From: Streptomyces sp. NBC_00820
GTDB taxonomy: Bacteria; Actinomycetota; Actinomycetes; Streptomycetales; Streptomycetaceae
Direction of reading: 5' to 3'
Assembly: GCF_036347055.1 (NCBI RefSeq)
Contig: NZ_CP108882.1
Span: 1,798,001 to 1,862,000 of the forward strand
Length of the DNA stretch: 64,000 bases
In this document: positions 1-64,000 of the stretch, piece by piece
Layout of the letters: each line of letters starts with the position of its first letter
Position numbering within the stretch: position 1 is the stretch's first letter
Made by a program: the position numbers and the translations under genes
The notes under the pieces: generated by a model
What the model saw: the letters and a program-made list of their open reading frames with translations, nothing else
Databases searched by the model: none
Told to the model about the DNA's origin: nothing

Positions 1-653
1 CCACCAATCTGCTGTTCGCCCTCGCCCTGTCCCGACACCAGAACAAGCAGTCCCTGGGCCGCCAGGGCTGGGCCGGACTCGCGCTGCTCGCGGGCGGCGT
101 GAGCGCGTTCATCCTGGCGGGGCGCCCCCAGGCCGGCAGCGCCGTCACCGATCCGCTGCGCCACTGGCTGATCATCGGCGTGATGCTCGGCGTGGCCCTG
201 GCGCTCACCGCGTACGCCAAGCGGTCCCGGCTCAGCCGGGGTCCGCTGCTGCTGGCCACTGCCGCCGGGCTGCTGTACGGCGTGCAGGACGCGCTCACCC
301 GGGTGAGCGGTACCCGCTTCGCCGCCGGCGGCTTCGCGGAACTGTTCACCGGCTGGCAGCCGTACGGCGTGCTGGCGCTCGGTGTCACCGGACTGCTGCT
401 GGTGCAGAGCGCGTTCGAGACCGCGCCGCTGCGCATGTCGCTGCCCGCGCTCACCGCGGTCCAGCCGCTCGCCGGCATCCTGTGCGGGGTGGGCTTCCTC
501 GGCGACCGGCTGCGCACCGACACCGGGGCGCTGGCCTGGCAGGCGGCGGGACTCGCGGGGATCGTCACGGGCATCGTGCTGCTCGGGCTGCACCCGGCGA
601 TGCCGTGCCGCCCGGTGGAGCGGGACCAGGTGCGGGACTTCCAGCGGAACTGA
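1..653 (+). CDS. DMT-family (EamA-like) transporter, C-terminal part
   Basis: The reading frame is open from the first bases of the window, so the true start lies upstream. About 216 residues are visible. They contain repeated hydrophobic helices separated by short basic loops, and a run typical of the second EamA repeat near the end (PALTAVQPLAGILCG). The short hydrophilic tail is rich in Arg and Asp. This fits an inner-membrane drug/metabolite transporter of the DMT superfamily, in the form common in Streptomyces that has no assigned substrate. The family is fairly secure and the substrate is unknown. An internal ATG at 99 should not be taken as the start because homologous-looking membrane sequence continues upstream of it. 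Confidence 0.75.
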   Translation, partial: TNLLFALALSRHQNKQSLGRQGWAGLALLAGGVSAFILAGRPQAGSAVTDPLRHWLIIGVMLGVALALTAYAKRSRLSRGPLLLATAAGLLYGVQDALTRVSGTRFAAGGFAELFTGWQPYGVLALGVTGLLLVQSAFETAPLRMSLPALTAVQPLAGILCGVGFLGDRLRTDTGALAWQAAGLAGIVTGIVLLGLHPAMPCRPVERDQVRDFQRN

Positions 654-782
654 GCGAGGCCCTCCGTGTCAGCCTCCACGTCCGCCTCCACCTCCGCGGC
701 CGCCGGGCGTCGGGAGCGGGGCGCGGGGCGCGGGTCGGGGGTTCTCGTCCGGACCGGCCCGGTGTACTGCTTGGATACGGCC

Positions 783-1298
783 ATGAACCCTGCTGACGAG
801 ATCATCGACATCGTCGACGAGAACGACCAGGTCATCACCCAGAGCCCGCGCGGCGAGGCCTACGCCCGGGGGCTGCGCCACCGCTGCGCCTTCATCCTGG
901 CCCGGGACGCTGCCGGCCGGATCTTCGTCCACCGGCGCACCGCGACCAAGCTGGTCTATCCCTCCCTGTACGACGTCTTCGTCGGCGGGGTCGTGGGGGC
1001 GGGGGAGTCCTACGACGAGGCGGCGCTGCGGGAGGCGGAGGAGGAGCTGGGGGTGACCGGACTGCCCCGGCCGGAGTTCCTCTTCAAGTTCCTGTACGAC
1101 GACGGGGCCGGGCACGGCTGGTGGTCGGCGGTGTACGAGGTCCGCTGCGACCTGCCGGTACGGCCTCAGGTGGAGGAGGTGCAGTGGCACGACTTCCTGC
1201 CCGAGGACGAGCTGGAGCGGCGGCTCACCGAGTGGGAGTGGACCCCGGACGGGCTGGCGGCGTACGAGAGGCTGCGGGCCCTTCGGGCGGGCACGTGA
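783..1298 (+). CDS. NUDIX hydrolase (YfcD-like)
   Basis: A 171-residue protein with a complete Nudix box at about residues 69-91: GGVVGAGE, then seven residues, then REAEEELG, which supplies the catalytic and Mg2+-binding glutamates. The N-terminus (ADEIIDIVDENDQVI) and the HRRTATK stretch resemble YfcD and isopentenyl-diphosphate-isomerase-like Nudix proteins, which hydrolyse nucleoside-diphosphate-linked compounds. The ATG at 783 is preferred over the longer GTG-started frame from 666. The extra 39 residues there are low-complexity Ser/Ala/Arg, and the family begins near MNPADEII. The natural substrate cannot be read from the sequence. A DUF202 gene follows 43 bp downstream. Confidence 0.85.
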   Translation: MNPADEIIDIVDENDQVITQSPRGEAYARGLRHRCAFILARDAAGRIFVHRRTATKLVYPSLYDVFVGGVVGAGESYDEAALREAEEELGVTGLPRPEFLFKFLYDDGAGHGWWSAVYEVRCDLPVRPQVEEVQWHDFLPEDELERRLTEWEWTPDGLAAYERLRALRAGT

Positions 1299-1341
1299 CA
1301 CACAGGTGGGGCGCCGAGGGCACCCCGGTAGGGTCCTGCGC

Positions 1342-1734
1342 GTGATCGAATTCGTACGGAACGCCCGGCTCTGGTTCGCGCCGGAGCGGGTACGGGACGA
1401 GGGCAGCACCCCCGACTACCGGTTCTCGCTGGCCAACGAGCGCACGTTCCTGGCCTGGCTGCGGACCGCGCTCGCGCTGATCGGCGGCGGTTTCGCGGTG
1501 GACCAGTTCCTGCCGGACCTGCGCTGGGCGTGGCGGGTAGGGCTGGCGCTCGCGCTGCTCGGCGCCGGTGTGCTGTGCTCGCTGCGCGCGGTGAACCACT
1601 GGGTGCGCTGCGAGCGGGCCATGCGGCGCGGCGAGGACCTGCCCGCCTCCCGGTTCCCGGTGCTGCTGGGCCTGTTGGTGGCGGTGGTGGCCGTCGCGAT
1701 GGTCGTGGTGGTGCTCGTCGGGTGGGCGGGGTGA
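1342..1734 (+). CDS. DUF202 / YidH-family membrane protein
   Basis: A 130-residue protein with the DUF202 signature: an ERTFLAWLRTALALIGGGFAV helix, which is split here only for display as ERTFLAWLRT then ALALIGGGF. Two more transmembrane helices follow. The GTG at 1342 fits the family N-terminus (VIEFVRNARLWFAPERV); a longer frame from 1306 adds only unlikely residues. YidH-type proteins are small inner-membrane proteins of unknown function. The stop overlaps the next gene's GTG (GTGA), so the two are translationally coupled and are probably partners in the same membrane complex. Confidence is high for the family and nil for function. Confidence 0.85.
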   Translation: MIEFVRNARLWFAPERVRDEGSTPDYRFSLANERTFLAWLRTALALIGGGFAVDQFLPDLRWAWRVGLALALLGAGVLCSLRAVNHWVRCERAMRRGEDLPASRFPVLLGLLVAVVAVAMVVVVLVGWAG

Positions 1735-2063
1735 GCGCGGCGGACCCGCCGGAGCCGGCGGAGCGGGATCCGGGGCTCCAGCCCGAGCGGACCCGGCTGG
1801 CCTGGCGGCGTACGACGCTCGCGAGCACCGTGGCCGCCGTACTCGCGGTGAAGACCTCGCTGCACGGCGGGACCACCGCCGGGGGCGTCGTCGCGTGCGC
1901 GCTGTGCTGCGTGCTGTGGCTGTGCTTCCTGGGGGTGGCCCACCACAGGATCCGCGCCCTCTCCGCGAGCCCCCGCCCGGCCGCGCTGACGCCCCGGCAC
2001 GCGACGGCGGCGGTGCTGTGCGCGGTGGCGCTGGCGGTGTGCGCGGCGGCGCTGGTGGTGTAG
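1731..2063 (+). CDS. DUF202-domain membrane protein (second paralogue)
   Basis: A 110-residue protein starting at a GTG that overlaps the previous stop by 4 bp. It keeps the short DUF202 core (LQPERTRLAWRRT followed by a helix) and has three hydrophobic segments. The sequence is more diverged than its neighbour, with an Ala/Cys-rich last helix. Paired DUF202 genes of this kind are common in actinomycetes. No catalytic residues are evident. A short GC-rich hairpin (ccccgacgggg) just past the stop may end the transcript. Confidence 0.75.
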   Translation: MSAADPPEPAERDPGLQPERTRLAWRRTTLASTVAAVLAVKTSLHGGTTAGGVVACALCCVLWLCFLGVAHHRIRALSASPRPAALTPRHATAAVLCAVALAVCAAALVV

Positions 2064-2322
2064 CCCGGCGACCCCGACGGGGTGGTGCGGCCCGGTTCCC
2101 TGACGCCCGCTCACGCCCGCCGGACAGCCCGGCACGTCGGAGCCGGCCCGGTCCGGAGGACAGTCACTCACCCCTGCCTCCCGTCTCCCGTCACCTGCTC
2201 CCCCGCTCTCCCGCACTCCCGGCCCACCACACACGCCGCGCGCCCGCTTTGCCGGAATTCATACCGTTCGCGCGTAGCCTGTCGGTCGTCACCACCCCGT
2301 ACCCCCCTCGAAGGTGAGCAGC

Positions 2323-2622
2323 ATGACCACCCTTCACCAGGAGCACAGCGAGCACGGCACGCACAGCCACGGTCCGGGCTGCGGACACGCGGCCGTTCCG
2401 CACGGCGACCACCTCGACTACGCGCACGACGGCCATCTGCACCGCGAGCACGGCGGCCACTGGGACGAGTGCGAGCCGGCCTCCCACGCCGCGCACGCGG
2501 ACCACGAGCACGTTCACCACGAGGAGTGCGGGCACGCGCGGGTGGTGCACGGCGACCACGTCGACTACCTCCACGACGGACACCGGCACGCCGAGCACGG
2601 GGACCACTGGGACGACCACTGA
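2323..2622 (+). CDS. Histidine-rich small metal-binding protein
   Basis: A 99-residue protein with about 28 histidines, 3 cysteines and many acidic residues, with no signal peptide or membrane helix. It is built of two copies of one unit, CGHAAVPHGDHLDYAHDGH and CGHARVVHGDHVDYLHDGH, each followed by a HxEHGxHWD tail. The residue set strongly implies Zn, Ni, Co or Cu binding. Similar short CGH/HGDHxDY proteins occur widely in bacteria with no proven function. The ATG at 2323 is chosen because GAAGGTGAGC precedes it at good spacing; a GTG at 2314 is in frame but would place the Shine-Dalgarno sequence inside the gene. A strong terminator follows. Confidence 0.7.
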   Translation: MTTLHQEHSEHGTHSHGPGCGHAAVPHGDHLDYAHDGHLHREHGGHWDECEPASHAAHADHEHVHHEECGHARVVHGDHVDYLHDGHRHAEHGDHWDDH

Positions 2623-2647
2623 CGCCTCTGGCCTGATCGACAGCTGG

Positions 2648-2689
2648 GGCCGACGGCTCCCCGGGCGGCGTCCCGGGGAGCCGTCGGCC
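2648..2689 (+). terminator. Strong stem-loop terminator
   Basis: A perfect 18-bp inverted repeat (2648-2665 and 2672-2689) with a 6-nt loop sits 26 bp past the stop of the His-rich gene. There is no U-tract, as is usual for Streptomyces terminators. Confidence 0.85.
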
Positions 2690-2742
2690 TATCGTGGCCC
2701 CGGTCACGTTTCGCGGCGCGTTCCGCTCACGCACTGGACGAC

Positions 2743-2760
2743 ATACCGACCGGTCGGCAT
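2743..2760. promoter_or_regulatory. TetR-type operator (ATACCGACCGGTCGGCAT)
   Basis: A near-perfect 18-bp palindrome with a CCGACCGGTCGG core, 38 bp before the start of the kinase/dehydrogenase operon. Related sites lie at 8252-8268 (before the SDR operon), 23209-23226 and 30226-30243. The best candidate ligand is the TetR encoded at 5123-5716. Confidence 0.7.
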
Positions 2761-2798
2761 CATGTGACGGGTTCCTGTTCACCCGTTAGGAGTGATGT

Positions 2799-3830
2799 AT
2801 GAGCGGCGACCAACCGCCCGGGCTCGATCTCGACCGGCTGCGTGCCCTGCTCGACCGTGAGCGGCCCGGCCTGGTGAACGGCCCCCTGACCGGCCGGCTG
2901 ATCGAGGGCGGACGGTCGAACCTCACCTACGCGCTGTCCGACGGTGCCTCGAAGTGGGTCGTACGACGGCCTCCGCTCGGCCATGTGCTGGCCACCGCGC
3001 ACGACATGAAGCGCGAGCACCGGGTGATCAGCGCGCTGCACCCGACCGAGGTGCCGGTCCCCCGGCCGGTGCTGCTGTGCGAGAACCCCGAAGCCACGGA
3101 GGTCCTCGGGGCGCCGTTCTACGTCATGGAGTTCGTCGAGGGCACCCCGTACCGCACGGCGGACCAGCTGGCCCCGCTGGGCGCGGAGCGCACCCGGAAC
3201 GCGGTGCTGTCGCTGGTCGACACGCTCGTCGAACTGCACGCGGTGGACCCCGCCGAGGTGGGACTCGCGGACTTCGGCCGGCCCGAGGGCTTCCTGGACC
3301 GGCAGCTGCGCCGCTGGGGCAAGCAGCTGGACGCCTCCCGCAACCGCGAACTGGCCGGCATCGACGAGCTGCACTCCGCGCTCGGTCGCGCGCTGCCCAC
3401 CTCGCCCGCGCCCACGGTCGTCCACGGCGACTACCGGCTGGACAACGTCCTGATCGGTACGGACGACAAGATCAAGGCGATCCTCGACTGGGAGATGTCG
3501 ACCCTCGGCGACCCGCTGACCGACCTGGGCCTACTGGTGATGTACAGCCGGCCGCTCGAGACGCCGGACTCGCCCGTCTCCACCACCGCCGAGGCTCCGG
3601 GCCACCCGGCTCCGGCGGAGCTGATCGAACGGTACGCCGCGCGCTCGGGGCGCGACGTCTCGGAAGTCTCCTGGTACACGGCGTTCGCCTGGTTCAAGCT
3701 GGCCGTGATCCTGGAGGGCATCCACTACCGGTACACGCTGGGCCAGACGGTCGGGCGGGGCTTCGACCGCATCGGCGAGCTCGTGCCCGTCTTCATCGAC
3801 CACGGACTGACCACTCTTCAGGAAGGCTGA
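2799..3830 (+). CDS. ACAD11/LvaA-type acyl-CoA kinase (APH-fold phosphotransferase)
   Basis: A 343-residue protein with the aminoglycoside-phosphotransferase/choline-kinase fold. The catalytic loop HGDYRLDN spans residues 209-216 (Asp211, Asn216), and the metal-binding DWE follows at Asp230 (ILDWEMSTLGDP). The N-terminal lobe has a glycine-rich turn (IEGGRSNLTY) and VMEFVEGTPY. These segments match the kinase domain of ACAD10/11 and Pseudomonas LvaA, which phosphorylate the 4-hydroxyl of 4-hydroxyacyl-CoAs. They fit antibiotic kinases less well. It lies 6 bp before a gene that matches the ACAD11 dehydrogenase domain, so the two would form the separate bacterial version of the ACAD11 fusion. 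The AGGAG site before ATG 2799 is well placed. Substrate assignment is inference from context. Confidence 0.8.
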   Translation: MSGDQPPGLDLDRLRALLDRERPGLVNGPLTGRLIEGGRSNLTYALSDGASKWVVRRPPLGHVLATAHDMKREHRVISALHPTEVPVPRPVLLCENPEATEVLGAPFYVMEFVEGTPYRTADQLAPLGAERTRNAVLSLVDTLVELHAVDPAEVGLADFGRPEGFLDRQLRRWGKQLDASRNRELAGIDELHSALGRALPTSPAPTVVHGDYRLDNVLIGTDDKIKAILDWEMSTLGDPLTDLGLLVMYSRPLETPDSPVSTTAEAPGHPAPAELIERYAARSGRDVSEVSWYTAFAWFKLAVILEGIHYRYTLGQTVGRGFDRIGELVPVFIDHGLTTLQEG

Positions 3831-3836
3831 CCGGAC

Positions 3837-5060
3837 ATGGACTTCGCGTTCGACGCGCGCACGGAGGAACTGCGCGGCAGGCTCCTCGCCTTCATGGACG
3901 AGTACGTGTACCCGGCCGAGGCGGTCGCCGAGGAGCAGCGGGCCGCGCTGGCCTCGCCGTGGGACACCCCGGCGGTGGTGGGTGAGCTGAAGGCGGAGGC
4001 GCGCAGGCAGGGCCTGTGGAACCTCTTCCTGCCGGACGCCGAGTTCGGCGCCGGGCTCACCAACCTCCAGTACGCCCCGCTCGCCGAGATCACCGGCCGT
4101 TCCCCGCATCTCGCGCCCACCGCGCTGAACTGCGCGGCGCCCGACACCGGGAACATGGAGGTGCTGGCGCAGTTCGGCACCGACGAGCAGAAGAAGCAGT
4201 GGCTGGAGCCGCTGCTGGCCGGTGAGATCCGCTCGGCGTTCGCGATGACCGAGCCGGATGTGGCCTCCTCGGACGCCACGAACATCACGACGCACATCGA
4301 GCGGGCCTCCGACGGCTCGGACGAGTACGTCATCACCGGCCGCAAGTGGTACATCTCCGGGGCGATGAACCCGGACTGCAAGATCTTCATCGTGATGGGC
4401 AAGACGGACCCGGACGGCGCGGACATCCGCCGCCAGCAGTCGATGATCCTGGTCCCGCGCGACACCCCGGGCGTGACGGTCAAGCGCGCGATGCAGGTGT
4501 TCGGCTACGAGGACCACTCCCACGGCGGCCACGCCGAGGTGGTCTTCGACCACGCCCGTGTACCGGCGTCCAACCTGGTCGGCGAGGAGGGCGGCGGCTT
4601 CGCCATCGCCCAGGCCCGGCTCGGTCCCGGCCGGATCCACCACTGCATGCGGCTGATCGGCATGGCCGAGCGGGCGATCGAGCTGATGTGCCGGCGCGCG
4701 GTGTCCCGTACGGCCTTCGGCAAGCCGCTGGCCCAGCAGGGCGTGGTCCAGAACTGGATCGCGGACGCCCGGGTGACGGTCGAGCAGCTGCGCCTGCTGG
4801 TGCTGAAGACGGCCTGGCTGATGGACACCGTCGGCAACAAGGGTGCCCACGCGGAGATCCAGGCCATCAAGATCGCCACGCCTCGCGCGGTGGTCGGCAT
4901 CCTCGACCGCGCGATCCAGCTGCACGGCGCGGGCGGCGTGAGCCAGGACTTCCCGCTGGCCGACCTCTACGCCGGCGCGCGCACGCTGATGCTCGCCGAC
5001 GGCCCGGACGAGGTGCACCAGCGGTCGCTGGCACGCCGGGAGCTGAAGAAGTACCTGTAG
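3837..5060 (+). CDS. Acyl-CoA dehydrogenase, ACAD10/11 subfamily
   Basis: A 407-residue flavoprotein dehydrogenase. NCAAPDTGNMEVL, FAMTEPDVASSDATNI and RKWYISGAMNP mark the N-terminal and middle FAD/substrate domains; RTAFGKPL, QLHGAGG and LADGPDEVHQ mark the C-terminal helical domain. NCAAPDTGNMEV and ADGPDEVH are characteristic of ACAD10/11 rather than short-chain ACADs. In the studied systems the partner kinase phosphorylates the 4-hydroxyacyl-CoA and this protein turns the product into an enoyl-CoA for beta-oxidation. The gene starts 6 bp after the kinase stop, so translation is coupled. Length is normal for a stand-alone member. Confidence 0.85.
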   Translation: MDFAFDARTEELRGRLLAFMDEYVYPAEAVAEEQRAALASPWDTPAVVGELKAEARRQGLWNLFLPDAEFGAGLTNLQYAPLAEITGRSPHLAPTALNCAAPDTGNMEVLAQFGTDEQKKQWLEPLLAGEIRSAFAMTEPDVASSDATNITTHIERASDGSDEYVITGRKWYISGAMNPDCKIFIVMGKTDPDGADIRRQQSMILVPRDTPGVTVKRAMQVFGYEDHSHGGHAEVVFDHARVPASNLVGEEGGGFAIAQARLGPGRIHHCMRLIGMAERAIELMCRRAVSRTAFGKPLAQQGVVQNWIADARVTVEQLRLLVLKTAWLMDTVGNKGAHAEIQAIKIATPRAVVGILDRAIQLHGAGGVSQDFPLADLYAGARTLMLADGPDEVHQRSLARRELKKYL

Positions 5061-5069
5061 CAGAGCATG

Positions 5070-5105
5070 CGTCAGGGGCGGTCGCTTTCGCGGCCGCCCC
5101 TGACG
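5070..5105. terminator. Bidirectional stem-loop terminator
   Basis: Arms 5070-5081 (cgtcaggggcgg) and 5094-5105 are perfectly complementary over 12 bp. The hairpin lies between the convergent dehydrogenase and TetR genes. Confidence 0.8.
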
Positions 5106-5122
5106 TGTGTGCGGGGCGCGGG

Positions 5123-5716
5123 CTACGGGCGCAGGGCGCGCAGCAGGAGGTCGGCGAGGTGGTCGGCGACCTGCTGCGGGGTGAGGGGGCCGTCGGGGCG
5201 GTACCAGGTCGACAGGTGGTGGACGGACCCGAAGTGGTAGTCCACGATCAGGTCGGACGGGGTCACCGTGGAGAAGACGCCGGTGCGCTGGCCCTCCTCG
5301 ACCAGGGCGCGGAACCGTTCGTGGTAGCGCCGGCGCTCGGCGCGGACCTGCTTGTTCTTCTCCGGGCTCAGGTGGTGCATCGAGCGGAAGAAGATCATCG
5401 CGTCGTCGAGGTTCTCGATCGTGGTGACGACGACGTCCGCGGCCGCGGCGCGCAGCCGCTTCTCGACGGGCTCGTCGGCGTCGGCGAACGAGTCGAGGCG
5501 CTCCTGCTGGACGCGCAGCACGCGCGCGTACACCTCGTGCAGGAGGTCGTCCTTGGAGCCGAAGTAGTGGTAGAGCGCCCCCTTGGTGACGCCGGCCGCC
5601 TCCACGATCTCCTGTACCGAGGTCCGGTCGTAACCCTGCTCGGCGAAGAGGCGGGTGGCGGCGTTCAGCAGCCGTTGCGGGACGGGTGTCCCGTCCCCGT
5701 CCGTCGTTCTGGGCAC
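5123..5716 (-). CDS. TetR-family regulator of the kinase/ACAD and SDR/CoA-ligase operons
   Basis: A 197-residue protein. The N-terminal helix-turn-helix is clear (LFAEQGYDRTSVQEIVEAAG, then VTKGALYHYFGSKDDLL). A helical ligand domain with FFRSMHHLS and YHFGSVHHLS follows. The GTG at 5716 is chosen because AGGCAGGTGG precedes it; a GTG at 5725 is also possible. It is the last gene of the SDR, CoA-ligase, TetR operon, 26 bp after the ligase stop. The palindrome ahead of that operon (8252-8268) and a better copy ahead of the facing operon (2743-2760) suggest it represses both and responds to an acyl-CoA. That role is inferred. Confidence 0.85.
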   Translation of the reverse strand: MPRTTDGDGTPVPQRLLNAATRLFAEQGYDRTSVQEIVEAAGVTKGALYHYFGSKDDLLHEVYARVLRVQQERLDSFADADEPVEKRLRAAAADVVVTTIENLDDAMIFFRSMHHLSPEKNKQVRAERRRYHERFRALVEEGQRTGVFSTVTPSDLIVDYHFGSVHHLSTWYRPDGPLTPQQVADHLADLLLRALRP

Positions 5717-5742
5717 TGCCGCCACCTGCCTTTCCGTCGTGT

Positions 5743-7422
5743 CTACCGGCTCTCGTTGCCGCTGTCCTGGGCGTGGGAACGCAGTTCCCGCCGGAGGATC
5801 TTCCCACTCGCCGTCTTGGGCAGGTCGGGCAGGATCTCCACCTGGCGCGGGTACTTGTACGCGGCCAGTCTCTCCTTGCACCAGGCCGCGAGGTCGTCCG
5901 GGGCCGTCTCGGCGCCGGGACGCAGGCTGATGTAGGCCTTGACGGTCTCCCCGCGGTAGCCGTCCGGGACGCCGACGACGGCCGCCTCGCGCACCGCCGG
6001 ATGGGTGTAGAGGACGTCCTCGACCTCGCGCGGCCACACCTTGAAGCCGGAGGCGTTGATCATGTCCTTCTTGCGGTCGACGACGTAGAGCCAGCCCTGT
6101 TCGTCCATGAAGCCGATGTCGCCGGTGCGCAGTTCCCCGTCCGGGAAGGTCTCGGCGGTGGCCTCGGGGCGCCGCCAGTAGCCGGGGACGACCTGCGGGC
6201 CGCGTACGACGATCTCGCCCTGCTCCCCGAGGGGCACCTCCGCGCCCTGGTCGTCGAGGATCCGTACGACGGTGTCGGCGCCGGGCAGACCGACCGACAG
6301 CGTGCCGGAGACGGGGTCGACGGGTGCCTCAAGGCCGGGCGGCACGGAGGCGCAGGGGGCGGTGCACTCGGTGAGGCCGTAGCCGACGCGGATGTACGGC
6401 CCGAAGCGCTCCCGGAACCGCTCCACGAGGGCGGGCGGCACGGGGGCGCCGCCGGAGGAGATGTTCACGAAGGAGGCGAAGTGCTCCGGGGTGACGTCCG
6501 GGTGGGCGGCCAGCGCCATGAAGGCGGTGGAGGGGCCGACGGTGTAGTGCGGGCGGTGCTCGGCGAACGCCTCCAGGACGACGCCGGTGTCGAAGCGGTA
6601 GGTGAGCACGAGCGTGCCCGCGCTGACCAGGCAGGCGCCGAACTGGCAGACCATTCCGGTGATGTGGAACAGGGGCGCGAGCGCGTAGTACACGGGTGCC
6701 TCGGGCAGGGCGAGCCCGGTGCGCTGCCGCTCGGCGTTGTGCATGATGTTGCGGTGCGTGTTGGTGGCGCCCTTGGGGGTGCCGCTGGTGCCCGAGGTGT
6801 AGCTGATCAGCGCGATGTCGTCGGGATGCGGCGCGCGGCCCTCGGGCGCCTTGCCGCCCCGGCGGGCGACGGCCACGAGGTCGTCGGCGTCGGGGGCCTG
6901 GGGCAGCCGCTCGAAGCCGAGCACGCGCGTGTCGTCGCGGGTCTGGAAGTCCCGCTCGCATCCGGTGAGCACGATCCGCACCGGTGAGCCGGAGGCGGTC
7001 TCGCGCAGATACGACTCCCAGGCCCGGTCGGAGCAGATCAGCGCGGCCACCTCGCCGTCCCGCAGGACGTGGGCGACCTCGGCCGACTTGTACATCGGGT
7101 TGACGGGGACGACGGTCGCGCCCGCCTTCCAGGCGCCGAGGACGGCCAGCACGAAGTGCGGGGAGTTCTGCAGCAGGACGGCGACCCGGTCGCCGCGCTC
7201 CAGGCCGCGCTCGGCGAGGTGGGCGGCGACGGAGTCGGACAGCTCGTCGGCCTCGCGGTAGCTCAGGCGGGCGTCGAAGTAGGTCAGGAAGGTGCGGTCG
7301 GGGGCCTCGTCGACGGCGTGGCGCAGGGCGTGCACGAGGGAGTCGGCGGGGTCGACCGGGGCGCGCTGTGCCTCGTCGAGGAGGGCCAGCCAGGGGCGGG
7401 CCGTGTAGGGGGAGGTGGTCAC
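5743..7422 (-). CDS. Acyl-CoA synthetase (AMP-binding CoA ligase)
   Basis: A 559-residue ANL-superfamily enzyme. It has the P-loop YTSGTSGTPKG, the adenylate motif GYGLTECTAP, the hinge region ELRTGDIGF, and the C-terminal catalytic lysine motif PKTASGKILRREL. It activates a carboxylic acid to its acyl-CoA through an acyl-AMP. In this cluster the likely substrate is a medium-chain or 4-hydroxy acid that feeds the kinase/ACAD pair, matching the position of LvaE in the Pseudomonas lva system. The GTG start at 7422 overlaps the SDR stop by 4 bp (GTGA), so translation is coupled. Specificity cannot be read from the motifs. Confidence 0.85.
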   Translation of the reverse strand: MTTSPYTARPWLALLDEAQRAPVDPADSLVHALRHAVDEAPDRTFLTYFDARLSYREADELSDSVAAHLAERGLERGDRVAVLLQNSPHFVLAVLGAWKAGATVVPVNPMYKSAEVAHVLRDGEVAALICSDRAWESYLRETASGSPVRIVLTGCERDFQTRDDTRVLGFERLPQAPDADDLVAVARRGGKAPEGRAPHPDDIALISYTSGTSGTPKGATNTHRNIMHNAERQRTGLALPEAPVYYALAPLFHITGMVCQFGACLVSAGTLVLTYRFDTGVVLEAFAEHRPHYTVGPSTAFMALAAHPDVTPEHFASFVNISSGGAPVPPALVERFRERFGPYIRVGYGLTECTAPCASVPPGLEAPVDPVSGTLSVGLPGADTVVRILDDQGAEVPLGEQGEIVVRGPQVVPGYWRRPEATAETFPDGELRTGDIGFMDEQGWLYVVDRKKDMINASGFKVWPREVEDVLYTHPAVREAAVVGVPDGYRGETVKAYISLRPGAETAPDDLAAWCKERLAAYKYPRQVEILPDLPKTASGKILRRELRSHAQDSGNESR

Positions 7423-8192
7423 CTGGCGGCCTCCCACTTGCGCTGGATGTGGTTCATGCCGGCGAGCCAGCGGTCGGGGGTGGTGGCCCGGGCGCCGTAG
7501 TAGTCGGCGACCTCGGGGTGCGGCAGGATCAGGAAGCGGTCCTCCTCGATGCCCTGGAACAGGGCGTCCGCGACCGCGTCGGGCTCGATCGCGCCGGGCT
7601 GGAGCACCAGGTCGCCGGCGCTGCCGGTGGCGGCCAGCATGTCGGTGCGCACACCCTGCGGGCAGATGGCGTGGACCTTGAGGCCCCGGTGGCGGTAGGT
7701 GAGCGACAGCCACTCGGCGAAGGCGAGCGCGCCGTGCTTGGTGACGCTGTAGGAGGGTGCGCCGATCATGGTGAGCAGGCCGGCGGCCGAGACGGTGGAG
7801 ACGAACCGGCCCGTGCCGCGCTCCAGCCAGTCCGGCAGCAGCTCGTGGGCCGCGCGGACGTGGGCCATCACGTTGACGTCCCAGGACACCGCCCAGGATT
7901 TCTCGTCGAGCCCCGCGCCGGGCAGCCCGTCCTCGAAGGCGACGCCCGCGTTGGCGCAGTACACGTCGATGGTGCCGCCGAGCGCGTCCCGCGCCTCGCC
8001 GACGATCACGGAGGCGTCGCCGGGCACGGCGATCCCGCCGATCTCCGCCGCCACCGCCTCGGCCTTCTCGCCGTCCAGGTCGTTCACGACCACCCGGGCG
8101 CCCTCGGCGGCGAATCGGCGGGCCAGCGCGGCCCCGATCCCGCCGCCCGCTCCGGTGACGACCACTCCCGCATCCTGCACGGCTTCCACCAT
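7419..8192 (-). CDS. Short-chain dehydrogenase/reductase (SDR)
   Basis: A 257-residue classical SDR. The cofactor motif TGAGGGIG is at residues 13-20, the NAG motif at 81-83, the catalytic Ser near 135, and YSVTK gives Tyr148 and Lys152. Asp38 after the second strand (VVNDLD) favours NAD(H). It leads the SDR, CoA-ligase, TetR operon. In an lva-like pathway it would occupy the LvaD position, oxidising a hydroxyacyl-CoA intermediate. The ATG at 8192 has a good GAAGGAG upstream. The family is certain and the substrate is inferred. Confidence 0.85.
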   Translation of the reverse strand: MVEAVQDAGVVVTGAGGGIGAALARRFAAEGARVVVNDLDGEKAEAVAAEIGGIAVPGDASVIVGEARDALGGTIDVYCANAGVAFEDGLPGAGLDEKSWAVSWDVNVMAHVRAAHELLPDWLERGTGRFVSTVSAAGLLTMIGAPSYSVTKHGALAFAEWLSLTYRHRGLKVHAICPQGVRTDMLAATGSAGDLVLQPGAIEPDAVADALFQGIEEDRFLILPHPEVADYYGARATTPDRWLAGMNHIQRKWEAAR

Positions 8193-8251
8193 CGGTCCTC
8201 GGTCTCCTTCGACACGACTTTCGCGCGGCGCGCATCGGCTCTGCGGCGCCA

Positions 8252-8268
8252 GACTAACCAGTCGGTAT
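8252..8268. promoter_or_regulatory. TetR-type operator, diverged copy
   Basis: GACTAACCAGTCGGTAT agrees at most positions with the reverse-symmetric consensus ATACCGACCGGTCGGTAT. It lies 60-76 bp before the SDR start, in the gap shared with the divergent muramidase gene. Confidence 0.55.
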
Positions 8269-8382
8269 GTCATTCGGAAGGGGAATCTCCGACGACTCCG
8301 GTCCGGCGCGTTCCGTGCCGGGCGACCGCACGCTAGCGTCCCCGTGGCCATGACACCCGCCGCGAACACGGAGGTCGACCGC

Positions 8383-9663
8383 ATGACGCTGTCCAGACGG
8401 AGCCTGCTCGCCACCACGGCCGCCGCGGCCGCCGCCGCGCCGCTCGCCGCCTCGGCCGCCCGGGACTCGGGCGCCTTCGGGGACGGGCACCGGCCGCACC
8501 ACGGCTCCTCCGGGGACCGGCTGCGCACCGGCTTCGAGCGCCTCGCCGACGACGGCTACGGCCTGCTCGCCGGCCGGAAGACCGGCATCGTCACCAACCC
8601 CACCGGGATCACCCGCGACGTCCGCCACATCGTCGACGTCATGCACGCCGACCCGCGCGTGCGGCTGACCGCCGTCTTCGGCCCCGAGCACGGCTTCCGG
8701 GGCACCGCCCAGGCCGGCGGCTCCGAGGGCCGCTACGACGACCCGGCGACCGGCCTGCCGGTCTACGACACCTACCTCAAGAGCGGCACCGCGCTGGCCG
8801 ACGTCTTCACCGCCTCCGGCGTGGACACGGTGGTCTTCGACATCCAGGACGCCGGCGCCCGCTTCTACACCTACATCTGGACCCTGTACGACTGCATGGA
8901 GGCGGCCGCCCTCGCGGGCAAGCGGTTCGTCGTCCTCGACCGCCCCAACCCGGCCACCGGACGCGCCGCCCAAGGGCCGGTGCTGCACAAGGAGTTCGCC
9001 ACCTTCGTCGGCCGGCAGCCGATCGCGCAGGCGCACGGCATGACGGTCGCCGAACTCGCCCGGCTCTTCAACGCCGAGTTCCTGGCCAAGCCCGTGCCGC
9101 TGGAGACCGTCCTGATGACGGGCTGGAAGCGCACCGACTTCTACGACGCCGCCGGGCTGCCCTGGGTGCCGCCGAGCCCGAACATGCCCACCCCGGACAC
9201 GGCGTTGGTGTACTCCGGCACCTGCATGTTCGAGGGCACCAACCTGTCCGAGGGCCGGGGCACGACCCGCCCCTTCGAACTCCTCGGCGCGGAGGGCGTA
9301 GACGGGCGCTGGGCCGCCGCCGTCAACGAACTCGCTCTGCCCGGTGTGCGGTTCAGGGAGGCGTACTTCGCGCCCACCTTCTCCAAGTTCCAGGGCAAGA
9401 CCGTCGGGGGCGTGCAGATCCATGTCCACGACCGGGCCGCCTACGACCCCGTACGCACCGGGATCGCGCTGCTGGTGACCGCGAAGAAGGTGTGGGACGG
9501 CTTCGCCTGGCGCCCGGACAACTGGATCGACAAGCTCACCGGCTCCACCCAGGTGCGCACGATGATCGACGCGGGTGCCGGGACCGACGAGGTGACCGGG
9601 GCCTGGCAGGAGGAGCTGAAGGCGTTCCGGCGGGTTCGAAAGGAATATCTCCTCTACGGGTGA
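8383..9663 (+). CDS. Secreted exo-beta-N-acetylmuramidase, NamZ family (DUF1343)
   Basis: A 426-residue protein with a twin-arginine signal (SRRSLLATTAAAA) followed by an Ala-rich h-region. The mature domain has VTNPTGI, FGPEHGFRG, DIQDAGARFYTYIWTL, VLDRPNP and NMPTPDTALVYSGTCMFEG, all hallmarks of the DUF1343 family. Its characterised member NamZ removes terminal MurNAc from peptidoglycan fragments. The Glu in GPEHG and Asp/Glu residues in the DIQD region are likely catalytic. A GGAGG at ideal spacing favours ATG 8383 over ATG 8350. A role in cell-wall recycling is inferred from the family. Confidence 0.8.
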   Translation: MTLSRRSLLATTAAAAAAAPLAASAARDSGAFGDGHRPHHGSSGDRLRTGFERLADDGYGLLAGRKTGIVTNPTGITRDVRHIVDVMHADPRVRLTAVFGPEHGFRGTAQAGGSEGRYDDPATGLPVYDTYLKSGTALADVFTASGVDTVVFDIQDAGARFYTYIWTLYDCMEAAALAGKRFVVLDRPNPATGRAAQGPVLHKEFATFVGRQPIAQAHGMTVAELARLFNAEFLAKPVPLETVLMTGWKRTDFYDAAGLPWVPPSPNMPTPDTALVYSGTCMFEGTNLSEGRGTTRPFELLGAEGVDGRWAAAVNELALPGVRFREAYFAPTFSKFQGKTVGGVQIHVHDRAAYDPVRTGIALLVTAKKVWDGFAWRPDNWIDKLTGSTQVRTMIDAGAGTDEVTGAWQEELKAFRRVRKEYLLYG

Positions 9664-9743
9664 GCCGTGTTGTATGGCCAGGCTTGCCCCGCGGCGGGAC
9701 GATGCGCCCACATCACACCGTTGGGGGGACGAGGGAGCCTGGC

Positions 9744-11045
9744 ATGGCGGATCCTGGGATGAGCGTGACTCCCTACTGGGAGCTGACCTTCGACGCGGAC
9801 GGGGACGTGGACCGCCCCGAACGCGACCGGCTGCTGGCGCAGGTCACGGGCCGGGGCGTCCGTGACCTGATCGTCTTCGCGCACGGCTGGAACAACGACC
9901 GTTCGAGCGCCACCGCGCTGTACCGCCGCTTCTTCGCGCCGGTCCCGGCGCTCGCGCCGAAGGCGCGGATCGGGTACGTGGGGGTGGTCTGGCCGTCGAT
10001 GCGGTTCTCCGACGAGCCGATCCCGGACTTCCCCAGATCCGTGGCGGCCACCGAGGCGGAGGCGGCACCGGGCGCGGGCCTGGACAAGGACACCCGGCGC
10101 GCGCTGCCGGCGGCCTTCCCGGGCCGGGCCACGGTGATCGACCAGATCGCCCGGATGCTGGACGAACGGCCGCGCGGCGAAAGGGGACTGACGGAGTTCG
10201 GGCGGCTGGTGCGGACACTGGCCGAGGCACCGGAGCCGGGCGCCGCGGCGGACACCCCGCAGGAGGGTGTGCCCGCCGTGCTCGACGGGGACACGGCCGC
10301 CGTGTGCGAGGGGCTGGCCGAGGCACTGGCGGGGCTCGCCGCGCCCGGGACCCCCGAGGGGTTCGGTCTGCCTAACCCCTGGGACGGCGCCAAGGAACTG
10401 CTGCGGCAGGTGACGTACTACACGATGAAGCGCCGGGCCGGGACGGTCGGCGAGCGGGGACTCGGTCCGGTGGTCGGGCAGTTGGCCCGCGCGGCGGACC
10501 CGGTGCGGGTGCATCTGGTCGGACACAGCTTCGGCGGACGGCTGGTGTCGTTCGCGCTGCGCGGGCTGCCCGCGGGCGTGCGCACGGTGAAGTCCGTGAC
10601 GCTACTCCAAGGGGCCTTCTCGCACTACGCGTTCGCCGCGCGGCTGCCGCACGCCCCGGACACGGCGGGTGCCCTGCACGGGCTCCAGGACCGGATCGAC
10701 GGCCCTCTGGTCTGCTGCTACTCGCACTTCGACGCGGCCCTCGGCACCTTCTACCCGCTGGCCTCCCGGGCCTCGGGCGACGACCGGTCGTTCGGCGGGA
10801 ACGCCGTCGGTGACCTGCTGGGCGCCCGGTGGGGTGCCATGGGGCACGACGGGGCGCGGGAGGTGTCCGGCGCGGCCGGACTGGACCTCGCCGCGGCCCT
10901 GCGCGGCCCGCTGCCCGCCAGGGGGTGCGTGAACGTCGACGCGGCGGCCGTGGTCAGGCGGGGCGGCCCGCCGAGCGGCGCCCACAGCGACATCCTGCAC
11001 CCGGAACTGGCGCGGGTGGTGCTGGCTGCGGGGCGGATCGCCTGA
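9744..11045 (+). CDS. Alpha/beta-hydrolase-fold serine hydrolase, uncharacterised
   Basis: A 433-residue protein with no signal peptide. The nucleophile elbow is GHSFGG, and an early strand ends in VFAHGWNND, the oxyanion-hole HGW seen in lipase-like hydrolases. A long insertion between the two (Pro/Ala/Arg-rich, about 150 residues) gives a lid-like region and makes the protein longer than a minimal hydrolase. The catalytic Asp and His are not securely placed by eye; HSDILHPEL near the C-terminus is a candidate for the His. Similar large cytoplasmic hydrolases are common in Streptomyces without assigned substrates. GAGGGAG supports ATG 9744; ATG 9759 is an alternative. Confidence 0.65.
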   Translation: MADPGMSVTPYWELTFDADGDVDRPERDRLLAQVTGRGVRDLIVFAHGWNNDRSSATALYRRFFAPVPALAPKARIGYVGVVWPSMRFSDEPIPDFPRSVAATEAEAAPGAGLDKDTRRALPAAFPGRATVIDQIARMLDERPRGERGLTEFGRLVRTLAEAPEPGAAADTPQEGVPAVLDGDTAAVCEGLAEALAGLAAPGTPEGFGLPNPWDGAKELLRQVTYYTMKRRAGTVGERGLGPVVGQLARAADPVRVHLVGHSFGGRLVSFALRGLPAGVRTVKSVTLLQGAFSHYAFAARLPHAPDTAGALHGLQDRIDGPLVCCYSHFDAALGTFYPLASRASGDDRSFGGNAVGDLLGARWGAMGHDGAREVSGAAGLDLAAALRGPLPARGCVNVDAAAVVRRGGPPSGAHSDILHPELARVVLAAGRIA

Positions 11046-11084
11046 GCCGGGCTGTCGCCCACGGGTGTCGACCGGCAGGCGTGG

Positions 11085-11128
11085 GCGGACCGGTGTCAGC
11101 CAACGGGCGTTGGCCGACACCGGTCCGC
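11085..11128. terminator. Bidirectional terminator between convergent genes
   Basis: Twenty-base arms (11085-11104 and 11109-11128) pair with a single mismatch around a 4-nt loop (gggc). It separates the hydrolase gene from the penicillin-acylase-family gene. Confidence 0.85.
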
Positions 11129-11138
11129 CGTCACCGGT

Positions 11139-13943
11139 TCACCGGTGCGAGGTGTACTCCACCACCTGCTGGAAGGTGGGCCGGTTCTGCCAGCTGATCC
11201 TGCCGTGCTTGATGCCGCCCAGGGCGCGCTGCACGATCGAGTCGGCGCACCACTGGTCGCCCGCCGAGCACTGGTCGTCGCCCGGGTAGACCTGTGCGGC
11301 AGTGAGGCCGGCTGCCTGCTTCAGGGTGCTGATGAGGATGTCCCGGCAGGAGCCGAGGCTTCCGCCGCCGCAGTACGCCCGCGCCAGGGGACCCTGCACG
11401 GGCTCACCGAGCACCGTCCGGATGTCCTTGTCGACGTAGCTCCACCACCCGTACTGGAAGGAGCTGCCGGCGTGCGAGCCGGTCGGGCCGTGTCCGGCGG
11501 AGGGTGCCTCGTCCACGGGCAGGCCGGCGGTGATCGCGGTGTACAGGTCGGTGCCCAGACCGGGCTCGAACTCCGCCTTCACCAGCTGTGGCCACCAGGC
11601 GTCGAGGACGCGGATCGCGTCGGCGTTGGCGTACGTCTTCGAGCCGGCCGACGTCTCCGTGCGCCTGGCGCCCGCCGCCGCCCAGACCTGGAGCTTGCTC
11701 ACCGCGGCGGCGGCGGTGGGGTCGGTCACCGGTGAGGAGTTGACGACCTTGAGCAACTTGGGCAGCACGTCCTCGGCGCGCAGGTCGGCGAGGGCCGCGT
11801 CCGCCATGGCCTTCGTCAGCGCCGAGCGGGTCACCCCGCCGGCCGCGACCAGCTTCTTCACCCGGTCGTCCAGCAGGTTGCCGCGGTGCACCGAGCCCTC
11901 GCCCCAGGGGGCGGCCGCGTAGTCCTTGGCCTGCTTGTTGTTCCAGGAGACGTAGTAGTCCTGGTCGACGGAGGCGGGGTGGGCTGAGGCCGGGGTGTAG
12001 TCGGCCGTGTTGGTCGCCGGGTCCCAGTTCCGCCACTCGTACGCCTGCTGCCCCCACACGGGGAACTCGGCGTCGACGCCGCTCGCCCGGACCGGGTTGT
12101 CACCGCTGTTGTAGTAGGCGGTGTGCTGGGAGTCGGCGTAGAACCAGTTGAAGGTGTAGTTGATGTGCTGGGCCGCGCTGCGGAAGTCCGCCGGGCCCTT
12201 GACGTAGTCGGGGTCGTTCAGCATCTGGAAGCCGATGATCGAGTCGACTTCGTGCAGGTAGGAGGAGCGCAGGGTGGTGTAGGCGACCTTCTTGCCGCCG
12301 ACGGTCGCGCGGTACTGCACCGGCCCGTACTTCGTGCGCCACACCCGCATCGTGTACGACCCCGCCGCCGTGCCGTCGGCGACGGTCGGCGACCAGGCGT
12401 TCTTCTGCTCGACCTTGTCCATGGCGGTGCAGGTGCCGCGGTAGAGGTAGTGGTAGTCGTCCTGGCACAGTTCGACGGCGTAGGTGTCGATGATGTCCTG
12501 GCCGGACGTGGTGGCGCTCCAGGAGTAGTCCTGGCCTCGGCCGAGTTCGACGTACATGCTCAGGCCGGCGAAGGAGGCTCCGCGGGCGCTGATGCCGGGG
12601 CCCTGGATCTCCTGGAGCATGAGCAGCTGCGGGGCGAAGTAGCCGGTCTGTGGCCCGAACACGGCGACGGGGTGGCCGCTCGCGGTGTGCTTGCCGCTGA
12701 CCACCAGGGCGTTGGACATGCCGCGCCTGGCGGAGCCGAGCGTGGTCCGGGCGGCCGTGGCGGAGGTGCGCCGGGCGCTCGCGGTGGCGGCGCTGCCCGT
12801 GCGGTCGTAGACGAGCGGTTCCCGGGCGGCCGAGCCCGGATCGGGCAGGGCCTCGCCCTGGGCGTCGTCGGGCTTGACGGCGTAGGGGAAGCTCTCGCCG
12901 TCGTGGACGGTGAGGACGGCCTCGGGGTCGTTGCGCTCGCGGAAGGACTCCCAGACCTTGGTGCCCTCCTCCACGCCGTACTTGGACTGGGCGGCGATCA
13001 GGGACAGGGCGTTGTTCACCTCGCCGCCCCCGCCTGAGCCGAAGAGCGAGCCGACGACGGAGGCGAGCGCCACCAGGTCGGTGATCTTGAAGTGGTCGAT
13101 GGTGCCGGCGTTGGTGATGGAGTCCTTGTGGCCGGTCAGGACGTACTCGCCGGGGAAGTAGCGGCCGCTGTCGGAGGCGTCGATGTAGGCGTTGACGCCG
13201 GCGAGGTAGGCGTTCGCGTCGGCGAGGGCCTGCTGACCGCGGGCGCCGTTGCCGTTGACGGCGCGGTCGATCTGCGCCTGGAGGTCGGCCTCGGTGTAGG
13301 GGGCGTTGCGGTAGAACTCCTGCTCGAGGCCCTGGTTGGAGGGGGCGCCGCCGGCGAAGGCCGTCAACTGGCCGCGGCCCACGTGCCGGAAGACGTCCAT
13401 GAGCCAGAGCCGGTCCTCGGCGGCCGCGTAGCCGGCGCCGAACTCGGTGCCGTACCGGGTGGTGCCCGTGATGTGCGGCACGCCGGCCTTCTTGTCGCGG
13501 ACGATGGTCACGTCGGTGCGGCCGGCGGGCTTCTCGGTGGAGGCGACCTGGTCGGTGGCGACGCCGAAGGAGGCGTCGTTGAAGAAGGTGCTGATCTTCG
13601 CGTCGGTCAGGCCCTGGTAGCCGGTGGCGAGGTTGGCGTAGGGGCCGAGCTGGTCCTCGGCGTGCGTGGGCTGGGTGCCGAAGACCTGGTTGAGCAGGAT
13701 CTGGGCGAGGGTGGCGTTGCCGTTCTCGCCGGGCGGCAGGATGTCCGAACACTGGCCGCCGCAGTAGTCGTTCGAGGCGGTGGCGCCCTGCGCGGTGGCG
13801 CCCTGCGCGGCGGCGGCCTGGGTGAGCGGGGAGAGAAGACCGGCGATCAGAACGCAGACGGATGCCGTCTTCAGGAACCCGGAGAGCTTGCGGGGAGTTC
13901 TCAGTGCGTCGAGCAACACGTTGCGTGGGGTGCGCCGTGCCAT
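11139..13943 (-). CDS. Secreted penicillin-acylase-family amidohydrolase
   Basis: A 934-residue Ntn-hydrolase precursor. An Arg-rich n-region and hydrophobic stretch (VCVLIAGLLSPLTQAAAAQG) form the signal peptide. The alpha-chain contains DVTIVRDKKAGVPHITG and YAAAEDRLWLMD. The autoprocessing site is RRGM before SNALVVSG, which puts the nucleophile Ser at residue 410. The beta-chain contains VFGPQTGYFAPQLL. The family hydrolyses amide-linked acyl groups (penicillins, acyl-homoserine lactones, lipopeptides). It is longer than typical AHL acylases (about 800 residues), partly from an Ala/Arg-rich linker before the cleavage site. Upstream of ATG 13943 is a clear GGAGG. Nothing nearby fixes the substrate. 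Confidence 0.85.
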   Translation of the reverse strand: MARRTPRNVLLDALRTPRKLSGFLKTASVCVLIAGLLSPLTQAAAAQGATAQGATASNDYCGGQCSDILPPGENGNATLAQILLNQVFGTQPTHAEDQLGPYANLATGYQGLTDAKISTFFNDASFGVATDQVASTEKPAGRTDVTIVRDKKAGVPHITGTTRYGTEFGAGYAAAEDRLWLMDVFRHVGRGQLTAFAGGAPSNQGLEQEFYRNAPYTEADLQAQIDRAVNGNGARGQQALADANAYLAGVNAYIDASDSGRYFPGEYVLTGHKDSITNAGTIDHFKITDLVALASVVGSLFGSGGGGEVNNALSLIAAQSKYGVEEGTKVWESFRERNDPEAVLTVHDGESFPYAVKPDDAQGEALPDPGSAAREPLVYDRTGSAATASARRTSATAARTTLGSARRGMSNALVVSGKHTASGHPVAVFGPQTGYFAPQLLMLQEIQGPGISARGASFAGLSMYVELGRGQDYSWSATTSGQDIIDTYAVELCQDDYHYLYRGTCTAMDKVEQKNAWSPTVADGTAAGSYTMRVWRTKYGPVQYRATVGGKKVAYTTLRSSYLHEVDSIIGFQMLNDPDYVKGPADFRSAAQHINYTFNWFYADSQHTAYYNSGDNPVRASGVDAEFPVWGQQAYEWRNWDPATNTADYTPASAHPASVDQDYYVSWNNKQAKDYAAAPWGEGSVHRGNLLDDRVKKLVAAGGVTRSALTKAMADAALADLRAEDVLPKLLKVVNSSPVTDPTAAAAVSKLQVWAAAGARRTETSAGSKTYANADAIRVLDAWWPQLVKAEFEPGLGTDLYTAITAGLPVDEAPSAGHGPTGSHAGSSFQYGWWSYVDKDIRTVLGEPVQGPLARAYCGGGSLGSCRDILISTLKQAAGLTAAQVYPGDDQCSAGDQWCADSIVQRALGGIKHGRISWQNRPTFQQVVEYTSHR

Positions 13944-14201
13944 GGCAGCTCCTCCCGACGGGGGTGGGCCGGACGTTACCGCCGGTATCCCCGGGAGAGA
14001 AGATGAACATGCGTCAACTTCCTTGATGACTTGGCCCGGTGGCTCCCGGCGGTCAACCCGGGGTGCCTTATGGGAGGCATCGGAATTCGGATGGAGCCGG
14101 ATCGTGTGTCGATACGTCTACTGGGCGACGTCGCGTGGAACCCGTACGACGACGCCGAAGTGACCGAAGTACGGACGCAGGTGTGACGGAGGTGCAGGGC
14201 G

Positions 14202-14804
14202 ATGGCCGGATTCCGAAGTCTGGCGAGACAGGTGCGGGACGCGCGATGCGATCTGGCGCTGCGGCGCTACTCACTGCGCAAGTGTCTGGAGCGGTTCGCT
14301 CCCTATGGACACCGCGCGACCTGGGACCACCTGTGCGCCCGGGCCGGTTTCGGCCCGGAGGACCGCTCCCCCGACCCGGCGCGGCTCGTGGCCGCACTGG
14401 AGGAGCTGGAGGAGGCGCGCGCCGTATGGCTGGCCTACGAGTCCGATTTCGCGGAACGCCGGAGGAAGGAGAAGCACGACGGGCTGCGCCGGCCGGGCAG
14501 CGTGGACGACTGGCACCGGATGACCTGGGGCGGCTTCGGGGTCGCCTGGTGCGACGACCCGGAGGTCCACCCCGGCGCACCGCTCGCCGAGGTGCTGCGT
14601 CGGCTGATAGCGGCACTGGAGCGTGAGCCGGACTCGGTCTGTCCGGTGTGCGGCGGGGAGCGCCTGGTGTGGACGTACGGCCTGGACCACGACCCGTCCG
14701 CCGGCCCGGTCTGCGCGGACTGCGGCATCCTCGTGCCCCGGCCGGTGCTGACACCACAGGCGCTGGCGTTCGCCAGGCGTGAACGGCTGCTGATGTCGGC
14801 CTGA
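14202..14804 (+). CDS. Zinc-ribbon-containing hypothetical protein
   Basis: A 200-residue soluble, basic protein, not recognised. The C-terminal third has CPVCGG, then about 20 residues, then CADCG, a likely zinc ribbon. The middle is rich in Trp and acidic residues (VWLAYESDFAERRRKEK; DDWHRMTWGGFGVAW). The N-terminus is Arg-rich (ARQVRDARCDLALRRYSLRK). The start at 14202 has GGAGGTG upstream at slightly long spacing. It stands alone between a secreted acylase and a pseudogene. Zinc-ribbon proteins of this kind often bind nucleic acid or protein, but no function is proposed. Confidence 0.7.
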   Translation: MAGFRSLARQVRDARCDLALRRYSLRKCLERFAPYGHRATWDHLCARAGFGPEDRSPDPARLVAALEELEEARAVWLAYESDFAERRRKEKHDGLRRPGSVDDWHRMTWGGFGVAWCDDPEVHPGAPLAEVLRRLIAALEREPDSVCPVCGGERLVWTYGLDHDPSAGPVCADCGILVPRPVLTPQALAFARRERLLMSA

Positions 14805-15047
14805 CCACCGGCTCCCGCCCGACCGGCGGGACCCGCGCACGAGGTACGACCACGGGGTCGCGGCCGCGAAACCCGACACGGCTACGGCTACGAAGTACGA
14901 CCGGGGAACACGACGGGGGAACACGGCCGGATTCTCAACCAGGGGGTACGGCCGACGGGAATGCGCCGGGGGTGCGCCGGGGATGCCGCACCCCCAGTTC
15001 TGGCCCGGCGCGGGGCCGTTGTCGGTGCCGCGCGGCACCATGGAGCC

Positions 15048-15484
15048 ATGGTGCACGTATGTCTCAACGGGCGCCGTCCGGCCACGGACGGCGCGTGCGT
15101 CCCCGTGACGCCCGAGGAGTTGGCGCGGTCCGCCTTCGAGGCCGTCGCGGCCGGGGCGACGTCGGTCCATGTCCACCCCAGGACACCGTGCGGACGAGAC
15201 AGCCTGTCCCCCCGGGTGCTCGCACCGGTGCTCGACGCGATACGGGCACGCGTGCCGGTGCCGGTGGGCGTGACCACCGGTGCCTGGGCCGAGCCCGGCC
15301 CCGAGGCACGGACGACCCGGGTGCGCTCCTGGTCGGTACGGCCCGACTTCGCCTCCGTCAACTGGCACGAGTGGTCGTACGGCCCGCCGTCGAGCGGTAC
15401 AGCGAGGTGACCGGCGGTCGTGCCATCGCCAAGGCCGTGAGCCCCGCGTACCTGACCCGCAAGGGCGGCACCGAGTACGAGTAG
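15048..15484 (+). pseudogene. Remnant of a DUF849 (BKACE, beta-keto acid cleavage enzyme) gene
   Basis: The frame from ATG 15048 gives an N-terminal BKACE segment (VCLNGRRP, PVTPEELARSA, AAGATSVHVHPR, VPVGVTTGAW, SVNWHEWSYG). It is about 120 residues against a family norm near 270-300, and the frame closes at 15410. A different frame then runs to 15484 (GGRAIAKAVSPAYLTRKGG) and reads like the C-terminal tail of an unrelated protein that I do not recognise. The simplest reading is a deletion that fused two gene ends out of frame. The His pair HVHPR that binds the active-site metal is kept, but most of the barrel is missing. Confidence 0.6.
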
Positions 15485-15584
15485 GACGCCGGTCACGGGC
15501 CGCCGGGCGTACGGTGCGGGGCCCGGCGAGCGGCGGATCGCGGGGCGCGCGGTACCGGGCGCCCGGTGCCGGGCCGGCCGGACG

Positions 15585-16043
15585 CTACCGGCCCTCCGCC
15601 ATCAGCCGCGACCCCGCCCGCCGCTCGCCGAAGGCGTCGTCGGGGTTGGACAGGACGCAGGTGTCCAGGGACAGGCATCCGCAGCCGATACAGTCGGTCA
15701 GGTGGTCGCGCAGCCGGTTCAGCTGCCTGATCCGCTCGTCCAGTTCGGAGCGCCACGCCTCGGACAGCCGGGCCCAGTCCTCACGGGTCGGGGTGCGCTC
15801 CTCGGGCAGTTCGGCGAGCGCGTCGCGGATCGTCGCCAGCGGGATGCCGACACGCTGGGCGGCGCGGACGAACGCGACACGGCGGAGGGCGTCACGGCTG
15901 TAGCGGCGCTGGTTGCCGGAGGTACGGCGGCTGGTGATCAGGCCCTTGGACTCGTAGAAGTGCAGGGCGGAGACAGCGGCGCCGCTTCGCGCGGACAGCT
16001 GACCGACGGTCAGCTCGTGGATCTTCTCGGGAATCTGCGGCAC
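15585..16043 (-). CDS. soxR: Redox-sensing MerR-family activator SoxR
   Basis: A 152-residue protein with a MerR DNA-binding domain ([21 protein letters not shown], shown here as [11 protein letters not shown] and [10 protein letters not shown]), a dimerisation helix, and the SoxR [2Fe-2S] cluster motif [12 protein letters not shown] (Cys118, 121, 123, 129). In Streptomyces SoxR responds to redox-active metabolites such as actinorhodin and phenazines rather than inducing soxS. The neighbouring genes do not look like its known quinone-reductase or monooxygenase targets. The start is a GTG at 16043 that almost abuts an AGGA, so the exact start is less certain than the identity. Confidence 0.9.
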
Positions 16044-16108
16044 TCCTGAGAGCCTACCGACCCGCCCGCGGCCGCGGTGCGTTGACAGGTGCCCCGCGCG
16101 CGACCATG

Positions 16109-16124
16109 CTAAGCAGTTGCTTAG
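16109..16124. promoter_or_regulatory. Inverted-repeat operator ahead of the maoC-like gene
   Basis: CTAAGCA-gt-TGCTTAG is a perfect 7-bp inverted repeat with a 2-bp spacer, 27 bp before the start codon. A related site lies at 17362-17377 ahead of the TetR gene that ends convergently with this one. Confidence 0.65.
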
Positions 16125-16150
16125 GGACGTACGAGCGAGAGGCCGGGATC

Positions 16151-16612
16151 ATGGCAGAACCGAGGACCTTCACCTCCCCCGACGAGCTGAAGGCCGCCGT
16201 GGGCGAGCAGCTGGGTCACACCGACTGGGTGGAGATCGACCAGAAGCGGATCGACCTCTTCGCCGAGGCCACCGGGGATCACCAGTGGATCCACGTGGAC
16301 CCGGAGAAGGCGGCGTCGGGACCGTTCGGGACCACGATCGCCCACGGCTATCTCACGCTCTCGCTGCTCCCGCTGTTCGGGCCGCAGCTCATCCACGTCG
16401 AGGGCGTGAAGATGGGCGTCAACTACGGGACGAACAAGGTCCGTTTCCCCTCCCCCGTGCCGGTCGGCTCCCGCCTGCGCGCCACTGCGGCGATCACCGG
16501 CGTCGAGGACGTCCCCGGGGGCGTCCAGGTGGCCGTCGCGTTCACGGTGGAGCGCGAGGGCGGCGACAAGCCGGTGTGCGTCGCGGAGTCGGTGTCCCGG
16601 TACTACCTGTGA
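16151..16612 (+). CDS. MaoC-family (R)-enoyl-CoA hydratase
   Basis: A 153-residue hot-dog-fold protein. The hydratase motif is present: FAEATGDHQWIHVD with catalytic Asp and His, then GPFGTTIAHGYLTLSLL. Full-length members are about 150 residues, so it is complete. It hydrates trans-2-enoyl-CoA to (R)-3-hydroxyacyl-CoA, in fatty-acid degradation or polyhydroxyalkanoate supply. The ATG at 16151 is chosen at the family N-terminus; a longer frame from 16082 would run through the operator. The palindrome upstream and the convergent TetR gene suggest local repression. Confidence 0.85.
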   Translation: MAEPRTFTSPDELKAAVGEQLGHTDWVEIDQKRIDLFAEATGDHQWIHVDPEKAASGPFGTTIAHGYLTLSLLPLFGPQLIHVEGVKMGVNYGTNKVRFPSPVPVGSRLRATAAITGVEDVPGGVQVAVAFTVEREGGDKPVCVAESVSRYYL

Positions 16613-16661
16613 GCGGCGGGGGCAGCGCCTGAACGCGAGGCATGGCTCCCGAACCCGAGGG

Positions 16662-16685
16662 GGCGCCGCCGGACCCGGCGGCGCC
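16662..16685. terminator. Stem-loop between convergent maoC-like and tetR genes
   Basis: Ten-base perfect arms (ggcgccgccg at 16662-16671, cggcggcgcc at 16676-16685) around a 4-nt loop. Confidence 0.65.
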
Positions 16686-16688
16686 GTC

Positions 16689-17312
16689 CTACCCGGCGCC
16701 CACCATCCGCAGCACGAGGTCGGCGTAGAGCGCGCCGACCTGCTCGGGCGTGCGGGGGCCCTCCACGTTGAACCAGCGGGCCACGTCGATGCAGAGCGAC
16801 ATGACGGCGAGCGTGGTGCCCTGTACGTCCAGGACGTCGAACTCGCCGGAGGCGACACCGTCCTCGATGATCCCGCGGACCTCGGCGTCGACCTTCCGGC
16901 GCAGCGCGAGGATCTCGGTGCGGGCGTCGGGGCCGAGCGCGTCGAGTTCGTACTGTACGACCCGCGCGGTGGTGCGCCCCCCGGCGTGCCAGCGGACGAA
17001 GGAGCTGACGGCGTCGGCGAGGCGCTCGGCGGCGGTGCCCTCGCGCGCGGCGGCCGTGCGCAGGATGTCCAGGGCCCTGTCGTGACCGATGCGGCTGATC
17101 CGGTGGAGCAGCTCTTCCTTGGTCTTGTAGTGGATGTAGAGCGCGGCCGGGCTCATGCCGGCGCGGCCCGCGATGTCACGTGTCGTCGTCGCGTGGTAGC
17201 CACGCTCGGCGAAGGCCTCCACGGCTGCGACGAGCAGGCGCCGGGCCGCGTCAGGGGTGACCTCTGCCCATGGCCCGGCTTCGTCGCCGGTCGTCTCCTC
17301 CGCCGTACTCAT
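16689..17312 (-). CDS. TetR-family regulator, probably of the maoC-like gene
   Basis: A 207-residue protein with a textbook HTH (FAERGYHATTTRDIAGRAG, then MSPAALYIHYKTKEELL) and a C-terminal dimer/ligand domain ending LYADLVLRMVGAG. It is similar in layout to actinobacterial fatty-acid and steroid regulators. The ATG at 17312 is chosen; the upstream GTG/ATG near 17351 has no ribosome-binding site. The imperfect operator at 17362-17377 lies 50 bp upstream, and a perfect version fronts the maoC-like gene, so autoregulation plus control of that gene is likely. This is inferred from shared sites. Confidence 0.85.
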   Translation of the reverse strand: MSTAEETTGDEAGPWAEVTPDAARRLLVAAVEAFAERGYHATTTRDIAGRAGMSPAALYIHYKTKEELLHRISRIGHDRALDILRTAAAREGTAAERLADAVSSFVRWHAGGRTTARVVQYELDALGPDARTEILALRRKVDAEVRGIIEDGVASGEFDVLDVQGTTLAVMSLCIDVARWFNVEGPRTPEQVGALYADLVLRMVGAG

Positions 17313-17361
17313 CGCTCGCTCGCCCCTCTTCGATGACAGGACCCTCACCATACCGCCGAAG

Positions 17362-17377
17362 GTGAGCGTGCGCTTAG
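17362..17377. promoter_or_regulatory. Candidate TetR autoregulatory operator
   Basis: GTGAGC-gtgc-GCTTAG keeps one perfect half and four of six bases in the other half relative to CTAAGC-N4-GCTTAG at 16109-16124, with the same 6-4-6 geometry. Confidence 0.5.
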
Positions 17378-17394
17378 TGCGACAGGTGGGGACC

Positions 17395-17682
17395 TCAGAG
17401 CTTCTCGAAGGGGTCGTGCTCGGCCAGCAGCCGGTCCAGGCGTGCCTGGTCGACGCGGCTGACGATCTGGCCGGCCTCCTGGCGGTCCCGGATCACCTTG
17501 GCGAGGGTGAAGGTGGAGGTGACGAGGTAGAGGACGGCGATGCCGAGGAAGCCCCGCACCCAGGCGTCGGCGTCCAGCCGGAGGATCCCGACGGCGGTGG
17601 CCACCATGGCGACCGCGAAGGAGGCGACGGCCTGGCCGTAGAACGCGGCCGTGCTCTGCTGTTTGACCGGTGTGTCACTCAT
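17395..17682 (-). CDS. YiaA/YiaB-family inner-membrane protein
   Basis: A 95-residue protein with two transmembrane helices (AAFYGQAVASFAVAMVATAV, then a GFLGIAVLYLVTSTF helix) and a charged tail (RDRQEAGQIVSRVDQARLD). This matches YiaAB-domain membrane proteins of unknown function. ATG 17682 (MSDTPVKQQ) fits the family start better than the GTG-started extension from 17715. It lies between a TetR gene and an acyl-CoA dehydrogenase on the same strand, with no sign of coupling to either. Confidence 0.75.
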   Translation of the reverse strand: MSDTPVKQQSTAAFYGQAVASFAVAMVATAVGILRLDADAWVRGFLGIAVLYLVTSTFTLAKVIRDRQEAGQIVSRVDQARLDRLLAEHDPFEKL

Positions 17683-17742
17683 GGAACGAGCATCGGCGGA
17701 GGCGGCCCGCGCCACATCCGCCGAGATACTCAGGTGACGTAC

Positions 17743-18894
17743 TCAGAACGCCGAGACCCCGGTCAGGGCGCGTCCGATGAGCAGCTTCTGGATCTGGCTC
17801 GTGCCCTCGTAGAGGGTCATCACCCGGGCGTCGCGCAGGAGTTTGCCGACCGGGTACTCGTCTATGTAGCCGTAACCGCCGTAGACCTGGAGGGCGTTGT
17901 TGGCGGCGCGGACGGCGGCCTCGGAGGCGAAGAGCTTGGCCTTGGAGGACTCGACGGCGAACGGCTGCCCGCGGTCGATCAGGTCGGCGACGCGCCAGGT
18001 CAGCAGCCGGGCCGCGTCCACGTCGACGGCGATGTCGCTGATCAGTTCCTGCACCAGCTGGTGCCCTGCGATGGGCTTGCCGAACTGCTCGCGCTCACCC
18101 GCGTACCGCACGGCCGCGTCCAGCGCGGCCTGGGCTATGCCGACGCAGCCCGCGGCGACCGACATCCGGCCCTTGGCGAGCGCGGACATGGCGACGGTGA
18201 AGCCCTTGCCCTCCTCCCCGACCAGCGCCGAGGCGGGCACCCGTACGTCCTCCAGGACCAGCTCGGCGGTGGCCTGGCCGCGCAGGCCGAGCTTGCCGTG
18301 GATGGTGCGGCGGGACAGGCCGGGGGTATCGGCCGGGACGAGGAAGGCGGAGACACCCTTGTGGCCGGGGGCGTCCGTGGAGCGGGCGAAGAGGAGGACG
18401 ACGTCGGCCCAGGTGCCGTTCGTGATGAACATCTTGGTGCCGTTGATGACGTACTCGTCGCCCTCGCGGACGGCCCGGGTGGTGAGGTTGCCGGCGTCGG
18501 AGCCGGTGCCGGGCTCGGTGAGACCGAAGCAGCCGACGTGTTCGCCCGCCGTCAGCCCCGGCAGCCAGCGCCGCTTCTGCTCCTCGCTTCCCCAGGCCGC
18601 GATCGACTTGGCGACCAGCCCGAGGGACACGGAGACGATCCCGCGGACCGAGGAGTCGCCGCGCCCCAGCTCCTCGGTGACCAGGCAGTACGCGAGGTGG
18701 TCACCGCCCGAGCCGCCGTACTCCTCGTCGATGGTCAGGCCGAGGAAGCCGACCTCGCCGAGTTTCTTCACGATGCCCCGGTCGATTTCCTCGGCACGGT
18801 CCCAGGCGACCACGTGCGGGGCGATCTCCCGCTCCACGAAGTCCCGGGCGAGCTGCCGTACGGCTTCCTGTTCCTCGCTGAGTCCCAGGTTCAC
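17743..18894 (-). CDS. Acyl-CoA dehydrogenase
   Basis: A 383-residue ACAD with the usual order: N-terminal helical domain (LSEEQEAVRQLARDFVE), FGLTEPGTGSDAG for flavin and substrate, INGTKMFITNG, GLRGQATAEL, REQFGKPI, QVYGGYGYIDEYP, and the catalytic Glu in LYEGTSQIQKLLIGR. It is typical of medium- or branched-chain enzymes. The start is uncertain among GTGs at 18912, 18897 and 18894; the last has GGGGTGA at 7 nt and fits the family. It is divergent from the TetR at 18985, with an operator between them at 18941-18957. Confidence 0.85.
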   Translation of the reverse strand: MNLGLSEEQEAVRQLARDFVEREIAPHVVAWDRAEEIDRGIVKKLGEVGFLGLTIDEEYGGSGGDHLAYCLVTEELGRGDSSVRGIVSVSLGLVAKSIAAWGSEEQKRRWLPGLTAGEHVGCFGLTEPGTGSDAGNLTTRAVREGDEYVINGTKMFITNGTWADVVLLFARSTDAPGHKGVSAFLVPADTPGLSRRTIHGKLGLRGQATAELVLEDVRVPASALVGEEGKGFTVAMSALAKGRMSVAAGCVGIAQAALDAAVRYAGEREQFGKPIAGHQLVQELISDIAVDVDAARLLTWRVADLIDRGQPFAVESSKAKLFASEAAVRAANNALQVYGGYGYIDEYPVGKLLRDARVMTLYEGTSQIQKLLIGRALTGVSAF

Positions 18895-18940
18895 CACGAG
18901 ATCACCCCACACCAGACAGATCTTGAAAACCGTACATTTA

Positions 18941-18957
18941 AATTAGCAGTGCTAGTT
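18941..18957. promoter_or_regulatory. TetR operator in the ACAD/TetR divergent promoter
   Basis: AATTAGC-agt-GCTAGTT is a 7-3-7 inverted repeat with one mismatch, in an AT-rich intergenic stretch. A second site with the same architecture lies at 25981-25997 ahead of the aldehyde dehydrogenase operon. Confidence 0.7.
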
Positions 18958-18984
18958 TCCTGTCGCAGCCCTACTATGTGCGCC

Positions 18985-19632
18985 ATGGCCCGACCGCGCA
19001 AGCCCCTCCTCAGCACCGACCGGATCGTCCAGACGGCCCAGGAACTCGTGGACGCGGAGGGCCTGGCGGCCGTCTCGACCCGCCGGCTCGCCGCCGAGCT
19101 GGGGGTGAGCGGGCCCTCGCTCTACAACCACTTCCGCACCAAGGACGAGATCCTGGAGGCGGTCGCGGACTCGGTGAGCGGCCTGGTCGACCTGGCGATG
19201 TTCGAGGACGGCCGGGACTGGCGGACCGCGCTGCACGACTGGGCGGTCTCCTACCGGGCCGCCCTGCGCGCCCACCCGAACATCGTCCCGGTCCTCGCCC
19301 GCGGCCCCGGCCGGCGCCCGGCGGCCCTGCGGCTGGCCGACGCCGTGTACGGCGCGATGGTCGACGCCGGCTGGCCGCCGGCCCAGGCGACCAGCATCGG
19401 CGCGCTGATGCGTTACTTCATCATGGGTTCCGCGCTCGGCTCCTTCGCCGGGGGCTTCGTCGACGACGCGAGCGCCTACGACCCGGCCGACTATCCCCAC
19501 CTCGGCCAGGCGCACCTGCTCGCCGAGCGGCAGGAGGAGGTCGACGACCGGGCCTTCGAGGCGGGGCTCTCGGCACTGCTGGACGGGCTGGCCGGCCAGT
19601 TCGAACGGGTACGGCAGACCGAGCGGCGATAG
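18985..19632 (+). CDS. TetR-family regulator divergent from acyl-CoA dehydrogenase
   Basis: A 215-residue protein. The N-terminal HTH reads LAAVSTRRLAAELGVSG, then PSLYNHFRTKDEIL. The C-terminal domain (RYFIMGSALGSFAGGFVDD) has the glycine-rich helix common in FadR-like TetRs. ATG 18985 has no Shine-Dalgarno sequence but lies about 8 nt past TACTAT (18972-18977), so the mRNA may be leaderless. An in-frame ATG at 18976 overlaps that -10. Shared palindromes suggest that it controls the divergent dehydrogenase and the distant aldehyde/alcohol dehydrogenase operon. Confidence 0.85.
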   Translation: MARPRKPLLSTDRIVQTAQELVDAEGLAAVSTRRLAAELGVSGPSLYNHFRTKDEILEAVADSVSGLVDLAMFEDGRDWRTALHDWAVSYRAALRAHPNIVPVLARGPGRRPAALRLADAVYGAMVDAGWPPAQATSIGALMRYFIMGSALGSFAGGFVDDASAYDPADYPHLGQAHLLAERQEEVDDRAFEAGLSALLDGLAGQFERVRQTERR

Positions 19633-19673
19633 TTCGGCCGGCGCCGAAGCGTCGGGGGCCCATGCTGGGACAC

Positions 19674-20456
19674 ATGACCGCCGAGGACTCCAGGACCACC
19701 GGGAACTCCGGTATCACCGGGAACTCCAGGGGCTCACGGGGCTCCCGCGGCCCCAGGGACCCCCGGGCCGCCGGTGTCGCGTCCTTCGCCGCACTGCTCG
19801 CCGACGAGACCCGGGCCGCGTGCCTGCTCGCGCTGCTGGACGGGCGCGCCTGGACCGCCGGCGAGCTGGCCCGGCACGCCCGGGTGGCCCCGTCCACGCT
19901 GAGCGAGCACCTGGGCAAGCTGGTCGCGGGCGGGATGCTCACGGAGGAACGGCAGGGGCGGCACCGGTACGTCCGGCTGGCCGACGCCCGCGTGGCACAG
20001 CTGGTCGAGGACCTGGTCGCACAGGTGCCGGGCGACGCGGTGGTACGACCGCGCACCCTGCGGGAGTCGAGTGCCGGCTCCGCGATGGCGCGCGGCCGCA
20101 CCTGCTACGACCATCTCGCCGGGCGGCTCGGCATCGCGCTCACCGAAGCACTGACCGCGCGGGGGCTGCTGCGGCAGGACACCGGGTTCGCGCTCACGGA
20201 CGCGGGGGTGGAGTGGTTCGGCAGCCAGGGGATCGCCCTCGACCGCGGGGGGCGCCGCCCGCTGGCCCGCGCCTGCGTCGACTGGACCGAGCGCAGACCG
20301 CACCTGGCGGGCGTGGCGGGGGCCGCGCTGTGCCGGCACGCCCTGGACACGGGGTGGTGCGTGCGCATCGGGTCCGAGCGTGCGGTCCGGGTGACCCCGT
20401 CGGGGGAGCGGGAGCTGCGGGAGCTGTTGGGCATCGAAGCGGAGGTGCTGGGGTGA
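19674..20456 (+). CDS. ArsR-type helix-turn-helix transcriptional regulator
   Basis: A 260-residue protein. After a low-complexity N-terminus (repeats of TGNS and GSRG) comes a winged-helix domain: FAALLADETRAACLLALLDG, WTAGELARHARVAPSTLSEH, LVAGGMLTEERQGRHRYV. The C-terminal half (ARGRTCYDHLAGRLGIAL; EWFGSQGIAL; CVDWTERRPHLAG) matches the extension seen in a family of actinobacterial ArsR regulators. CYDH and CVDWTERR are typical, with no obvious metal site. ATG 19662 is an alternative start 12 bp upstream. No target can be deduced, and the MITE lies just downstream. Confidence 0.75.
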   Translation: MTAEDSRTTGNSGITGNSRGSRGSRGPRDPRAAGVASFAALLADETRAACLLALLDGRAWTAGELARHARVAPSTLSEHLGKLVAGGMLTEERQGRHRYVRLADARVAQLVEDLVAQVPGDAVVRPRTLRESSAGSAMARGRTCYDHLAGRLGIALTEALTARGLLRQDTGFALTDAGVEWFGSQGIALDRGGRRPLARACVDWTERRPHLAGVAGAALCRHALDTGWCVRIGSERAVRVTPSGERELRELLGIEAEVLG

Positions 20457-20637
20457 ACGGCCCCGGGGCGACGGTGGGCCGACACCCGCCACCCGGGGAG
20501 CGGGTGGGCCGGCACCCGGCGCCCGGGGGAACCGGCGGGCCGGTACCGGCCGCCACGGGAACGAATGGGCCGGCAGCCGGCGCGGCTGCGGTGATCACGT
20601 CCGAATTCCGCTGGTCGTCGGCTGTCTCCGTCCCTAG

Positions 20638-20792
20638 GGGGTGTCGTTTGGATCAGGTCGGATCAGGCCGCGGCGTCCGGTGCGGTGCCTCGCAAGGTGG
20701 AGGATCTGCCGCGTACTGGACCGGCTGATCCGACAACGCGGCGAGGTGCCGTGCCGGGCGTCGCGGACCCGAGCTGATCCAAACGACACCCC
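20638..20792. mobile_element. MITE-like element with 19-bp terminal inverted repeats
   Basis: A 155-bp non-coding element bounded by perfect 19-bp inverted repeats (ggggtgtcgtttggatcag at 20638-20656 and its complement at 20774-20792). The flanking CTAG at 20634-20637 and 20793-20796 is a 4-bp target duplication of the kind made by IS5-family elements. An inner inverted repeat (about 20657-20670 against 20722-20734) makes the whole RNA or DNA fold as a long hairpin. It ends 14 bp before the next start codon. The rest of the 350-bp gap (20457-20633) is GC-rich with no visible gene. Confidence 0.85.
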
Positions 20793-20806
20793 CTAGCCTC
20801 GGGAGC

Positions 20807-21814
20807 ATGATGAACTCCACCTCACGTCAGCGGCTGCTCCCCGTCGCCGCGGCTGTCGTCACGGTCGTGCTGTGGGCCTCGGCGTTCGTGGCGATCCGCC
20901 GCGCGGGAGACGCCTACGCGCCGGGAGCGCTGGCCCTCGGGCGGCTGCTCGCCGGAACGGTCGCGCTGGGGCTGATATGCGCCGTACGACGGGAGGGGTG
21001 GCCGCCCCGGTCGGCGTGGCGGGGGATCCTGCTGTCGGGCGTGCTGTGGTTCGGGTTCTACATGGTGGCCCTGAACTGGGGCGAGCGGGAGGTGGACGCG
21101 GGGACCGCGGCTCTCGTGGTGAACATCGGCCCGCTGCTGATCGCACTGCTCGGTGCGCGGCTGCTCGGTGATCCGATGCCGCCCCGGCTGCTCGCGGGAA
21201 TGGCCGTGTCGTTCGCGGGCGCGGTGACCGTGGGGGTGTCGATGTCGGCCGGGGGCGACGGGGCCTCCCTGCTCGGGGTGGTGCTGTGCCTGCTCGCGGC
21301 GGCGGCTTACGCCTGCGGGGTCGTGGCGCAGAAGCCAGCGCTCGGGCGGGCGAGCGCTCTGCAGGTGACGACCTTCGGGTGTGCCGTGGGTACCGTGATC
21401 TGCCTGCCGTTCGCCGGGCATTTGGTGAGCCAGGCGGCGCACGCACCCCTGGCGGCGACCCTCGACATGGTGTACCTGGGTGTCTTTCCGACCGCGCTCG
21501 CCTTCACCACCTGGGCCTACGCCCTGGCGCGCACCACCGCGAGCCGGATGGGGGCGACGACGTACGCCGTGCCGGCGCTGGTCGTGCTGATGTCGTGGCT
21601 GGTGCTGGGCGAGGTGCCGGGGCCGCTCACGCTGGGCGGCGGTGCGCTGTGTCTGGCGGGCGTGGCCGTGTCGCGGACCCGGCCCCAGGGCCAGGACCGG
21701 TCGCGGTGGGGATCGCGGGCACAGGGACGGGAACGGCCGGCGGGGACCGCGGCCACGGAGGTCACTCCGCAGCCGCGGCCCGAGGAGGCGCCGGAAGCGG
21801 GGTCAGCGCGGTGA
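20807..21814 (+). CDS. EamA/DMT-family transporter
   Basis: A 335-residue protein with ten predicted transmembrane helices in two EamA repeats. Repeat 1 includes VTVVLWASAFVAIRRAG and NIGPLLIALLGARLLGD; repeat 2 includes FPTALAFTTWAYALARTTAS and PALVVLMSWLVLGEVPG. The C-terminal tail is long, hydrophilic and Arg/Pro-rich. DMT permeases export small metabolites or drugs, and no substrate is indicated. The start is a double ATG (20807, 20810) with CTCGGGAG just upstream, only 14 bp beyond the MITE, so the element may have replaced or become the promoter. The 3' end overlaps the convergent MFS gene by 12 bp. Confidence 0.85.
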   Translation: MMNSTSRQRLLPVAAAVVTVVLWASAFVAIRRAGDAYAPGALALGRLLAGTVALGLICAVRREGWPPRSAWRGILLSGVLWFGFYMVALNWGEREVDAGTAALVVNIGPLLIALLGARLLGDPMPPRLLAGMAVSFAGAVTVGVSMSAGGDGASLLGVVLCLLAAAAYACGVVAQKPALGRASALQVTTFGCAVGTVICLPFAGHLVSQAAHAPLAATLDMVYLGVFPTALAFTTWAYALARTTASRMGATTYAVPALVVLMSWLVLGEVPGPLTLGGGALCLAGVAVSRTRPQGQDRSRWGSRAQGRERPAGTAATEVTPQPRPEEAPEAGSAR

Positions 21815-23128
21815 ACGCGCCCTGTCCGCCAGGATCTTGATGGACACCAGGGCGATGACCGCGAGCCCTGCGATGTAGCCGGACACCGCCATCGAGGTGC
21901 CCGTCGACTCCAGCAGCAGCACCATCACGAAGGGCGCGAGACCGCCGCCGAACACGGCCGCGATCTGGTAGCCGAGCGAGGCGCCTGTGTAGCGCATCTC
22001 CGGCGTGAACAGCTCGGCGAACAGGGCCGCCTGGGGGCCGTACATGATGCTGAGGAAGCAGCTGGCGACGAAGGTGCCGACCGCCAGCCACAGCAGCGAA
22101 CCGGTGTCGATGAGCAGGAACATGGGCACGGCCCACAGCCCGATGCCGGCCGCGCCGAACGCGTAGATCCGGATGCGGCCGATGCGGTCGGAGAGCGCGG
22201 CGGAGGCCGGGATCAGGATCAGTTGGGTGAGGCTGACGCAGAGCGAGACGGTGAGCACGGCGTCGCGCTTCATGCCGAGGTCGCGGGTCGTGTAGTCCAG
22301 GACACCGGTGATCAGGATGTAGAAGGTGGCGGTGTTGACGGCGAAGGAGCCGCCGGCGAGGAACACCGTGCCGAGGTGGTCACGGACGATGCTGCGCAGC
22401 GGCGAGGTGTGCCCGGACTTCTCCTTCTCGGCCAACGCCTTCTCGGCGGCGCAGAATTCGGGTGTCTCCTCGACCCTGGTGTGGATGTACCGGGCGAGGG
22501 CGAGGACGAACAGGCCGACGACGAAGGGGATGCGCCAGCCCCAGGAGGCGAAGGCGGAGTCCGTGGTGAACGCCCCGGCCAGCAGGAAGACCGTGTTCGC
22601 GGTCACCACGCCGATGGGTACGCCGAGTTGGACGAGGCTGCCGTAGACACCGCGCTTGCCCTCGGGGGCGTACTCGGTGGCCAGCAGCATCGCGCCGCCC
22701 CACTGGGCGCCGACCGCGATGCCCTGTACGACGCGGAGGGTGACGAGCAGGATCGGCGCGGCGACGCCGATGGTGTCGTACGTCGGCAGCAGGCCGATGC
22801 CCGTGGTGGCCAGACCCATGAACGTGAGCGCGAGCACCAGCATGGGCTTGCGGCCGTGCCTGTCGCCGAGGTGGCCCGCGATGATCCCGCCGATCGGGCG
22901 GGCGAGGAAGCCGACGGCGAAGGTGGCGAAGGAGGCGAGCACTCCGGCGGTGGAACTGCCGGACGGGAAGTAGAGGCCGCCGAGAACGAGGGCGGCGGCG
23001 ATACCGAAGACGAAGTAGTCGTACCACTCGACGGCCGACGCGAGCGCGGCGGCCGTGGCGACCCGGCGGCGGTTCCGGGCGGCGGGAGCGGTGGTCGTGA
23101 GCGGCTGGGCGGAAGGTGCCGTGTCCAT
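21803..23128 (-). CDS. MFS transporter, metabolite:H+ symporter (MHS) family
   Basis: A 441-residue protein with 12 helices. The MHS signatures are clear: SAVEWYDYFVFGIAAALV at the first helix, GFLARPIGGIIAGHLGDRHG with the MFS loop motif, RVVQGIAVGAQWGGA, and LFAELFTPEMRYTG. Relatives carry proline/betaine, shikimate, ketoglutarate or citrate with protons. ATG 23128 removes a Pro/His-rich extension that is out of character. An ACCGGACGGT-type palindrome at 23209-23226 lies 81 bp upstream. The cargo is unknown; the neighbouring dehydrogenases suggest an organic acid. Confidence 0.85.
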   Translation of the reverse strand: MDTAPSAQPLTTTAPAARNRRRVATAAALASAVEWYDYFVFGIAAALVLGGLYFPSGSSTAGVLASFATFAVGFLARPIGGIIAGHLGDRHGRKPMLVLALTFMGLATTGIGLLPTYDTIGVAAPILLVTLRVVQGIAVGAQWGGAMLLATEYAPEGKRGVYGSLVQLGVPIGVVTANTVFLLAGAFTTDSAFASWGWRIPFVVGLFVLALARYIHTRVEETPEFCAAEKALAEKEKSGHTSPLRSIVRDHLGTVFLAGGSFAVNTATFYILITGVLDYTTRDLGMKRDAVLTVSLCVSLTQLILIPASAALSDRIGRIRIYAFGAAGIGLWAVPMFLLIDTGSLLWLAVGTFVASCFLSIMYGPQAALFAELFTPEMRYTGASLGYQIAAVFGGGLAPFVMVLLLESTGTSMAVSGYIAGLAVIALVSIKILADRARSPR

Positions 23129-23208
23129 GCGTGCACACTCCGGGGATGCGGGGACGGGGGTACGAGGGTGGGGATGCGGGGGTGGGGGGTGGCTCGGGTG
23201 CGGGGAAC

Positions 23209-23226
23209 GTACTGACCGGACGGTAT
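23209..23226. promoter_or_regulatory. TetR-type palindrome upstream of the MHS transporter
   Basis: GTACTGACCGGACGGTAT matches ATACCGACCGGTCGGCAT (2743-2760) at 14 of 18 positions and keeps the dyad. Confidence 0.5.
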
Positions 23227-23377
23227 GAGCGTCAACGGGTCGCGCAGCAGCAGTTTTACCTGTACATGGCATCGACAGCGCTGGCCGGACATGCGACCGG
23301 ACATGCCGAGGGCCCCGGCCGCGCCAGGGGCCGGGGAGGGCGGAGAGGGGCCGGGGAACCGGAGTCGGGAAGGGGGG

Positions 23378-24460
23378 CTAGAAGATCACCAGGGCTCGGC
23401 CGCCCTTGCCGGCGAGCATGTTGTCGAAGGCGGCCGGGATGTCCTCCAGGCCGATCCGTTCGGTGACGAGGCCGGAGAGGTCCAGCCGGCCCTGCCGTAC
23501 GTGCTCCGCGAGCACCGGCACGTCGCGGGCGGGGTCGGTGTTGCCGTAGACGCAGCCGGACAGGGTGCGGCCCCAGTGGAAGATCTCCAGGGCGTTGAAG
23601 GTGACCTCCTGGTCCTTGCCGCCGATGCCGACGACGGTGGTACGGCCGCCCCGGCGGGTGGAGTCCCAGGCGGCGCGGATGGTGACGGCCCGGCCCACGC
23701 ACTCCACGGCCACGTCGACGCCCTGCTTGCCGGTGAGTCCGCGGATCTCACGGGCGGTCTGCTCGGAGGCGAGGACGTAGTCGGTGGCCCCGGCGCGGCG
23801 GGCCAGTTCCTCCTTCTCGGGGGAGACGTCGACGGCGATGACACGGGAGGCGCCCGCGATGCGGGCCGACTGCAGAGCGGCCAGGCCCACTCCCCCGACA
23901 CCGAACACCGCGACCGTCTCGCCGGGCTGGACCCGTGCCGAGTGGTGGACCGCGCCGTAGCCGGTGAGGACGGCGCAGCCGAGGAGGGCCGCGTCGGTGA
24001 GCGGGATGCCGTCGGGCAGGGGCAGGACGCAAGACGCGGATACCACCGTCTCCTCGGCGAACGCGGCTACGTTCAGGCCGGGGTGGAGGTCGGTGCCGTC
24101 GGTGGTGCGGGCGTAGACGTCGGCGGCGCCGTTGAGGGCGTTGGCGCAGAGCCAGACCTCGCCGAGCGTGCAGGCGTGGCATGTTCCGCAGGAGGGCGCC
24201 CAGTTGAGGACGACGTGGGCGCCGGGTGCCACGTGGGTGACGCCCTCTCCCACGGCGACGACCGTGCCGGCGCCCTCGTGGCCGAGGACCGCGGGGACCG
24301 GCACCCGCATGGTGCCGTTGGACAGGGACAGGTCGGAGTGGCACACCCCGGCGGCGGCGAGGCGCACCCGGACCTGTCCTGGGCCGGGGTCGGGCAGCTC
24401 GATGCGGGTGACCTCCAGGGGTGCGCCGACGGCGGGCAGGACGGCGGCTCGTACGGCCAT
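23378..24460 (-). CDS. Zinc-dependent alcohol dehydrogenase (MDR family)
   Basis: A 360-residue medium-chain dehydrogenase. Catalytic zinc ligands are CHSD near the N-terminus and GHEGAGTVVAVG. The structural zinc lobe is partly kept in CGTCHACTLGEVWLC. The nucleotide-binding fold has VFGVGGVGLAALQ and VIAVDVS, whose Asp favours NAD. It ends in IPAAFDNMLAGKGGRALVIF. ATG 24460 has AAGGGAG upstream. It follows the aldehyde dehydrogenase on the same strand after 92 bp, so the pair likely oxidises a primary alcohol to the acid through the aldehyde. The substrate is not determined. Confidence 0.85.
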   Translation of the reverse strand: MAVRAAVLPAVGAPLEVTRIELPDPGPGQVRVRLAAAGVCHSDLSLSNGTMRVPVPAVLGHEGAGTVVAVGEGVTHVAPGAHVVLNWAPSCGTCHACTLGEVWLCANALNGAADVYARTTDGTDLHPGLNVAAFAEETVVSASCVLPLPDGIPLTDAALLGCAVLTGYGAVHHSARVQPGETVAVFGVGGVGLAALQSARIAGASRVIAVDVSPEKEELARRAGATDYVLASEQTAREIRGLTGKQGVDVAVECVGRAVTIRAAWDSTRRGGRTTVVGIGGKDQEVTFNALEIFHWGRTLSGCVYGNTDPARDVPVLAEHVRQGRLDLSGLVTERIGLEDIPAAFDNMLAGKGGRALVIF

Positions 24461-24552
24461 GGCTCGGGAACTCCCTTGGAACCGGGGGACGGGGAACGGG
24501 AGAGGCTCGCTCTGAAGGCTTTCAGAGGTGATGGGACTTGACCTGAAGGCGC

Positions 24553-25941
24553 TCAGAACTGGAGGGACTTGGTCTGGAGGTACTCGGCGAGGCCGTGCGC
24601 GCCGAGTTCCCGGCCGACCCCGGACTGCTTGTAACCCCCGAACGGGGCGCGGGGGTTGAAGCGGCCGCCGTTGATGTCGACCTGCCCGGTGTCCATGCGC
24701 CGGGCGAAGGCGACCGCCTCGGTCTCGTCGGCGGCCCAGACGGCACCGGCGAGGCCGTACACCGTGCCGTTGGCGATGCGCAGGGCGTCGTCCTCGTCCT
24801 CGTAGCGGAGGACGGAAAGGACCGGGCCGAAGATCTCCTCCTGGGCGATGGCCATCTCCGGGGTGACGTCGGCGAAGACGGTCGGGCTCACGAAGTAGCC
24901 CTCCTCGCGGGGAGATTCGGGGCCGCCGGCGACCAGGCGGGCGCCCTCGGCGACACCCTTCTCGATGTAACCGCGCACCCTGGCCTGCTGCTTGGCGTTG
25001 ACCAGCGGTCCGATGCGGTCGCCGTACTTGGCGGCGGCGGTGGCCGCGAGCCGTACGGCCTCGTCGTACTGGTCGCGATGGACCAGCATGCGGGTCCAGG
25101 CGCTGCACGTCTGGCCGGAGTTGGACATCACGTTGGCCACGCCGACGTTGACCGCCTTGGCGAGGTCGGCGCTCGGCAGGATGACGTTGGCGGACTTGCC
25201 GCCGAGTTCGAGGGCGACCCGCTTCACCGCCGCCCCGGCGACGGCACCGATCCGCCGGCCGACCGCGGTGGAGCCGGTGAAGGAGACCAGGTCGACGCCC
25301 GGATGCTCGGCGAGAGCCTGCCCGGCGACCGGCCCGAGACCGGTGACCAGGTTGAACACACCGGCCGGCACGCCCGCCTCGTGGACCGCCTCGGCGAAGA
25401 GCTGGGCGGTGAGCGGGGTGTCCTCGGCGGGCTTGAGGACGATCGTGCAGCCGGCGGCGAGGGCCGGGGCGACCTTCGCGACGATCTGGTGGAGCGGGTA
25501 GTTCCAGGGGGTGATCGCGCCGACGACGCCGACGGGTTCCTGGAGGACGGTGGAGTTGCCGACCTTCTCCTCGAAGGAGTGGGTGGCGGCCAGCTCGGCG
25601 TAGGAGCCGGCGACGGCGATCGGCACGGCGGCGTGCACGGCCTGGGAGAACGCGAACGGGGAACCGAGTTCGGCGGTGACCGTCTCGGCGATCTCGTCCT
25701 GGCGGGCCACGAGGGCGTCCCGCAGGGCGGCCAGGCGCGCGGCCCGCTCGGCGGGAGGTGTGGCCGCCCACCCGGGCAGGGCGGCGCGCGCGGCGCGCAC
25801 GGCGGCGTCGACGTCCGCGGCGCCGCCCGCCGGGACCCGGCCGATGACCTGCTCGTCGGCCGGGTTCACGACCTCGATCACGTCCTGGCTCTCGGCAGGG
25901 CGCCAAGCGCCGTCGATGTAGAGGCCGTCGTGTGCCTTCAT
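24553..25941 (-). CDS. Aldehyde dehydrogenase (NAD(P)+)
   Basis: A 462-residue ALDH. GAITPWNYPLHQIVAKVAPA lies on the cofactor path, VSFTGSTAVGRRIG follows, then the general-base Glu in LELGGKSANVI, the nucleophile Cys in SGQTCSAWTRMLV, and EEIFGPVLSVL. All catalytic residues are present and the length is normal. GGGAGG at ideal distance supports ATG 25941; the longer frame to 25977 overlaps the leader. The operator at 25981-25997 lies 39-56 bp upstream. It and the alcohol dehydrogenase downstream form one operon. Confidence 0.9.
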   Translation of the reverse strand: MKAHDGLYIDGAWRPAESQDVIEVVNPADEQVIGRVPAGGAADVDAAVRAARAALPGWAATPPAERAARLAALRDALVARQDEIAETVTAELGSPFAFSQAVHAAVPIAVAGSYAELAATHSFEEKVGNSTVLQEPVGVVGAITPWNYPLHQIVAKVAPALAAGCTIVLKPAEDTPLTAQLFAEAVHEAGVPAGVFNLVTGLGPVAGQALAEHPGVDLVSFTGSTAVGRRIGAVAGAAVKRVALELGGKSANVILPSADLAKAVNVGVANVMSNSGQTCSAWTRMLVHRDQYDEAVRLAATAAAKYGDRIGPLVNAKQQARVRGYIEKGVAEGARLVAGGPESPREEGYFVSPTVFADVTPEMAIAQEEIFGPVLSVLRYEDEDDALRIANGTVYGLAGAVWAADETEAVAFARRMDTGQVDINGGRFNPRAPFGGYKQSGVGRELGAHGLAEYLQTKSLQF

Positions 25942-25980
25942 GGTGCATCCTCCCGGCGGGTCCGCGTCGTCCGGCACTCA

Positions 25981-25997
25981 AACTAGCGGCGATAGTT
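25981..25997. promoter_or_regulatory. TetR operator ahead of the aldehyde/alcohol dehydrogenase operon
   Basis: AACTAGC-ggc-GATAGTT has the same 7-3-7 dyad as 18941-18957, with six of seven bases complementary. It links this operon to the TetR at 18985. Confidence 0.65.
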
Positions 25998-26360
25998 TTC
26001 GCGCGCCAGACATCTCTGGGCTCAGCCTGCGGGATGTCCGATCGCCCGGACGCACCAGGACATCCTTGCCGCCGGCCCGGAGACACGCCCGCAGGCGCAA
26101 CACGGGGCGCGCCACCGCCCGGAGTCGGGGCGGGCGGGTACGGGGACGGATACCGGTGACGAGTGCCGGCACGGGCACTGGGACGGGGCACTGGGACGGA
26201 TACCGGAGACGAGAGCCGGAACGGGCACTGGGACGGATGCGGGAGACCATTCAACGCCTACCGGTCCCGCACCCCTCCCGGTGATCCCGTCTCCCCCCGG
26301 CCCACCAGGCCCTCAGGCCTCCAGGCCTCCAGGCCTCCAGGCCTCCAGGCCTCCAGGCCC
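25998..26360. repeat. Intergenic region with 50-bp and 8-bp tandem repeats
   Basis: No gene is seen in this gap. Two copies of a 50-bp unit lie at about 26144-26193 and 26194-26243 with three differences over 43 compared bases (each holds gggacggataccgg and acgggcactgggacgg). Five perfect copies of the 8-mer aggcctcc lie at 26315-26354, flanked by degenerate copies, immediately after the CitMHS stop codon. The repeats look like replication-slippage products. Confidence 0.75.
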
Positions 26361-27809
26361 TCAGATGATGCCGAACAGGATTCCCGCGCCCAGCACCACC
26401 AGCGAGGTGAGTACGGCCCACTTCACGACGAACCGGGTGTGGTCGCCGAACTCGACCTTGGCCATGCCGGCGAGGACGTACACGGCCGGGACGAGCGGGC
26501 TGGACATGTGCAGCGGCTGGCCGACGAGGGAGGCGCGGGCGATCTCCAGCGAGGTGACGCCGTGCGCGTGGCCCGCCTCGGCGAGCACCGGCAGGATGCC
26601 GAAGTAGAAGCCGTCGTTGGACATGAAGTACGTGAGCGGGATGCTCAGTACGCCGGTGACGAGGGCCATGTGCGGGCCCATCGCGTCGGGGATGTTGCCC
26701 ACCAGCCACGCGGCCATGTGGTCGACCATGCCGGTGCCCTGCAGGACCCCGGTGAAGACGGCCGCGGCGAAGACCATGCCGGAGACGTTGAGCACGTTCT
26801 CGGCGTGGGCGGCGATGCGGGCCTTCTGGTCGGGCATGTGCGGGAAGTTGACGGTCAGCGCGAGCGCGGCGCCGAGCAGGAACAGCACCGGGATCGGCAG
26901 CCACTCCATGATCATGGCGGTGAGCAGGACGACCGTGAGCAGCGCGTTGAACCAGTACAGCCGGGGGCGCAGGGTGGGGCGGTGCGGGTCGAGGCCCTCG
27001 GTGGCCGTGTCGCCGTCGGCGGCCTCGCCCCCCTCGGGCGGTTCCGCGTCGGTGCCGGAACCCGGACCGCCGCCGCTCCGGGCCGCGTTGCCGTGGCCGG
27101 AACCGGCCCCCACCAGGACGGCCCGCGACTCCACCCGCTCCACCCCCTCCACCCGCTCCGCCCGCTCCGTCACCAGCGCCTCCTCGAGCGTCAGCACACC
27201 GAGGCGCTTGCGCTCGCGGCGGCCGAGGACGTACGCGAGGACGAGGACGAACAGCAGACCGGCGCCCAGGGCCGGGATCATCGGGACGAAGACGTCGCCG
27301 GCGTCCAGCTTCAGCGCGGTCGCGGCGCGGGAGGTCGGGCCGCCCCAGGGCAGGGTGTTCATCACGCCGTTGGCCATGGCGGCCACGCCGGTCATGATGA
27401 CCAGGCTCATCTTCAGGCGCTTGTACAGCGGGTACATCGCCGAGACGGTGATCATGAAGGTGGTCGAGCCGTCGCCGTCGAGGGAGACGATCGCGGCGAG
27501 GACGGCCGTGCCGACGACGATGCGGAGCGGATCGGCCTTGCAGAACCTCAGGATGCCCCGGACGATCGGGTCGAAGAGGCCGACGTCGATCATCACCCCG
27601 AAGTAGACGATCGCGAACATGAGCATCGCCGCGGTGGGGGCGAGGCTGGTGACGCCGTCGAGGACGTAGCCGCCGAGCCCGGCGCCCTTGCCGACGCACA
27701 CGCAGAACAGCGCGGGAATCAGCACGAGCGCCGCGATCGGCGACATCTTCTTCAGCATGATCAGGACCAAAAAGGTCGCGATCATGGCGAAGCCGAGGAT
27801 GGTCAGCAT
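26361..27809 (-). CDS. CitMHS-family citrate-metal:H+ symporter
   Basis: A 482-residue membrane protein with about 12 helices. The CitM signatures are readable: LDGDGSTTFMITVSAMYPLY, ANGVMNTLPWGGPTSRAA, FFGI-like motifs, and SNDGFYFGILPVLAEAGHAHG. The family imports citrate complexed with Mg2+ or Ca2+. A long hydrophilic cytoplasmic loop (about residues 215-300) has ERAERVEGVERVE near-repeats and a Gly/Pro/Glu-rich tract. ATG 27809 is the natural family start (MLTILGFAMIATF); the longer frame from 27845 is unlikely. An inverted pair CTAACGT/ACGTTAG brackets the upstream region (27820-27871) and may be regulatory. Confidence 0.85.
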   Translation of the reverse strand: MLTILGFAMIATFLVLIMLKKMSPIAALVLIPALFCVCVGKGAGLGGYVLDGVTSLAPTAAMLMFAIVYFGVMIDVGLFDPIVRGILRFCKADPLRIVVGTAVLAAIVSLDGDGSTTFMITVSAMYPLYKRLKMSLVIMTGVAAMANGVMNTLPWGGPTSRAATALKLDAGDVFVPMIPALGAGLLFVLVLAYVLGRRERKRLGVLTLEEALVTERAERVEGVERVESRAVLVGAGSGHGNAARSGGGPGSGTDAEPPEGGEAADGDTATEGLDPHRPTLRPRLYWFNALLTVVLLTAMIMEWLPIPVLFLLGAALALTVNFPHMPDQKARIAAHAENVLNVSGMVFAAAVFTGVLQGTGMVDHMAAWLVGNIPDAMGPHMALVTGVLSIPLTYFMSNDGFYFGILPVLAEAGHAHGVTSLEIARASLVGQPLHMSSPLVPAVYVLAGMAKVEFGDHTRFVVKWAVLTSLVVLGAGILFGII

Positions 27810-27931
27810 GTGTGGATACCTAACGTTCGCCCTTGAACATCCCACCGGGGCAGGCGGTGCGACGACGTTAGGTCCGTCCGAACGGCGTTAACAAGACGTT
27901 GACATGCGAGCAATATGCGCGAAAGTCGAGG

Positions 27932-30163
27932 TCACAGGACTGCCACCAGTTCGACCGGTACGCCGTTGAGGACCGCGTTGCCCGAGAGCGGGTCGAGCAG
28001 GCTGCCGTCGAGGAGCTGGTTGACGTTGACTCCGGGTTCGGCGGCGGCGTGGTTCAGTCGGGTGCCGGGGCGGTCGTGGCCCCAGCCGTGCGGGAGGCTC
28101 ACCACGCCGGGCCGGATCGCGTCGGTGACCTCGGCGGGCGCGGTCACCTCTCCCCCGGCCCCCTTCACCCGCACCGGCTGCCCGTCGAGGACACCGAGGC
28201 GGGCCGCGTCCTCGGGGTGCAGGTGCACGGTGCAGCGGTTGGAACCGCCGGTGAGGGCGGGCACGTTGTGCATCCAGCTGTTGTTGGAGCGCAGGTGGCG
28301 GCGGCCGACGAGGACGAGTCCGGCGGGCCGCTCGCGCAGGGCCTGGCGGAGCCTGGGCAGGTCGCCGGCGATCGGGGCGGGGAGCAGCTCGACCTTGCCG
28401 CTCGCGGTCTTCAGCGGCTGGGGCAGGCGGGGGCGGAGCGGGCCGAGGTCGATGCCGTGCGGGTGGGCGAGCAGCTCGGCCAGGGCGAGCCCTTCGGGGC
28501 GGGTGCCGAATCCGTCGCCGTAGGGGCCGAGGCGCAGCATCATGTCGAGCCGGCGCTCGGGGCCGGTGTCGCCGGTGAGCAGGCCGGCGAGTTCGCGCGG
28601 GTCGCGGCCGTGCACGGGGGAATGGGCGTCCTTCACGGCCTTGCCGAGGGTCTGGTCGATCACCATCGTGTCGACGGCGCCCGGGTCGGCGCCGTGCATG
28701 CCCGAGGCGGCGAGGATCAGCCGGGCGTGGATCTCGGTCTCGGCCATCCGGCCCGGCTCCAGCGGGACGGCGGGCCGGCTGTAGCGGACCTGGTTGCGTA
28801 CGGCGAGGGTGTTGAACGCGAAGTCGTGGTGCGGGCTCTGCGCGGGCGGGGGCGGGGGCAGGACGACGTCGGCGTGGCGGGAGGTCTCGTTGAGGTAGGG
28901 GTCGACGCTGACCATGAAGTCCAGCGAGTCCAGGGCCTTGTCGAGGCGGTCGCCGTCGGGGGCGGACAGCACCGGGTTGGCCGCGATCACGACGAGTCCG
29001 CGGACCGGCTCGCCCTCGTCGGTGGCCGTGTCGATCTCCTCGGCGAGCGCGGAGAGCGGCAACTCACCCTTGGCCTCGGGGAGTCGACGTACCCGGGAGT
29101 GCCAGCGGCCGAGGGTGAAGCCGTGGCCGGGGCCCGCCGGGCGGGGCGTCCTGTCGGTGGCGGCCTGCGGGAAGAGGGCGCCGCCGGGCCGGTCGAGGTT
29201 GCCGGTGAGGACGTTGAGGACGTCGACGAGCCAGCTCGCGAGGGTGCCGTGCGGGACGGTGCAGCTGCCGATGCGGGCGTAGACGGCGGCGGTGGGGGCG
29301 GCGGCGAGTTCGCGGGCCAGGGTGCGGATGAGGGCCGCGTCGACGTCGCAGGCGTCCGCCACGGCTTCGGGGGTGAACTCCGCCAGGGCGTCCTGGAGTT
29401 CGGGCAGCCCCTGGACGTGCGGGGCGAGGTCCCCGAGGTCCGTCAGCTTCTCCTCGAACAGCACGGTGGCCAGGGCGGCGAGCAGCAGCGCGTCGGCGCC
29501 GGGCCGGATGGCTATGTGCCGGTCGGCGAGCTTGGCGGTGCGGGTGCGGCGCGGGTCCACGACGGTGAGCGTGCCGCCGCGCGACCGGAGGGCCTTGAGC
29601 TTGCCCGGGAAATCGGGTGCGGTGCACAGACTCCCGTTGGACTCCAGGGGGTTGGCGCCGATCAGGAGCAGGTGGTCGGTGTGGTCGAGGTCGGGTACGG
29701 GGATGGCGTTGGCGTCGCCGAACAGGAGCCCGCTGGAGACGTGCTTGGGCATCTGGTCGACGGTGGAGGCGGTGAACAGGCTGCGGGTGCCGATCGCGCC
29801 GACGAGGACGGGCGGGTAGAGGCCGCCGGCGACGGTGTGCACGTTGGGGTTGCCGAGGACCACTCCGACGCTGTCGGGGCCGTGCCGTTCCACGAGTGGG
29901 CGCAGTCCGGCGGCGACCCGGTCGAACGCCTCCTCCCAGGTGGCCGCGCGCAGCTCGCCGTTCTCGCGGACGAGTGGGGTGCGCAGCCGGTCGGGGTCGC
30001 CGTCGACGGCCCCGAAGGAGGCGCCCTTCGGGCAGATGAACCCCTTGCTGAAGACGTCCTCGCGGTCCCCTCGGGCGCCGGTGACACGGGTGCCCTCGAT
30101 GGTGAGGGTCAGCCCGCAGGTGGCCTCGCACAGGGGGCAGATTCGCAGGGCGGTGCGGGACAA
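27932..30163 (-). CDS. Molybdopterin oxidoreductase with [4Fe-4S] domain
   Basis: A 743-residue member of the DMSO-reductase/formate-dehydrogenase family. The N-terminus has the iron-sulfur motif CPLCEATC followed by FICPKG (Cx2Cx3C, then a distal C). Further on are LLLIGANPLESN, VDPRRTRTAKLAD and ANPVLSAPDGDRL, typical of bis-MGD-binding segments. The C-terminal barrel has SNNSWMHNVPALTGG and VSLPHGWGHDRPG. The start is a TTG at 30163, supported by GGGAGG at 6 nt. No electron-transfer or membrane subunit is adjacent, so it may be a soluble single-subunit enzyme. A TetR-type palindrome lies 62-80 bp upstream. The substrate is unknown. Confidence 0.85.
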   Translation of the reverse strand: MSRTALRICPLCEATCGLTLTIEGTRVTGARGDREDVFSKGFICPKGASFGAVDGDPDRLRTPLVRENGELRAATWEEAFDRVAAGLRPLVERHGPDSVGVVLGNPNVHTVAGGLYPPVLVGAIGTRSLFTASTVDQMPKHVSSGLLFGDANAIPVPDLDHTDHLLLIGANPLESNGSLCTAPDFPGKLKALRSRGGTLTVVDPRRTRTAKLADRHIAIRPGADALLLAALATVLFEEKLTDLGDLAPHVQGLPELQDALAEFTPEAVADACDVDAALIRTLARELAAAPTAAVYARIGSCTVPHGTLASWLVDVLNVLTGNLDRPGGALFPQAATDRTPRPAGPGHGFTLGRWHSRVRRLPEAKGELPLSALAEEIDTATDEGEPVRGLVVIAANPVLSAPDGDRLDKALDSLDFMVSVDPYLNETSRHADVVLPPPPPAQSPHHDFAFNTLAVRNQVRYSRPAVPLEPGRMAETEIHARLILAASGMHGADPGAVDTMVIDQTLGKAVKDAHSPVHGRDPRELAGLLTGDTGPERRLDMMLRLGPYGDGFGTRPEGLALAELLAHPHGIDLGPLRPRLPQPLKTASGKVELLPAPIAGDLPRLRQALRERPAGLVLVGRRHLRSNNSWMHNVPALTGGSNRCTVHLHPEDAARLGVLDGQPVRVKGAGGEVTAPAEVTDAIRPGVVSLPHGWGHDRPGTRLNHAAAEPGVNVNQLLDGSLLDPLSGNAVLNGVPVELVAVL

Positions 30164-30225
30164 GGGGTCCTCCCGGAGGATCGGCGACGGTGCCGGACGA
30201 GCGCGCGGGCGGGCTCAGCGGGAGC

Positions 30226-30243
30226 ATACCGACCGGTAGGCAT
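30226..30243. promoter_or_regulatory. TetR-type operator ahead of the molybdopterin oxidoreductase
   Basis: ATACCGACCGGTAGGCAT differs from the site at 2743-2760 at only one of 18 positions. It could be bound by the TetR at 5123 or by the adjacent TetR at 30275. Confidence 0.65.
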
Positions 30244-30274
30244 GGTGGGGAGCCCCCTTGCCGGATCCCCGCGT

Positions 30275-31135
30275 TCAGTCGAGGACGCGCGCCAGATACG
30301 CCCGCAGCAGTGCCCGTGTCTCCTCGATGATCGCCGGGTCACCCTGGGGGTCCATTCGGAAGGCCAGCTGGACGAGGGTGTCCGCGCTCTCGACGGCGAC
30401 CAGGAAGGCGCGGCGCAGCACGTCGTCGGGGGTGCGGCCGAGGAAGCCGGCGAGGAGGTCGGTGAGACGGTCGGCGACCCGGGTGTTGGCCCCGGTCCGG
30501 CGCGTGCCGACGGGGATCTGGTTGCCGAAGTCGACGAGGGAGAACCCGGGCGCGGTGCGCTTCATGGCCAGGTACTCGTCCAGTACGGCGTCCATGACGG
30601 CACGCCAGTCGCTCACGGGACCTCGGCCCGCCTCGAGGCCGTGGCCCGCCTCGGGGCCGTAGCCTGGCCCGGAGCCGTGGCCTGGCCCGGGGCCGTGGCC
30701 CGCCTCGGGGCCGTAGCCTGGCCCGGAGCCGTGGCCTGGCCCGGGGCCGTGGCCCGGCTCGGAGCCGTGGCCCCGCTCGGGGTCTCGACCTCGACCCGGC
30801 ACGGAGGCGCCCCCGCGCTCAGTGTCTCGGCCTCCACCCCGCACGGAGACATCCCCGCGCTCCGCGGCCTTCAGGCGCTCGGTGACGCATTCGACGTAGC
30901 GCTCCAGGTTGCGCCGGGCGAGGGCGTCGGCCATCTGCCGCTTGTTGCCGAAGAAGCGGTAGACCGAGCCGATGGGCACACCGGCGCGCTCGGCGACCGC
31001 CCGGGTGCTCAGGGCGTCGTAACCGGCCTCGTCGAGGAGGGCGGCGCACGCGTCGAGGATCCTGGTCAGCCGTTCCGCGCTGCGGCGCTGGACGGGGGCG
31101 CGGCGAAGCGATGTCGCGTGGGGCACGGGCCTCAT
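30275..31135 (-). CDS. TetR-family regulator with a Gly/Pro/His repeat insertion
   Basis: A 286-residue protein, about 80 residues longer than usual. The HTH is intact ([21 protein letters not shown], shown as [17 protein letters not shown] and [10 protein letters not shown]). After the first ligand-domain helix ([19 protein letters not shown]) is a low-complexity tract of about 80 residues, including near-perfect copies of an 18-residue unit that begins [18 protein letters not shown]. The normal C-terminal helices then resume ([18 protein letters not shown]). ATG 31135 has GGAGGGG 5 nt upstream. The insertion sits in the ligand-binding domain and is unlikely to be part of the fold. A target palindrome may be the one at 30226. 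Confidence 0.8.
30639..30766. repeat. 54-bp in-frame tandem repeat inside the TetR gene
   Basis: Copy 1 at 30639-30692, copy 2 at 30693-30746, then a partial third copy. The unit encodes 18 residues, so slippage here would change protein length without a frameshift. Confidence 0.85.
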
Positions 31136-31198
31136 GATGCCCCTCCGCCGGGGCCCGGTGAACCTCACCCCCGGGGCGGACGCCCGCGGGCGGCACGC

Positions 31199-31726
31199 TC
31201 ACGACCCGGCCGGCTCCGCCTCCGCGCCGGACGCGGTGACGTCGGCGGTGCTCTGGACCGGTTTGCCGTGGACGGCCCAGACCGTGCCGTCGTCGGCGTA
31301 CAGACGGGCGGTGATGTGGTGGGTGCCGTGCGGGACGAGACGGGCGGCGAGGTGGTACGCGCGGGCGTGCAGGACGGTCACCGGCCTGCCGTCGACGAAG
31401 AGGTGGACCACCCCGCGTCCGGCGGCCGGCTCGGGGCGGGTGCCGGGCACGGAGAAGCGGAAGTGGCGCAGGGTCAGCAGGACGTCCCAGCCGCCGTCCG
31501 CGTCGGGGGTCACCTCGATACCGGCCGCGGGTGCCTGCCGGGCGCCGACCTCGCGCAGGTGCCGGCCGGTCCCGTCGGTGTCGTCGAGGACCTTGCCCAC
31601 GGGTGAGGGCGAGAGGGCGGTCACGCGCCCGTGCTCCTCGCCCGCCCCGCAGGCCGCGCCGAGCGGCAGCAGGACGCAGACCGCGAGCGCGGTGCGACTT
31701 GCGCGCGTCCACGACATCCACGACAT
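31199..31726 (-). CDS. Lipoprotein of unknown function
   Basis: A 175-residue protein with a lipoprotein signal ([13 protein letters not shown], lipobox LGAAC). The mature part has a beta-rich domain: [51 protein letters not shown]. This looks like a small immunoglobulin-like or copper-resistance-type sandwich, but no family is firmly recognised. The start codon ATG 31726 is one of two in a short duplicated MSW-MSW segment (the second is at 31717). It is divergent from hmgA. A surface-anchored binding protein is possible. Confidence 0.65.
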
Positions 31727-31832
31727 ACCAGCGACATTAGAACAACGCTGCGGCATTCGAATCCCCCAGGAGTCCGGTTCTCGCCCTCCTTCGGGCGGAG
31801 CAGCCGTCGCCCTCTTGCGTCCGTCTCCGCTC

Positions 31833-31856
31833 ATTCCTACGGTGAAGCATAGGAAT
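31833..31856. promoter_or_regulatory. Inverted repeat before hmgA
   Basis: ATTCCTA at 31833-31839 and TAGGAAT at 31850-31856 form a perfect 7-bp dyad with a 10-bp spacer, 21 bp before the hmgA start. It may be an operator. Confidence 0.5.
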
Positions 31857-31877
31857 CAGGAGCGCAAGGGAGCGATC

Positions 31878-33227
31878 ATGAGCGACGGGGGCACCTCCCG
31901 CACGAGCGGGTTCGAGCGTGGGGAAGCGCGGAAGGCCGCGGAGGGGCTGTCGTACCTCTCCGGTTTCGGCAACGAGCACGCCTCCGAGGCGGTGCCCGGC
32001 GCCCTGCCCGAGGGCCGCAACGCGCCGCAGCGCGCGCCGCTCGGCCTGTACGCCGAACAGCTGAGCGGTACGGCGTTCACCGAGCCGCGGGCGCAGAACC
32101 GCCGCTCCTGGCTGTACCGCATCCGCCCCTCGGCCGCGCACCCGGCGTTCACCCGGACGGGTAACGGCGCGGTCCGCACGGCCCCCTTCACCGAGACCGT
32201 GCCCGACCCCAACCGGCTGCGCTGGAACCCGCTGCCCGAGCCGCCGGCCGGGACGGACTTCCTCGCGGGCCTGTGGACCGTGGGCGGCAACGGCGACGTG
32301 GCCCAGCGCACCGGCATGGCCGTGCATCTGTATCACGCCAACTCCTCGATGGAGCGCGTCTTCTCCGACGCGGACGGGGAGCTGCTCATCGTGCCCGAGC
32401 GCGGCGGGCTGCTGCTGCACACCGAGTTCGGGCGACTTCATGTGGAGCCCGCACATGTGGCGCTGATTCCGCGTGGAGTGCGCTTCCGTGTGGAGCTGCT
32501 CGATGATTCCGCCCGCGGGTATGTGTGCGAGAACTATGGGGCGCCCTTCCGGCTGCCCGACCTGGGGCCGATCGGCGCCAACGGCCTCGCCAACGCGCGG
32601 GACTTCCGGGCGCCGGTCGCCGCGTACGAGGACGTGACGGGCCCGGTGGAGGTGGTGAACAAGTTCTGCGGCAACCTCTGGACGGCCGTCTACGACCACT
32701 CCCCCCTCGACGTGGTCGCCTGGCACGGCAACCATGTGCCGTACGTCTATGACCTTCGCCGTTTCAATGTGATCGGCACCATCTCCTACGACCACCCCGA
32801 CCCGTCGATCTTCACGGTCCTGACCTCGCCCTCGGACACCCCGGGGCTGGCCGGCGTCGACTTCGTGGTCTTCGCTCCGCGCTGGCTGGTGGGTGAGGAC
32901 ACCTTCCGGCCGCCCTACTTCCACCGCAACGTGATGAGCGAGTACATGGGGCTCGTCGAGGGCGCCTACGACGCGAAGGCGGAGGGTTTCGTGCCGGGCG
33001 GCGGCTCGCTGCACAACATGATGTCCGCACACGGCCCGGACCAGGAAACCTTCGAGCGGGCGAGCGCCGCCGAGCTGAGGCCGCACAAGATCGACGACGG
33101 TCTGGCGTTCATGTTCGAGACCCGCTGGCCGGTCACCCTCACCCCCCAGGCGGCGCACGCGGATCACCTCCAGCAGCGCTACGACGACGTGTGGCGGGGA
33201 CTCGAACCTCACTTCCGCGCCCTGTGA
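31878..33227 (+). CDS. hmgA: Homogentisate 1,2-dioxygenase
   Basis: A 449-residue, full-length HmgA. It opens the ring of homogentisate to maleylacetoacetate in tyrosine and phenylalanine breakdown. Family landmarks: [13 protein letters not shown] at the N-terminus, [50 protein letters not shown], and the metal-binding region with [13 protein letters not shown] and [22 protein letters not shown] precedes ATG 31878. No maleylacetoacetate isomerase or fumarylacetoacetase is adjacent, as in other Streptomyces. It may be co-transcribed with the GntR 45 bp downstream. Confidence 0.95.
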
Positions 33228-33272
33228 CCCCTCCGTTGCGCCGACCGTTCGCCGACAGGTACGGATAGCACC

Positions 33273-34022
33273 GTGACCTCTTTCGCTCCGGATTCCATAG
33301 TCCTGAACCGCAAGCTGCCGCTCTGGTACCAGGTGTCGCAGTCGCTGCGCGCCTCGATCCTCGGCCGTTCGCCGCAGGACCCGCTGCGCCTGCCCACCGA
33401 GGAGCAGTTGGCGGAGCACTACGGGGTGAGCGTGCTGACCATGCGGCAGGCGCTGAAGGAGCTGGAGGACGAGGGCCTGATCAGCCGGCACCGGCGGCGC
33501 GGCACCTTCATCGAACCCGGTGTGCGGCGCGGCGCACCGGTGCGGCTGCTGGGCTCGGTGGACGCGATCGTGGCCCAGCAGTCCGGCATGACGACCGAAC
33601 TGCTGGACCACGCCCGGGTGCCCGTGCCGCCCGACCTCGCGGAGCACTTCCCGGACCTCACCGAGGTGGCGGCCTACCACCGCCTGCGCGGCGACGAGAA
33701 GACCGGCGAGCCGACCAACCACGCCGTCAACCACGTACGCCCCGAACTGGCCGCGCGCATCGACCCGGCGGACCTGCTGCGCTGGCCGATGACCAAGGTG
33801 CTGCGGGACTTCGTGGGCGCCGACATCAGCCGTATCACGGACACCGTGGAGGCCCGGCTCGCCGACCCGGAGACGGCACGACTGCTCCAAGTGCCGTTGC
33901 TCAGCCCGATCCTGCACTACACGGGCATCACGTACGACGGCGGCGGCCGGGTGCTGGACGTGGCGGTGATCCACTACCGGGGCGACCGCTTCTCCTTCAC
34001 CGTCACCCTGGAGGCCACCTGA
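33273..34022 (+). CDS. GntR/HutC-family regulator
   Basis: A 249-residue protein with a winged-helix GntR domain (PLWYQVSQSLRASIL; LPTEEQLAEHYGVSVLTMRQ; DEGLISRHRRRGTFIEPG) and a C-terminal UTRA ligand domain (VAAYHRLRGDEKTGEPTNHA; VLDVAVIHYRGDRFSF). UTRA domains bind small sugars or acids. The GTG start at 33273 has no Shine-Dalgarno sequence at usual spacing. It follows hmgA on the same strand, which makes regulation of aromatic catabolism plausible but unproven. The gene before it and the type ISP-like gene after it do not define a pathway. Confidence 0.85.
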   Translation: MTSFAPDSIVLNRKLPLWYQVSQSLRASILGRSPQDPLRLPTEEQLAEHYGVSVLTMRQALKELEDEGLISRHRRRGTFIEPGVRRGAPVRLLGSVDAIVAQQSGMTTELLDHARVPVPPDLAEHFPDLTEVAAYHRLRGDEKTGEPTNHAVNHVRPELAARIDPADLLRWPMTKVLRDFVGADISRITDTVEARLADPETARLLQVPLLSPILHYTGITYDGGGRVLDVAVIHYRGDRFSFTVTLEAT

Positions 34023-34103
34023 TGACCGACCGCGCCACCGGACACGGCACGGCGGGGCCCCGCGCGGCTGTCCGGCACCGGTGCCCGGTCCGGGTTCAGG
34101 TCG

Positions 34104-34109
34104 TACGAT
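34104..34109 (+). promoter_or_regulatory. Likely -10 element for a leaderless transcript
   Basis: TACGAT at 34104-34109 ends 8 nt before GTG 34117, the spacing expected when transcription starts at the start codon. Confidence 0.5.
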
Positions 34110-34116
34110 GCCCAGC

Positions 34117-35271
34117 GTGACGCACGACGACGCGCCGCCGCTGGCCGACCTCATGCCGTGGTCCGTCGCACCGCTGCGGCCCGGCCGCGCGTGGCCGACG
34201 GCGCCCGACCCGGCTTCCCTGAAGGCTCGCTGGGAGGCCCTGCTGAAGGCCCAGGGTCCGCACCGGGAGGCCCTGTTCGAGCCGACCCGGGCCCGCACTC
34301 CGCGCTCGGCGGTGGGCCAGCTGCCCGGCCGGCGGACCGGCACCGAGCGGCTGGCACGCGCCGAGGGGCCCTGCGCGGACCTGGTGCGCGTGCTGGCGGC
34401 ACCCTTCGACGAGCAGTGGCTGATCCCCGACCACCGACTGCTCGACACGGCCCGTCCGGAGCTGTGGCGGGTGGCGGACGAGCGGCAGGTGTTCGTGGTG
34501 GAGACGGGCGGGGAGGCGGCCGGGCAGGCCCCTGTACTGGCGACCTCACTGTTCCCCGCCCTCCGTACGGGCCGCATCCGCCCGCTGTACCGCCGCCCGG
34601 ACGGCGCCGAACCGAACCTGGCCCCGGGCCTGCTGGACCATCTGGGCGCCCGGCTCGGTGAACGCCCCTCCCCCGTGGACGTCCTGGCGTGGATCCTCGC
34701 CGCGGCCCGCCCCGACCTCACCGTGCCGCTCAGCGGGGACGCCGGAGTGTGGGCGGAAGGGGTGGAGCTGGGCCGTCGCATGCTGTGGCTCATGCGGCGC
34801 GACGGCGAGCGCCCCAAGCTGCCGGGCGGCCGCCGGCCCTACGTACGCGCGCCCCTGCCCGACCGCCCGCGCACCCTCGTCTACGACCGCGCCGAGGAGA
34901 CCCTGTGCCTCGACGAGGGCCGCATCTCCCCCGTCCCGCCGCGGGCCTGGGACCACGAGGTGGCCCGAGTACGTGTCCTGGAGGGCTGGTTCGCGGCCCG
35001 CACCGCCACGGCCGAGCCCGGCACCCTCGCGGCGATCCGCCCCTCGGCCTGGCCGCAGTCCTGGACCTCGGAACTGCTGGAGCTGATCACGGTCCTGGCC
35101 CTGCTGGCGGAACTCCGCCCCCTGCGGGCCGACTTGACGATGACTTCACCGGTCACATCGACGGAACTGCGCCAAGCGGGCGTCCTACCCACCCCCTCGT
35201 CCTCCCACCGCCCCGCCTCGGTCCTGGACCACCAGGAGGAAGGCCCAGAGGGCCAGTTCGCCCTGCTCTAG
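34117..35271 (+). CDS. Stand-alone type ISP restriction-modification specificity-like domain
   Basis: A 384-residue protein. DLMPWSVAPLRPGRAWPTAP at the N-terminus and the C-terminal half, with YDRAEETLCLDEGRISPVPP, AWDHEVARVRVLEGWFAART and WTSELLELITVLALLAELRP, resemble the C-terminal target-recognition region of type ISP enzymes such as LlaBIII. There is no nuclease, helicase or methyltransferase motif: no DPPY/NPPY or Walker box. Such orphans are widespread in Streptomyces and are often annotated as type ISP restriction/modification enzymes. GTG 34117 is chosen because a -10 sits at leaderless spacing; ATG 34108 and GTG 34081 are alternatives. Function is unknown. Confidence 0.6.
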   Translation: MTHDDAPPLADLMPWSVAPLRPGRAWPTAPDPASLKARWEALLKAQGPHREALFEPTRARTPRSAVGQLPGRRTGTERLARAEGPCADLVRVLAAPFDEQWLIPDHRLLDTARPELWRVADERQVFVVETGGEAAGQAPVLATSLFPALRTGRIRPLYRRPDGAEPNLAPGLLDHLGARLGERPSPVDVLAWILAAARPDLTVPLSGDAGVWAEGVELGRRMLWLMRRDGERPKLPGGRRPYVRAPLPDRPRTLVYDRAEETLCLDEGRISPVPPRAWDHEVARVRVLEGWFAARTATAEPGTLAAIRPSAWPQSWTSELLELITVLALLAELRPLRADLTMTSPVTSTELRQAGVLPTPSSSHRPASVLDHQEEGPEGQFALL

Positions 35272-35301
35272 CCCCCGCACAATGCCCCTCCACCCCACCA
35301 G

Positions 35302-35600
35302 CCCACCTCACGACAACCCCCCAAGGGGCGCGAGGAACTGCGCGACCAGCCCCACCCGACCCGCACCCCCCACACCACCGAGACCCCCCACCACACCAAC
35401 CCACCTCACGACAACCCCCCAAGGGGCGCGAGGAACTGCGCGACCAGCCCCACCCGACCCGCACCCCCCACACGGCCGAGACCCCCCACGACCGAGACCC
35501 CCACACGCACCAACCCACCTCACAACAACCCCCTCAGGGGCGCGGGGAACTGCGCGACCAGCCCCAACCGACCCGCACCCTCCACACCACCCCGACCCCC
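35302..35600. repeat. Three tandem copies of a Streptomyces intergenic repeat
   Basis: Units begin at 35302, 35400 and 35514 (periods 98 and 114). Each contains cccacctcac, then a core of the form aaggggcgcgaggaactgcg, continuing cgaccagcccc. The core can fold as ggggc...gcccc with an inner gcgc pair. The spacers are C/A-rich. No gene lies in the 341-bp gap (35272-35612). Confidence 0.8.
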
Positions 35601-35612
35601 AACAACCCTGAG

Positions 35613-36323
35613 CTAGCGCAGCGCATACGCGTCGAGGACTCGCTCCAGCGCCCGCTGGAACACCGCCTCCAGGTCGATCGGCCCCGCGTCCTCCGCGAAC
35701 GCGGCCGCCATCCTCGGGTAGGCGCCGGAGCCGATCCGGCTGCCGAGGTAGGCGATGCGGACGGCGTTCTCCTGTTCCTCGGACCAGGGCAGCGCGCGCA
35801 CCCGCTCGGCGGTGTCGAGCTCGTTGCGGACGTAGGTGGTCACGACACCGTTGATCATGGCGACGAGTTCGAGCTTGGTGCCGTAGGACGCGTCGAGCGG
35901 GTCCAGGCAGGCCAGGCAGTGCTCGAGGTAGCGCAGGGCGTGCGGGCTGAAGCCGTACGCCGGGGACATCAGGCGCGGCATCCACGGGTGGCGGTGCAGC
36001 AGTGCGCGCGTGTCGTGGGCCACCCGCAGCAGATCCGCCCGCCAGTCCCCGCTCGGTTCCCACGGTTCGTGCTCCGCGCTGACCGCGTCCACCATCAGCT
36101 CGTACAGGTCCTCCTTGCGGGGGACGTAGTTGTACAACGACATGGTCCCGCACCCCAGTTCGGCGGCGACGTGCCGCATCGACACGGCGTCGAGCCCCCC
36201 GGCGTCGGCGACCCGGACGGCAGCCGCCGCGATGTCGTCGCGCGTGTACGCGGGCTTGGGACCCCGGCCGGTGCGCTCGGGGCGCGCCCAGATCACTTCG
36301 GGAACGGCCCCTCGGACTGTCAT
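35613..36323 (-). CDS. TetR-family regulator of the adjacent ABC exporter
   Basis: A 236-residue protein with a TetR HTH (RVADAGGLDAVSMRHVAAEL, then GCGTMSLYNYVPRKEDLYEL) and a longer C-terminal domain of the TetR class C type (HPWMPRLMSPAYGFSP; LVAMINGVVTTYVRNELD). The ATG at 36323 has GAGGTGA upstream. It is divergent from a DrrA-like ATPase gene. Two operator-like palindromes lie in and just beyond the 63-bp gap (36352-36368 and 36395-36411), which makes autoregulation and exporter repression very likely. The inducer is presumably a drug-like molecule. Confidence 0.85.
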   Translation of the reverse strand: MTVRGAVPEVIWARPERTGRGPKPAYTRDDIAAAAVRVADAGGLDAVSMRHVAAELGCGTMSLYNYVPRKEDLYELMVDAVSAEHEPWEPSGDWRADLLRVAHDTRALLHRHPWMPRLMSPAYGFSPHALRYLEHCLACLDPLDASYGTKLELVAMINGVVTTYVRNELDTAERVRALPWSEEQENAVRIAYLGSRIGSGAYPRMAAAFAEDAGPIDLEAVFQRALERVLDAYALR

Positions 36324-36351
36324 CGGTCATCACCTCGCCCACCATCCTAGT

Positions 36352-36368
36352 TACGTACAGCGTACGTA
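36352..36368. promoter_or_regulatory. TetR operator O1
   Basis: TACGTAC-agc-GTACGTA is a perfect 7-3-7 dyad between the divergent TetR and ABC genes. Confidence 0.8.
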
Positions 36369-36374
36369 GTGCGC

Positions 36375-36380
36375 TATGGT
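36375..36380 (+). promoter_or_regulatory. -10 element for a leaderless ABC transporter transcript
   Basis: TATGGT ends 6 nt before ATG 36387 and lies between the two operators. Confidence 0.45.
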
Positions 36381-36386
36381 CGGCAC

Positions 36387-37343
36387 ATGGCTACTACGTA
36401 CGCTGTACTTAGTGAAGGTCTGGAGAAGCGCTTCGGCGCGGTGCACGCCCTGCGCGGGCTCGATCTGGCCGTGGCCCGAGGCACGGTGTGCGGGCTGCTC
36501 GGCCCCAACGGGGCGGGCAAGACGACGGCTGTGCGGCTGCTGACCACGCTGCTGCGGCCGGACGCGGGCTCGGCCAGGGTGGCGGGGCACGATCTGGTGC
36601 GCGAGGCGGCGGCCGTACGGTCCCGGATCGGCGTCACCGGCCAGTACGCCTCGGTCGACGGCGACCTCACGGGCCGGGAGAACCTGCGGCTGTTCGCGCG
36701 GCTGCACCGGGTACGGGAACCGGCCCGGCGGGCCGGCGAACTGCTGGAGAGCTTCGGACTGACCGAGGCCGCGGACCGGAAGGCGGCCACCTACTCGGGC
36801 GGCATGCGCCGCCGGCTCGACCTGGCCGCGAGCCTGGTCCGGCGTCCCGAGGTGCTCTTCCTCGACGAACCGACCACCGGACTCGACCCGGCCAGCCGCG
36901 GCCAGGTCTGGGAGGCGGTCCGCCGGCTGAAGGCGGACGGCACGACCGTACTGCTGACCACCCAGTACCTGGAGGAGGCCGACCAACTCGCCGACGACAT
37001 AGCCCTGGTGGACCGGGGACGGGTGGCGCACACCGGGTCACCCGCCGAACTCAAGGCGCTCATCGGGTCGTACGCGGAGGTCATCGTCGCGGACGCCGAC
37101 GGGATGCCGCGGGCCGCCGCGGTTCTGGACCAACTCACCGGCAAGCTGCCCGCGTTGGACGCCGACCGCCGCACCGTCGGCGCGGTCACCACCGATCCGA
37201 CCCTCACACTGCCGCGTCTCGTGCGCGAACTCGACGCGGCGGGCGTGGCGTTGCTGGACGTGAGTCTGCGGCCGCCCACTCTCGACGACGTCTTCCTGCG
37301 GCTCACCGGAGCGGCCGCCGACAGCAAGGAGCTGGTGACATGA
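36387..37343 (+). CDS. ABC exporter ATP-binding protein (DrrA type)
   Basis: A 318-residue ATPase. Walker A is GPNGAGKTT, the Q-loop is GVTGQYASVDGDLTG, the signature is YSGGMRRRLDLA, Walker B is VLFLDEPTTGLDP, and TTQYLEEADQLAD carries the H-loop region, in which the usual His appears as Gln, as in DrrA proteins. The DrrA-type C-terminal domain is present (PPTLDDVFLRLTG). The ATG at 36387 is used; the longer frame from 36369 includes the operator. Operator O2 covers codons 4-9. The stop overlaps the permease start (ATGA), so the two are coupled. Confidence 0.9.
   Translation: MATTYAVLSEGLEKRFGAVHALRGLDLAVARGTVCGLLGPNGAGKTTAVRLLTTLLRPDAGSARVAGHDLVREAAAVRSRIGVTGQYASVDGDLTGRENLRLFARLHRVREPARRAGELLESFGLTEAADRKAATYSGGMRRRLDLAASLVRRPEVLFLDEPTTGLDPASRGQVWEAVRRLKADGTTVLLTTQYLEEADQLADDIALVDRGRVAHTGSPAELKALIGSYAEVIVADADGMPRAAAVLDQLTGKLPALDADRRTVGAVTTDPTLTLPRLVRELDAAGVALLDVSLRPPTLDDVFLRLTGAAADSKELVT
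36395..36411. promoter_or_regulatory. TetR operator O2 inside the start of the ABC gene
   Basis: TACGTAC-gct-GTACTTA matches O1 with one mismatch; centre-to-centre distance is 43 bp. Its position within codons 4-9 would block early elongation or promoter clearance. Confidence 0.7.
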
Positions 37344-38122
37344 GCGCGTTGGTGCACGACGGCCTGGCGATGACGGGCAGGCAACTGCGCCGGGTCCGCA
37401 ACAGCCCGGGGCTGGCCGTCCTGACCCAGATGATGCCGGTGAACATGCTGCTGTTCTTCGGCTACGTGTTCGGCAGCGCGCTGGCGATGCCCGGCCGCGA
37501 GTACCGGTCCTTCCTGGTGCCCGGGCTGCTGGTGGCGACCGCGGCCGGCGGTCTGATGACCGGCATGTTCCAGGCCGCCCAGGACACGCACCGGGGCGTG
37601 ATGGACCGCTTCCGGACGATGCCGGTGAGCCGGGCGGCCGTGCCGCTCGGCCAGGCGGTGGCGGACCTCGTCGTCACCGCCGTCGGCACTGTGCCGCTCC
37701 TGCTGGTGGGACTGGCCGTGGGGTGGCGGATCCACGGGTCCGCGGCGGAGGCGGCCGGCGCGGTGGGGCTTCTGCTGCTCTTCCGGTTCGCCTGCACCTG
37801 CGTCGGAATCCACCTGGGGCTGCTGACGCGCAGCGAGGACGCCGCCGGACAGCTCGGCGCCTCCTCCTTCGTGCTGCCGCTGCTGTCCAACGCGTACATC
37901 CCGACCGGCAATCTGCCCGGCTGGCTGCGCACGCTCGCCGAGTGGAACCCGATCAGCGCGGTGACGACCGCCCTGCGGGTGCTCTTCGGCGACGCGCCCG
38001 CCCCGGCCGGATCGGCCTGGCCGGTGGCCCATCCGGTCGCCGGGGCGCTCGCCTGGAGCGTGGCCCTGACGGCGGTGTTCCTGCCGCTGGCCGTACGGCG
38101 GTACGCGCGCGGCGGGAAGTGA
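37340..38122 (+). CDS. ABC-2 type permease (DrrB type)
   Basis: A 260-residue membrane protein with six helices. It has the ABC2 motif QAAQDTHRGVMDRFRTMPVS, then LPLLSNAYIPTGNLPGWLRT and AEWNPISAVTTALRVLFGD, both typical of DrrB-like daunorubicin-resistance permeases. It starts at an ATG overlapping the ATPase stop by 4 bp. With the ATPase it makes a two-component exporter for a drug or lipid-like molecule, under the divergent TetR. Confidence 0.9.
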   Translation: MSALVHDGLAMTGRQLRRVRNSPGLAVLTQMMPVNMLLFFGYVFGSALAMPGREYRSFLVPGLLVATAAGGLMTGMFQAAQDTHRGVMDRFRTMPVSRAAVPLGQAVADLVVTAVGTVPLLLVGLAVGWRIHGSAAEAAGAVGLLLLFRFACTCVGIHLGLLTRSEDAAGQLGASSFVLPLLSNAYIPTGNLPGWLRTLAEWNPISAVTTALRVLFGDAPAPAGSAWPVAHPVAGALAWSVALTAVFLPLAVRRYARGGK

Positions 38123-38158
38123 CCGCCCGCCCGAGAAGGGCGGAGGGGAGAAGCGGTG

Positions 38159-38191
38159 GGGAGGGGTGAGGAGAGTCTCGCCTCCCCTCCC
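38159..38191 (+). terminator. Stem-loop after the ABC operon
   Basis: gggagggg (38159-38166) pairs with cccctccc (38184-38191), with an inner gaga/tctc pairing. The rest of the gap to 38430 shows no gene. Confidence 0.55.
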
Positions 38192-38430
38192 GCTGCCGGG
38201 CGGGGTGGGGACGGGCTCGGAGGCGTACCCGCGTTCGGCCGGCACATCGCGACCTCGCCGCGCGCCGTGGGGATGACGGACGACGCGGTCGCGGCGTGAC
38301 ACCGAAACGGTGTGGTGACCTGAACGCGGGCTCTCGAGAAGAACTACGGGGAACACCGGTGCACTCGGGACGCGAACGGAACCCTCACCGGGTCCGCTCG
38401 GCGGCCACTCAGGACGTGCTCAGGATGTGC

Positions 38431-38700
38431 TCACTGTCCGCCGAACAGCGAACGGCGCAGCCTGCGCAGGGGCGCGAAGAGCGACACCCGGCTCACGCGC
38501 GTACCCCGGTCACTGCGCTGGTGCGCGGTGTCACGGGTGGTCAGCTCACGCATCAGCGAGGTCGCCTCGACCGTCTCCCGCTGCGGTATGGCGGGTCCGG
38601 CCAGCACCGACAGATGGCGGTCGAGGCGCGAACTGGTCGCGCTGCTCCCGCAGGTGATGGCAGGGATCCTGGCCCTGCTGCGCATTGCTATCTGCTCCAT
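38431..38700 (-). CDS. Small basic protein of unknown function
   Basis: An 89-residue, Arg/Ser/Thr-rich protein (MEQIAMRSRARIPAI; RLDRHLSVLAGPAIPQRETV; LFAPLRRLRRSLFGGQ) with no recognised domain. The start ATG 38700 has GGGGAG 5 nt upstream, and third-position GC is as high as in real genes nearby. The C-terminal cluster of Arg and hydrophobic residues could form an amphipathic helix. It is upstream of the anti-sigma gene only in map order, both on the minus strand, with 125 bp between. Existence is likely and function is unknown. Confidence 0.55.
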   Translation of the reverse strand: MEQIAMRSRARIPAITCGSSATSSRLDRHLSVLAGPAIPQRETVEATSLMRELTTRDTAHQRSDRGTRVSRVSLFAPLRRLRRSLFGGQ

Positions 38701-38825
38701 GTCACTCCCCACCCGTACGAGTCACCCGGCCCGGGCAGGGTAACCCTATCGCCCCATTGGGGCATGCGGGTATCTCGCCCACAGGATTCACCTTCCCCGC
38801 AAGGCGGTTGATCACCCGCATTTGA

Positions 38826-39644
38826 CTACTCTCCGAATCCGACCGAATTCAGGGTGAGTTGGACAATCGGCTGGCCGGTGGGTTGCGATGAGCCGCCGTC
38901 GGGCTCGATGGTCACGGCGAGTGACGTGGCCGACTTCTCCAGACCTTTGGCGACCAAGGGCGTGTCGCCCGCCAGGAGCCCGAGGGAGCGCGGTTGCGCA
39001 TGGGGGCGCATGACCCACAACTGGCGCACGCGTCCACCGGACGGGGTGCCGTAACCGCTGAGGGTGACGACGGCCCGGCCCTGCGCCGCCGACGCGATCA
39101 CCGCCATGCCGCGCCCGCGCGCGTCCTCGCTGCCGGCCGCACGGGCGTCGGGGGCGGCGAGAACGTGGGCGATCTCACGTGCCTGGGCGCGCTCGGCGTC
39201 GAGCCGGTCCTGGGTCCGGCCCGCCTGGACCGCGAAGAGGGAGGCGACGACGAGGGCCGCCGCGGCGGTCGCCGTGGCCAGCGGTACGAACAGAGGGCGC
39301 GCGCGGGGTACACGGGTACGGGCCGGCGGGGGCTGGGTCCCCCAGACGTGTGGCGGCAGTTGGGGGGCACGGGTCCGGGCGGGGGCCGGCGCCTGTTCCT
39401 GCGGGGTGGTGCGGACGGCGGCCAGGACCCTGTCGCGCAGGGCGGCGGGGGCGGGAGCGGCGGTGGAGAGGGCGAGGCGCACGGCGTCCTCGGACAGGGC
39501 GCGGACCTCGGCCGCGCACCGGTCACAGCCTCCGAGGTGCTTCTCGAAGCGGCGCCGCTCGCCGGGTTCGAGGGCGTCGAGGGCGTAGGGGGCGGCGAGG
39601 GAGTGCGGGTCCTCGCGGCGCAGCAGACGGCCGAGGATGCTCAT
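38826..39644 (-). CDS. rskA: Membrane anti-sigma factor (RskA family)
   Basis: A 272-residue protein. The N-terminal zinc-binding anti-sigma domain has HLGGCDRC (His36, Cys40, Cys43). A proline-rich linker leads to one transmembrane helix (LATATAAAALVVASLFAV). The extracytoplasmic RskA domain has AVVTLSGYGTPSGGRVRQLW and ends SLAVTIEPDGG. The ATG start overlaps the sigma stop by 3 bp, so the pair is co-translated and should form a 1:1 complex. Release probably involves intramembrane proteolysis, as for SigK in mycobacteria. Symbol by similarity only. Confidence 0.85.
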   Translation of the reverse strand: MSILGRLLRREDPHSLAAPYALDALEPGERRRFEKHLGGCDRCAAEVRALSEDAVRLALSTAAPAPAALRDRVLAAVRTTPQEQAPAPARTRAPQLPPHVWGTQPPPARTRVPRARPLFVPLATATAAAALVVASLFAVQAGRTQDRLDAERAQAREIAHVLAAPDARAAGSEDARGRGMAVIASAAQGRAVVTLSGYGTPSGGRVRQLWVMRPHAQPRSLGLLAGDTPLVAKGLEKSATSLAVTIEPDGGSSQPTGQPIVQLTLNSVGFGE

Positions 39645-40249
39645 GCGGCGCCTCCCAGGCACTCGCGCAGCCGGGTGAGTCCGTCGCGCATCCGGGTCTT
39701 GACCGTACCGAGCGGCAGTTTCAGCCGCTCGGCCACCTCACGGTAGGTGTACCCGTCGTAGTAGGCGAGGGTGACGGACTGGCGTTGCAGGGCGGTGAGC
39801 CGGTCCAGGCAGCGGCGTACCCACTCGCGTTCCAGGGCGGCCTCGACCTCCTCGGCGACTTGGTCGAAGGCGGGTTCCCCGGCGCGCAGGGCCTCGCGCT
39901 GCTCGCGTTCGCCGGCCGCGCGGGCGCTGCGCACCCGGTCGACCGCGCGGCGGTGGGTGAGGGTGAGGATCCAGGACAGGGCGCTGCCCCGCACGGGGTC
40001 GAACCGGGCCGCGGAGCGCCACAGTTCGAGCAGCACCTCCTGGGCGACCTCCTCGGACTGGGCACGGTCGCGCACGATCCGCCGTACGAGACCGTAGACG
40101 GGTCCGTTCACCAGTCCGTACAGGTCCTCGAACGCCTTCTGGTCGCCGCCCGCCACGCGCACCAGAAGTTCTTCCGCCTCCAACCCGGCCCCCTCCGCCT
40201 GGCTTCCGTGGCCGCAGCCGGCCCTGCCTCTGACCCCACGCATCCGCAC
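39641..40249 (-). CDS. sigK: ECF RNA polymerase sigma factor (SigK type)
   Basis: A 202-residue sigma-70-family protein with only regions 2 and 4. Region 2: KAFEDLYGLVNGPVYGLVRR, then AQEVLLELWRSAARFDP and ALSWILTLTHRRAVDRVR. Region 4: QRQSVTLAYYDGYTYREVAE and LKLPLGTVKTRMRDGLTRLR. This is the arrangement of SigK-like ECF factors. The GTG start is preceded by GGAGGTG at 8 nt. It is divergent from the DUF4331 gene, whose transcript is the obvious candidate for SigK-dependent control. No -35/-10 pair was identified with confidence. Confidence 0.85.
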   Translation of the reverse strand: MRMRGVRGRAGCGHGSQAEGAGLEAEELLVRVAGGDQKAFEDLYGLVNGPVYGLVRRIVRDRAQSEEVAQEVLLELWRSAARFDPVRGSALSWILTLTHRRAVDRVRSARAAGEREQREALRAGEPAFDQVAEEVEAALEREWVRRCLDRLTALQRQSVTLAYYDGYTYREVAERLKLPLGTVKTRMRDGLTRLRECLGGAA

Positions 40250-40401
40250 GAACGCACACCTCCGGTGGGTGGTACGGATCAGCGGGCCGGAAACGCGGGC
40301 CGGAAACCCGGAAAAGAAAATTCCCGTCCGACCAATCCGAACGGCGGCCCCGCTCCGTATACCCGTCCGTCAAAGGCAAGTCGGCACTGAGGACGGACGG
40401 C

Positions 40402-41943
40402 ATGACTGCTCTCTTCTCCAGGAGCGACACAGGGCGCAAGGGCCTGGTCTCGCTCATCTGTGGTGCGCTGGCCGCCGGGGGGCTCGCAGCCGCCGGCGTC
40501 ACCGCGCTGGAACCCGGGGCGGCCTCCGCCTCCTCCCACCGGGAAGCCCCGCTGATATCGGGGACCCCGCAGTACGACAACACGGACCTGTACGCGTTCG
40601 CCAGCCCGGACAAGCCCGACACGACGACGATCGTCGCCAACTGGATCCCGTTCGAGGAGCCGGCCGGCGGGCCGAACTTCTACACGTTCGCGGACGACGC
40701 CCAGTACGACATCCACATCGACAACAACGGTGACGCGCAGGGCGAGTTGCTCTTCCGGTACACCTTCAGGACCAGGACGAAGAACGGCAACACGTTCCTG
40801 TACAACACCGGTCCGGTCACCAGTCTGGACGACCCCGACCTCAACGTCACGCAGACGTACGACATCGATCTGGTCCGGCTCAGGAACCAGCGGGTGGTGT
40901 CGAAGACGAAGCTCGCGGACGACGTGCCCGTGGCGCCGTCGAACGTCGGCAAGGCCTCCATGCCGGACTACGGCAAGCTGCGCACGCAGGCCGTGTACAA
41001 GACGGCGGGCGGCGCGACGACCTTCGCCGGCCAGGCGGACGACCCCTTCTTCCTCGACCTGCGCGTCTTCGACCTGCTGTACGGCGGCAACCTCACCGAG
41101 GTCGGCCGGGACACGCTCAAGGGCTACAACGTCAACACGATCGCCCTCCAGGTCCCCAACGACCTGATCCGCGAGTCCTCCGGCCAGCCGGTGGTCGGCG
41201 TCTGGTCCACCACGCAGCGCCGCAACGCGCGGGGCGCCTACGCCCAGGTCTCCCGGCTCGGCAACCCGCTCGTCAACGAGGTGGTCAACCCGCAGAAGGA
41301 CAAGGACAGGTTCAACGCGTCCGCGCCCTGGTACGACGCGCAGTTCCTGAAGAACGTCACCAACCCCGAGCTTCCCAAGCTCATCGAGGGCATCTACAAG
41401 ATCAAGGCGCCCGCCGAACCGCGCAACGACCTGGTCGACGTGTTCCTCAAGGGCGTCAAGGGCCTCAACCAGCCGCCGAACGTGCGCCCTTCGGAGGAAC
41501 TGCGCCTGAACACCTCCATCAAGCCGAGCATGCATCCCAAGCGGCTCGGAGTGCTGGACGGTGACAACGCGGGCTTCCCGAACGGCCGTCGGCTCACCGA
41601 CGACGTGGTCGACGAGGCGCTCCAGGTCGTGGAGGGCGAACTGCTCGGCTCCAAGAACGACTTGGGTGACGCCGTGGACAAGAACGACAAGAAGTTCGAG
41701 AAGTACTTCCCGTACGTCGCCGAGCCCACCTCGGGTTCGCGCGGCCCGCTCGCCAAGGGCACGACCTCGGGTGCGGACGTGCGCAGCCAGCTCGGTGACG
41801 CGCTGCAGCCGACCGGCTCCTCGTCCGGCGGCACGGACGACACGATGCTGATCGCCGGCTCGGCCGCCTCGGGCGCCGCCGGGATCCTGCTGATCGGCAC
41901 CGCCCTCGCGTGGTGGCGCCGCCGCATGCAGCGCCCGTACTGA
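40402..41943 (+). CDS. Secreted, membrane-anchored DUF4331 protein
   Basis: A 513-residue protein with an N-terminal signal peptide (LICGALAAGGLAAAGVTA), the DUF4331 start (ASSHREAPLISGTPQYDNTD), and a single C-terminal helix before a basic tail (LIAGSAASGAAGILLIG...WWRRRMQRPY). The family is of unknown biochemical role; members recur beside SigK, TPR and NicO genes in actinobacteria. HREAP and DNTDLYAF are conserved. The protein probably faces outside the membrane. An 11-bp-arm stem-loop follows the gene. Confidence 0.85.
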   Translation: MTALFSRSDTGRKGLVSLICGALAAGGLAAAGVTALEPGAASASSHREAPLISGTPQYDNTDLYAFASPDKPDTTTIVANWIPFEEPAGGPNFYTFADDAQYDIHIDNNGDAQGELLFRYTFRTRTKNGNTFLYNTGPVTSLDDPDLNVTQTYDIDLVRLRNQRVVSKTKLADDVPVAPSNVGKASMPDYGKLRTQAVYKTAGGATTFAGQADDPFFLDLRVFDLLYGGNLTEVGRDTLKGYNVNTIALQVPNDLIRESSGQPVVGVWSTTQRRNARGAYAQVSRLGNPLVNEVVNPQKDKDRFNASAPWYDAQFLKNVTNPELPKLIEGIYKIKAPAEPRNDLVDVFLKGVKGLNQPPNVRPSEELRLNTSIKPSMHPKRLGVLDGDNAGFPNGRRLTDDVVDEALQVVEGELLGSKNDLGDAVDKNDKKFEKYFPYVAEPTSGSRGPLAKGTTSGADVRSQLGDALQPTGSSSGGTDDTMLIAGSAASGAAGILLIGTALAWWRRRMQRPY

Positions 41944-41960
41944 CCCTCACCCCACCGACC

Positions 41961-42001
41961 GGCGCGGCCCGTGACCCCACTCCCCCACGGCGGGCCGCGC
42001 C
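41961..42001 (+). terminator. Stem-loop after the DUF4331 gene
   Basis: ggcgcggcccg (41961-41971) pairs perfectly with cgggccgcgcc (41991-42001). It may end or attenuate transcription before the TPR gene. Confidence 0.65.
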
Positions 42002-42052
42002 TTCCCTTCCGAACACCATCAGGCACTGGCACCAGGCGACCTAGGAGAGGGC

Positions 42053-43663
42053 ATGGCCCCGCGTACGCATGACGAGGAGACGGGCGGGCGCCCCGCCGGG
42101 CGGGACGAGCAGACGGGCCCGCCTGCCGACGGACGGGACGAAGAAGCTCCCGCTCTCGCCGACGCGAGGGACGACGTGGAGACCGTGCCCGGCGACGGGC
42201 GGGACGCGGAGGCCGTGCCCGCCGACGAGCGCGACGCGGAGACTCACGGCCGTACCGACCGGCGCGACGCGGAGACTCACGGCCGTACCGACCGGCGCGA
42301 CGAAGAGGCGAGTGCGTCGCGGCCCGACCGTGCCCGGACGCGTCTGCGGCGTGTCCGGCTGGCGGGCTGTGCCGTCCTGTTGTCCGTCGCCCTGACCGGC
42401 GGGGCGATCGCCTTCGGGGCCGGGCGGGGCGGGACGCCCGTGGCGGCGGCCGCCGCCTCCGGTGCCGTCGATCCGGGCGTGCTGGCCGGCGGCAACCTGG
42501 ACGCGGGCATCGCCGCCCTGCAGACTCATCTCCGCTCTCAGCCGCGGGACTTCGGCGGCTGGTCCACGCTCGGCCTGGCGTACGTCGAGCAGGCGCGGAC
42601 CAAGGGTGATCCTGGCAGGTACCCGCAGGCGGAGAAGGCGCTGAAGCGGTCCCTCGCGTTGGCACCCGGCAACGACCAGGCCCTGGCCGGCCAGGCCGCC
42701 CTCGCCGCCGCCCGCCACGACTTCACGGACGCCCTCACCTACGCGGACCGGGCGCTGGAACAGAATCCGTACAGCGAACGAGCGCTGTGCTCCCGGATCG
42801 ACGCACTCGTCGAACTCGGCCGGTACGCCGAGGCGTCCAAGGCGGCCGAGACCGCCGACACACGCAGGCCGGGCGTACCGGTCTTCACGCGGTACGCGTA
42901 CGTGCGCGAACTGCGCGGCGACGTGACCACGGCACGGCGGGTGCTCGAACAGGCACTCGCCGGGGCCGCCACACCCGGCGATGTCACGTACGTGGCCGCA
43001 CAGCTCGGCCAACTCGCCTGGAACCAGGGCGACTACAAGTCCGCCCTCACGTTCTACGCGCGCGCCCTGGCCGCCGACGACAGTTACCTGCCCGCGCTCG
43101 AAGGACGAGCCCGCGCACAGGCGGCGAGCGGCCGGCGGGCGGAGGCGGTCAAGGGCATGGAGGCGGTGGTCTCGCGCGCTCCGCTGCCCGGCCCGCTCGT
43201 CGAGCTGGGCGAGCTGTACGAGGCCAGAGACGCGGCGGGCGACCCGACCCGGGCCCGCGAGCAGTACGCGCTGGTCGACGCGTGGATCGCACTGGCCCGC
43301 GCCAACGGCGTCGACGCCGACCTCGACACCGCGCTGGCCGCCGCCGACCACGGCGACAAGGCGTCCGCCCTGCGCGCGGCCCGGGCCGAGTGGGCCCGCC
43401 GCCACACCGTGCACACCGCGGACGCACTCGCCTGGGCGCTGCACGTCAACGGCCTTGACCGGGAGGCCCTCCCGCACGCCCGGCAGGCCACGGCGACCGG
43501 CTACCGCAACGCCGCCTTCCTCTTCCACCGGGGCATGATCGAGCTGGCGACCGGCCACGCGAAGGACGGCCGTGCCTCCCTGCGGGCGGCTCTGAAGCTG
43601 AACCCCGGTTTCTCCCCGCTGGGTGCCGCCGCGGCCCGTGAGGCACTGGGGGCCGCGAAGTGA
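42053..43663 (+). CDS. Membrane-anchored TPR-repeat protein
   Basis: A 536-residue protein. The N-terminal ~100 residues are hydrophilic and cytoplasmic, with two tandem copies of an ETHGRTDRRDA unit. One transmembrane helix follows (LAGCAVLLSVALTGGAIAFGA). The rest is tetratricopeptide repeats: GWSTLGLAYVEQAR, ALAGQAALAAARHDFTDALT, ALCSRIDALVELGRYAEASK and others, ending in an RAALKLNPGF unit. TPRs would scaffold extracytoplasmic partners. TAGGAGAGG precedes ATG 42053. The stop overlaps the next gene's GTG (GTGA), tying it to the NicO transporter. Confidence 0.85.
   Translation: MAPRTHDEETGGRPAGRDEQTGPPADGRDEEAPALADARDDVETVPGDGRDAEAVPADERDAETHGRTDRRDAETHGRTDRRDEEASASRPDRARTRLRRVRLAGCAVLLSVALTGGAIAFGAGRGGTPVAAAAASGAVDPGVLAGGNLDAGIAALQTHLRSQPRDFGGWSTLGLAYVEQARTKGDPGRYPQAEKALKRSLALAPGNDQALAGQAALAAARHDFTDALTYADRALEQNPYSERALCSRIDALVELGRYAEASKAAETADTRRPGVPVFTRYAYVRELRGDVTTARRVLEQALAGAATPGDVTYVAAQLGQLAWNQGDYKSALTFYARALAADDSYLPALEGRARAQAASGRRAEAVKGMEAVVSRAPLPGPLVELGELYEARDAAGDPTRAREQYALVDAWIALARANGVDADLDTALAAADHGDKASALRAARAEWARRHTVHTADALAWALHVNGLDREALPHARQATATGYRNAAFLFHRGMIELATGHAKDGRASLRAALKLNPGFSPLGAAAAREALGAAK
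42229..42294. repeat. 33-bp tandem repeat within the TPR gene
   Basis: Two identical 33-bp copies (42229-42261, 42262-42294) followed by a partial third. They encode the 11-residue unit in the N-terminal tail. Confidence 0.85.
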
Positions 43664-45369
43664 ACCTCCGCCGCCCGCTCGCCGGCGCCGCGGCCGTCCT
43701 TTCGGCCGCCTGCGCCCTCGCGCTCGGCCCCGCCCCGGCCGCGAGCGCGCACCCGCTCGGCAACTTCACCGTCAACCGGTACGACGGTCTCGTCGCCGCC
43801 CCGGGTCTGCTCCGCGTCGACCATGTGGAGGACCTGGCCGAGATCCCGGCGACCCAGGCCAAGCCCGACATCGAACGGCTCGGCATCGCCGAGTGGGCCC
43901 GCAGGCGCTGCGCGACGGCAGCCCGGGACAGTGCACTCACCGTCGACGGCCGCGCCGTCCCGCTCACCGCCGGGTCCGCCACGGCACACCTGCGTCCCGG
44001 GCAGGCCGGACTGGACACGCTTCGCGTGGAGTGCGCCGAGACGGCACGCCTGCCCAAGGGCGCTCATGTCACCCTCGGCTTCCACAGCGCGGGCGCGTCC
44101 TCCGGTCCCGGCTGGCGGGAGATCACCGCGCGGGGCGACCGGATGACGCTGACGGCGTCCGACGTGCCCAAGAGGTCGGCCTCCCACCGGCTCACCGTCT
44201 ACCCCAAGGAGCTGCTCTCCTCCCCCGCCGACACCTCCACCGCCCGGCTGCGGGTGCGCGCCGGCGGCCCCGCCCTGGCGGCGGAACACCAGGACGCCCC
44301 CGCCGCCTCGGTGCTGCCCCGGGGCGCCGACCGCTGGACCCAGGCCCTGAACGACCTGGTCGCCCGTCACGACCTCACCTTCGCCTTCGCCGCCCTCGCG
44401 CTGCTCATCGCCGTCGGGCTCGGCGCGCTGCACGCCCTCGCACCGGGCCACGGCAAGACCCTGATGGCCGCGACGGCGGCCGCGCGCGGCGGCCGGGCCC
44501 GCCTGGGGGACGTGCTCCCCCTCGCGGCCTCGGTCACCGTGACCCACACCCTCGGCGTGATCACCCTGGGCCTGCTGGTCACCGCCGGTTCCGCCGCCAC
44601 GCCCTCGGTGATCGCCTGGCTGGGCATCGCCAGCGGCGCCATGGTCCTCACGGCGGGCGCGAACCTCGTACGCCGGGCATGGCGCAACAGGACACACGGA
44701 CACGAAAGCAGCCACGCCCACGGACACGGGCACGGACACACCCATCCGCACCCGCACACCCACGACCGCGCGCACGAGCACGAGCACGAGCACGCACGCT
44801 CACACGCGCGTGAACACACGCACGAGCACGCGGAAAAGCGCCCGTTGGCCCTGGCGGCCGCCCTCCCCGGCACCCCGTCGGCGCACCACACCCCCGAACT
44901 CCACCACCACGAACACGAACACGGACGGGAACACGGACAGGAACCGGAGCACGACCACGACCACGCCCTGGCCCACTCCCCCTCCCACACCCACGGCGGC
45001 CACACGCACACCCACTCCACCGCTCCCACCCTCCGCGGCACGATCCTGCTCGGGTTCGCCGGTGGTCTCGTGCCCAGCCCCTCCGCGGTGGTGGTGCTGG
45101 TCGGGGCCGCGGCGCTCGGGCAGGCGTGGTTCGGGCTGCTGCTGGTCGTGGCGTACGGCGTCGGGCTCGCGCTGACGCTGACGGCGGCCGGGTTCGCCGT
45201 CGTACGGCTGGGCTCGGGGGTCGGCCGGCTGCTGGACCGGCGCCCCCGCTGGACCACCCACCCGGTCGCCGCCCTGGCACGCCGGACCCTGCCGCTCGCG
45301 TCCGCGCTGGTCGTCGTGGCCCTCGGTGCCGGATTGGTGCTCAGGGGGGCCGCATCCGCGCTCGGCTGA
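43660..45369 (+). CDS. NicO/HoxN-like metal transporter with histidine-rich loop
   Basis: A 569-residue protein. A signal peptide (LSAACALALGPAPAASA) precedes HPLGNFTVNRY, a typical start for the extracytoplasmic domain of this family. After about 240 residues come six helices of the NicO/UreH type; HALAPGHGKTLMAATAA and FAGGLVPSPSAVVVLVGA are the conserved motifs. Between helices 3 and 4 is an insertion of about 110 residues (346-455) with some 36 histidines in HxHxH arrays. The family moves Ni2+ or Co2+. The GTG start overlaps the TPR stop by 4 bp. No urease, hydrogenase or cobalamin gene is adjacent. Confidence 0.85.
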   Translation: MNLRRPLAGAAAVLSAACALALGPAPAASAHPLGNFTVNRYDGLVAAPGLLRVDHVEDLAEIPATQAKPDIERLGIAEWARRRCATAARDSALTVDGRAVPLTAGSATAHLRPGQAGLDTLRVECAETARLPKGAHVTLGFHSAGASSGPGWREITARGDRMTLTASDVPKRSASHRLTVYPKELLSSPADTSTARLRVRAGGPALAAEHQDAPAASVLPRGADRWTQALNDLVARHDLTFAFAALALLIAVGLGALHALAPGHGKTLMAATAAARGGRARLGDVLPLAASVTVTHTLGVITLGLLVTAGSAATPSVIAWLGIASGAMVLTAGANLVRRAWRNRTHGHESSHAHGHGHGHTHPHPHTHDRAHEHEHEHARSHAREHTHEHAEKRPLALAAALPGTPSAHHTPELHHHEHEHGREHGQEPEHDHDHALAHSPSHTHGGHTHTHSTAPTLRGTILLGFAGGLVPSPSAVVVLVGAAALGQAWFGLLLVVAYGVGLALTLTAAGFAVVRLGSGVGRLLDRRPRWTTHPVAALARRTLPLASALVVVALGAGLVLRGAASALG

Positions 45370-45378
45370 GCTACTTTT

Positions 45379-47064
45379 GTGGAGGAATCGCGTGAGATGC
45401 CGTGGGGGGCGCTCGTGTCCGAAGATCCGGGCCGTGAACGTGTGATCGCGGGACGCTACCGTCTGCTGTCCCCGCTGGGCGAGGGCGGCATGGGCACGGT
45501 GTGGCGCGCCCGCGACGAGGTACTGCACCGCGAGGTGGCGGTGAAGGAGGTACGGGCCCCCGCGGGGCTGCCCGCGGCGGACGTCGAGCGGATGTACGCC
45601 CGACTGGAGCGCGAGGCGTGGGCGGCGGCCCGCGTCGCCAACCGCAACGTCGTCACGGTGTACGACGTGGCGATGGAGGGCGGCCGTCCCTGGATCGTGA
45701 TGGAGCTGGTGCGCGGGCTGTCCCTCGCCGACCAGCTGGACGCCGAGGGGCCGTTGTCGCCGCAGCGGGCCGCGCAGATCGGCGCCGAGGTGCTGGCCGC
45801 GCTGCGCGCCGCGCACGCCGTCGGGGTGCTGCACCGGGACGTGAAGCCCGCCAACGTGCTGCTGGCCAACGACGGCAGGGTGGTGCTGACCGACTTCGGG
45901 ATCGCCACGGTGGAGGGCAGCTCCGCCCTGACGATGACCGGAGAGGTGATCGGGTCGCCCGAATTCCTCGCGCCGGAGCGGGCGTTGGGGCGCATCCCGG
46001 GCCCGGAGTCGGACCTGTGGTCGCTGGGCGTGCTGCTGTACGCGGCCGTCGAGGGCAACTCCCCGTTCCAGTACGACACTCCGCTGAGCACCCTGCGTGC
46101 CGTGGTGGAGGACGAGTTGCCGCCGCCGCGCCGGGCCGGACCGCTCGCTCCCGTCGTCGAGGGGCTGTTGCGCAAGGACCCCGCCGAGCGGCTGTCCGCC
46201 GGGCGGGCCGAGCAGGATCTGCGGCTGGTCGCGGCGGGCGGCACACCCCTCGCGGACACGGTGCCCTTCTCACCGCCGTCGCCCCGGTCGCCGTATCCGC
46301 CGACGGTCGCGGCTCAGCCCCGACGGCCGTCTCCCACACCGCCGATGCCGGTACCCCTCGGACACCCGGATCCCCGGACGACGGGCGAAGGCGCGGCCGA
46401 GCACACCACCGGGGCCGGGACCTCCGGACCGGGCGGCGGCCGGCGGGCGGGGGCGGTGCTGGTCGCGGGGCTGCTCGCGGTCGCGCTCGCGCTGGCCGGG
46501 CTGACGTACGCGCTTCTCCACCAGGGCGGCGGTGGTGCCGAGGGGAACGGCGGGGCGGGCGCGAGCCGGACGGGGACCGCCACGGCGCACTCCTCCGCCA
46601 CGGGCTCCGGCACGGACGCGGACACCGGGGCGCCCCCGCCGGCGAGGACGACCTCTGCCGCGAGCAGTCAGCCCGCCCAGTCCGTGCACGTCACCGTGGT
46701 CGGGGAGCACACGCGGTACGACGGGACCTGTCCGCCGCCGGCCGCGCAGGCGCCCGCCTTCACGGCGACGTTCACGGTGGGGCGGCTGCCGGCCACGGTG
46801 GAGTACCGGTGGGTGCTGGCACACGGGTCGTTCGCCGAAGCGGGCTGGAGGACGCTGTCGTTCCCGGCGGACGGCGAGCGGACGAAGCAGGTGCGGGTGA
46901 CGGTGACCGCCTACTCCGACAGCGGGACGATCGAGAACGAGATCGCGGTGGAGGTGCGTTCTCCCGTGCGGACCACGTCCGGCTCCGTGCCGTTCTCGGT
47001 CGGTTGCGCGACGACGGAGACCCCGTCGGACGGGGCCTCCGCTTCCTCTTCCGGCTCACCCTGA
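45379..47064 (+). CDS. Serine/threonine protein kinase, membrane-anchored
   Basis: A 561-residue protein. The kinase domain (about 25-285) has GEGGMG at 34-39, Lys56 in AVKE, HRDVKPANVL, DFG, and the SPEFLAPER activation segment. A Pro-rich juxtamembrane region leads to one helix (LVAGLLAVALALAGLTYALL). The external part is a Ser/Thr/Gly linker, then a small beta domain with a likely disulfide (DGTCPPP...FSVGC) and no PASTA repeats. Starts: GTG 45379 or ATG 45397; the former is within leaderless range of TACTTT. Only 9 bp separate it from the NicO gene. Confidence 0.85.
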   Translation: MEESREMPWGALVSEDPGRERVIAGRYRLLSPLGEGGMGTVWRARDEVLHREVAVKEVRAPAGLPAADVERMYARLEREAWAAARVANRNVVTVYDVAMEGGRPWIVMELVRGLSLADQLDAEGPLSPQRAAQIGAEVLAALRAAHAVGVLHRDVKPANVLLANDGRVVLTDFGIATVEGSSALTMTGEVIGSPEFLAPERALGRIPGPESDLWSLGVLLYAAVEGNSPFQYDTPLSTLRAVVEDELPPPRRAGPLAPVVEGLLRKDPAERLSAGRAEQDLRLVAAGGTPLADTVPFSPPSPRSPYPPTVAAQPRRPSPTPPMPVPLGHPDPRTTGEGAAEHTTGAGTSGPGGGRRAGAVLVAGLLAVALALAGLTYALLHQGGGGAEGNGGAGASRTGTATAHSSATGSGTDADTGAPPPARTTSAASSQPAQSVHVTVVGEHTRYDGTCPPPAAQAPAFTATFTVGRLPATVEYRWVLAHGSFAEAGWRTLSFPADGERTKQVRVTVTAYSDSGTIENEIAVEVRSPVRTTSGSVPFSVGCATTETPSDGASASSSGSP

Positions 47065-47133
47065 CCGTCACCCGGACGGGCTCGCCGTGTTCACCCGGAC
47101 GGGCTCACCCCGTCGGGCAGTGCGGTCCACCTC

Positions 47134-47943
47134 TCAGGAGGCGGCGTTCGTGAGCACCGGCAGGTAGCCGCCGGACTGGCCGGCCGACGTCGGGTGGTAC
47201 GACTCGCCGATGTCGAGCCAGTCGACGCTGTGCAGCCAGGAGTTGCTGGAGCAGATCTGGTGACCGGAGAACGTGGGGCCGACGTCACCGAAGATGAAGC
47301 CGTGGGCCTGGGCGCGACCCTGGATCACGCTGTCCATGTAGGCGGACGCGTCGTTGATCGCCGACCGCTTGGTCTCGGAGAGGCCGAGGCAGCTCTGGCC
47401 GAGCAGATAGAAGACGGGGTAGCCGAGCACGACCACCCGGGCGGACGGGGCCTTGGCGTGGATGGTGTTGTAGAGGTTGTCGAGCTTGCCGGGGAGCGTG
47501 GAGCCGACGTACGCCCGGGCCGTGTTGATCCGGCTCAGGCAGGAGCTGTCGGACTGGATGACGCAGGACGTCATGACGTCGGCGAAGCCGGCGTCGTTGC
47601 CGCCGATGCTGATGGACACCAGGCCGGTGGAGGAGTTGAGCGAGCCGAGCTGGTTGGCGAGCACGTCGTCCGTCGTGGCGCCCGAGCAGGCGTTGAAGGC
47701 GAACGAGGACGGGCTGTGCGCGGCGTTCCACAGGTACGGGTACGCCAGGGTGCTCCGGTCACAGCTGCCGCTCGAGCTGATGTAGCTGCCCGATCCGACA
47801 CCGGAGGAGTAGGAGTCGCCAAGCGCCACGTAGCCGCCGGTCACGGCCGTGGTGGACGCCTGCGCCGATGCGGCCCCGCTGATCGCGAGGCCGGTGGCGA
47901 GGAGGAGCGAGGTCACGTATGCCGTAATTCGGGAACGTCTCAT
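47134..47943 (-). CDS. Secreted SGNH/GDSL lipase-esterase
   Basis: A 269-residue secreted hydrolase. The signal peptide is SLLLATGLAISGAASAQA. The GDS motif is VALGDSYSSGVG with Ser44 as nucleophile; block III is ISIGGNDAG; the C-terminal ESYHPTSAG supplies His250. Several paired cysteines (CDRS, FNACSG, TSCV, SSCLS, QSCLG, QICSS) imply disulfides, as in Streptomyces GDSL lipases from S. rimosus and S. coelicolor. GGGAGG at ideal spacing supports ATG 47943. It is a lone gene, convergent with the kinase. Confidence 0.9.
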   Translation of the reverse strand: MRRSRITAYVTSLLLATGLAISGAASAQASTTAVTGGYVALGDSYSSGVGSGSYISSSGSCDRSTLAYPYLWNAAHSPSSFAFNACSGATTDDVLANQLGSLNSSTGLVSISIGGNDAGFADVMTSCVIQSDSSCLSRINTARAYVGSTLPGKLDNLYNTIHAKAPSARVVVLGYPVFYLLGQSCLGLSETKRSAINDASAYMDSVIQGRAQAHGFIFGDVGPTFSGHQICSSNSWLHSVDWLDIGESYHPTSAGQSGGYLPVLTNAAS

Positions 47944-48250
47944 GGAACCTCCCTTTAGCAGGATCTCTGCGTCAACTTTGGTAACAGCTACGCGCGTTGA
48001 CGGGGCGTGTCCATGTCAAGACTTTTTGAATCCGGAGTGCACCCTGACAGAACCCGACCAGGATGTTCATTACCCCAACTATTGCGTGTGCATGTCAGTC
48101 TTGTTGCGCGTGTGTCAACTCCCGTGTCCCCAGGGCCCCTTCCGGGCGCGGAGAACACATGTCCACGGCAGAAGGGCCGTCTTGACGGCCCGTGCGCGGG
48201 TGGGCCACATTGAAGCCCGGCATCCGGCGCGTCGGGGGGCAAAGTCGCCA
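47944..48250. other. Divergent promoter region, no gene
   Basis: This 307-bp region is relatively AT-rich and lies between the GDSL lipase and the membrane protein gene. CGTCAAC (47970-47976) and GTTGACG (47996-48002) form a perfect dyad with a 19-bp spacer. A short gggccgtc/gacggccc palindrome sits near 48174. No ORF with coding bias was seen. Confidence 0.5.
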
Positions 48251-48685
48251 ATGCAGACCTTACGTATCAAGACACCTTCACGAGACGGCGCCGACGACGA
48301 CGCCGGGCGAGTGCGGCCGGGTCCGGGGAGGAACCTGTCACCGCTGCTCGCGGGGGCCGCGACGGCCGTCGGCGCAGCCGGTGCGCTGCTCGCGCTCACC
48401 GACTCCGACTGGCCGCTGCGCGGTCCGTTCGCCCTGTTCTTCCTGCTCGCCACGCCGGCGGTCGCGATCGCCGCGGCCCTGCGCGGACTGGATCCGTTCG
48501 GTCGGGCGGTCGGCGCACTTGCGGGCGCGGTCGCCCTGGACATGCTGGTCGCCCAGGGCATGCTGGCCGTGCACCGCTGGTCGGTCCGCGGCGGAGTGCT
48601 CGCGGTGACCGTGCTCAGCCTGCTCCTGCTCGCCGGCTTCCTCGCGCGGGGGAAATTCAGTTCGAAGAAACACCCGCAAGAGTGA
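48251..48685 (+). CDS. Small multi-pass membrane protein of unknown function
   Basis: A 144-residue protein with an Arg/Asp-rich N-terminus and four hydrophobic segments (LLAGAATAVGAAGALLALT; FALFFLLATPAVAIAAAL; AVGALAGAVALDMLVAQGML; VLAVTVLSLLLLAGFLA), ending in a Lys-rich tail. The ATG at 48251 is chosen at the natural edge of the N-terminal region; the longer frame upstream is improbable. No family is recognised. It precedes the glycan operon on the same strand, but 393 bp separate them, so a shared role is only possible. Confidence 0.6.
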   Translation: MQTLRIKTPSRDGADDDAGRVRPGPGRNLSPLLAGAATAVGAAGALLALTDSDWPLRGPFALFFLLATPAVAIAAALRGLDPFGRAVGALAGAVALDMLVAQGMLAVHRWSVRGGVLAVTVLSLLLLAGFLARGKFSSKKHPQE

Positions 48686-49078
48686 AGAACCCAGGCCAAA
48701 GTTGTGTAACGGCCAAACCAACAAAATCGTGAGACCCGTTCCAGGTCTTGCCATTCTGCTTCAATCGTCAATACCGTCGTACATCTCACCCGCATCGGTC
48801 CGTCAGCACACGGTTCAGGGGAGGGCTCAGGGCCGTGACGTTCCGGCGCGGGGCGCGGTAGGGGGGTGCCGTGCTCGGTGACCGCACCATGTGACCGAGC
48901 CGTGCCGCGCGACCGGCTGCCTTCTTTTCCCGGCAGCCCGGCCAGCTTTGCCAGCTCGTCCTCGGGTACGGAGAGCGATCCGCCGCGCCCAGGACGAGAA
49001 CCCCCCTTTCGAACCGGACACATAGCCGGGCCGCCCAGGGGCGGGCGGTCCACCGGACGAGAGGGACCGACCACAGTC
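48686..49078 (+). promoter_or_regulatory. Long leader and promoter region of the glycan operon
   Basis: No gene is seen in this gap. A promoter-like pair TTGCCA (48748-48753) and TACCGT (48772-48777) with 18-bp spacing lies in the AT-richest part. If used, the transcript has a leader of nearly 300 nt before ATG 49079, room for regulation. No terminator or riboswitch was recognised. Confidence 0.45.
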
Positions 49079-49900
49079 ATGAGTTCAGTTCTGCGCCCGC
49101 CCAGTTCGGGCAAGGATCCGTCGATCGCCGCCCACTACCGGCCGATCTCCTCGCATCTCGCGATCACTCCGCCGGTGAGCGTGGTGATCCCCGCCATGAA
49201 CGAGGCCGAGAACCTGCCCTACGTCTTCAAGACGCTGCCGCCCTGGATCCACGAAGTGGTGCTGGTGGACGGCAACTCCGCCGACGACACCGTCGAAGTG
49301 GCCCGCTCCCTGTGGCCGGACGTGAAGGTCGTCGAGCAGCAGGGCAAGGGCAAGGGGGATGCCCTGATCACCGGGTTCGAGGCGTGCAGCGGCGACATCA
49401 TCGTGATGGTCGACGCCGACGGCTCGGCCGACGGCAACGAGATCGTGTCGTACGTCTCCGCGCTGGTCTCCGGCGCCGACTTCGCCAAGGGCTCACGCTT
49501 CGCCAACGGCGGCGGCACCGACGACATGACCTTCATCCGCAAGCTCGGCAACTGGGCTCTGTGCACGGTCGTCAACCGCAAGTTCGGCGCCCGCTACACC
49601 GACCTGTGCTACGGCTACAACGCGTTCTGGCGGCACTGCCTCGACAAGATCGACCTCGACTGCACCGGCTTCGAGGTCGAGACCCTGATGAACATCAGAG
49701 TGGTCAAGGCCGGGCTGAAGGTGCAGGAGATCCCCAGCCACGAGTACCTGCGCATCCACGGCACGAGCAACCTGCGGGCCGTGCGCGACGGGCTGCGGGT
49801 GCTGAGGGTGATCCTCGGGGAGCGTTCCAACCGGCGCGCCCTGCGCCGCCGCATCCGCCAGGCACGGCTGCTGAACACCGGGCGGGGAGAGGTGTCTTGA
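49079..49900 (+). CDS. Family 2 glycosyltransferase (dolichyl-phosphate-mannose-synthase-like)
   Basis: A 273-residue GT-A enzyme with no transmembrane segments. VSVVIPAMNEAENLPYVF opens the fold, VLVDGNSADDTVEVA binds nucleotide, and IVMVDADGSADG holds the DxD metal motif. KGSRFANGG and LCYGYNAFWR complete the DPM-like pattern. It would load a sugar onto a polyprenyl phosphate carrier or start a repeat unit. The gene is first of a run of four whose ends overlap, and its stop overlaps the next start (TTGA). ATG 49079 is chosen; longer frames begin in the leader. Confidence 0.85.
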   Translation: MSSVLRPPSSGKDPSIAAHYRPISSHLAITPPVSVVIPAMNEAENLPYVFKTLPPWIHEVVLVDGNSADDTVEVARSLWPDVKVVEQQGKGKGDALITGFEACSGDIIVMVDADGSADGNEIVSYVSALVSGADFAKGSRFANGGGTDDMTFIRKLGNWALCTVVNRKFGARYTDLCYGYNAFWRHCLDKIDLDCTGFEVETLMNIRVVKAGLKVQEIPSHEYLRIHGTSNLRAVRDGLRVLRVILGERSNRRALRRRIRQARLLNTGRGEVS

Positions 49901-50967
49901 GAGATCCCGGCATCTCCGTCGTGATCTGTGTGTACACCGAGGACCGCTGGGAGGACATCCTCGCGGCGGTCTCCTCGGTGCGCGCGCAGTCCTACCCGGC
50001 ACTGGAGACGCTCCTGGTCGTCGACCACAACCCCGCCCTGCTGGAGCGGCTGGCGCGGGAACACAAGGAGGGGGCCGACGTCCGGGTGCTGCCCAACGCC
50101 GGCCCGCGCGGTCTGTCCGCGGGCCGCAACACCGGCATCGCCGCCTCCCGCGGCGAGGTGATCGCCTTCCTGGACGACGACGCCGTGGCCGAACGGCACT
50201 GGCTGCGCCGCTTCGCCGAGGGGTACGCCGACCCGCGCGTGATGGCGGTCGGCGGCCGTACGGAGCCGATCTGGGCGTCGGGCCGGCGGCCCGTCTGGTT
50301 CCCCGAGGAGTTCGACTGGGTGGTGGGCTGCACGTACCGGGGCCTGCCGCCCGGCCGGGTCCGGGTCCGCAACGTCCTGGGCGGCAACGCCTCCTTCCGC
50401 CGTACGGCGTTCGAGGTGGCGGGCGGCTTCGCGACCGGCATCGGCCGCGACGGCGACCGGCGCCCGCTGGGCTGCGAGGAGACGGAGCTGTGCATCCGCC
50501 TCACCCGCGCCCGTCCCGACGCCGTACTGCTGATCGACGACCGCGCGGTGATCCACCACCGCGTGCCCGCACCCCGCGAGCACTTCGCCTACTTCCGTAC
50601 CCGGGCCTACGCCGAGGGCCTGTCCAAGGCCCTGGTCGCCCGAAGTGTCGGCGCCGACAAGGGACTTGAGTCCGAGCGCCGGTACGCCACCCGGGTGCTG
50701 CCCGCGGGCGTGGCGCGCGGCCTGCGCGACGCGCTGCTCGCCCGCCCCGGTGGCGCGGGCCGCGCGGGCGCGATCGTCGCGGGGGTGCTGACGGCGGCCG
50801 GCGGTTACGTGGTGGGGACCGTGCGGGCACGGCGCGGCACGACGGAGTTCACCGTGGCGCCGATCGGGGCGTCGACGGCCCCGGACGGCCCGGGGCGGGA
50901 GCCCGCGGGGGACCCGACGGAGCGCGCCGCGGTGCGCGGCGCCGAGGCCGAGGAGGCGGGGGCATGA
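49897..50967 (+). CDS. Family 2 glycosyltransferase
   Basis: A 356-residue GT2. GISVVICVYTEDRWEDILAA opens the nucleotide-binding domain, then LVVDHNP, AGRNTGIAASRGEVIAFLDDD with the metal-binding aspartates, and a C-terminal acceptor domain (NVLGGNASFRRTAF; GCEETELCIRLTRA; HHRVPAPREHFAYF). The C-terminus has a low-complexity Ala/Glu/Arg tail. It starts at a TTG that overlaps the preceding stop by 4 bp, with GAGAGG upstream. It probably adds a later sugar to the repeat unit started by the upstream enzyme. Confidence 0.85.
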   Translation: MRDPGISVVICVYTEDRWEDILAAVSSVRAQSYPALETLLVVDHNPALLERLAREHKEGADVRVLPNAGPRGLSAGRNTGIAASRGEVIAFLDDDAVAERHWLRRFAEGYADPRVMAVGGRTEPIWASGRRPVWFPEEFDWVVGCTYRGLPPGRVRVRNVLGGNASFRRTAFEVAGGFATGIGRDGDRRPLGCEETELCIRLTRARPDAVLLIDDRAVIHHRVPAPREHFAYFRTRAYAEGLSKALVARSVGADKGLESERRYATRVLPAGVARGLRDALLARPGGAGRAGAIVAGVLTAAGGYVVGTVRARRGTTEFTVAPIGASTAPDGPGREPAGDPTERAAVRGAEAEEAGA

Positions 50968-51764
50968 ACAGCGCGGCCGTACCGATTCTCATGTACCACG
51001 CGGTCGCCACCGCGCCCAACGACGCCACCCGGGTCCTCTCGGTCGCCCCGGAGGCGTTCGCCGAGCAGATGGCGCTCATCGGCGACCTGGGCATGACCCC
51101 GGTCACCACCGCCGAGCTGGCGGCGCGCTGGCGCTCCGGACGGCCGCTGCCCGCCCGGCCGGTACTGATCACCTTCGACGACGGCTACGAGGGCGTCCAC
51201 CGGCACGCCCTGCCGGTGCTCGCCAAACACGGCTTCCCGGCCACGCTGTTCGTCTCCACCGGCTGGCTCAGGGGCTCCCACGACACAGGGGGCGGCCTGG
51301 ACACCATGCTCGACTGGCCGCAGACGCGTGAACTCGCGGGCTCCGGCGTCGAGATCGGTGGACACAGCCACACCCACCCGCAGCTCGACCAGCTCGACGA
51401 CGTCGCGCTGGAGGCGGAGCTGACGCGGAGCACCGAGATCCTGACCGGTGAACTCGGCACGCGCCCGGTGTCGTTCGCCTACCCGTACGGCTACTCCAGC
51501 CGCCGGGTCCGCCAGGCCGTACGGTCGGCGGGGTACGGCCAGGCGCTCGCCGTCGGCAACGGGCTCGCCCGCCGGCGGCAGGGGCCGTACACCCTGCAGC
51601 GGGTCACCGTCCGCCGCACCACGGGCGTCGAGGAGTTCGAGCGGCTGCTGCGAGGCCGCGCGATCACCCGCACCTTCGCCAGGGACCGTGCCCTCACCAA
51701 GGGGTACGCCCTCGTCCGCAGAACCCGCCAGGTCCGCCGGAAGGCCATCCGTTCCCGTGTCTGA
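50964..51764 (+). CDS. Polysaccharide deacetylase (NodB domain)
   Basis: A 266-residue carbohydrate-esterase-4 protein. PILMYHAV opens the domain, VLITFDDGYEGV carries the catalytic base and metal Asp, GHSHTHPQL supplies the two His ligands, and FAYPYGYSSRRVR follows. The C-terminus is Arg-rich. It would remove N-acetyl groups from GlcNAc-type residues of the glycan. It has no signal peptide, so it may act on the lipid-linked unit inside the cell. ATGA overlaps the upstream gene, and 8 bp overlap the next one. Confidence 0.85.
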   Translation: MNSAAVPILMYHAVATAPNDATRVLSVAPEAFAEQMALIGDLGMTPVTTAELAARWRSGRPLPARPVLITFDDGYEGVHRHALPVLAKHGFPATLFVSTGWLRGSHDTGGGLDTMLDWPQTRELAGSGVEIGGHSHTHPQLDQLDDVALEAELTRSTEILTGELGTRPVSFAYPYGYSSRRVRQAVRSAGYGQALAVGNGLARRRQGPYTLQRVTVRRTTGVEEFERLLRGRAITRTFARDRALTKGYALVRRTRQVRRKAIRSRV

Positions 51765-54700
51765 CACGACCACCGCAACCGAGGCCGCGACGCCCGAGCC
51801 CGAGACGGCCGACCGGCCGGGGCGCCGCCTCCGCCTGCCCGGCATGGGCCGGCCGGGCGGCAGCCAGCTGTTCCGCAACGCCTACGCGCTGATGCTCAAC
51901 ACCGGCATCTCCGCCGTCCTCGGACTCGGCTTCTGGCTGGCCGCGGCGCGTTACTACTCCGAGTCGGCGGTCGGGCAGGGCTCGGCCGCCATCGCCGCGA
52001 TGAAACTGCTCGCCGGGCTGACCGCGGTGACCCTGACCGGCGCCCTGGCCCGCTTCATACCGGTGGCCGGACGGCGCACCGGCCGCCTCATCTTCGGTAC
52101 CTACGCCTGCAGTTCACTGGTCGTGGCGCTGGCGGCGGGGGGCTTCCTGCTGACGCTGAACGCGTGGGGGCCGTCGTACCGGTTCCTGCACGGGCCGCTC
52201 AACGGGCTCGGGTTCGTCGCGGCCGTCGTCGCGTGGAGCCTGCTCACCCTCCAGGACGGCGTGCTGACCGGACTGCGCAACGCGCCCTGGGTGCCGGTCG
52301 GCAACACCGTGTTCTCGGCGGTGAAGCTGGGGCTGCTGGTCGCGTTCGCCGTGGCCATCCCGGCCACCGGTGTCTTCGTGTCCTGGGTCGCCGCGATCGC
52401 CACCTCGGTGGTGCCGCTGGGCTGGCTGGTGTTCCGGCGGCTGGTGCCCCGGCACGTCCGGGCGACCGCGGGCCACACCAAGCCGCCGACGGTCCGGGAG
52501 ATCGGCAGGTTCCTCGCCGGGGACTACACCGGCTCGCTGTTCTCCCTCGCCGTGGTCTACCTCGTCCCGGTGATCATCGCCTCGCAGGTCAGCTCCGAGG
52601 ACAACGCCTACTTCTACATCACCACCACCATCGGCGGCACGACCAACCTGCTCGCCATCAACATGGGCGCCTCCCTGACCGTGGAGGGCTCGCACGAACC
52701 GGGACGGCTGGCCGCCGACACCCGGGCCGCGCTGAAGCGGATGGCCCGGATCATGCTGCCGATCGCGGCCGTGCTGTTCATCGGCGCGCCCTGGATCCTG
52801 GGCGTGTTCGGCGCGGGCTACGCGGACGCGGCGACCCCGCTGCTGCGCTGGTTCGCGGTCGGCGCGGTGCTGAGGGTCGTCATGGAGACGCACTTCGCGG
52901 TGCTGCGCGCACAGAGTCGTACGGCCGGACTCGCCTGGCTCCAGGGCCTGTTGTGCGTGCTGGTGCTCGGCCTGACCCTGCTGCTCCTGCCCCGGATGGG
53001 GCTGACCGGCGCGGGCGTCGCCGAGATCTCCAGCCTCGCGGTGATCGTGGCGATCGCCGCGCCGAAGCTGTGGAAGACGATCCGGTCCGTCCCCGCCGAC
53101 GTTCCCCGGGCGGTGGCACCGGACGGAGACCTCGCCGACCTCGGGGCGCGCGAGAAGCCGTCCGGCCCGTCGGCGCGCCGGCGCGGTCCGTCCTGGGCGC
53201 TGGACAACGACACCCTCGCGCTCGGCATCCCCGTCGACTTCGACCACGTCGAACGCCGGCCGGACGTACGCCCCGGACCCGGCACACCGCCCACCGGCAC
53301 ACCCCTGCGGCGACTGCCCGCCGAACAGCCGGAGCCGGGCACGGAGGCGTCCACGAGCCCGGGCCTGCCGTCACCGAGGGCCGGCACGGAGGCCCGCAAC
53401 GGAATCGGCGCCGGAATCGGCACCGGCTTCGGCACTGAAGCCGGAACCGGCGTCGGAGCCGGAGCCGCAACCGGAGCCGGAGCCGCAACCGAGATCGACG
53501 CCGCGGCCGAAGTCGACGCGGGGGCCGCCGCGAAGGAGGTCGACGCGCCCTTCGAGGAAGCCGGGCCCGCGACGGCCGGGAAGGAACGACGCGCGCCCGC
53601 CGCCACGCCGGAGGACGGGACCGTACCCGGCGGGCCGGTCTCCCCCGCGCGTACCCGCCGGACGCCGACCCGTTCCGGAGTCGTCCTCGGCTGCCTGCTG
53701 ATCGCCGCGCTGCTGCTGTACTGGGTGCCCGCGCTGCGCCTCGGCGACGCGGACCTGGACCGGATGGGCGGCCTCGGGCTGGTCTCCGTGCTGCCGTTGC
53801 CGACGCTGGTCGGGGCCGCGCTGCTGATCACGGTGTTCGCCTCGCTGCTCTGGCTGCGCCGCGAGCACCGGGCGCTGCTGCTGATCACGCTGCTGGCGAC
53901 CGTGGTGTCCCTGCATGCGCTGCCCGCCGTCATCGAGACCGAGCCCCGGTTCCCGACGGCCTGGCAGCACCTCGGCTTCATCGACTACATCGACCGCACC
54001 GGGTCCGCCGTACCGGACCTGGACGCCCGCTGGAGCTGGCCAGGCTTCTTCGCGGTGGCCGCGTTCGTCGGCCGGACGTGCGGTGTCACCGACTTCACGG
54101 AGATCATCCGCTGGTGGCCGACCGCGATCCAACTGGCCTATCTGGCACCGATGTTCCTGCTGACCCGCTCCCTGCGGGCGAGCTGGCGAGCCAAGTGGAC
54201 CGGCGTGTGGCTCTTCGTGCTGTGCGGCTGGGTCGGCCAGGACTACTTCTCCCCGCAGGGCTTCACGTATCTGCTGTACCTCGCCTTCGTGGCGATCCTG
54301 CTGGTCTGGTTCCGTGCCCCGCACGTGATCTGGAGCAGGTTCCGCCCCGGCGAGGCCGAGGTGGAACCCACCGGCCGGCGTCAGCGGGCCGTGCTGCTGC
54401 TGGTGCTGACCGGTCTCTTCGCGGCATCCGTCCCGGCCCACCAGCTCACGCCGTTCGTGATGCTGGGCGTCCTCGCGGTCCTGGTCCTGCTGCGCCGGTC
54501 CGAACTGCGCGGCCTGCCACTGCTGTTCGCGGTCGTGGTCGCGGCCTGGGTCGGGTTCATGGCGGAGCCGTACTGGTCCGGGCACTTCGACGATCTCTTC
54601 GGCGGGGTCGGCGGGGTCGGCAGCAATGTCTCGACCTCCGTCTCCGGCCGTATCCAGGGCGGCAGTTCGACCCACAAGCTGGTCCTGTACACCCGGGTGC

Positions 54701-55674
54701 TGCTGGCCGGCTCGGTGATGGCGTTCGCCTGCTGGGGCTGGTGGCGCCGGCGGGAGAACAAGTACCGCGAGCGCTCGCTGCTGGTGCTCGCCTTCGTGCC
54801 GTTCCTGGGCTTCGGCATGCAGTCGTACGGCGGCGAGATGGCGCTGCGCGTCTTCATGTTCGCGCTGCCGGGCGCGGCCCTGCTCGGCGCGCTCGCCCTT
54901 TTCCCGCGCACCGGCGTCACCGCGAAGGAGCGGGAGCGGGACCGGGCGAGCCTCGCCCCGCTGGCCGCGCTGCTCGCCGGGCTGCTGCTCATGGGCGGCT
55001 TCCTGGTGGCCCGGTGGGGCAACGAGCCGTTCGAGCGGGTCCGGCCCGGCGAGGTCGCGGCGATGAACTGGGTGTACGCCCACGACAAGCCGACCGTACG
55101 CCTGCTGTGGCTGAGCAACGACACGGTGAACGACGTGACCCCGGCGCTGCCGTGGGGCGCGCGGGACATGGAGCGGGTGGACTACCTGCCGACGCAGGCG
55201 CCGGTCGACCCGGTGCTGGTGTCGGGCCTGGTCAAGGCGCTCAAGGACGCGGGCCCGAACTCGTATCTGATGGTCAACGAGAGTCAGGCCACCTATCTGC
55301 GGCTGGACGCGGGTTACCCGACGAGCTGGGAGTCGCGGCTGATCCGCAACCTGGACGACCGGCAGGAGCTGACGAAGGTCCTGGTCAACGACGACGTCTC
55401 CGTGTACACGATGCGTGCGCGGCCGGCGGGCGCGGTGCCGCAGGCGGATCCGGGGCCGATCGGGCCGCAGGTGACGTGGACCCCGTGGTCGGTGGTGGGC
55501 GCTCTGGCCGCCGTCGCGCTGATCCTGCTGCTCACCGCGCGTGAGCTGGTCCGTGTCGCGGAGCCGCCGAGTGTGCGCCGGCTGCGTCGGCTGCAGGGCG
55601 GGTTCTGGTTCTCGCTGCCGCTGCTCGCGGTGTTCCTCGCCTCGCTGGTGCAGCGGTTCCTGACCATGAAGTGA
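51757..55674 (+). CDS. Fusion of a Wzx/MurJ-like flippase with a polymerase-like membrane domain
   Basis: A 1305-residue protein starting at GTG 51757 inside the deacetylase stop region. Residues ~30-450 are a polysaccharide flippase: NAYALMLNTGISAVLGLGFW, YYSESAVGQGSAAIAAMKLL, YFYITTTIGGTTNLLAINMG and IMLPIAAVLFIGAPWILGVF fit 12 helices. Residues ~450-640 are a hydrophilic linker with a Gly/Ala/Thr-rich low-complexity core (about 548-615). From ~641 there are another ten or so helices with large external loops (RFPTAWQHLGFIDYIDRTGS, WVGQDYFSPQGFTYLLYLAF, GQ/GG-rich FGGVGGVGS, SYGGEMALRVFMFALPGAAL), like a Wzy polymerase or ArnT-type glycosyltransferase-C. No frameshift is seen in the linker. 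Confidence 0.8.
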   Translation: MSDTTTATEAATPEPETADRPGRRLRLPGMGRPGGSQLFRNAYALMLNTGISAVLGLGFWLAAARYYSESAVGQGSAAIAAMKLLAGLTAVTLTGALARFIPVAGRRTGRLIFGTYACSSLVVALAAGGFLLTLNAWGPSYRFLHGPLNGLGFVAAVVAWSLLTLQDGVLTGLRNAPWVPVGNTVFSAVKLGLLVAFAVAIPATGVFVSWVAAIATSVVPLGWLVFRRLVPRHVRATAGHTKPPTVREIGRFLAGDYTGSLFSLAVVYLVPVIIASQVSSEDNAYFYITTTIGGTTNLLAINMGASLTVEGSHEPGRLAADTRAALKRMARIMLPIAAVLFIGAPWILGVFGAGYADAATPLLRWFAVGAVLRVVMETHFAVLRAQSRTAGLAWLQGLLCVLVLGLTLLLLPRMGLTGAGVAEISSLAVIVAIAAPKLWKTIRSVPADVPRAVAPDGDLADLGAREKPSGPSARRRGPSWALDNDTLALGIPVDFDHVERRPDVRPGPGTPPTGTPLRRLPAEQPEPGTEASTSPGLPSPRAGTEARNGIGAGIGTGFGTEAGTGVGAGAATGAGAATEIDAAAEVDAGAAAKEVDAPFEEAGPATAGKERRAPAATPEDGTVPGGPVSPARTRRTPTRSGVVLGCLLIAALLLYWVPALRLGDADLDRMGGLGLVSVLPLPTLVGAALLITVFASLLWLRREHRALLLITLLATVVSLHALPAVIETEPRFPTAWQHLGFIDYIDRTGSAVPDLDARWSWPGFFAVAAFVGRTCGVTDFTEIIRWWPTAIQLAYLAPMFLLTRSLRASWRAKWTGVWLFVLCGWVGQDYFSPQGFTYLLYLAFVAILLVWFRAPHVIWSRFRPGEAEVEPTGRRQRAVLLLVLTGLFAASVPAHQLTPFVMLGVLAVLVLLRRSELRGLPLLFAVVVAAWVGFMAEPYWSGHFDDLFGGVGGVGSNVSTSVSGRIQGGSSTHKLVLYTRVLLAGSVMAFACWGWWRRRENKYRERSLLVLAFVPFLGFGMQSYGGEMALRVFMFALPGAALLGALALFPRTGVTAKERERDRASLAPLAALLAGLLLMGGFLVARWGNEPFERVRPGEVAAMNWVYAHDKPTVRLLWLSNDTVNDVTPALPWGARDMERVDYLPTQAPVDPVLVSGLVKALKDAGPNSYLMVNESQATYLRLDAGYPTSWESRLIRNLDDRQELTKVLVNDDVSVYTMRARPAGAVPQADPGPIGPQVTWTPWSVVGALAAVALILLLTARELVRVAEPPSVRRLRRLQGGFWFSLPLLAVFLASLVQRFLTMK

Positions 55675-55692
55675 CGGGGGCGGGGTGGCTCC

Positions 55693-57123
55693 TCAGCCGT
55701 CACGGCGGTCGAGCCACTTCACCTCGTACGCGCCCATCGTGAACCGCTTCCCGTCGACCTGGGCGGTGATCGGCCGGTCGAGGGTGTTCACCACCATCAG
55801 CGTGGTGCCGCTCGCCAGGACCCGCACGTTGGGTACGTCGTCCGGGGCGACGGACACGTTCTCGTACCGGGTGCCCGGCGGGAAGGCCTTGCCGAACCGG
55901 GACACCAGGTCGTACATGGGCAGTGGTTCGCCCCCGCCGGTGCTGCCGGTCGGCGTCCACAGGCAGCCCGGGCAGTCGCGTCCCTTCTCCTCCTCCGGGT
56001 TCCAGTAGAAGCCGGAGTCGGCGCCGCCCTTGACCATGGCGATCAGCGCGGTGGCGTGCACGGCGCGCCGGTGGGCCTCGGACCAGCCCTTGCGGTCGTC
56101 GTTGCCGTCGGCGGGCTCGACGTAGTACTCCGCCCACCACAGGGGCAGGTCGTGGGTCTGCGACCGCACCCACTCGCTCACCGCGGTCAGCTTGCCGGTG
56201 GCCGCGAACTCGTCGGGCAGCAGCTCGTCGTCGTTGGTGTAGCTGGAGCCGTCGACGACCACGAAGTCGGCGCCCGCCTTGTGGGTGTTCCAGTAGCCGA
56301 AGGCGTCGAGGACCCGCTGGTCCATGGCGCCCCAGGCCCCCCGCAGTTCGGTGGAGGCGTCGTCCTGGCGCGGGTCGACGCTGTCCATGACGAGGTAGGG
56401 GCCGCCGACCATGATGCCCGGGTCGACCTTCTTGAGCGCCTTGTGGACGAGGTTGTACATCGCCGTGTAGCCCTCGTAGTCCCAGCGGCCCTTGGCGTTG
56501 TTCCAGAAGCCCTTGAACTCGTTCCAGACGACGAAGTGCCGTACGTCGGGATAGCGCCGGGCGACGGTGGCCGCGAGGTCGGCGAAGTCCTGGTAGTGGT
56601 CCGGGGTCGGCGCGGTCTCCAGGGCCGACTGGCTCCAGTCGGTGTTGCCGACGCCGGCCCGGCCGCCCTTCATCCAGTCCGGCGAGCAGCACAGCGTGAC
56701 CACGGGGGTGCCGCCCGACTTACGGATGAAGTCGATACGGCGGTCCATCGCACCGAAGTCGTAATGCCCCTTCACCGGCTCGGGATTGTCGGCGCCCCAG
56801 CCCATGAGGGCCTGGTCCTGCGGCAGGCCGCCGCTCTTCGCCAGCAGCCCCTCGACGCGCTCACCGGCCGCGCCGCTGCCCTGGTCGGCGCTGTACTGGG
56901 TATGGGTGAAGCCCCAGCCCACGGACGGGTCCGGGCGCTGCGCGGGCGTGGCGGGCGTGCCGTGCACCTGGTCGCCCTGACGCGTGGTGCCGTCGGTGCC
57001 CGTGTCCGTCCCCGGCAGCGTGCCGATCAGGGTCACCACCAGGGCCAGCGCGATCGCGCCCACCCCGAGCAGGGCGGTGAGCCGCCACCGCCGAGCCCCC
57101 GTATACCACTCATGACGTCCCAT
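55693..57123 (-). CDS. Membrane-anchored glycoside hydrolase (GH39/GH5-like)
   Basis: A 476-residue protein. A short basic N-terminus and one helix (LTALLGVGAIALALVVTLIG) anchor it outside the cell. The catalytic domain is a TIM barrel with GWGFTHTQYSADQG at the start, the acid/base Glu in HFVVWNEFKGFW and the nucleophile Glu in LPLWWAEYYVEP. A final beta domain ends FTMGAYEVKWLDRRDG. It is of the clan-A type used for xylosides or other external glycans. It lies 18 bp past the end of the fusion gene, on the opposite strand, so it is likely the matching surface-glycan hydrolase, though that is inference. Confidence 0.8.
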   Translation of the reverse strand: MGRHEWYTGARRWRLTALLGVGAIALALVVTLIGTLPGTDTGTDGTTRQGDQVHGTPATPAQRPDPSVGWGFTHTQYSADQGSGAAGERVEGLLAKSGGLPQDQALMGWGADNPEPVKGHYDFGAMDRRIDFIRKSGGTPVVTLCCSPDWMKGGRAGVGNTDWSQSALETAPTPDHYQDFADLAATVARRYPDVRHFVVWNEFKGFWNNAKGRWDYEGYTAMYNLVHKALKKVDPGIMVGGPYLVMDSVDPRQDDASTELRGAWGAMDQRVLDAFGYWNTHKAGADFVVVDGSSYTNDDELLPDEFAATGKLTAVSEWVRSQTHDLPLWWAEYYVEPADGNDDRKGWSEAHRRAVHATALIAMVKGGADSGFYWNPEEEKGRDCPGCLWTPTGSTGGGEPLPMYDLVSRFGKAFPPGTRYENVSVAPDDVPNVRVLASGTTLMVVNTLDRPITAQVDGKRFTMGAYEVKWLDRRDG

Positions 57124-57243
57124 CGAGGACCACAGTATCCGCGCGGCGCGGGCGGGGGGAGGTCTTGGCAACACCCGGACAACACCCGGAAGAAGGGGCG
57201 GAAATGCCGTGCGCGGAGTGCGTCCGTGCCGGATCATGGCGGC

Positions 57244-58338
57244 ATGTCTGCGAACCCACACGACGCTCTGCCGATCAGGCTCAACGTCGACGACTCCGAC
57301 TCGCCCTCCGATGTCGTCGACGCGCTGTTCCTCGGTCGCTTCGCGACGGGCGAGCAGCCGTACTCGCACGCGGCCAACATCGACCGGGTGCGCTCCGGCG
57401 CGACCCTGCTGCCCGAGGGCGCCCGGGTGCTGCGGGTCGCCCGGGACGACGACCGCAGCGCGACCCTCGCCGAGGGCGACGGCTGGACCCTGCTGGTCTC
57501 CCGCTGGAACCGGGGCGCGGACGTCACGGTGACGGCGACCACCGCCGAACTGGCCAAGCAGGTCCTGGACCGGGCCACGGACGGCGCCACCGACGAACCG
57601 GAACCGCAGCCGGAGAACGTGACCATGGGTTTCTGGTACGTCTCCCCGCGGCGCGGCCCGCACCGCACCACCCGCCAGATCTCGGCGGGCACCTGGGACG
57701 ACGTCCGGTCCAACTACACGGCGCCGGTGGCCGAGGCGATGGACCGCCTGATGAAGACGACACCGGAGGACATCGCCGGCCGGCTGCTCCTGCTGCACGG
57801 CCCGCCCGGGACCGGGAAGACCTCCGCGCTGCGCACCCTCGCCCGGTCCTGGCGCGACTGGTGCCAGGTGGACTGCGTGCTGGACCCCGAGCGGCTCTTC
57901 TCCGACGTCGGCTATCTCATGGACATCGCGATCGGCGAGGAGGACGGCCCGGGCAAGGGCCGCTGGCGGCTGCTCCTGCTGGAGGACTGCGACGAACTGA
58001 TCCGCGGCGAGGCCAAGCACACCGCGGGCCAGGCCCTGTCCCGGCTGCTCAACCTCACCGACGGCCTGCTCGGCCAGGGCCGCAACGTCCTGGTCGGCGT
58101 CACCACCAACGAGGACCTGGAGCGGCTGCACCCCGCGGTGGTCCGCCCCGGCCGCTGCCTGGCCCGCATCGAGGTGGGCCCGCTGACCCGCGGGGAGGCG
58201 GTGGACTGGCTGGGCACGGAGGAGGGCCTGGGCCGCGAGGGCTCGACGCTGGCCGAGCTGTACGCCCTGCGCCGGGGCACGGCGCCGACGGCGGTGCCGG
58301 GGGCGCGCGGCGAGGCGGACGCGGGGCTGTACCTGTGA
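57244..58338 (+). CDS. AAA-family ATPase with DUF5925-like N-terminus
   Basis: A 364-residue cytoplasmic protein. Residues 1-180 are a Streptomyces-type domain (IRLNVDDSDSPSDVVDALFL; NIDRVRSGATLLPEGARVLR). The ATPase core has Walker A GPPGTGKTSAL, Walker B LLLLEDCDELI, sensor 1 TTNEDLERLHPAV, and an arginine finger in VRPGRCLARI. That is a single AAA module of the CbxX/MoxR kind. AAA proteins like this remodel partners, and none is evident next to it. ATG 57244 is chosen; divergent from the glycosidase, with 120 bp between. Confidence 0.75.
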   Translation: MSANPHDALPIRLNVDDSDSPSDVVDALFLGRFATGEQPYSHAANIDRVRSGATLLPEGARVLRVARDDDRSATLAEGDGWTLLVSRWNRGADVTVTATTAELAKQVLDRATDGATDEPEPQPENVTMGFWYVSPRRGPHRTTRQISAGTWDDVRSNYTAPVAEAMDRLMKTTPEDIAGRLLLLHGPPGTGKTSALRTLARSWRDWCQVDCVLDPERLFSDVGYLMDIAIGEEDGPGKGRWRLLLLEDCDELIRGEAKHTAGQALSRLLNLTDGLLGQGRNVLVGVTTNEDLERLHPAVVRPGRCLARIEVGPLTRGEAVDWLGTEEGLGREGSTLAELYALRRGTAPTAVPGARGEADAGLYL

Positions 58339-58432
58339 GCACGGGCCCGAGACCGGGTCCGTAGCGGCGAGCGGCGGCCGCGAACACCGGCTGTGAGCTG
58401 TGAGCATGATCCACGCGTGCTTTGATGGGGAT

Positions 58433-59215
58433 ATGACCCTGCTCGTCGGCACGTCGGGGTGGCAGTACAAGTCCTGGCGGGGCGTTCTCTACCCCGCCGG
58501 ATGCCCGATGCGGCTGTGGCTGGAGGAGTACGCGCGGCACTTCGCCACGGTGGAGCTGAACAACGCGTTCTACCGGCTGCCGACGCGGGAGAACTTCGAG
58601 TCCTGGCAAAGCCGCCTGCCCGACGGCTTCGTGATGGCGGTGAAGGCGAGCCGCTACCTCACACACGTCAAGCGGCTGCAGGACCCCGAGGAGCCGGTCC
58701 ACCGTCTGATGACCCATGCGGCGGGCCTCGGTGACCACCTCGGCCCGATCCTCCTCCAGCTCCCGCCGTCCCTGCCCGCGGACCCACCCCTGCTGGACGC
58801 CTGCCTGGCCTGCTTCCCGCCGGGCACGCGGGTCGCGGTGGAGCCCCGCCACGACTCCTGGTGGACCCCGGCGACCCGTGAGGTCCTGACGTCCCGGGGC
58901 GCCGCCCTGTGCTGGGCGGACGTCCGGTCCCGCCCGGTCACCCCGCTGTGGCGCACCACCGACTGGGGATACGTCCGCTTCCACGAGGGCCGCGCCCGGC
59001 CCCGCCCGCGCTACGGCACCCGCGCCCTGGCGACCTGGGCCGACCGCATCGCGACCACCTGGCCCGAGGGCGCCGACGTGTACGCCTACTTCAACAACGA
59101 CGCACGCGGGGCGGCGGTGCGGGACGCGGTGGCCTTCGGCGAGACGGCGGGGCGGGCGGGCCTGCCGGTGGCACGGGTTCCGGAGCCGATCGGACGGGAG
59201 CCACGACCTTCCTAG
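58433..59215 (+). CDS. DUF72-family protein
   Basis: A 260-residue TIM-barrel protein. The DUF72 signatures are LVGTSGWQYKSWRGVLYPAG, ATVELNNAFYRLPT, FVMAVKASRYLTHVKRL, LGPILLQLPPSL, VAVEPRHDSWW and VYAYFNNDARGAAVRDA, the last near the C-terminus. The family is universal, of unknown function, and often near DNA-repair genes. Full length for the family. ATG 58433 is preferred; the GTG-started frame from 58400 adds nine improbable residues. Between here and the next gene are three short repeats of tccccgtac. Confidence 0.85.
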   Translation: MTLLVGTSGWQYKSWRGVLYPAGCPMRLWLEEYARHFATVELNNAFYRLPTRENFESWQSRLPDGFVMAVKASRYLTHVKRLQDPEEPVHRLMTHAAGLGDHLGPILLQLPPSLPADPPLLDACLACFPPGTRVAVEPRHDSWWTPATREVLTSRGAALCWADVRSRPVTPLWRTTDWGYVRFHEGRARPRPRYGTRALATWADRIATTWPEGADVYAYFNNDARGAAVRDAVAFGETAGRAGLPVARVPEPIGREPRPS

Positions 59216-59301
59216 GCCCCGCCTCCCACCGCCCCTCCTGGTCCCCGTACACCGCGCCCATCGCCGCCCTTGCTCCCCGTACACCGCGGCACCCGCAGCC
59301 C

Positions 59302-59670
59302 CTACTCCCCGTACGCCGCTCGCAGAGCGTCCCGGACGGTGGCCAGTGCCTCCGCCTCCGTCAGGCCGAGCCGCCGCGCGCGCTCCGCGTAGGTCTGGGC
59401 GGCCGTCGAGGCCTCGCGTTCGGCGGCCGAACCGGCGGCGGCCACGTACGTGCCGTGGCGGCCGCGCGTCTCGATCACCCCGTCCCCCTCCAGTGCCCGG
59501 TACGCCTTGGCCACCGTGTTCACCGCGAGCCCCAGCGACTCGGCCAGCCCGCGCACGGTGGGCAGCCGGTAGCCCACCGGCAGCACCCCCGATCGCGCCT
59601 GCTCGGAAATCTGCGTACGCACCTGCTCGTAGGGCGGCGCGCTGTCATCGATCTGGATCTTCAGGCTCAC
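59302..59670 (-). CDS. YtrA-type GntR regulator
   Basis: A 122-residue protein with only the GntR winged helix plus a short helical tail: DDSAPPYEQVRTQISEQARS, LPTVRGLAESLGLAVNTVAK, ALEGDGVIETRGRHGTYVA. The C-terminus (TYAERARRLGLTEAEALA) is the short dimerisation segment of YtrA-type repressors, which usually control ABC transporters. GTG 59670 starts VSLKIQID; acaat a few bases upstream could be a -10 for a leaderless message. No transporter is adjacent. Confidence 0.85.
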   Translation of the reverse strand: MSLKIQIDDSAPPYEQVRTQISEQARSGVLPVGYRLPTVRGLAESLGLAVNTVAKAYRALEGDGVIETRGRHGTYVAAAGSAAEREASTAAQTYAERARRLGLTEAEALATVRDALRAAYGE

Positions 59671-59742
59671 AAGGCCGATTGTCCCGCAGCCGACGGAAAA
59701 TGAGAGGCACTCCGGCCCGTCCGGCCCGTACGGTGCCTGCCC

Positions 59743-60672
59743 ATGACAGTGATCGTGCGCGACCTGCGCCTCGACACCCCGGCCGATCCCGAGGGCTTCA
59801 CCCGCGTCCGCCGCCTCGCCCTGCCCTACATCCTGTTCACCCCGGACTCGGTCCGGCACCTCCTCACCCGCAGCCACCCCGACGCCCACTTCCGCTCGCT
59901 CGTCGCGGAGGAGGACGGCGAGGTGATCGGCACCGCCCAGGTCGCCCTCGCGCACGACAGCACGGAACCGGGCCAGGGGTACCTGAACGTCTACGTACGC
60001 CCGGACCGGACCCGTCGCGGCGCAGGTGAGCTGCTGGTCAGGGCCGGCGAGGAGCACCTGGCCGCCGTCGGCGCGACCAGGGTGTACACCTGGCTGCTCG
60101 ACGAGCCCGGCAACCGGGCCTTCGCCGAGCGGCACGGTTACACCCGGGGCCGCCCCGCCCACTTCCTCCGCCTGGACCTCGCGAACGGCACCCTGCCCCC
60201 TCTACCCGAGACCCCGCCGGGTGTCGAACTGCGCACCGCCGCCGACTTCGCGGACGACCCGCGGCCGTTGTTCGAGCTGGACGCGGAGACCGTGTCGGAC
60301 GAGCCCGGCGAGATCGACTACGAGTTCACGGACTACGACGCCTGGATCGAGCAGACCTGGCGGCATCCCCTCCTGAACCGCGAGCTGACCGTGGCCGCCG
60401 TGGTCGACGGCCGTCCGGTCGCCTTCAGCCTGGCCTTCACGGACGACGCCACCCACTACTCCACCTCGATGACCGGTACCGCCCGCGCCTGTCGCGGCCG
60501 CGGCCTGGCCAAGCTCGCCAAGATCCACTCCCTGTACCGGGCCCGCGAGGCCGGTGTCACCGAGGCCTTCACGGGCAACGACGCCGGCAACGACCCTATG
60601 ATCGCGATCAACAAGTGGCTCGGATACGACATCTGTGCGACGGAGGTGCGCTATGTCCGTGAACTCGGCTGA
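59743..60672 (+). CDS. GNAT acetyltransferase with two tandem domains
   Basis: A 309-residue protein with two GNAT folds. The first has VAEEDGEVIGTAQVAL, then LNVYVRPDRTRRGAGELLV, the acetyl-CoA loop. The second has TVAAVVDGRPVAFSLAF and TGTARACRGRGLAKLAKIHS, ending with NKWLGYDICATEVRYVREL. Tandem GNATs in Streptomyces include mycothiol synthase-like enzymes, but the substrate here is not identifiable. The start ATG at 59743 is divergent from the GntR gene by 72 bp. It overlaps the next gene by 20 bp. Confidence 0.8.
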   Translation: MTVIVRDLRLDTPADPEGFTRVRRLALPYILFTPDSVRHLLTRSHPDAHFRSLVAEEDGEVIGTAQVALAHDSTEPGQGYLNVYVRPDRTRRGAGELLVRAGEEHLAAVGATRVYTWLLDEPGNRAFAERHGYTRGRPAHFLRLDLANGTLPPLPETPPGVELRTAADFADDPRPLFELDAETVSDEPGEIDYEFTDYDAWIEQTWRHPLLNRELTVAAVVDGRPVAFSLAFTDDATHYSTSMTGTARACRGRGLAKLAKIHSLYRAREAGVTEAFTGNDAGNDPMIAINKWLGYDICATEVRYVRELG

Positions 60673-61153
60673 ATCCGGCGTCCAGGTGGACGTCGTCCTC
60701 GTCAAGGCGGGCCGTACGAAGATCCGTTACGCGGCGGAACTGCTCGGCGACGACGGCAACCGGCTCGCCGTCCGCGCCCCGTGGGCGGGCGAGGGCGTCC
60801 GTGACTTCGGCTTCGTCCGCTTCGAGCCGGGTGACGTGTTCACCGAGTACTACTGGCGGGACCGCTGGTACGCGGTGAAGGAGGTCCGCGCCGGGGACGG
60901 CACCCTCAAGGGCTGGTACTGCGACATCACCCGGCCGGCCACCCTGTCCGGCACCGAACTGGTCGTCGAGGACCTCGACCTGGACCTGTGGCGCTCCGCC
61001 GACGGCGAGGACGTACGGCGCCTGGACGAGGACGAGTTCGCCGAGAGCGGGCTGGCGGAGAGGGACCCGCAGGCGGCGTCCGCCGCCGTGGCGGCCCTGG
61101 ACCACCTGGAGGCGCTGGCCCGCGAGGACGGCTTCGAGTCCCTGGTGGCCTGA
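60653..61153 (+). CDS. DUF402-family protein
   Basis: A 166-residue protein. DVFTEYYWRDRWYAVKEVRA, GTLKGWYCDITRPA and VEDLDLDLWRSADGEDVRRL are characteristic of the DUF402 fold, a family that includes nucleotide phosphatases and, fused to other domains, RNA-related proteins. Conserved YYW, WYCDI and DLDLD residues probably bind metal and phosphate. ATG 60653 has CGGAGGTG at good spacing and lies inside the previous gene's last codons, so expression is coupled. It is an enzyme candidate, with no activity assigned. Confidence 0.8.
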   Translation: MSVNSAESGVQVDVVLVKAGRTKIRYAAELLGDDGNRLAVRAPWAGEGVRDFGFVRFEPGDVFTEYYWRDRWYAVKEVRAGDGTLKGWYCDITRPATLSGTELVVEDLDLDLWRSADGEDVRRLDEDEFAESGLAERDPQAASAAVAALDHLEALAREDGFESLVA

Positions 61154-61189
61154 GGCTCCCGGAGCCCGCCGGCCGCCTCGAAAAGCCGG

Positions 61190-61207
61190 CCGGTGGGCAT
61201 GCCCACC
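61190..61207. terminator. Palindrome between convergent DUF402 and GNAT genes
   Basis: cggtgggcatgcccaccg is a perfect 18-bp palindrome. It is preceded by ccggcc/ggccgg arms around 61170-61190. Together they could form a terminator; loop geometry is unusual. Confidence 0.45.
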
Positions 61208-61223
61208 GCCTCGCCGGCGACGG

Positions 61224-61724
61224 TCAGTCCAGCGACTTCCGGTAGTGGATCCGGTCGTAGGGGCCGTCGGTACGGCGTTCCACGACCTCGTAGCCGTACT
61301 TCGGGTAGATCTTCTGGTTCTCCCACATCATCGCGTTCGTGTAGAGCCGGACCTCACCGAGACCCAGCGCCCGCGCCCGTTCGTCGACGAAGCGCAGCAG
61401 CCGCCGCCCGACGCCGGTGCCGTGGACGTCGGGGTGGACGGCGATGCTGTCCAGGAAGAGGTGGTCGGTGAACGCCTCGATCACCACCAGTCCGACGACG
61501 GGGTCTCCGGTGACGAACACCCTGCCCGCGGCGACGTCGGCCGCGTGGTCGGCCTCCATCGGCTGCGGCACCACGCCGATGCGCTCGACATAGGGCTGGT
61601 AGGCCGCGTCGGTCACGGCCCGTACGGCCGGCACGTCGGCCGCGACGGCGACGCGGACCACCGCCTGTCCGGCACTCCCGGCGCTCTCAGCGCTCTCAGC
61701 GCTCTCAGCGCTCTCGATGTTCAT
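61224..61724 (-). CDS. GNAT-family N-acetyltransferase
   Basis: A 166-residue single-domain GNAT. The N-terminus is a Glu-Ser-Ala repeat (SAESAESAESAGSAG) coded by four 9-bp DNA repeats. The fold reads VVRVAVAADVPAVRAVTDAA, then VVGLVVIEAFTDHLFLDSIA, the CoA loop VHPDVHGTGVGRRLLRFVDE, and LYTNAMMWENQKIYPKYGYE. The ATG at 61724 has no clear Shine-Dalgarno sequence. Substrate unknown. Confidence 0.8.
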   Translation of the reverse strand: MNIESAESAESAESAGSAGQAVVRVAVAADVPAVRAVTDAAYQPYVERIGVVPQPMEADHAADVAAGRVFVTGDPVVGLVVIEAFTDHLFLDSIAVHPDVHGTGVGRRLLRFVDERARALGLGEVRLYTNAMMWENQKIYPKYGYEVVERRTDGPYDRIHYRKSLD

Positions 61725-61865
61725 GTCACACACGCTACTGACCTGAGCGCAGGCTGAGCAGGACCTTAAGGCGACCATAAAGATCGTCTCCAGCCGCTGC
61801 GCGCAGGCGTTTTCGCGGTTTCCTGGTGACTGTTCGCTGATCACCCCCACGGGAACCGGCGCCCA

Positions 61866-61904
61866 GCGGGGCCTGTCCGGCGGCTCAGGCCGGGCAGGCC
61901 CCGC
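61866..61904 (-). terminator. Terminator after the secreted lipase gene
   Basis: Fifteen-base arms (61866-61880 and 61890-61904) pair with one mismatch, 7 bp beyond the lipase stop codon. Confidence 0.75.
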
Positions 61905-61910
61905 CGGCGG

Positions 61911-62774
61911 TCAGCTGAAGACGGACGCGCAGCTGGTGGTCGTGGCGTGGGCGGGGTCGAGGGCGTTGACGACCTCGTGGAAGGCGATGCGGTCGATCAG
62001 GGCGATCGCCAGGTGCTCGGACAGGTCGAGCGAGCACAGGTCCTGGAGCGAGACGTTACGGACGTCGGAGCCGGTCAGGAACTGGCTGCGCCAGGGGGTG
62101 GCCACCTCGTCGTACTGCGTGGCGATGACCGTGTAGTGCACTCCGGGGACGGTGTCTCCGCCCGCGTTGAGTTTGGTGAGGAAGGCGGATCCGGGGAGCT
62201 GGTCGGCGAGACCCGGGGTGGTGGACTTGATCAGATCCTCGGCGCCGGGGAAGTACGGCAGCAGGTTGGTCAGGCCGCTCAGGGTGGCGCCGTGGTTGTC
62301 GGGGGCGAGGCCGACGAGAGCGTTCACCTTGGCCGCACCGCCGAGGAACTTCAGGTAGTAGCGCGGCATCATGCCGCCCTGGGAGTGGCCGACGAGGTCG
62401 GCCTTGGCGGCTCCGGTCGCGGTGAGCACCTTGTTGACGAAGTCGGACAGCTGCTGGGCCGACTTGTCGATGGGACCGAGGCCGTAGAAGAGGGGGACGC
62501 CGGGGAGTTGGCCGTAGTCGAGGGAGAAGACGCAGTAGCCGCGGTCCTCCAGGTAGGGGGCGAGGGACAGCCAGTTGTCGACGGAGTTGCCCAGGGTTCC
62601 GTGGACGAGGACCACGGGGCGGGGGTGGGCGGCGGACGGCTTGCAGGAGTAGTCGTTCCAGCCGGTGCTGGGAGCGGCGGCCGCCGCCTCAGCGGTGGCG
62701 GCGGGCACGGCTGCGACGGCGGCCGTGAGGGCCAGCGCGACGAGCGGTCTGAGCACTCGTTTCCAGGGCAGCAT
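61911..62774 (-). CDS. Secreted alpha/beta-hydrolase lipase
   Basis: A 287-residue secreted lipase. The signal peptide is VLRPLVALALTAAVAAVPAA, ending at an Ala-rich site. The oxyanion loop is VVLVHGTLGNSVDNW, the nucleophile elbow is GHSQGG with Ser131, and the catalytic Asp/His are probably in ATQYDEVATPW and LSEHLAIALIDR. Cysteines in YSCKP, GYCVF, DLCSL and SCASV form likely disulfides. It resembles short-chain triacylglycerol lipases of Streptomyces. AAGGAG precedes ATG 62774. Confidence 0.85.
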   Translation of the reverse strand: MLPWKRVLRPLVALALTAAVAAVPAATAEAAAAAPSTGWNDYSCKPSAAHPRPVVLVHGTLGNSVDNWLSLAPYLEDRGYCVFSLDYGQLPGVPLFYGLGPIDKSAQQLSDFVNKVLTATGAAKADLVGHSQGGMMPRYYLKFLGGAAKVNALVGLAPDNHGATLSGLTNLLPYFPGAEDLIKSTTPGLADQLPGSAFLTKLNAGGDTVPGVHYTVIATQYDEVATPWRSQFLTGSDVRNVSLQDLCSLDLSEHLAIALIDRIAFHEVVNALDPAHATTTSCASVFS

Positions 62775-62941
62775 CGGGTGATCTCCTTGCGGCTCAAGGG
62801 AGGTGGGGGCCTAACCCTGTGATCCGGATCACGAGGATGCTGTTCACTCGTCAAGTTACGGGCGAGTAGCTGACGTGTGAAGTTACGCGTCAGTAAAAAC
62901 TTCCGGTAATGGCCGGAATCCTGAGGTGACCTGAAAGATCA

Positions 62942-63388
62942 TCACCAGGTGGGCCTGATCGGACCATAGGGTGCGATCCGCAGCAAACCCTCCCGCAACG
63001 CGCGCACTTCACCCTCCCCCAACAGCGCGACCCAGTCCCCCACGACGTCGGCCGCCGCCTCTTCCGCCGCCCGGGTACACTCCCGGCCCCGCCCGGTGAG
63101 GACGACCAGCCGGGCCCGCGCGTCCCCGGGATGCGGCCGCCGCTCGGCGTACCCCTTGCGCACGATCTCGTCGACCAGCTGACTCGCGGCCTGCTTGGTG
63201 ACCCCGAGGTGGGTGGCGAGGTCGGTGACGGTGGCGCCCTCCGGGGCGAGCCGGGCGAAGGCGAAGCCGTGGGCCGGCCGGAGGTCCGTGAACCCCCGGG
63301 CCACCACACCGTCATGGATGCGCTGCGTGAGGTCACCCGCGGCGGCAAGCAGGGCGGCGGACAGGGCCATGGCTTCGGATTTCTGCAC
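62942..63388 (-). CDS. MarR-family regulator
   Basis: A 148-residue winged-helix protein: ATVTDLATHLGVTKQAASQL is the recognition region, then VDEIVRKGYAERRPHPGDAR with the wing and a MarR-type ARLVVLTGRGRECTRAAEEA helix. The GTG start at 63388 is used; ATG 63370 is an alternative. It is divergent from a cupin gene, with three TTGACCA operator half-sites in the 84-bp gap at 21-bp spacing. It thus almost certainly autoregulates and controls the cupin gene, likely in response to a phenolic or redox signal. Confidence 0.85.
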   Translation of the reverse strand: MQKSEAMALSAALLAAAGDLTQRIHDGVVARGFTDLRPAHGFAFARLAPEGATVTDLATHLGVTKQAASQLVDEIVRKGYAERRPHPGDARARLVVLTGRGRECTRAAEEAAADVVGDWVALLGEGEVRALREGLLRIAPYGPIRPTW

Positions 63389-63406
63389 GGGAGCATTGAA
63401 ACACTC

Positions 63407-63464
63407 TTGACCAACTGGTCAATCACCTTGACCATACAGTCAAGCAGCTTGACCACTTGAACGG
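63407..63464. promoter_or_regulatory. Phased MarR operator array
   Basis: TTGACCA-ac-TGGTCAA at 63407-63422 is perfect; TTGACCATACAGTCAA at 63428-63443 is imperfect; a third TTGACCA starts at 63449. The starts are 21 bp apart, two helical turns, so bound dimers would sit on one face of the DNA. Confidence 0.75.
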
Positions 63465-63472
63465 AGATCACC

Positions 63473-63847
63473 GTGCCAGTCGTCCGCTCCCACGAAGCCG
63501 TGACCCACGAGATCCACGGCGCCCGCTTCGTCTCGTACGCCACCCCGCTCACCGGCAGCAAGGAACTGTGCGCGTGGCGGGGCGAGATCCCGCCCGGGAC
63601 GAAGGCCCCCGCCCACACCGTCAACCGTGAGGAGATCTTCCACCTGCTCGTCGGTGAACTGCTGATCACCCTCGACGGCCACGGCCTGCGCGTCTCCGCC
63701 GGCGACACGGTGATCATCAACCCCGGCGCGACCCTGTCCGTCGAGAACCCGACGGACCACACCGCGCTCTCCTGGGTCACCACGTCCATCGGCCTGGAGG
63801 CGGAACTGGCGGACGGCACCCGCATCACGCCCCCATGGGCCAACTGA
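63473..63847 (+). CDS. Small single-domain cupin protein
   Basis: A 124-residue beta-barrel protein. The cupin motif 1 is degenerate (PPGTKAPAHTVNREEIFHLL, with one His and a Glu), and motif 2 is VSAGDTVIINPGATLSV, with HTALSW near the end. Only part of the metal ligand set is kept. It may act as a ligand-binding or isomerase-type cupin. GTG 63473 has CGGAGATC upstream. Control by the divergent MarR is strongly indicated. Confidence 0.8.
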   Translation: MPVVRSHEAVTHEIHGARFVSYATPLTGSKELCAWRGEIPPGTKAPAHTVNREEIFHLLVGELLITLDGHGLRVSAGDTVIINPGATLSVENPTDHTALSWVTTSIGLEAELADGTRITPPWAN

Positions 63848-63864
63848 CATTCCAGGGGGCAGAG

Positions 63865-64000
63865 TTACGCCGCCAGCGTTCCCGGCACGACCGCGCGTGG
63901 GCCGAACTTCGCCCGTGCGCGGTCGGCGACCTCCTCGATGCGGCGGATCTTCTCGTCCGCGGGATCGAGGGTGAGCTGGTAGGAGGCCTGGCCTGCGGAG
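63865..64000 (-). CDS. Y-family DNA polymerase, C-terminal end (partial)
   Basis: Only the last 44 codons are in the window; the gene starts beyond the right edge. The reverse-strand reading ends ASYQLTLDPADEKIRRIEEV, then ADRARAKFGPRAVVPGTLAA, then TAA at 63865-63867. This tail resembles the C-terminal end of actinobacterial DinB/DNA polymerase IV proteins. The match rests on memory of that tail alone, so the assignment is tentative; a real protein-coding end is likely because codon bias is strong. Confidence 0.5.
   Translation of the reverse strand, partial: SAGQASYQLTLDPADEKIRRIEEVADRARAKFGPRAVVPGTLAA

Follow-up and report, generated by a model that had tools for sequence, protein, structure and literature searches.

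A flippase joined to a predicted GT-C-fold half in a Streptomyces locus with putative lipid-linked sugar enzymes

The locus analyzed in Streptomyces sp. NBC_00820 encodes a single chain in which a MOP/Wzx-type flippase half is joined, through a linker, to a half that looks like a GT-C-fold glycosyltransferase of a family unnamed in Pfam and NCBIfam. With a probability of roughly two in three, we consider that the products of this locus build a lipid-linked disaccharide, which would be deacetylated inside the cell, flipped by the N-terminal half (N-half), and transferred outside by the C-terminal half (C-half). The window was a stretch of 64,000 nucleotides (contig NZ_CP108882.1 of assembly GCF_036347055.1, positions 1,798,001 to 1,862,000 of the forward strand), and the features of the locus are listed in Table 1.

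Table 1. Features of the locus, with positions counted from the first nucleotide of the window.
Feature	Position	Strand	Evidence or remark
Predicted small membrane protein of 144 aa with about 4 TM	48251..48685	+	tblastn with the L036 orthologue
GT1, GT2-family	49079..49900	+	ATG start; Pfam Glycos_transf_2 4e-21
GT2, GT2-family	49897..50967	+	TTG start; Pfam Glycos_transf_2 3.7e-24
NodB/CE4 polysaccharide deacetylase	50964..51764	+	Pfam Polysacc_deac_1 5.7e-29
Fused flippase / predicted GT-C transferase, 1305 aa	51757..55674	+	GTG start, without internal stop
N-half, residues 1-460, MOP/Wzx-type flippase	51757..53136	+	PelG and Polysacc_synt matches, hhalign
Linker, about residues 461-630	53137..53646	+	Pro/Ala/Glu-rich, variable length, without TM
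C-half, residues 631-1305, predicted GT-C fold	53647..55671	+	AlphaFold model, GT-C structure matches
GH39-type glycosidase, membrane-anchored	55693..57123	-	Pfam Glyco_hydro_39 2.5e-07; convergent with the operon

Organization of the locus and of the fused gene

The four overlapping genes and the facing glycosidase gene described in the original prediction were recovered from the reading frames and Pfam matches, with overlaps of 4 bases between GT1 and GT2, 4 bases between GT2 and the NodB gene, and 8 bases between the NodB gene and the fused gene. An upstream gene for a small membrane protein had been overlooked; it is present in 73 of the 74 loci holding GT1, and positions 48251-48682 showed 78% identity to the L036 orthologue, while the protein matched no Pfam family. 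Additionally, a GNAT gene and a subtilase gene lay nearby in 48 and 42, respectively, of the 74 GT1-holding loci of relatives, and neither was matched within the 64-kb window.

The protein search yielded 1198 homologues of the 1305-residue protein at E<=1e-3 among 8000 candidates scored. The 120 homologues listed were 77-88% identical to the query and covered 97-100% of it in 117 cases and 51-55% in three, and those among them bearing an organism name were Streptomyces. The whole protein itself passed no Pfam or NCBIfam cut-off. For comparison of gene order, the best 80 of 521 loci, and thus close relatives, were used. The full order of GT1, GT2, NodB, N-half, and C-half with the facing GH39 gene was found in 73 of these; four loci were without GT1 and GT2 in the DNA covered (one of them also without GH39), one was without GH39, and two showed the C-half and GH39 only.

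One open frame without a stop was identified in all 78 loci containing both halves; the remaining two (L067 and L088) were cut by a contig start before the N-half. The linker ranged from 56 to 390 residues across the 78 loci, was rich in Pro, Ala, Glu, Arg, and Gly, and contained no TM-like stretch in any of them. It was also the fastest-changing part of the protein, with a mean pairwise identity of 0.58 compared with 0.87 and 0.83 for the two halves. These results confirm the uninterrupted 1305-residue reading frame that had been described for this DNA, and at the gene level the fusion is genuine and not a chance joining.

Assignment of the encoded enzymes

The N-half is a MOP/Wzx-type flippase, as the original prediction had proposed, and is predicted to transport a lipid-linked sugar. 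The query matched Pfam PelG at 2.5e-06 (27.1 bits, cut-off 29), and Polysacc_synt was matched in 10 of 18 aligned N-half members, placing this half in the Polysacc_synt/MOP sequence family. Its profile (residues 33-447) aligned by hhalign with a probability of 99.8% and an E value of 7.6e-29 to a protein of the same genome that is itself above the Polysacc_synt_3 cut-off. Since the N-half alignment found nothing by profile in the PDB at E 0.1, the flippase assignment rests on Pfam and hhalign.

The AlphaFold model of the C-half (m5d92291fa9ea; pLDDT 84.5, pTM 0.88) showed the GT-C architecture of a membrane core, extracytoplasmic loops, and a C-terminal domain, to which additional helices at the N-terminal end and two TM helices at the C-terminal end are joined. 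Structure comparison matched model residues 69-595 to GT-C enzymes of the OST/ArnT/PMT/Emb kind, among which the oligosaccharyltransferases (STT3/AglB) ranked highest and ArnT stood above Emb. The C-half gave no match in NCBIfam, and a PDB profile search returned one match, a designed protein at E 1.4. Against Pfam, 44 C-half members produced five single weak matches (best E 0.011), none of them to a Wzy or ligase family. Wzy and O-antigen ligases were also missing from the 50 fold matches listed, although this absence does not exclude them. The claim of a Wzx-Wzy fusion was thus upheld for the Wzx-type flippase and the single open frame and not for the polymerase, as the C-half resembles GT-C enzymes.

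GT-C transferases usually bear a catalytic acidic residue in the first extracytoplasmic loop. In the first outside loop of the C-half, no column was acidic in 80% of 40 rows, and D199 was an aspartate in only 30 of the 40. In STT3, AglB, and PglB, the C-terminal domain bears a WWD(x)G motif that forms the usual Asn-sequon site. Two overlapping sets of C-half rows, 40 and 44 in number, contained no WWD in any row. A DUF2206 protein of the same genome was considered as kin of the C-half and was left unsupported by hhalign (2.4%); its short aligned stretch contains an SH..T resembling that of the C-half.

GT1 resembles the polyprenyl-phosphate sugar synthases AglJ, DPM synthase, and ArnC. The AglJ model was its top-scoring NCBIfam match (137.9 bits, cut-off 325), and in the PDB it matched DPM synthase 5mlz at 1.9e-21, followed by ArnC at 6.3e-08, which places it among GT-A enzymes of the polyprenyl-phosphate sugar synthase type. 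Because neither GT1 nor GT2 reached the NCBIfam equivalog cut-offs of AglJ, AglG, ArnC, or PpgS, GT1 was assigned to this type, and neither enzyme was assigned a substrate. GT2, for which the Pfam and NCBIfam runs used positions 49906-50964 without the first three codons, scored highest with the AglG model (222.4 bits, cut-off 440) and resembles AglG, an enzyme that extends a dolichol-phosphate sugar by another sugar. Together, the sequence similarities of GT1 and GT2 point to a probable polyprenyl-monophosphate carrier.

The NodB protein matched PDB deacetylases at 2.9e-17, and its metal and base residues D72, D73, H134, and H138 were invariant in the 78 loci that gave a match among the 80 compared. 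As it has no visible signal peptide, it likely acts inside the cell, before flipping. The product of the facing gene scored 30.3 bits with Pfam Glyco_hydro_39, above the cut-off of 26, and matched the PDB beta-xylosidase 4ekj at 1.3e-06. E202 and E332, which we take to be the two catalytic glutamates of GH39, were likewise invariant wherever the gene was matched, in 78 of the 80 loci.

Relatives and origin of the fusion

The C-half family was found in 28 of 61 genomes of a relatives sample and 12 of 246 of a phylum sample. At E<=1e-3, it was also matched in 109 of the 197 order-sample genomes, which were searched with a single-protein query, and in 52 of the 296 class-sample genomes. These samples overlap, and each includes the genome of strain NBC_00820. 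Near orthologues of at least 65% identity were present in 14 of the 37 same-genus genomes of the relatives sample, own genome included.

In 33 further loci, each of at most 20 kb and some of them cut by contig ends, the flippase and the C-half occurred within one chain in four (L024, L026, L178, and L184). A GT2 sits between the two in L024 and L026, and a confirmed GT2 domain precedes them in L184, while in two other loci (L030 and L188) a GT2 forms one chain with the C-half and Wzx is not part of it. The C-half stands alone in 26 of the 33 loci; in L025, its N-terminal end coincides with the contig end. Flippase and C-half are adjoining genes in L179, L180, L182, and L183, with a 4-base overlap in L179, L180, and L183, and they also adjoin in three of five further loci of the phylum sample. 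Multi-component transmembrane glycosylation systems combine a GT-A enzyme of the polyprenyl-phosphate sugar synthase type with a flippase and a GT-C transferase in one locus; the locus of strain NBC_00820 has such an enzyme in GT1 and carries the flippase and the predicted GT-C enzyme on a single chain. Over the 33 loci, Wzx was found in 27, GT1-type enzymes in 18, GT2-type enzymes in 16, NodB in 18, GH39 in 6, and GNAT in 13. Because GT1, GT2, and NodB were often not found in distant loci, our confidence in the preferred explanation was slightly lowered.

The C-half tree needs at least 4 changes of Wzx-GTC joining and 6 for any joining, counts that cannot tell gain from loss and for which L025 was scored as unjoined despite its N-terminus at the contig end. 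With regard to one origin of the fusion, the AU test rejected a single clade that unites L178 with the fused rows of Streptomyces (p 0.0152), but this group was chosen after the tree was seen, and the tree has long branches. The N-half tree, obtained by a quick method, differs from the C-half tree in topology. Fusions apparently arose repeatedly, with several different arrangements of the domains.

Proposed pathway, alternatives, and related systems

In the preferred explanation, GT1 would load a sugar onto polyprenyl monophosphate, and GT2 would attach a second sugar to this lipid-linked sugar. The cytoplasmic NodB deacetylase would unmask an amino group of this lipid-linked glycan. The N-half would next flip the carrier across the membrane, and the C-half would then pass the glycan to an extracytoplasmic acceptor, which may be a cell-wall polymer, an exopolysaccharide, or a protein. 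The flexible linker, taken as cytoplasmic, may tether the flippase to the transferase and provide local delivery of the flipped donor, and the GH39-type enzyme may trim or remodel the product. A bolder form of this explanation, offered tentatively, is that actinobacteria repeatedly joined a flippase, in some lineages together with a cytoplasmic glycosyltransferase, to a new OST-like GT-C protein, giving a bacterial route of the AglJ/AglG/AglB type with en bloc transfer of an amino-sugar disaccharide from polyprenyl monophosphate, with direct hand-over on one chain.

The C-half could instead be a divergent oligosaccharyltransferase that hands a disaccharide en bloc from its lipid carrier to secreted proteins, as a bacterial counterpart of AglJ, AglG, flippase, and AglB of Haloferax, in which the glycan is assembled on dolichol phosphate and transferred by AglB, as far as described in the part of the source available (PMC3871713). 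The top NCBIfam models of GT1 and GT2 and the STT3/AglB enzymes at the head of the fold matches listed favor this reading, but the usual Asn-sequon site is missing from the C-half rows, and we regard it as rather unlikely. The C-half could also be an Emb-like polymerizing enzyme that adds many lipid-phosphate-derived units successively to form a glycan chain outside the cell. Emb enzymes add such units one by one; however, one transfer and many look alike in sequence, the top structural matches were oligosaccharyltransferases, and ArnT ranked over Emb, making this reading less probable still.

The 1305-residue frame might also be translated as, or cut into, two proteins, so that the fusion would be functionally meaningless. 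In 14 of the 78 loci, the final 60 codons of the linker contain an in-frame start preceded by an SD sequence, compared with 0 of 390 N-half stretches, although these background stretches differ from linkers in composition and the comparison does not settle separate translation. The fast change of the linker and the many C-halves that stand alone agree with two proteins, but in 64 of the 78 linkers the final 60 codons are free of such a start, the frame is kept in every locus despite the wide range of linker lengths, and joining occurs in other lineages too, so we consider separate proteins quite improbable. We give the least credence to the original view of a Wzx-Wzy fusion, in which the C-half polymerizes flipped repeat units into an exopolysaccharide, even though the Wzx-type N-half, two glycosyltransferases, deacetylase, and glycosidase resemble an exopolysaccharide locus, and PslG is a precedent for GH39 within such a locus. 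Against it stand the match of the C-half model to GT-C enzymes of the OST/ArnT/PMT/Emb kind, the lack of a Wzy family in Pfam over the 44 members, and the lack of a PF02397 initiator in the locus. A search that covered PF02397 gave one match in the genome, about 1.2 Mb away; initiators can also be of the WecA/TagO type and can lie elsewhere.

To our knowledge, the coupling of flipping to transfer outside the cell is an open question in glycan assembly. Many Streptomyces encode the chain of flippase and predicted GT-C enzyme, so that a single machine may both bring a sugar through the membrane and link it to its acceptor outside the cell. Natural fusions suggest which partners act together, and a single polypeptide lets the coupling be tested. 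In addition, the C-half defines a widespread putative GT-C family without a Pfam or NCBIfam name, and the locus is a candidate surface-glycan or glycoprotein system of Streptomyces. Among the top-ranked literature matches, we found no description of a flippase-GT-C or Wzx-Wzy single chain or of the product of this locus.

The closest described system is Gac of Streptococcus pyogenes by its parts and Agl of Haloferax by enzyme similarity. The small membrane partner in the Gac system is named GacJ. In the parts of the sources available, Gac is a proposed system of GacI, GacK, and GacL with a lipid-phosphate sugar donor; like the Streptomyces locus, it has a GT-A enzyme in the cytoplasm, a membrane protein as distinct partner of this enzyme, a Wzx-type flippase, and a GT-C transferase, but as separate proteins and with one sugar, GlcNAc (PMC8035078). 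Compared with Gac, the flippase and predicted GT-C half are fused in Streptomyces, and a second glycosyltransferase, a deacetylase, and a glycosidase are added. The Agl system of Haloferax volcanii (AglJ, AglG, AglR, and AglB) is described as building its glycan on polyprenyl monophosphate, and it shares with our locus the top-scoring AglJ and AglG models, an OST-fold transferase, and the probable monophosphate carrier (PMC3871713). The Streptomyces locus differs from it in a C-half without WWD, in the fusion of flippase and putative transferase, and in being bacterial.

In the lipid A modification pathway of ArnC, ArnD, ArnE/F, and ArnT, a NodB-type enzyme acts on a lipid-linked sugar before flipping. 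A GT2-family lipid-phosphate sugar synthase, a NodB-type enzyme, a flippase, and a GT-C enzyme are common to both, and ArnC and ArnT were among our matches; however, Arn has a small flippase, one sugar, and separate proteins, whereas the flippase half in Streptomyces is of the MOP type. The three-component pentofuranose system that founded GT136 likewise combines a polyprenyl-phosphate donor, a flippase, and a GT-C enzyme, a likeness by description in the part of the source available, but with a transporter modeled with four TM helices, a pentofuranose, and separate proteins (PMC11127046). The wps and gsf exopolysaccharide clusters of Actinoplanes missouriensis are actinomycete surface-glycan loci with GT2-family enzymes, flippases, and, in one cluster, a deacetylase, compared here by description, but they have separate Wzx and Wzy proteins or a GtrA protein, and a search for 'fus' in the text available was empty; two of four such clusters are described there as required for normal sporangia (PMC13390465).

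Three-part fusions and related joinings

Two genomes encode a single protein of order Wzx-GT2-GTC (Wzx, flippase; GTC, GT-C-fold C-half) and one genome has GT2-Wzx-GTC, i.e., one chain would combine a flippase, a cytoplasmic transferase, and an outer transferase. The GT2-NodB deacetylase protein of L195 is another joining of adjacent steps. In L030, the phosphotransferase domain is C-terminal (539-720), and the gene adjoins a GT2-GTC fusion.

Loci of relatives (coordinates within each locus), the second locus of the genome, and the small window gene
Locus	Coordinates	Feature
L024	6758-11086	Wzx-GT2-GTC
L026	8720-12991	Wzx-GT2-GTC
L184	3946-7881	GT2-Wzx-GTC
L195	4477-6276	GT2 + NodB deacetylase, single protein
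L030	11900-14305	Wzx with APH-type phosphotransferase domain
L027	5441-7606	Wzx with C-half-like C-terminal piece
L028	13077-15188	same
L029	6215-8629	same
L033	10965-13223	same
L040	G000:C1:408001-428000	GT1-like, NodB-like, Wzx, DUF2206 membrane protein
Window	48251-48685	144-aa conserved membrane protein, upstream of GT1

Wzx proteins with partial C-half-like ends

L027, L028, L029, and L033 represent a second type of Streptomyces cluster. The C-terminal pieces of their Wzx proteins matched the C-half profile weakly (11-32 bits each), within positions 1-242 of 610, and a separate complete C-half gene lies close to each Wzx gene.

Additional features in the genome of the window

L040, whose Wzx belongs to the Polysacc_synt_3 family, is perhaps one more multi-component system. 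The 144-aa membrane protein, which matched no Pfam family, may act as a small partner to the lipid-sugar synthase.
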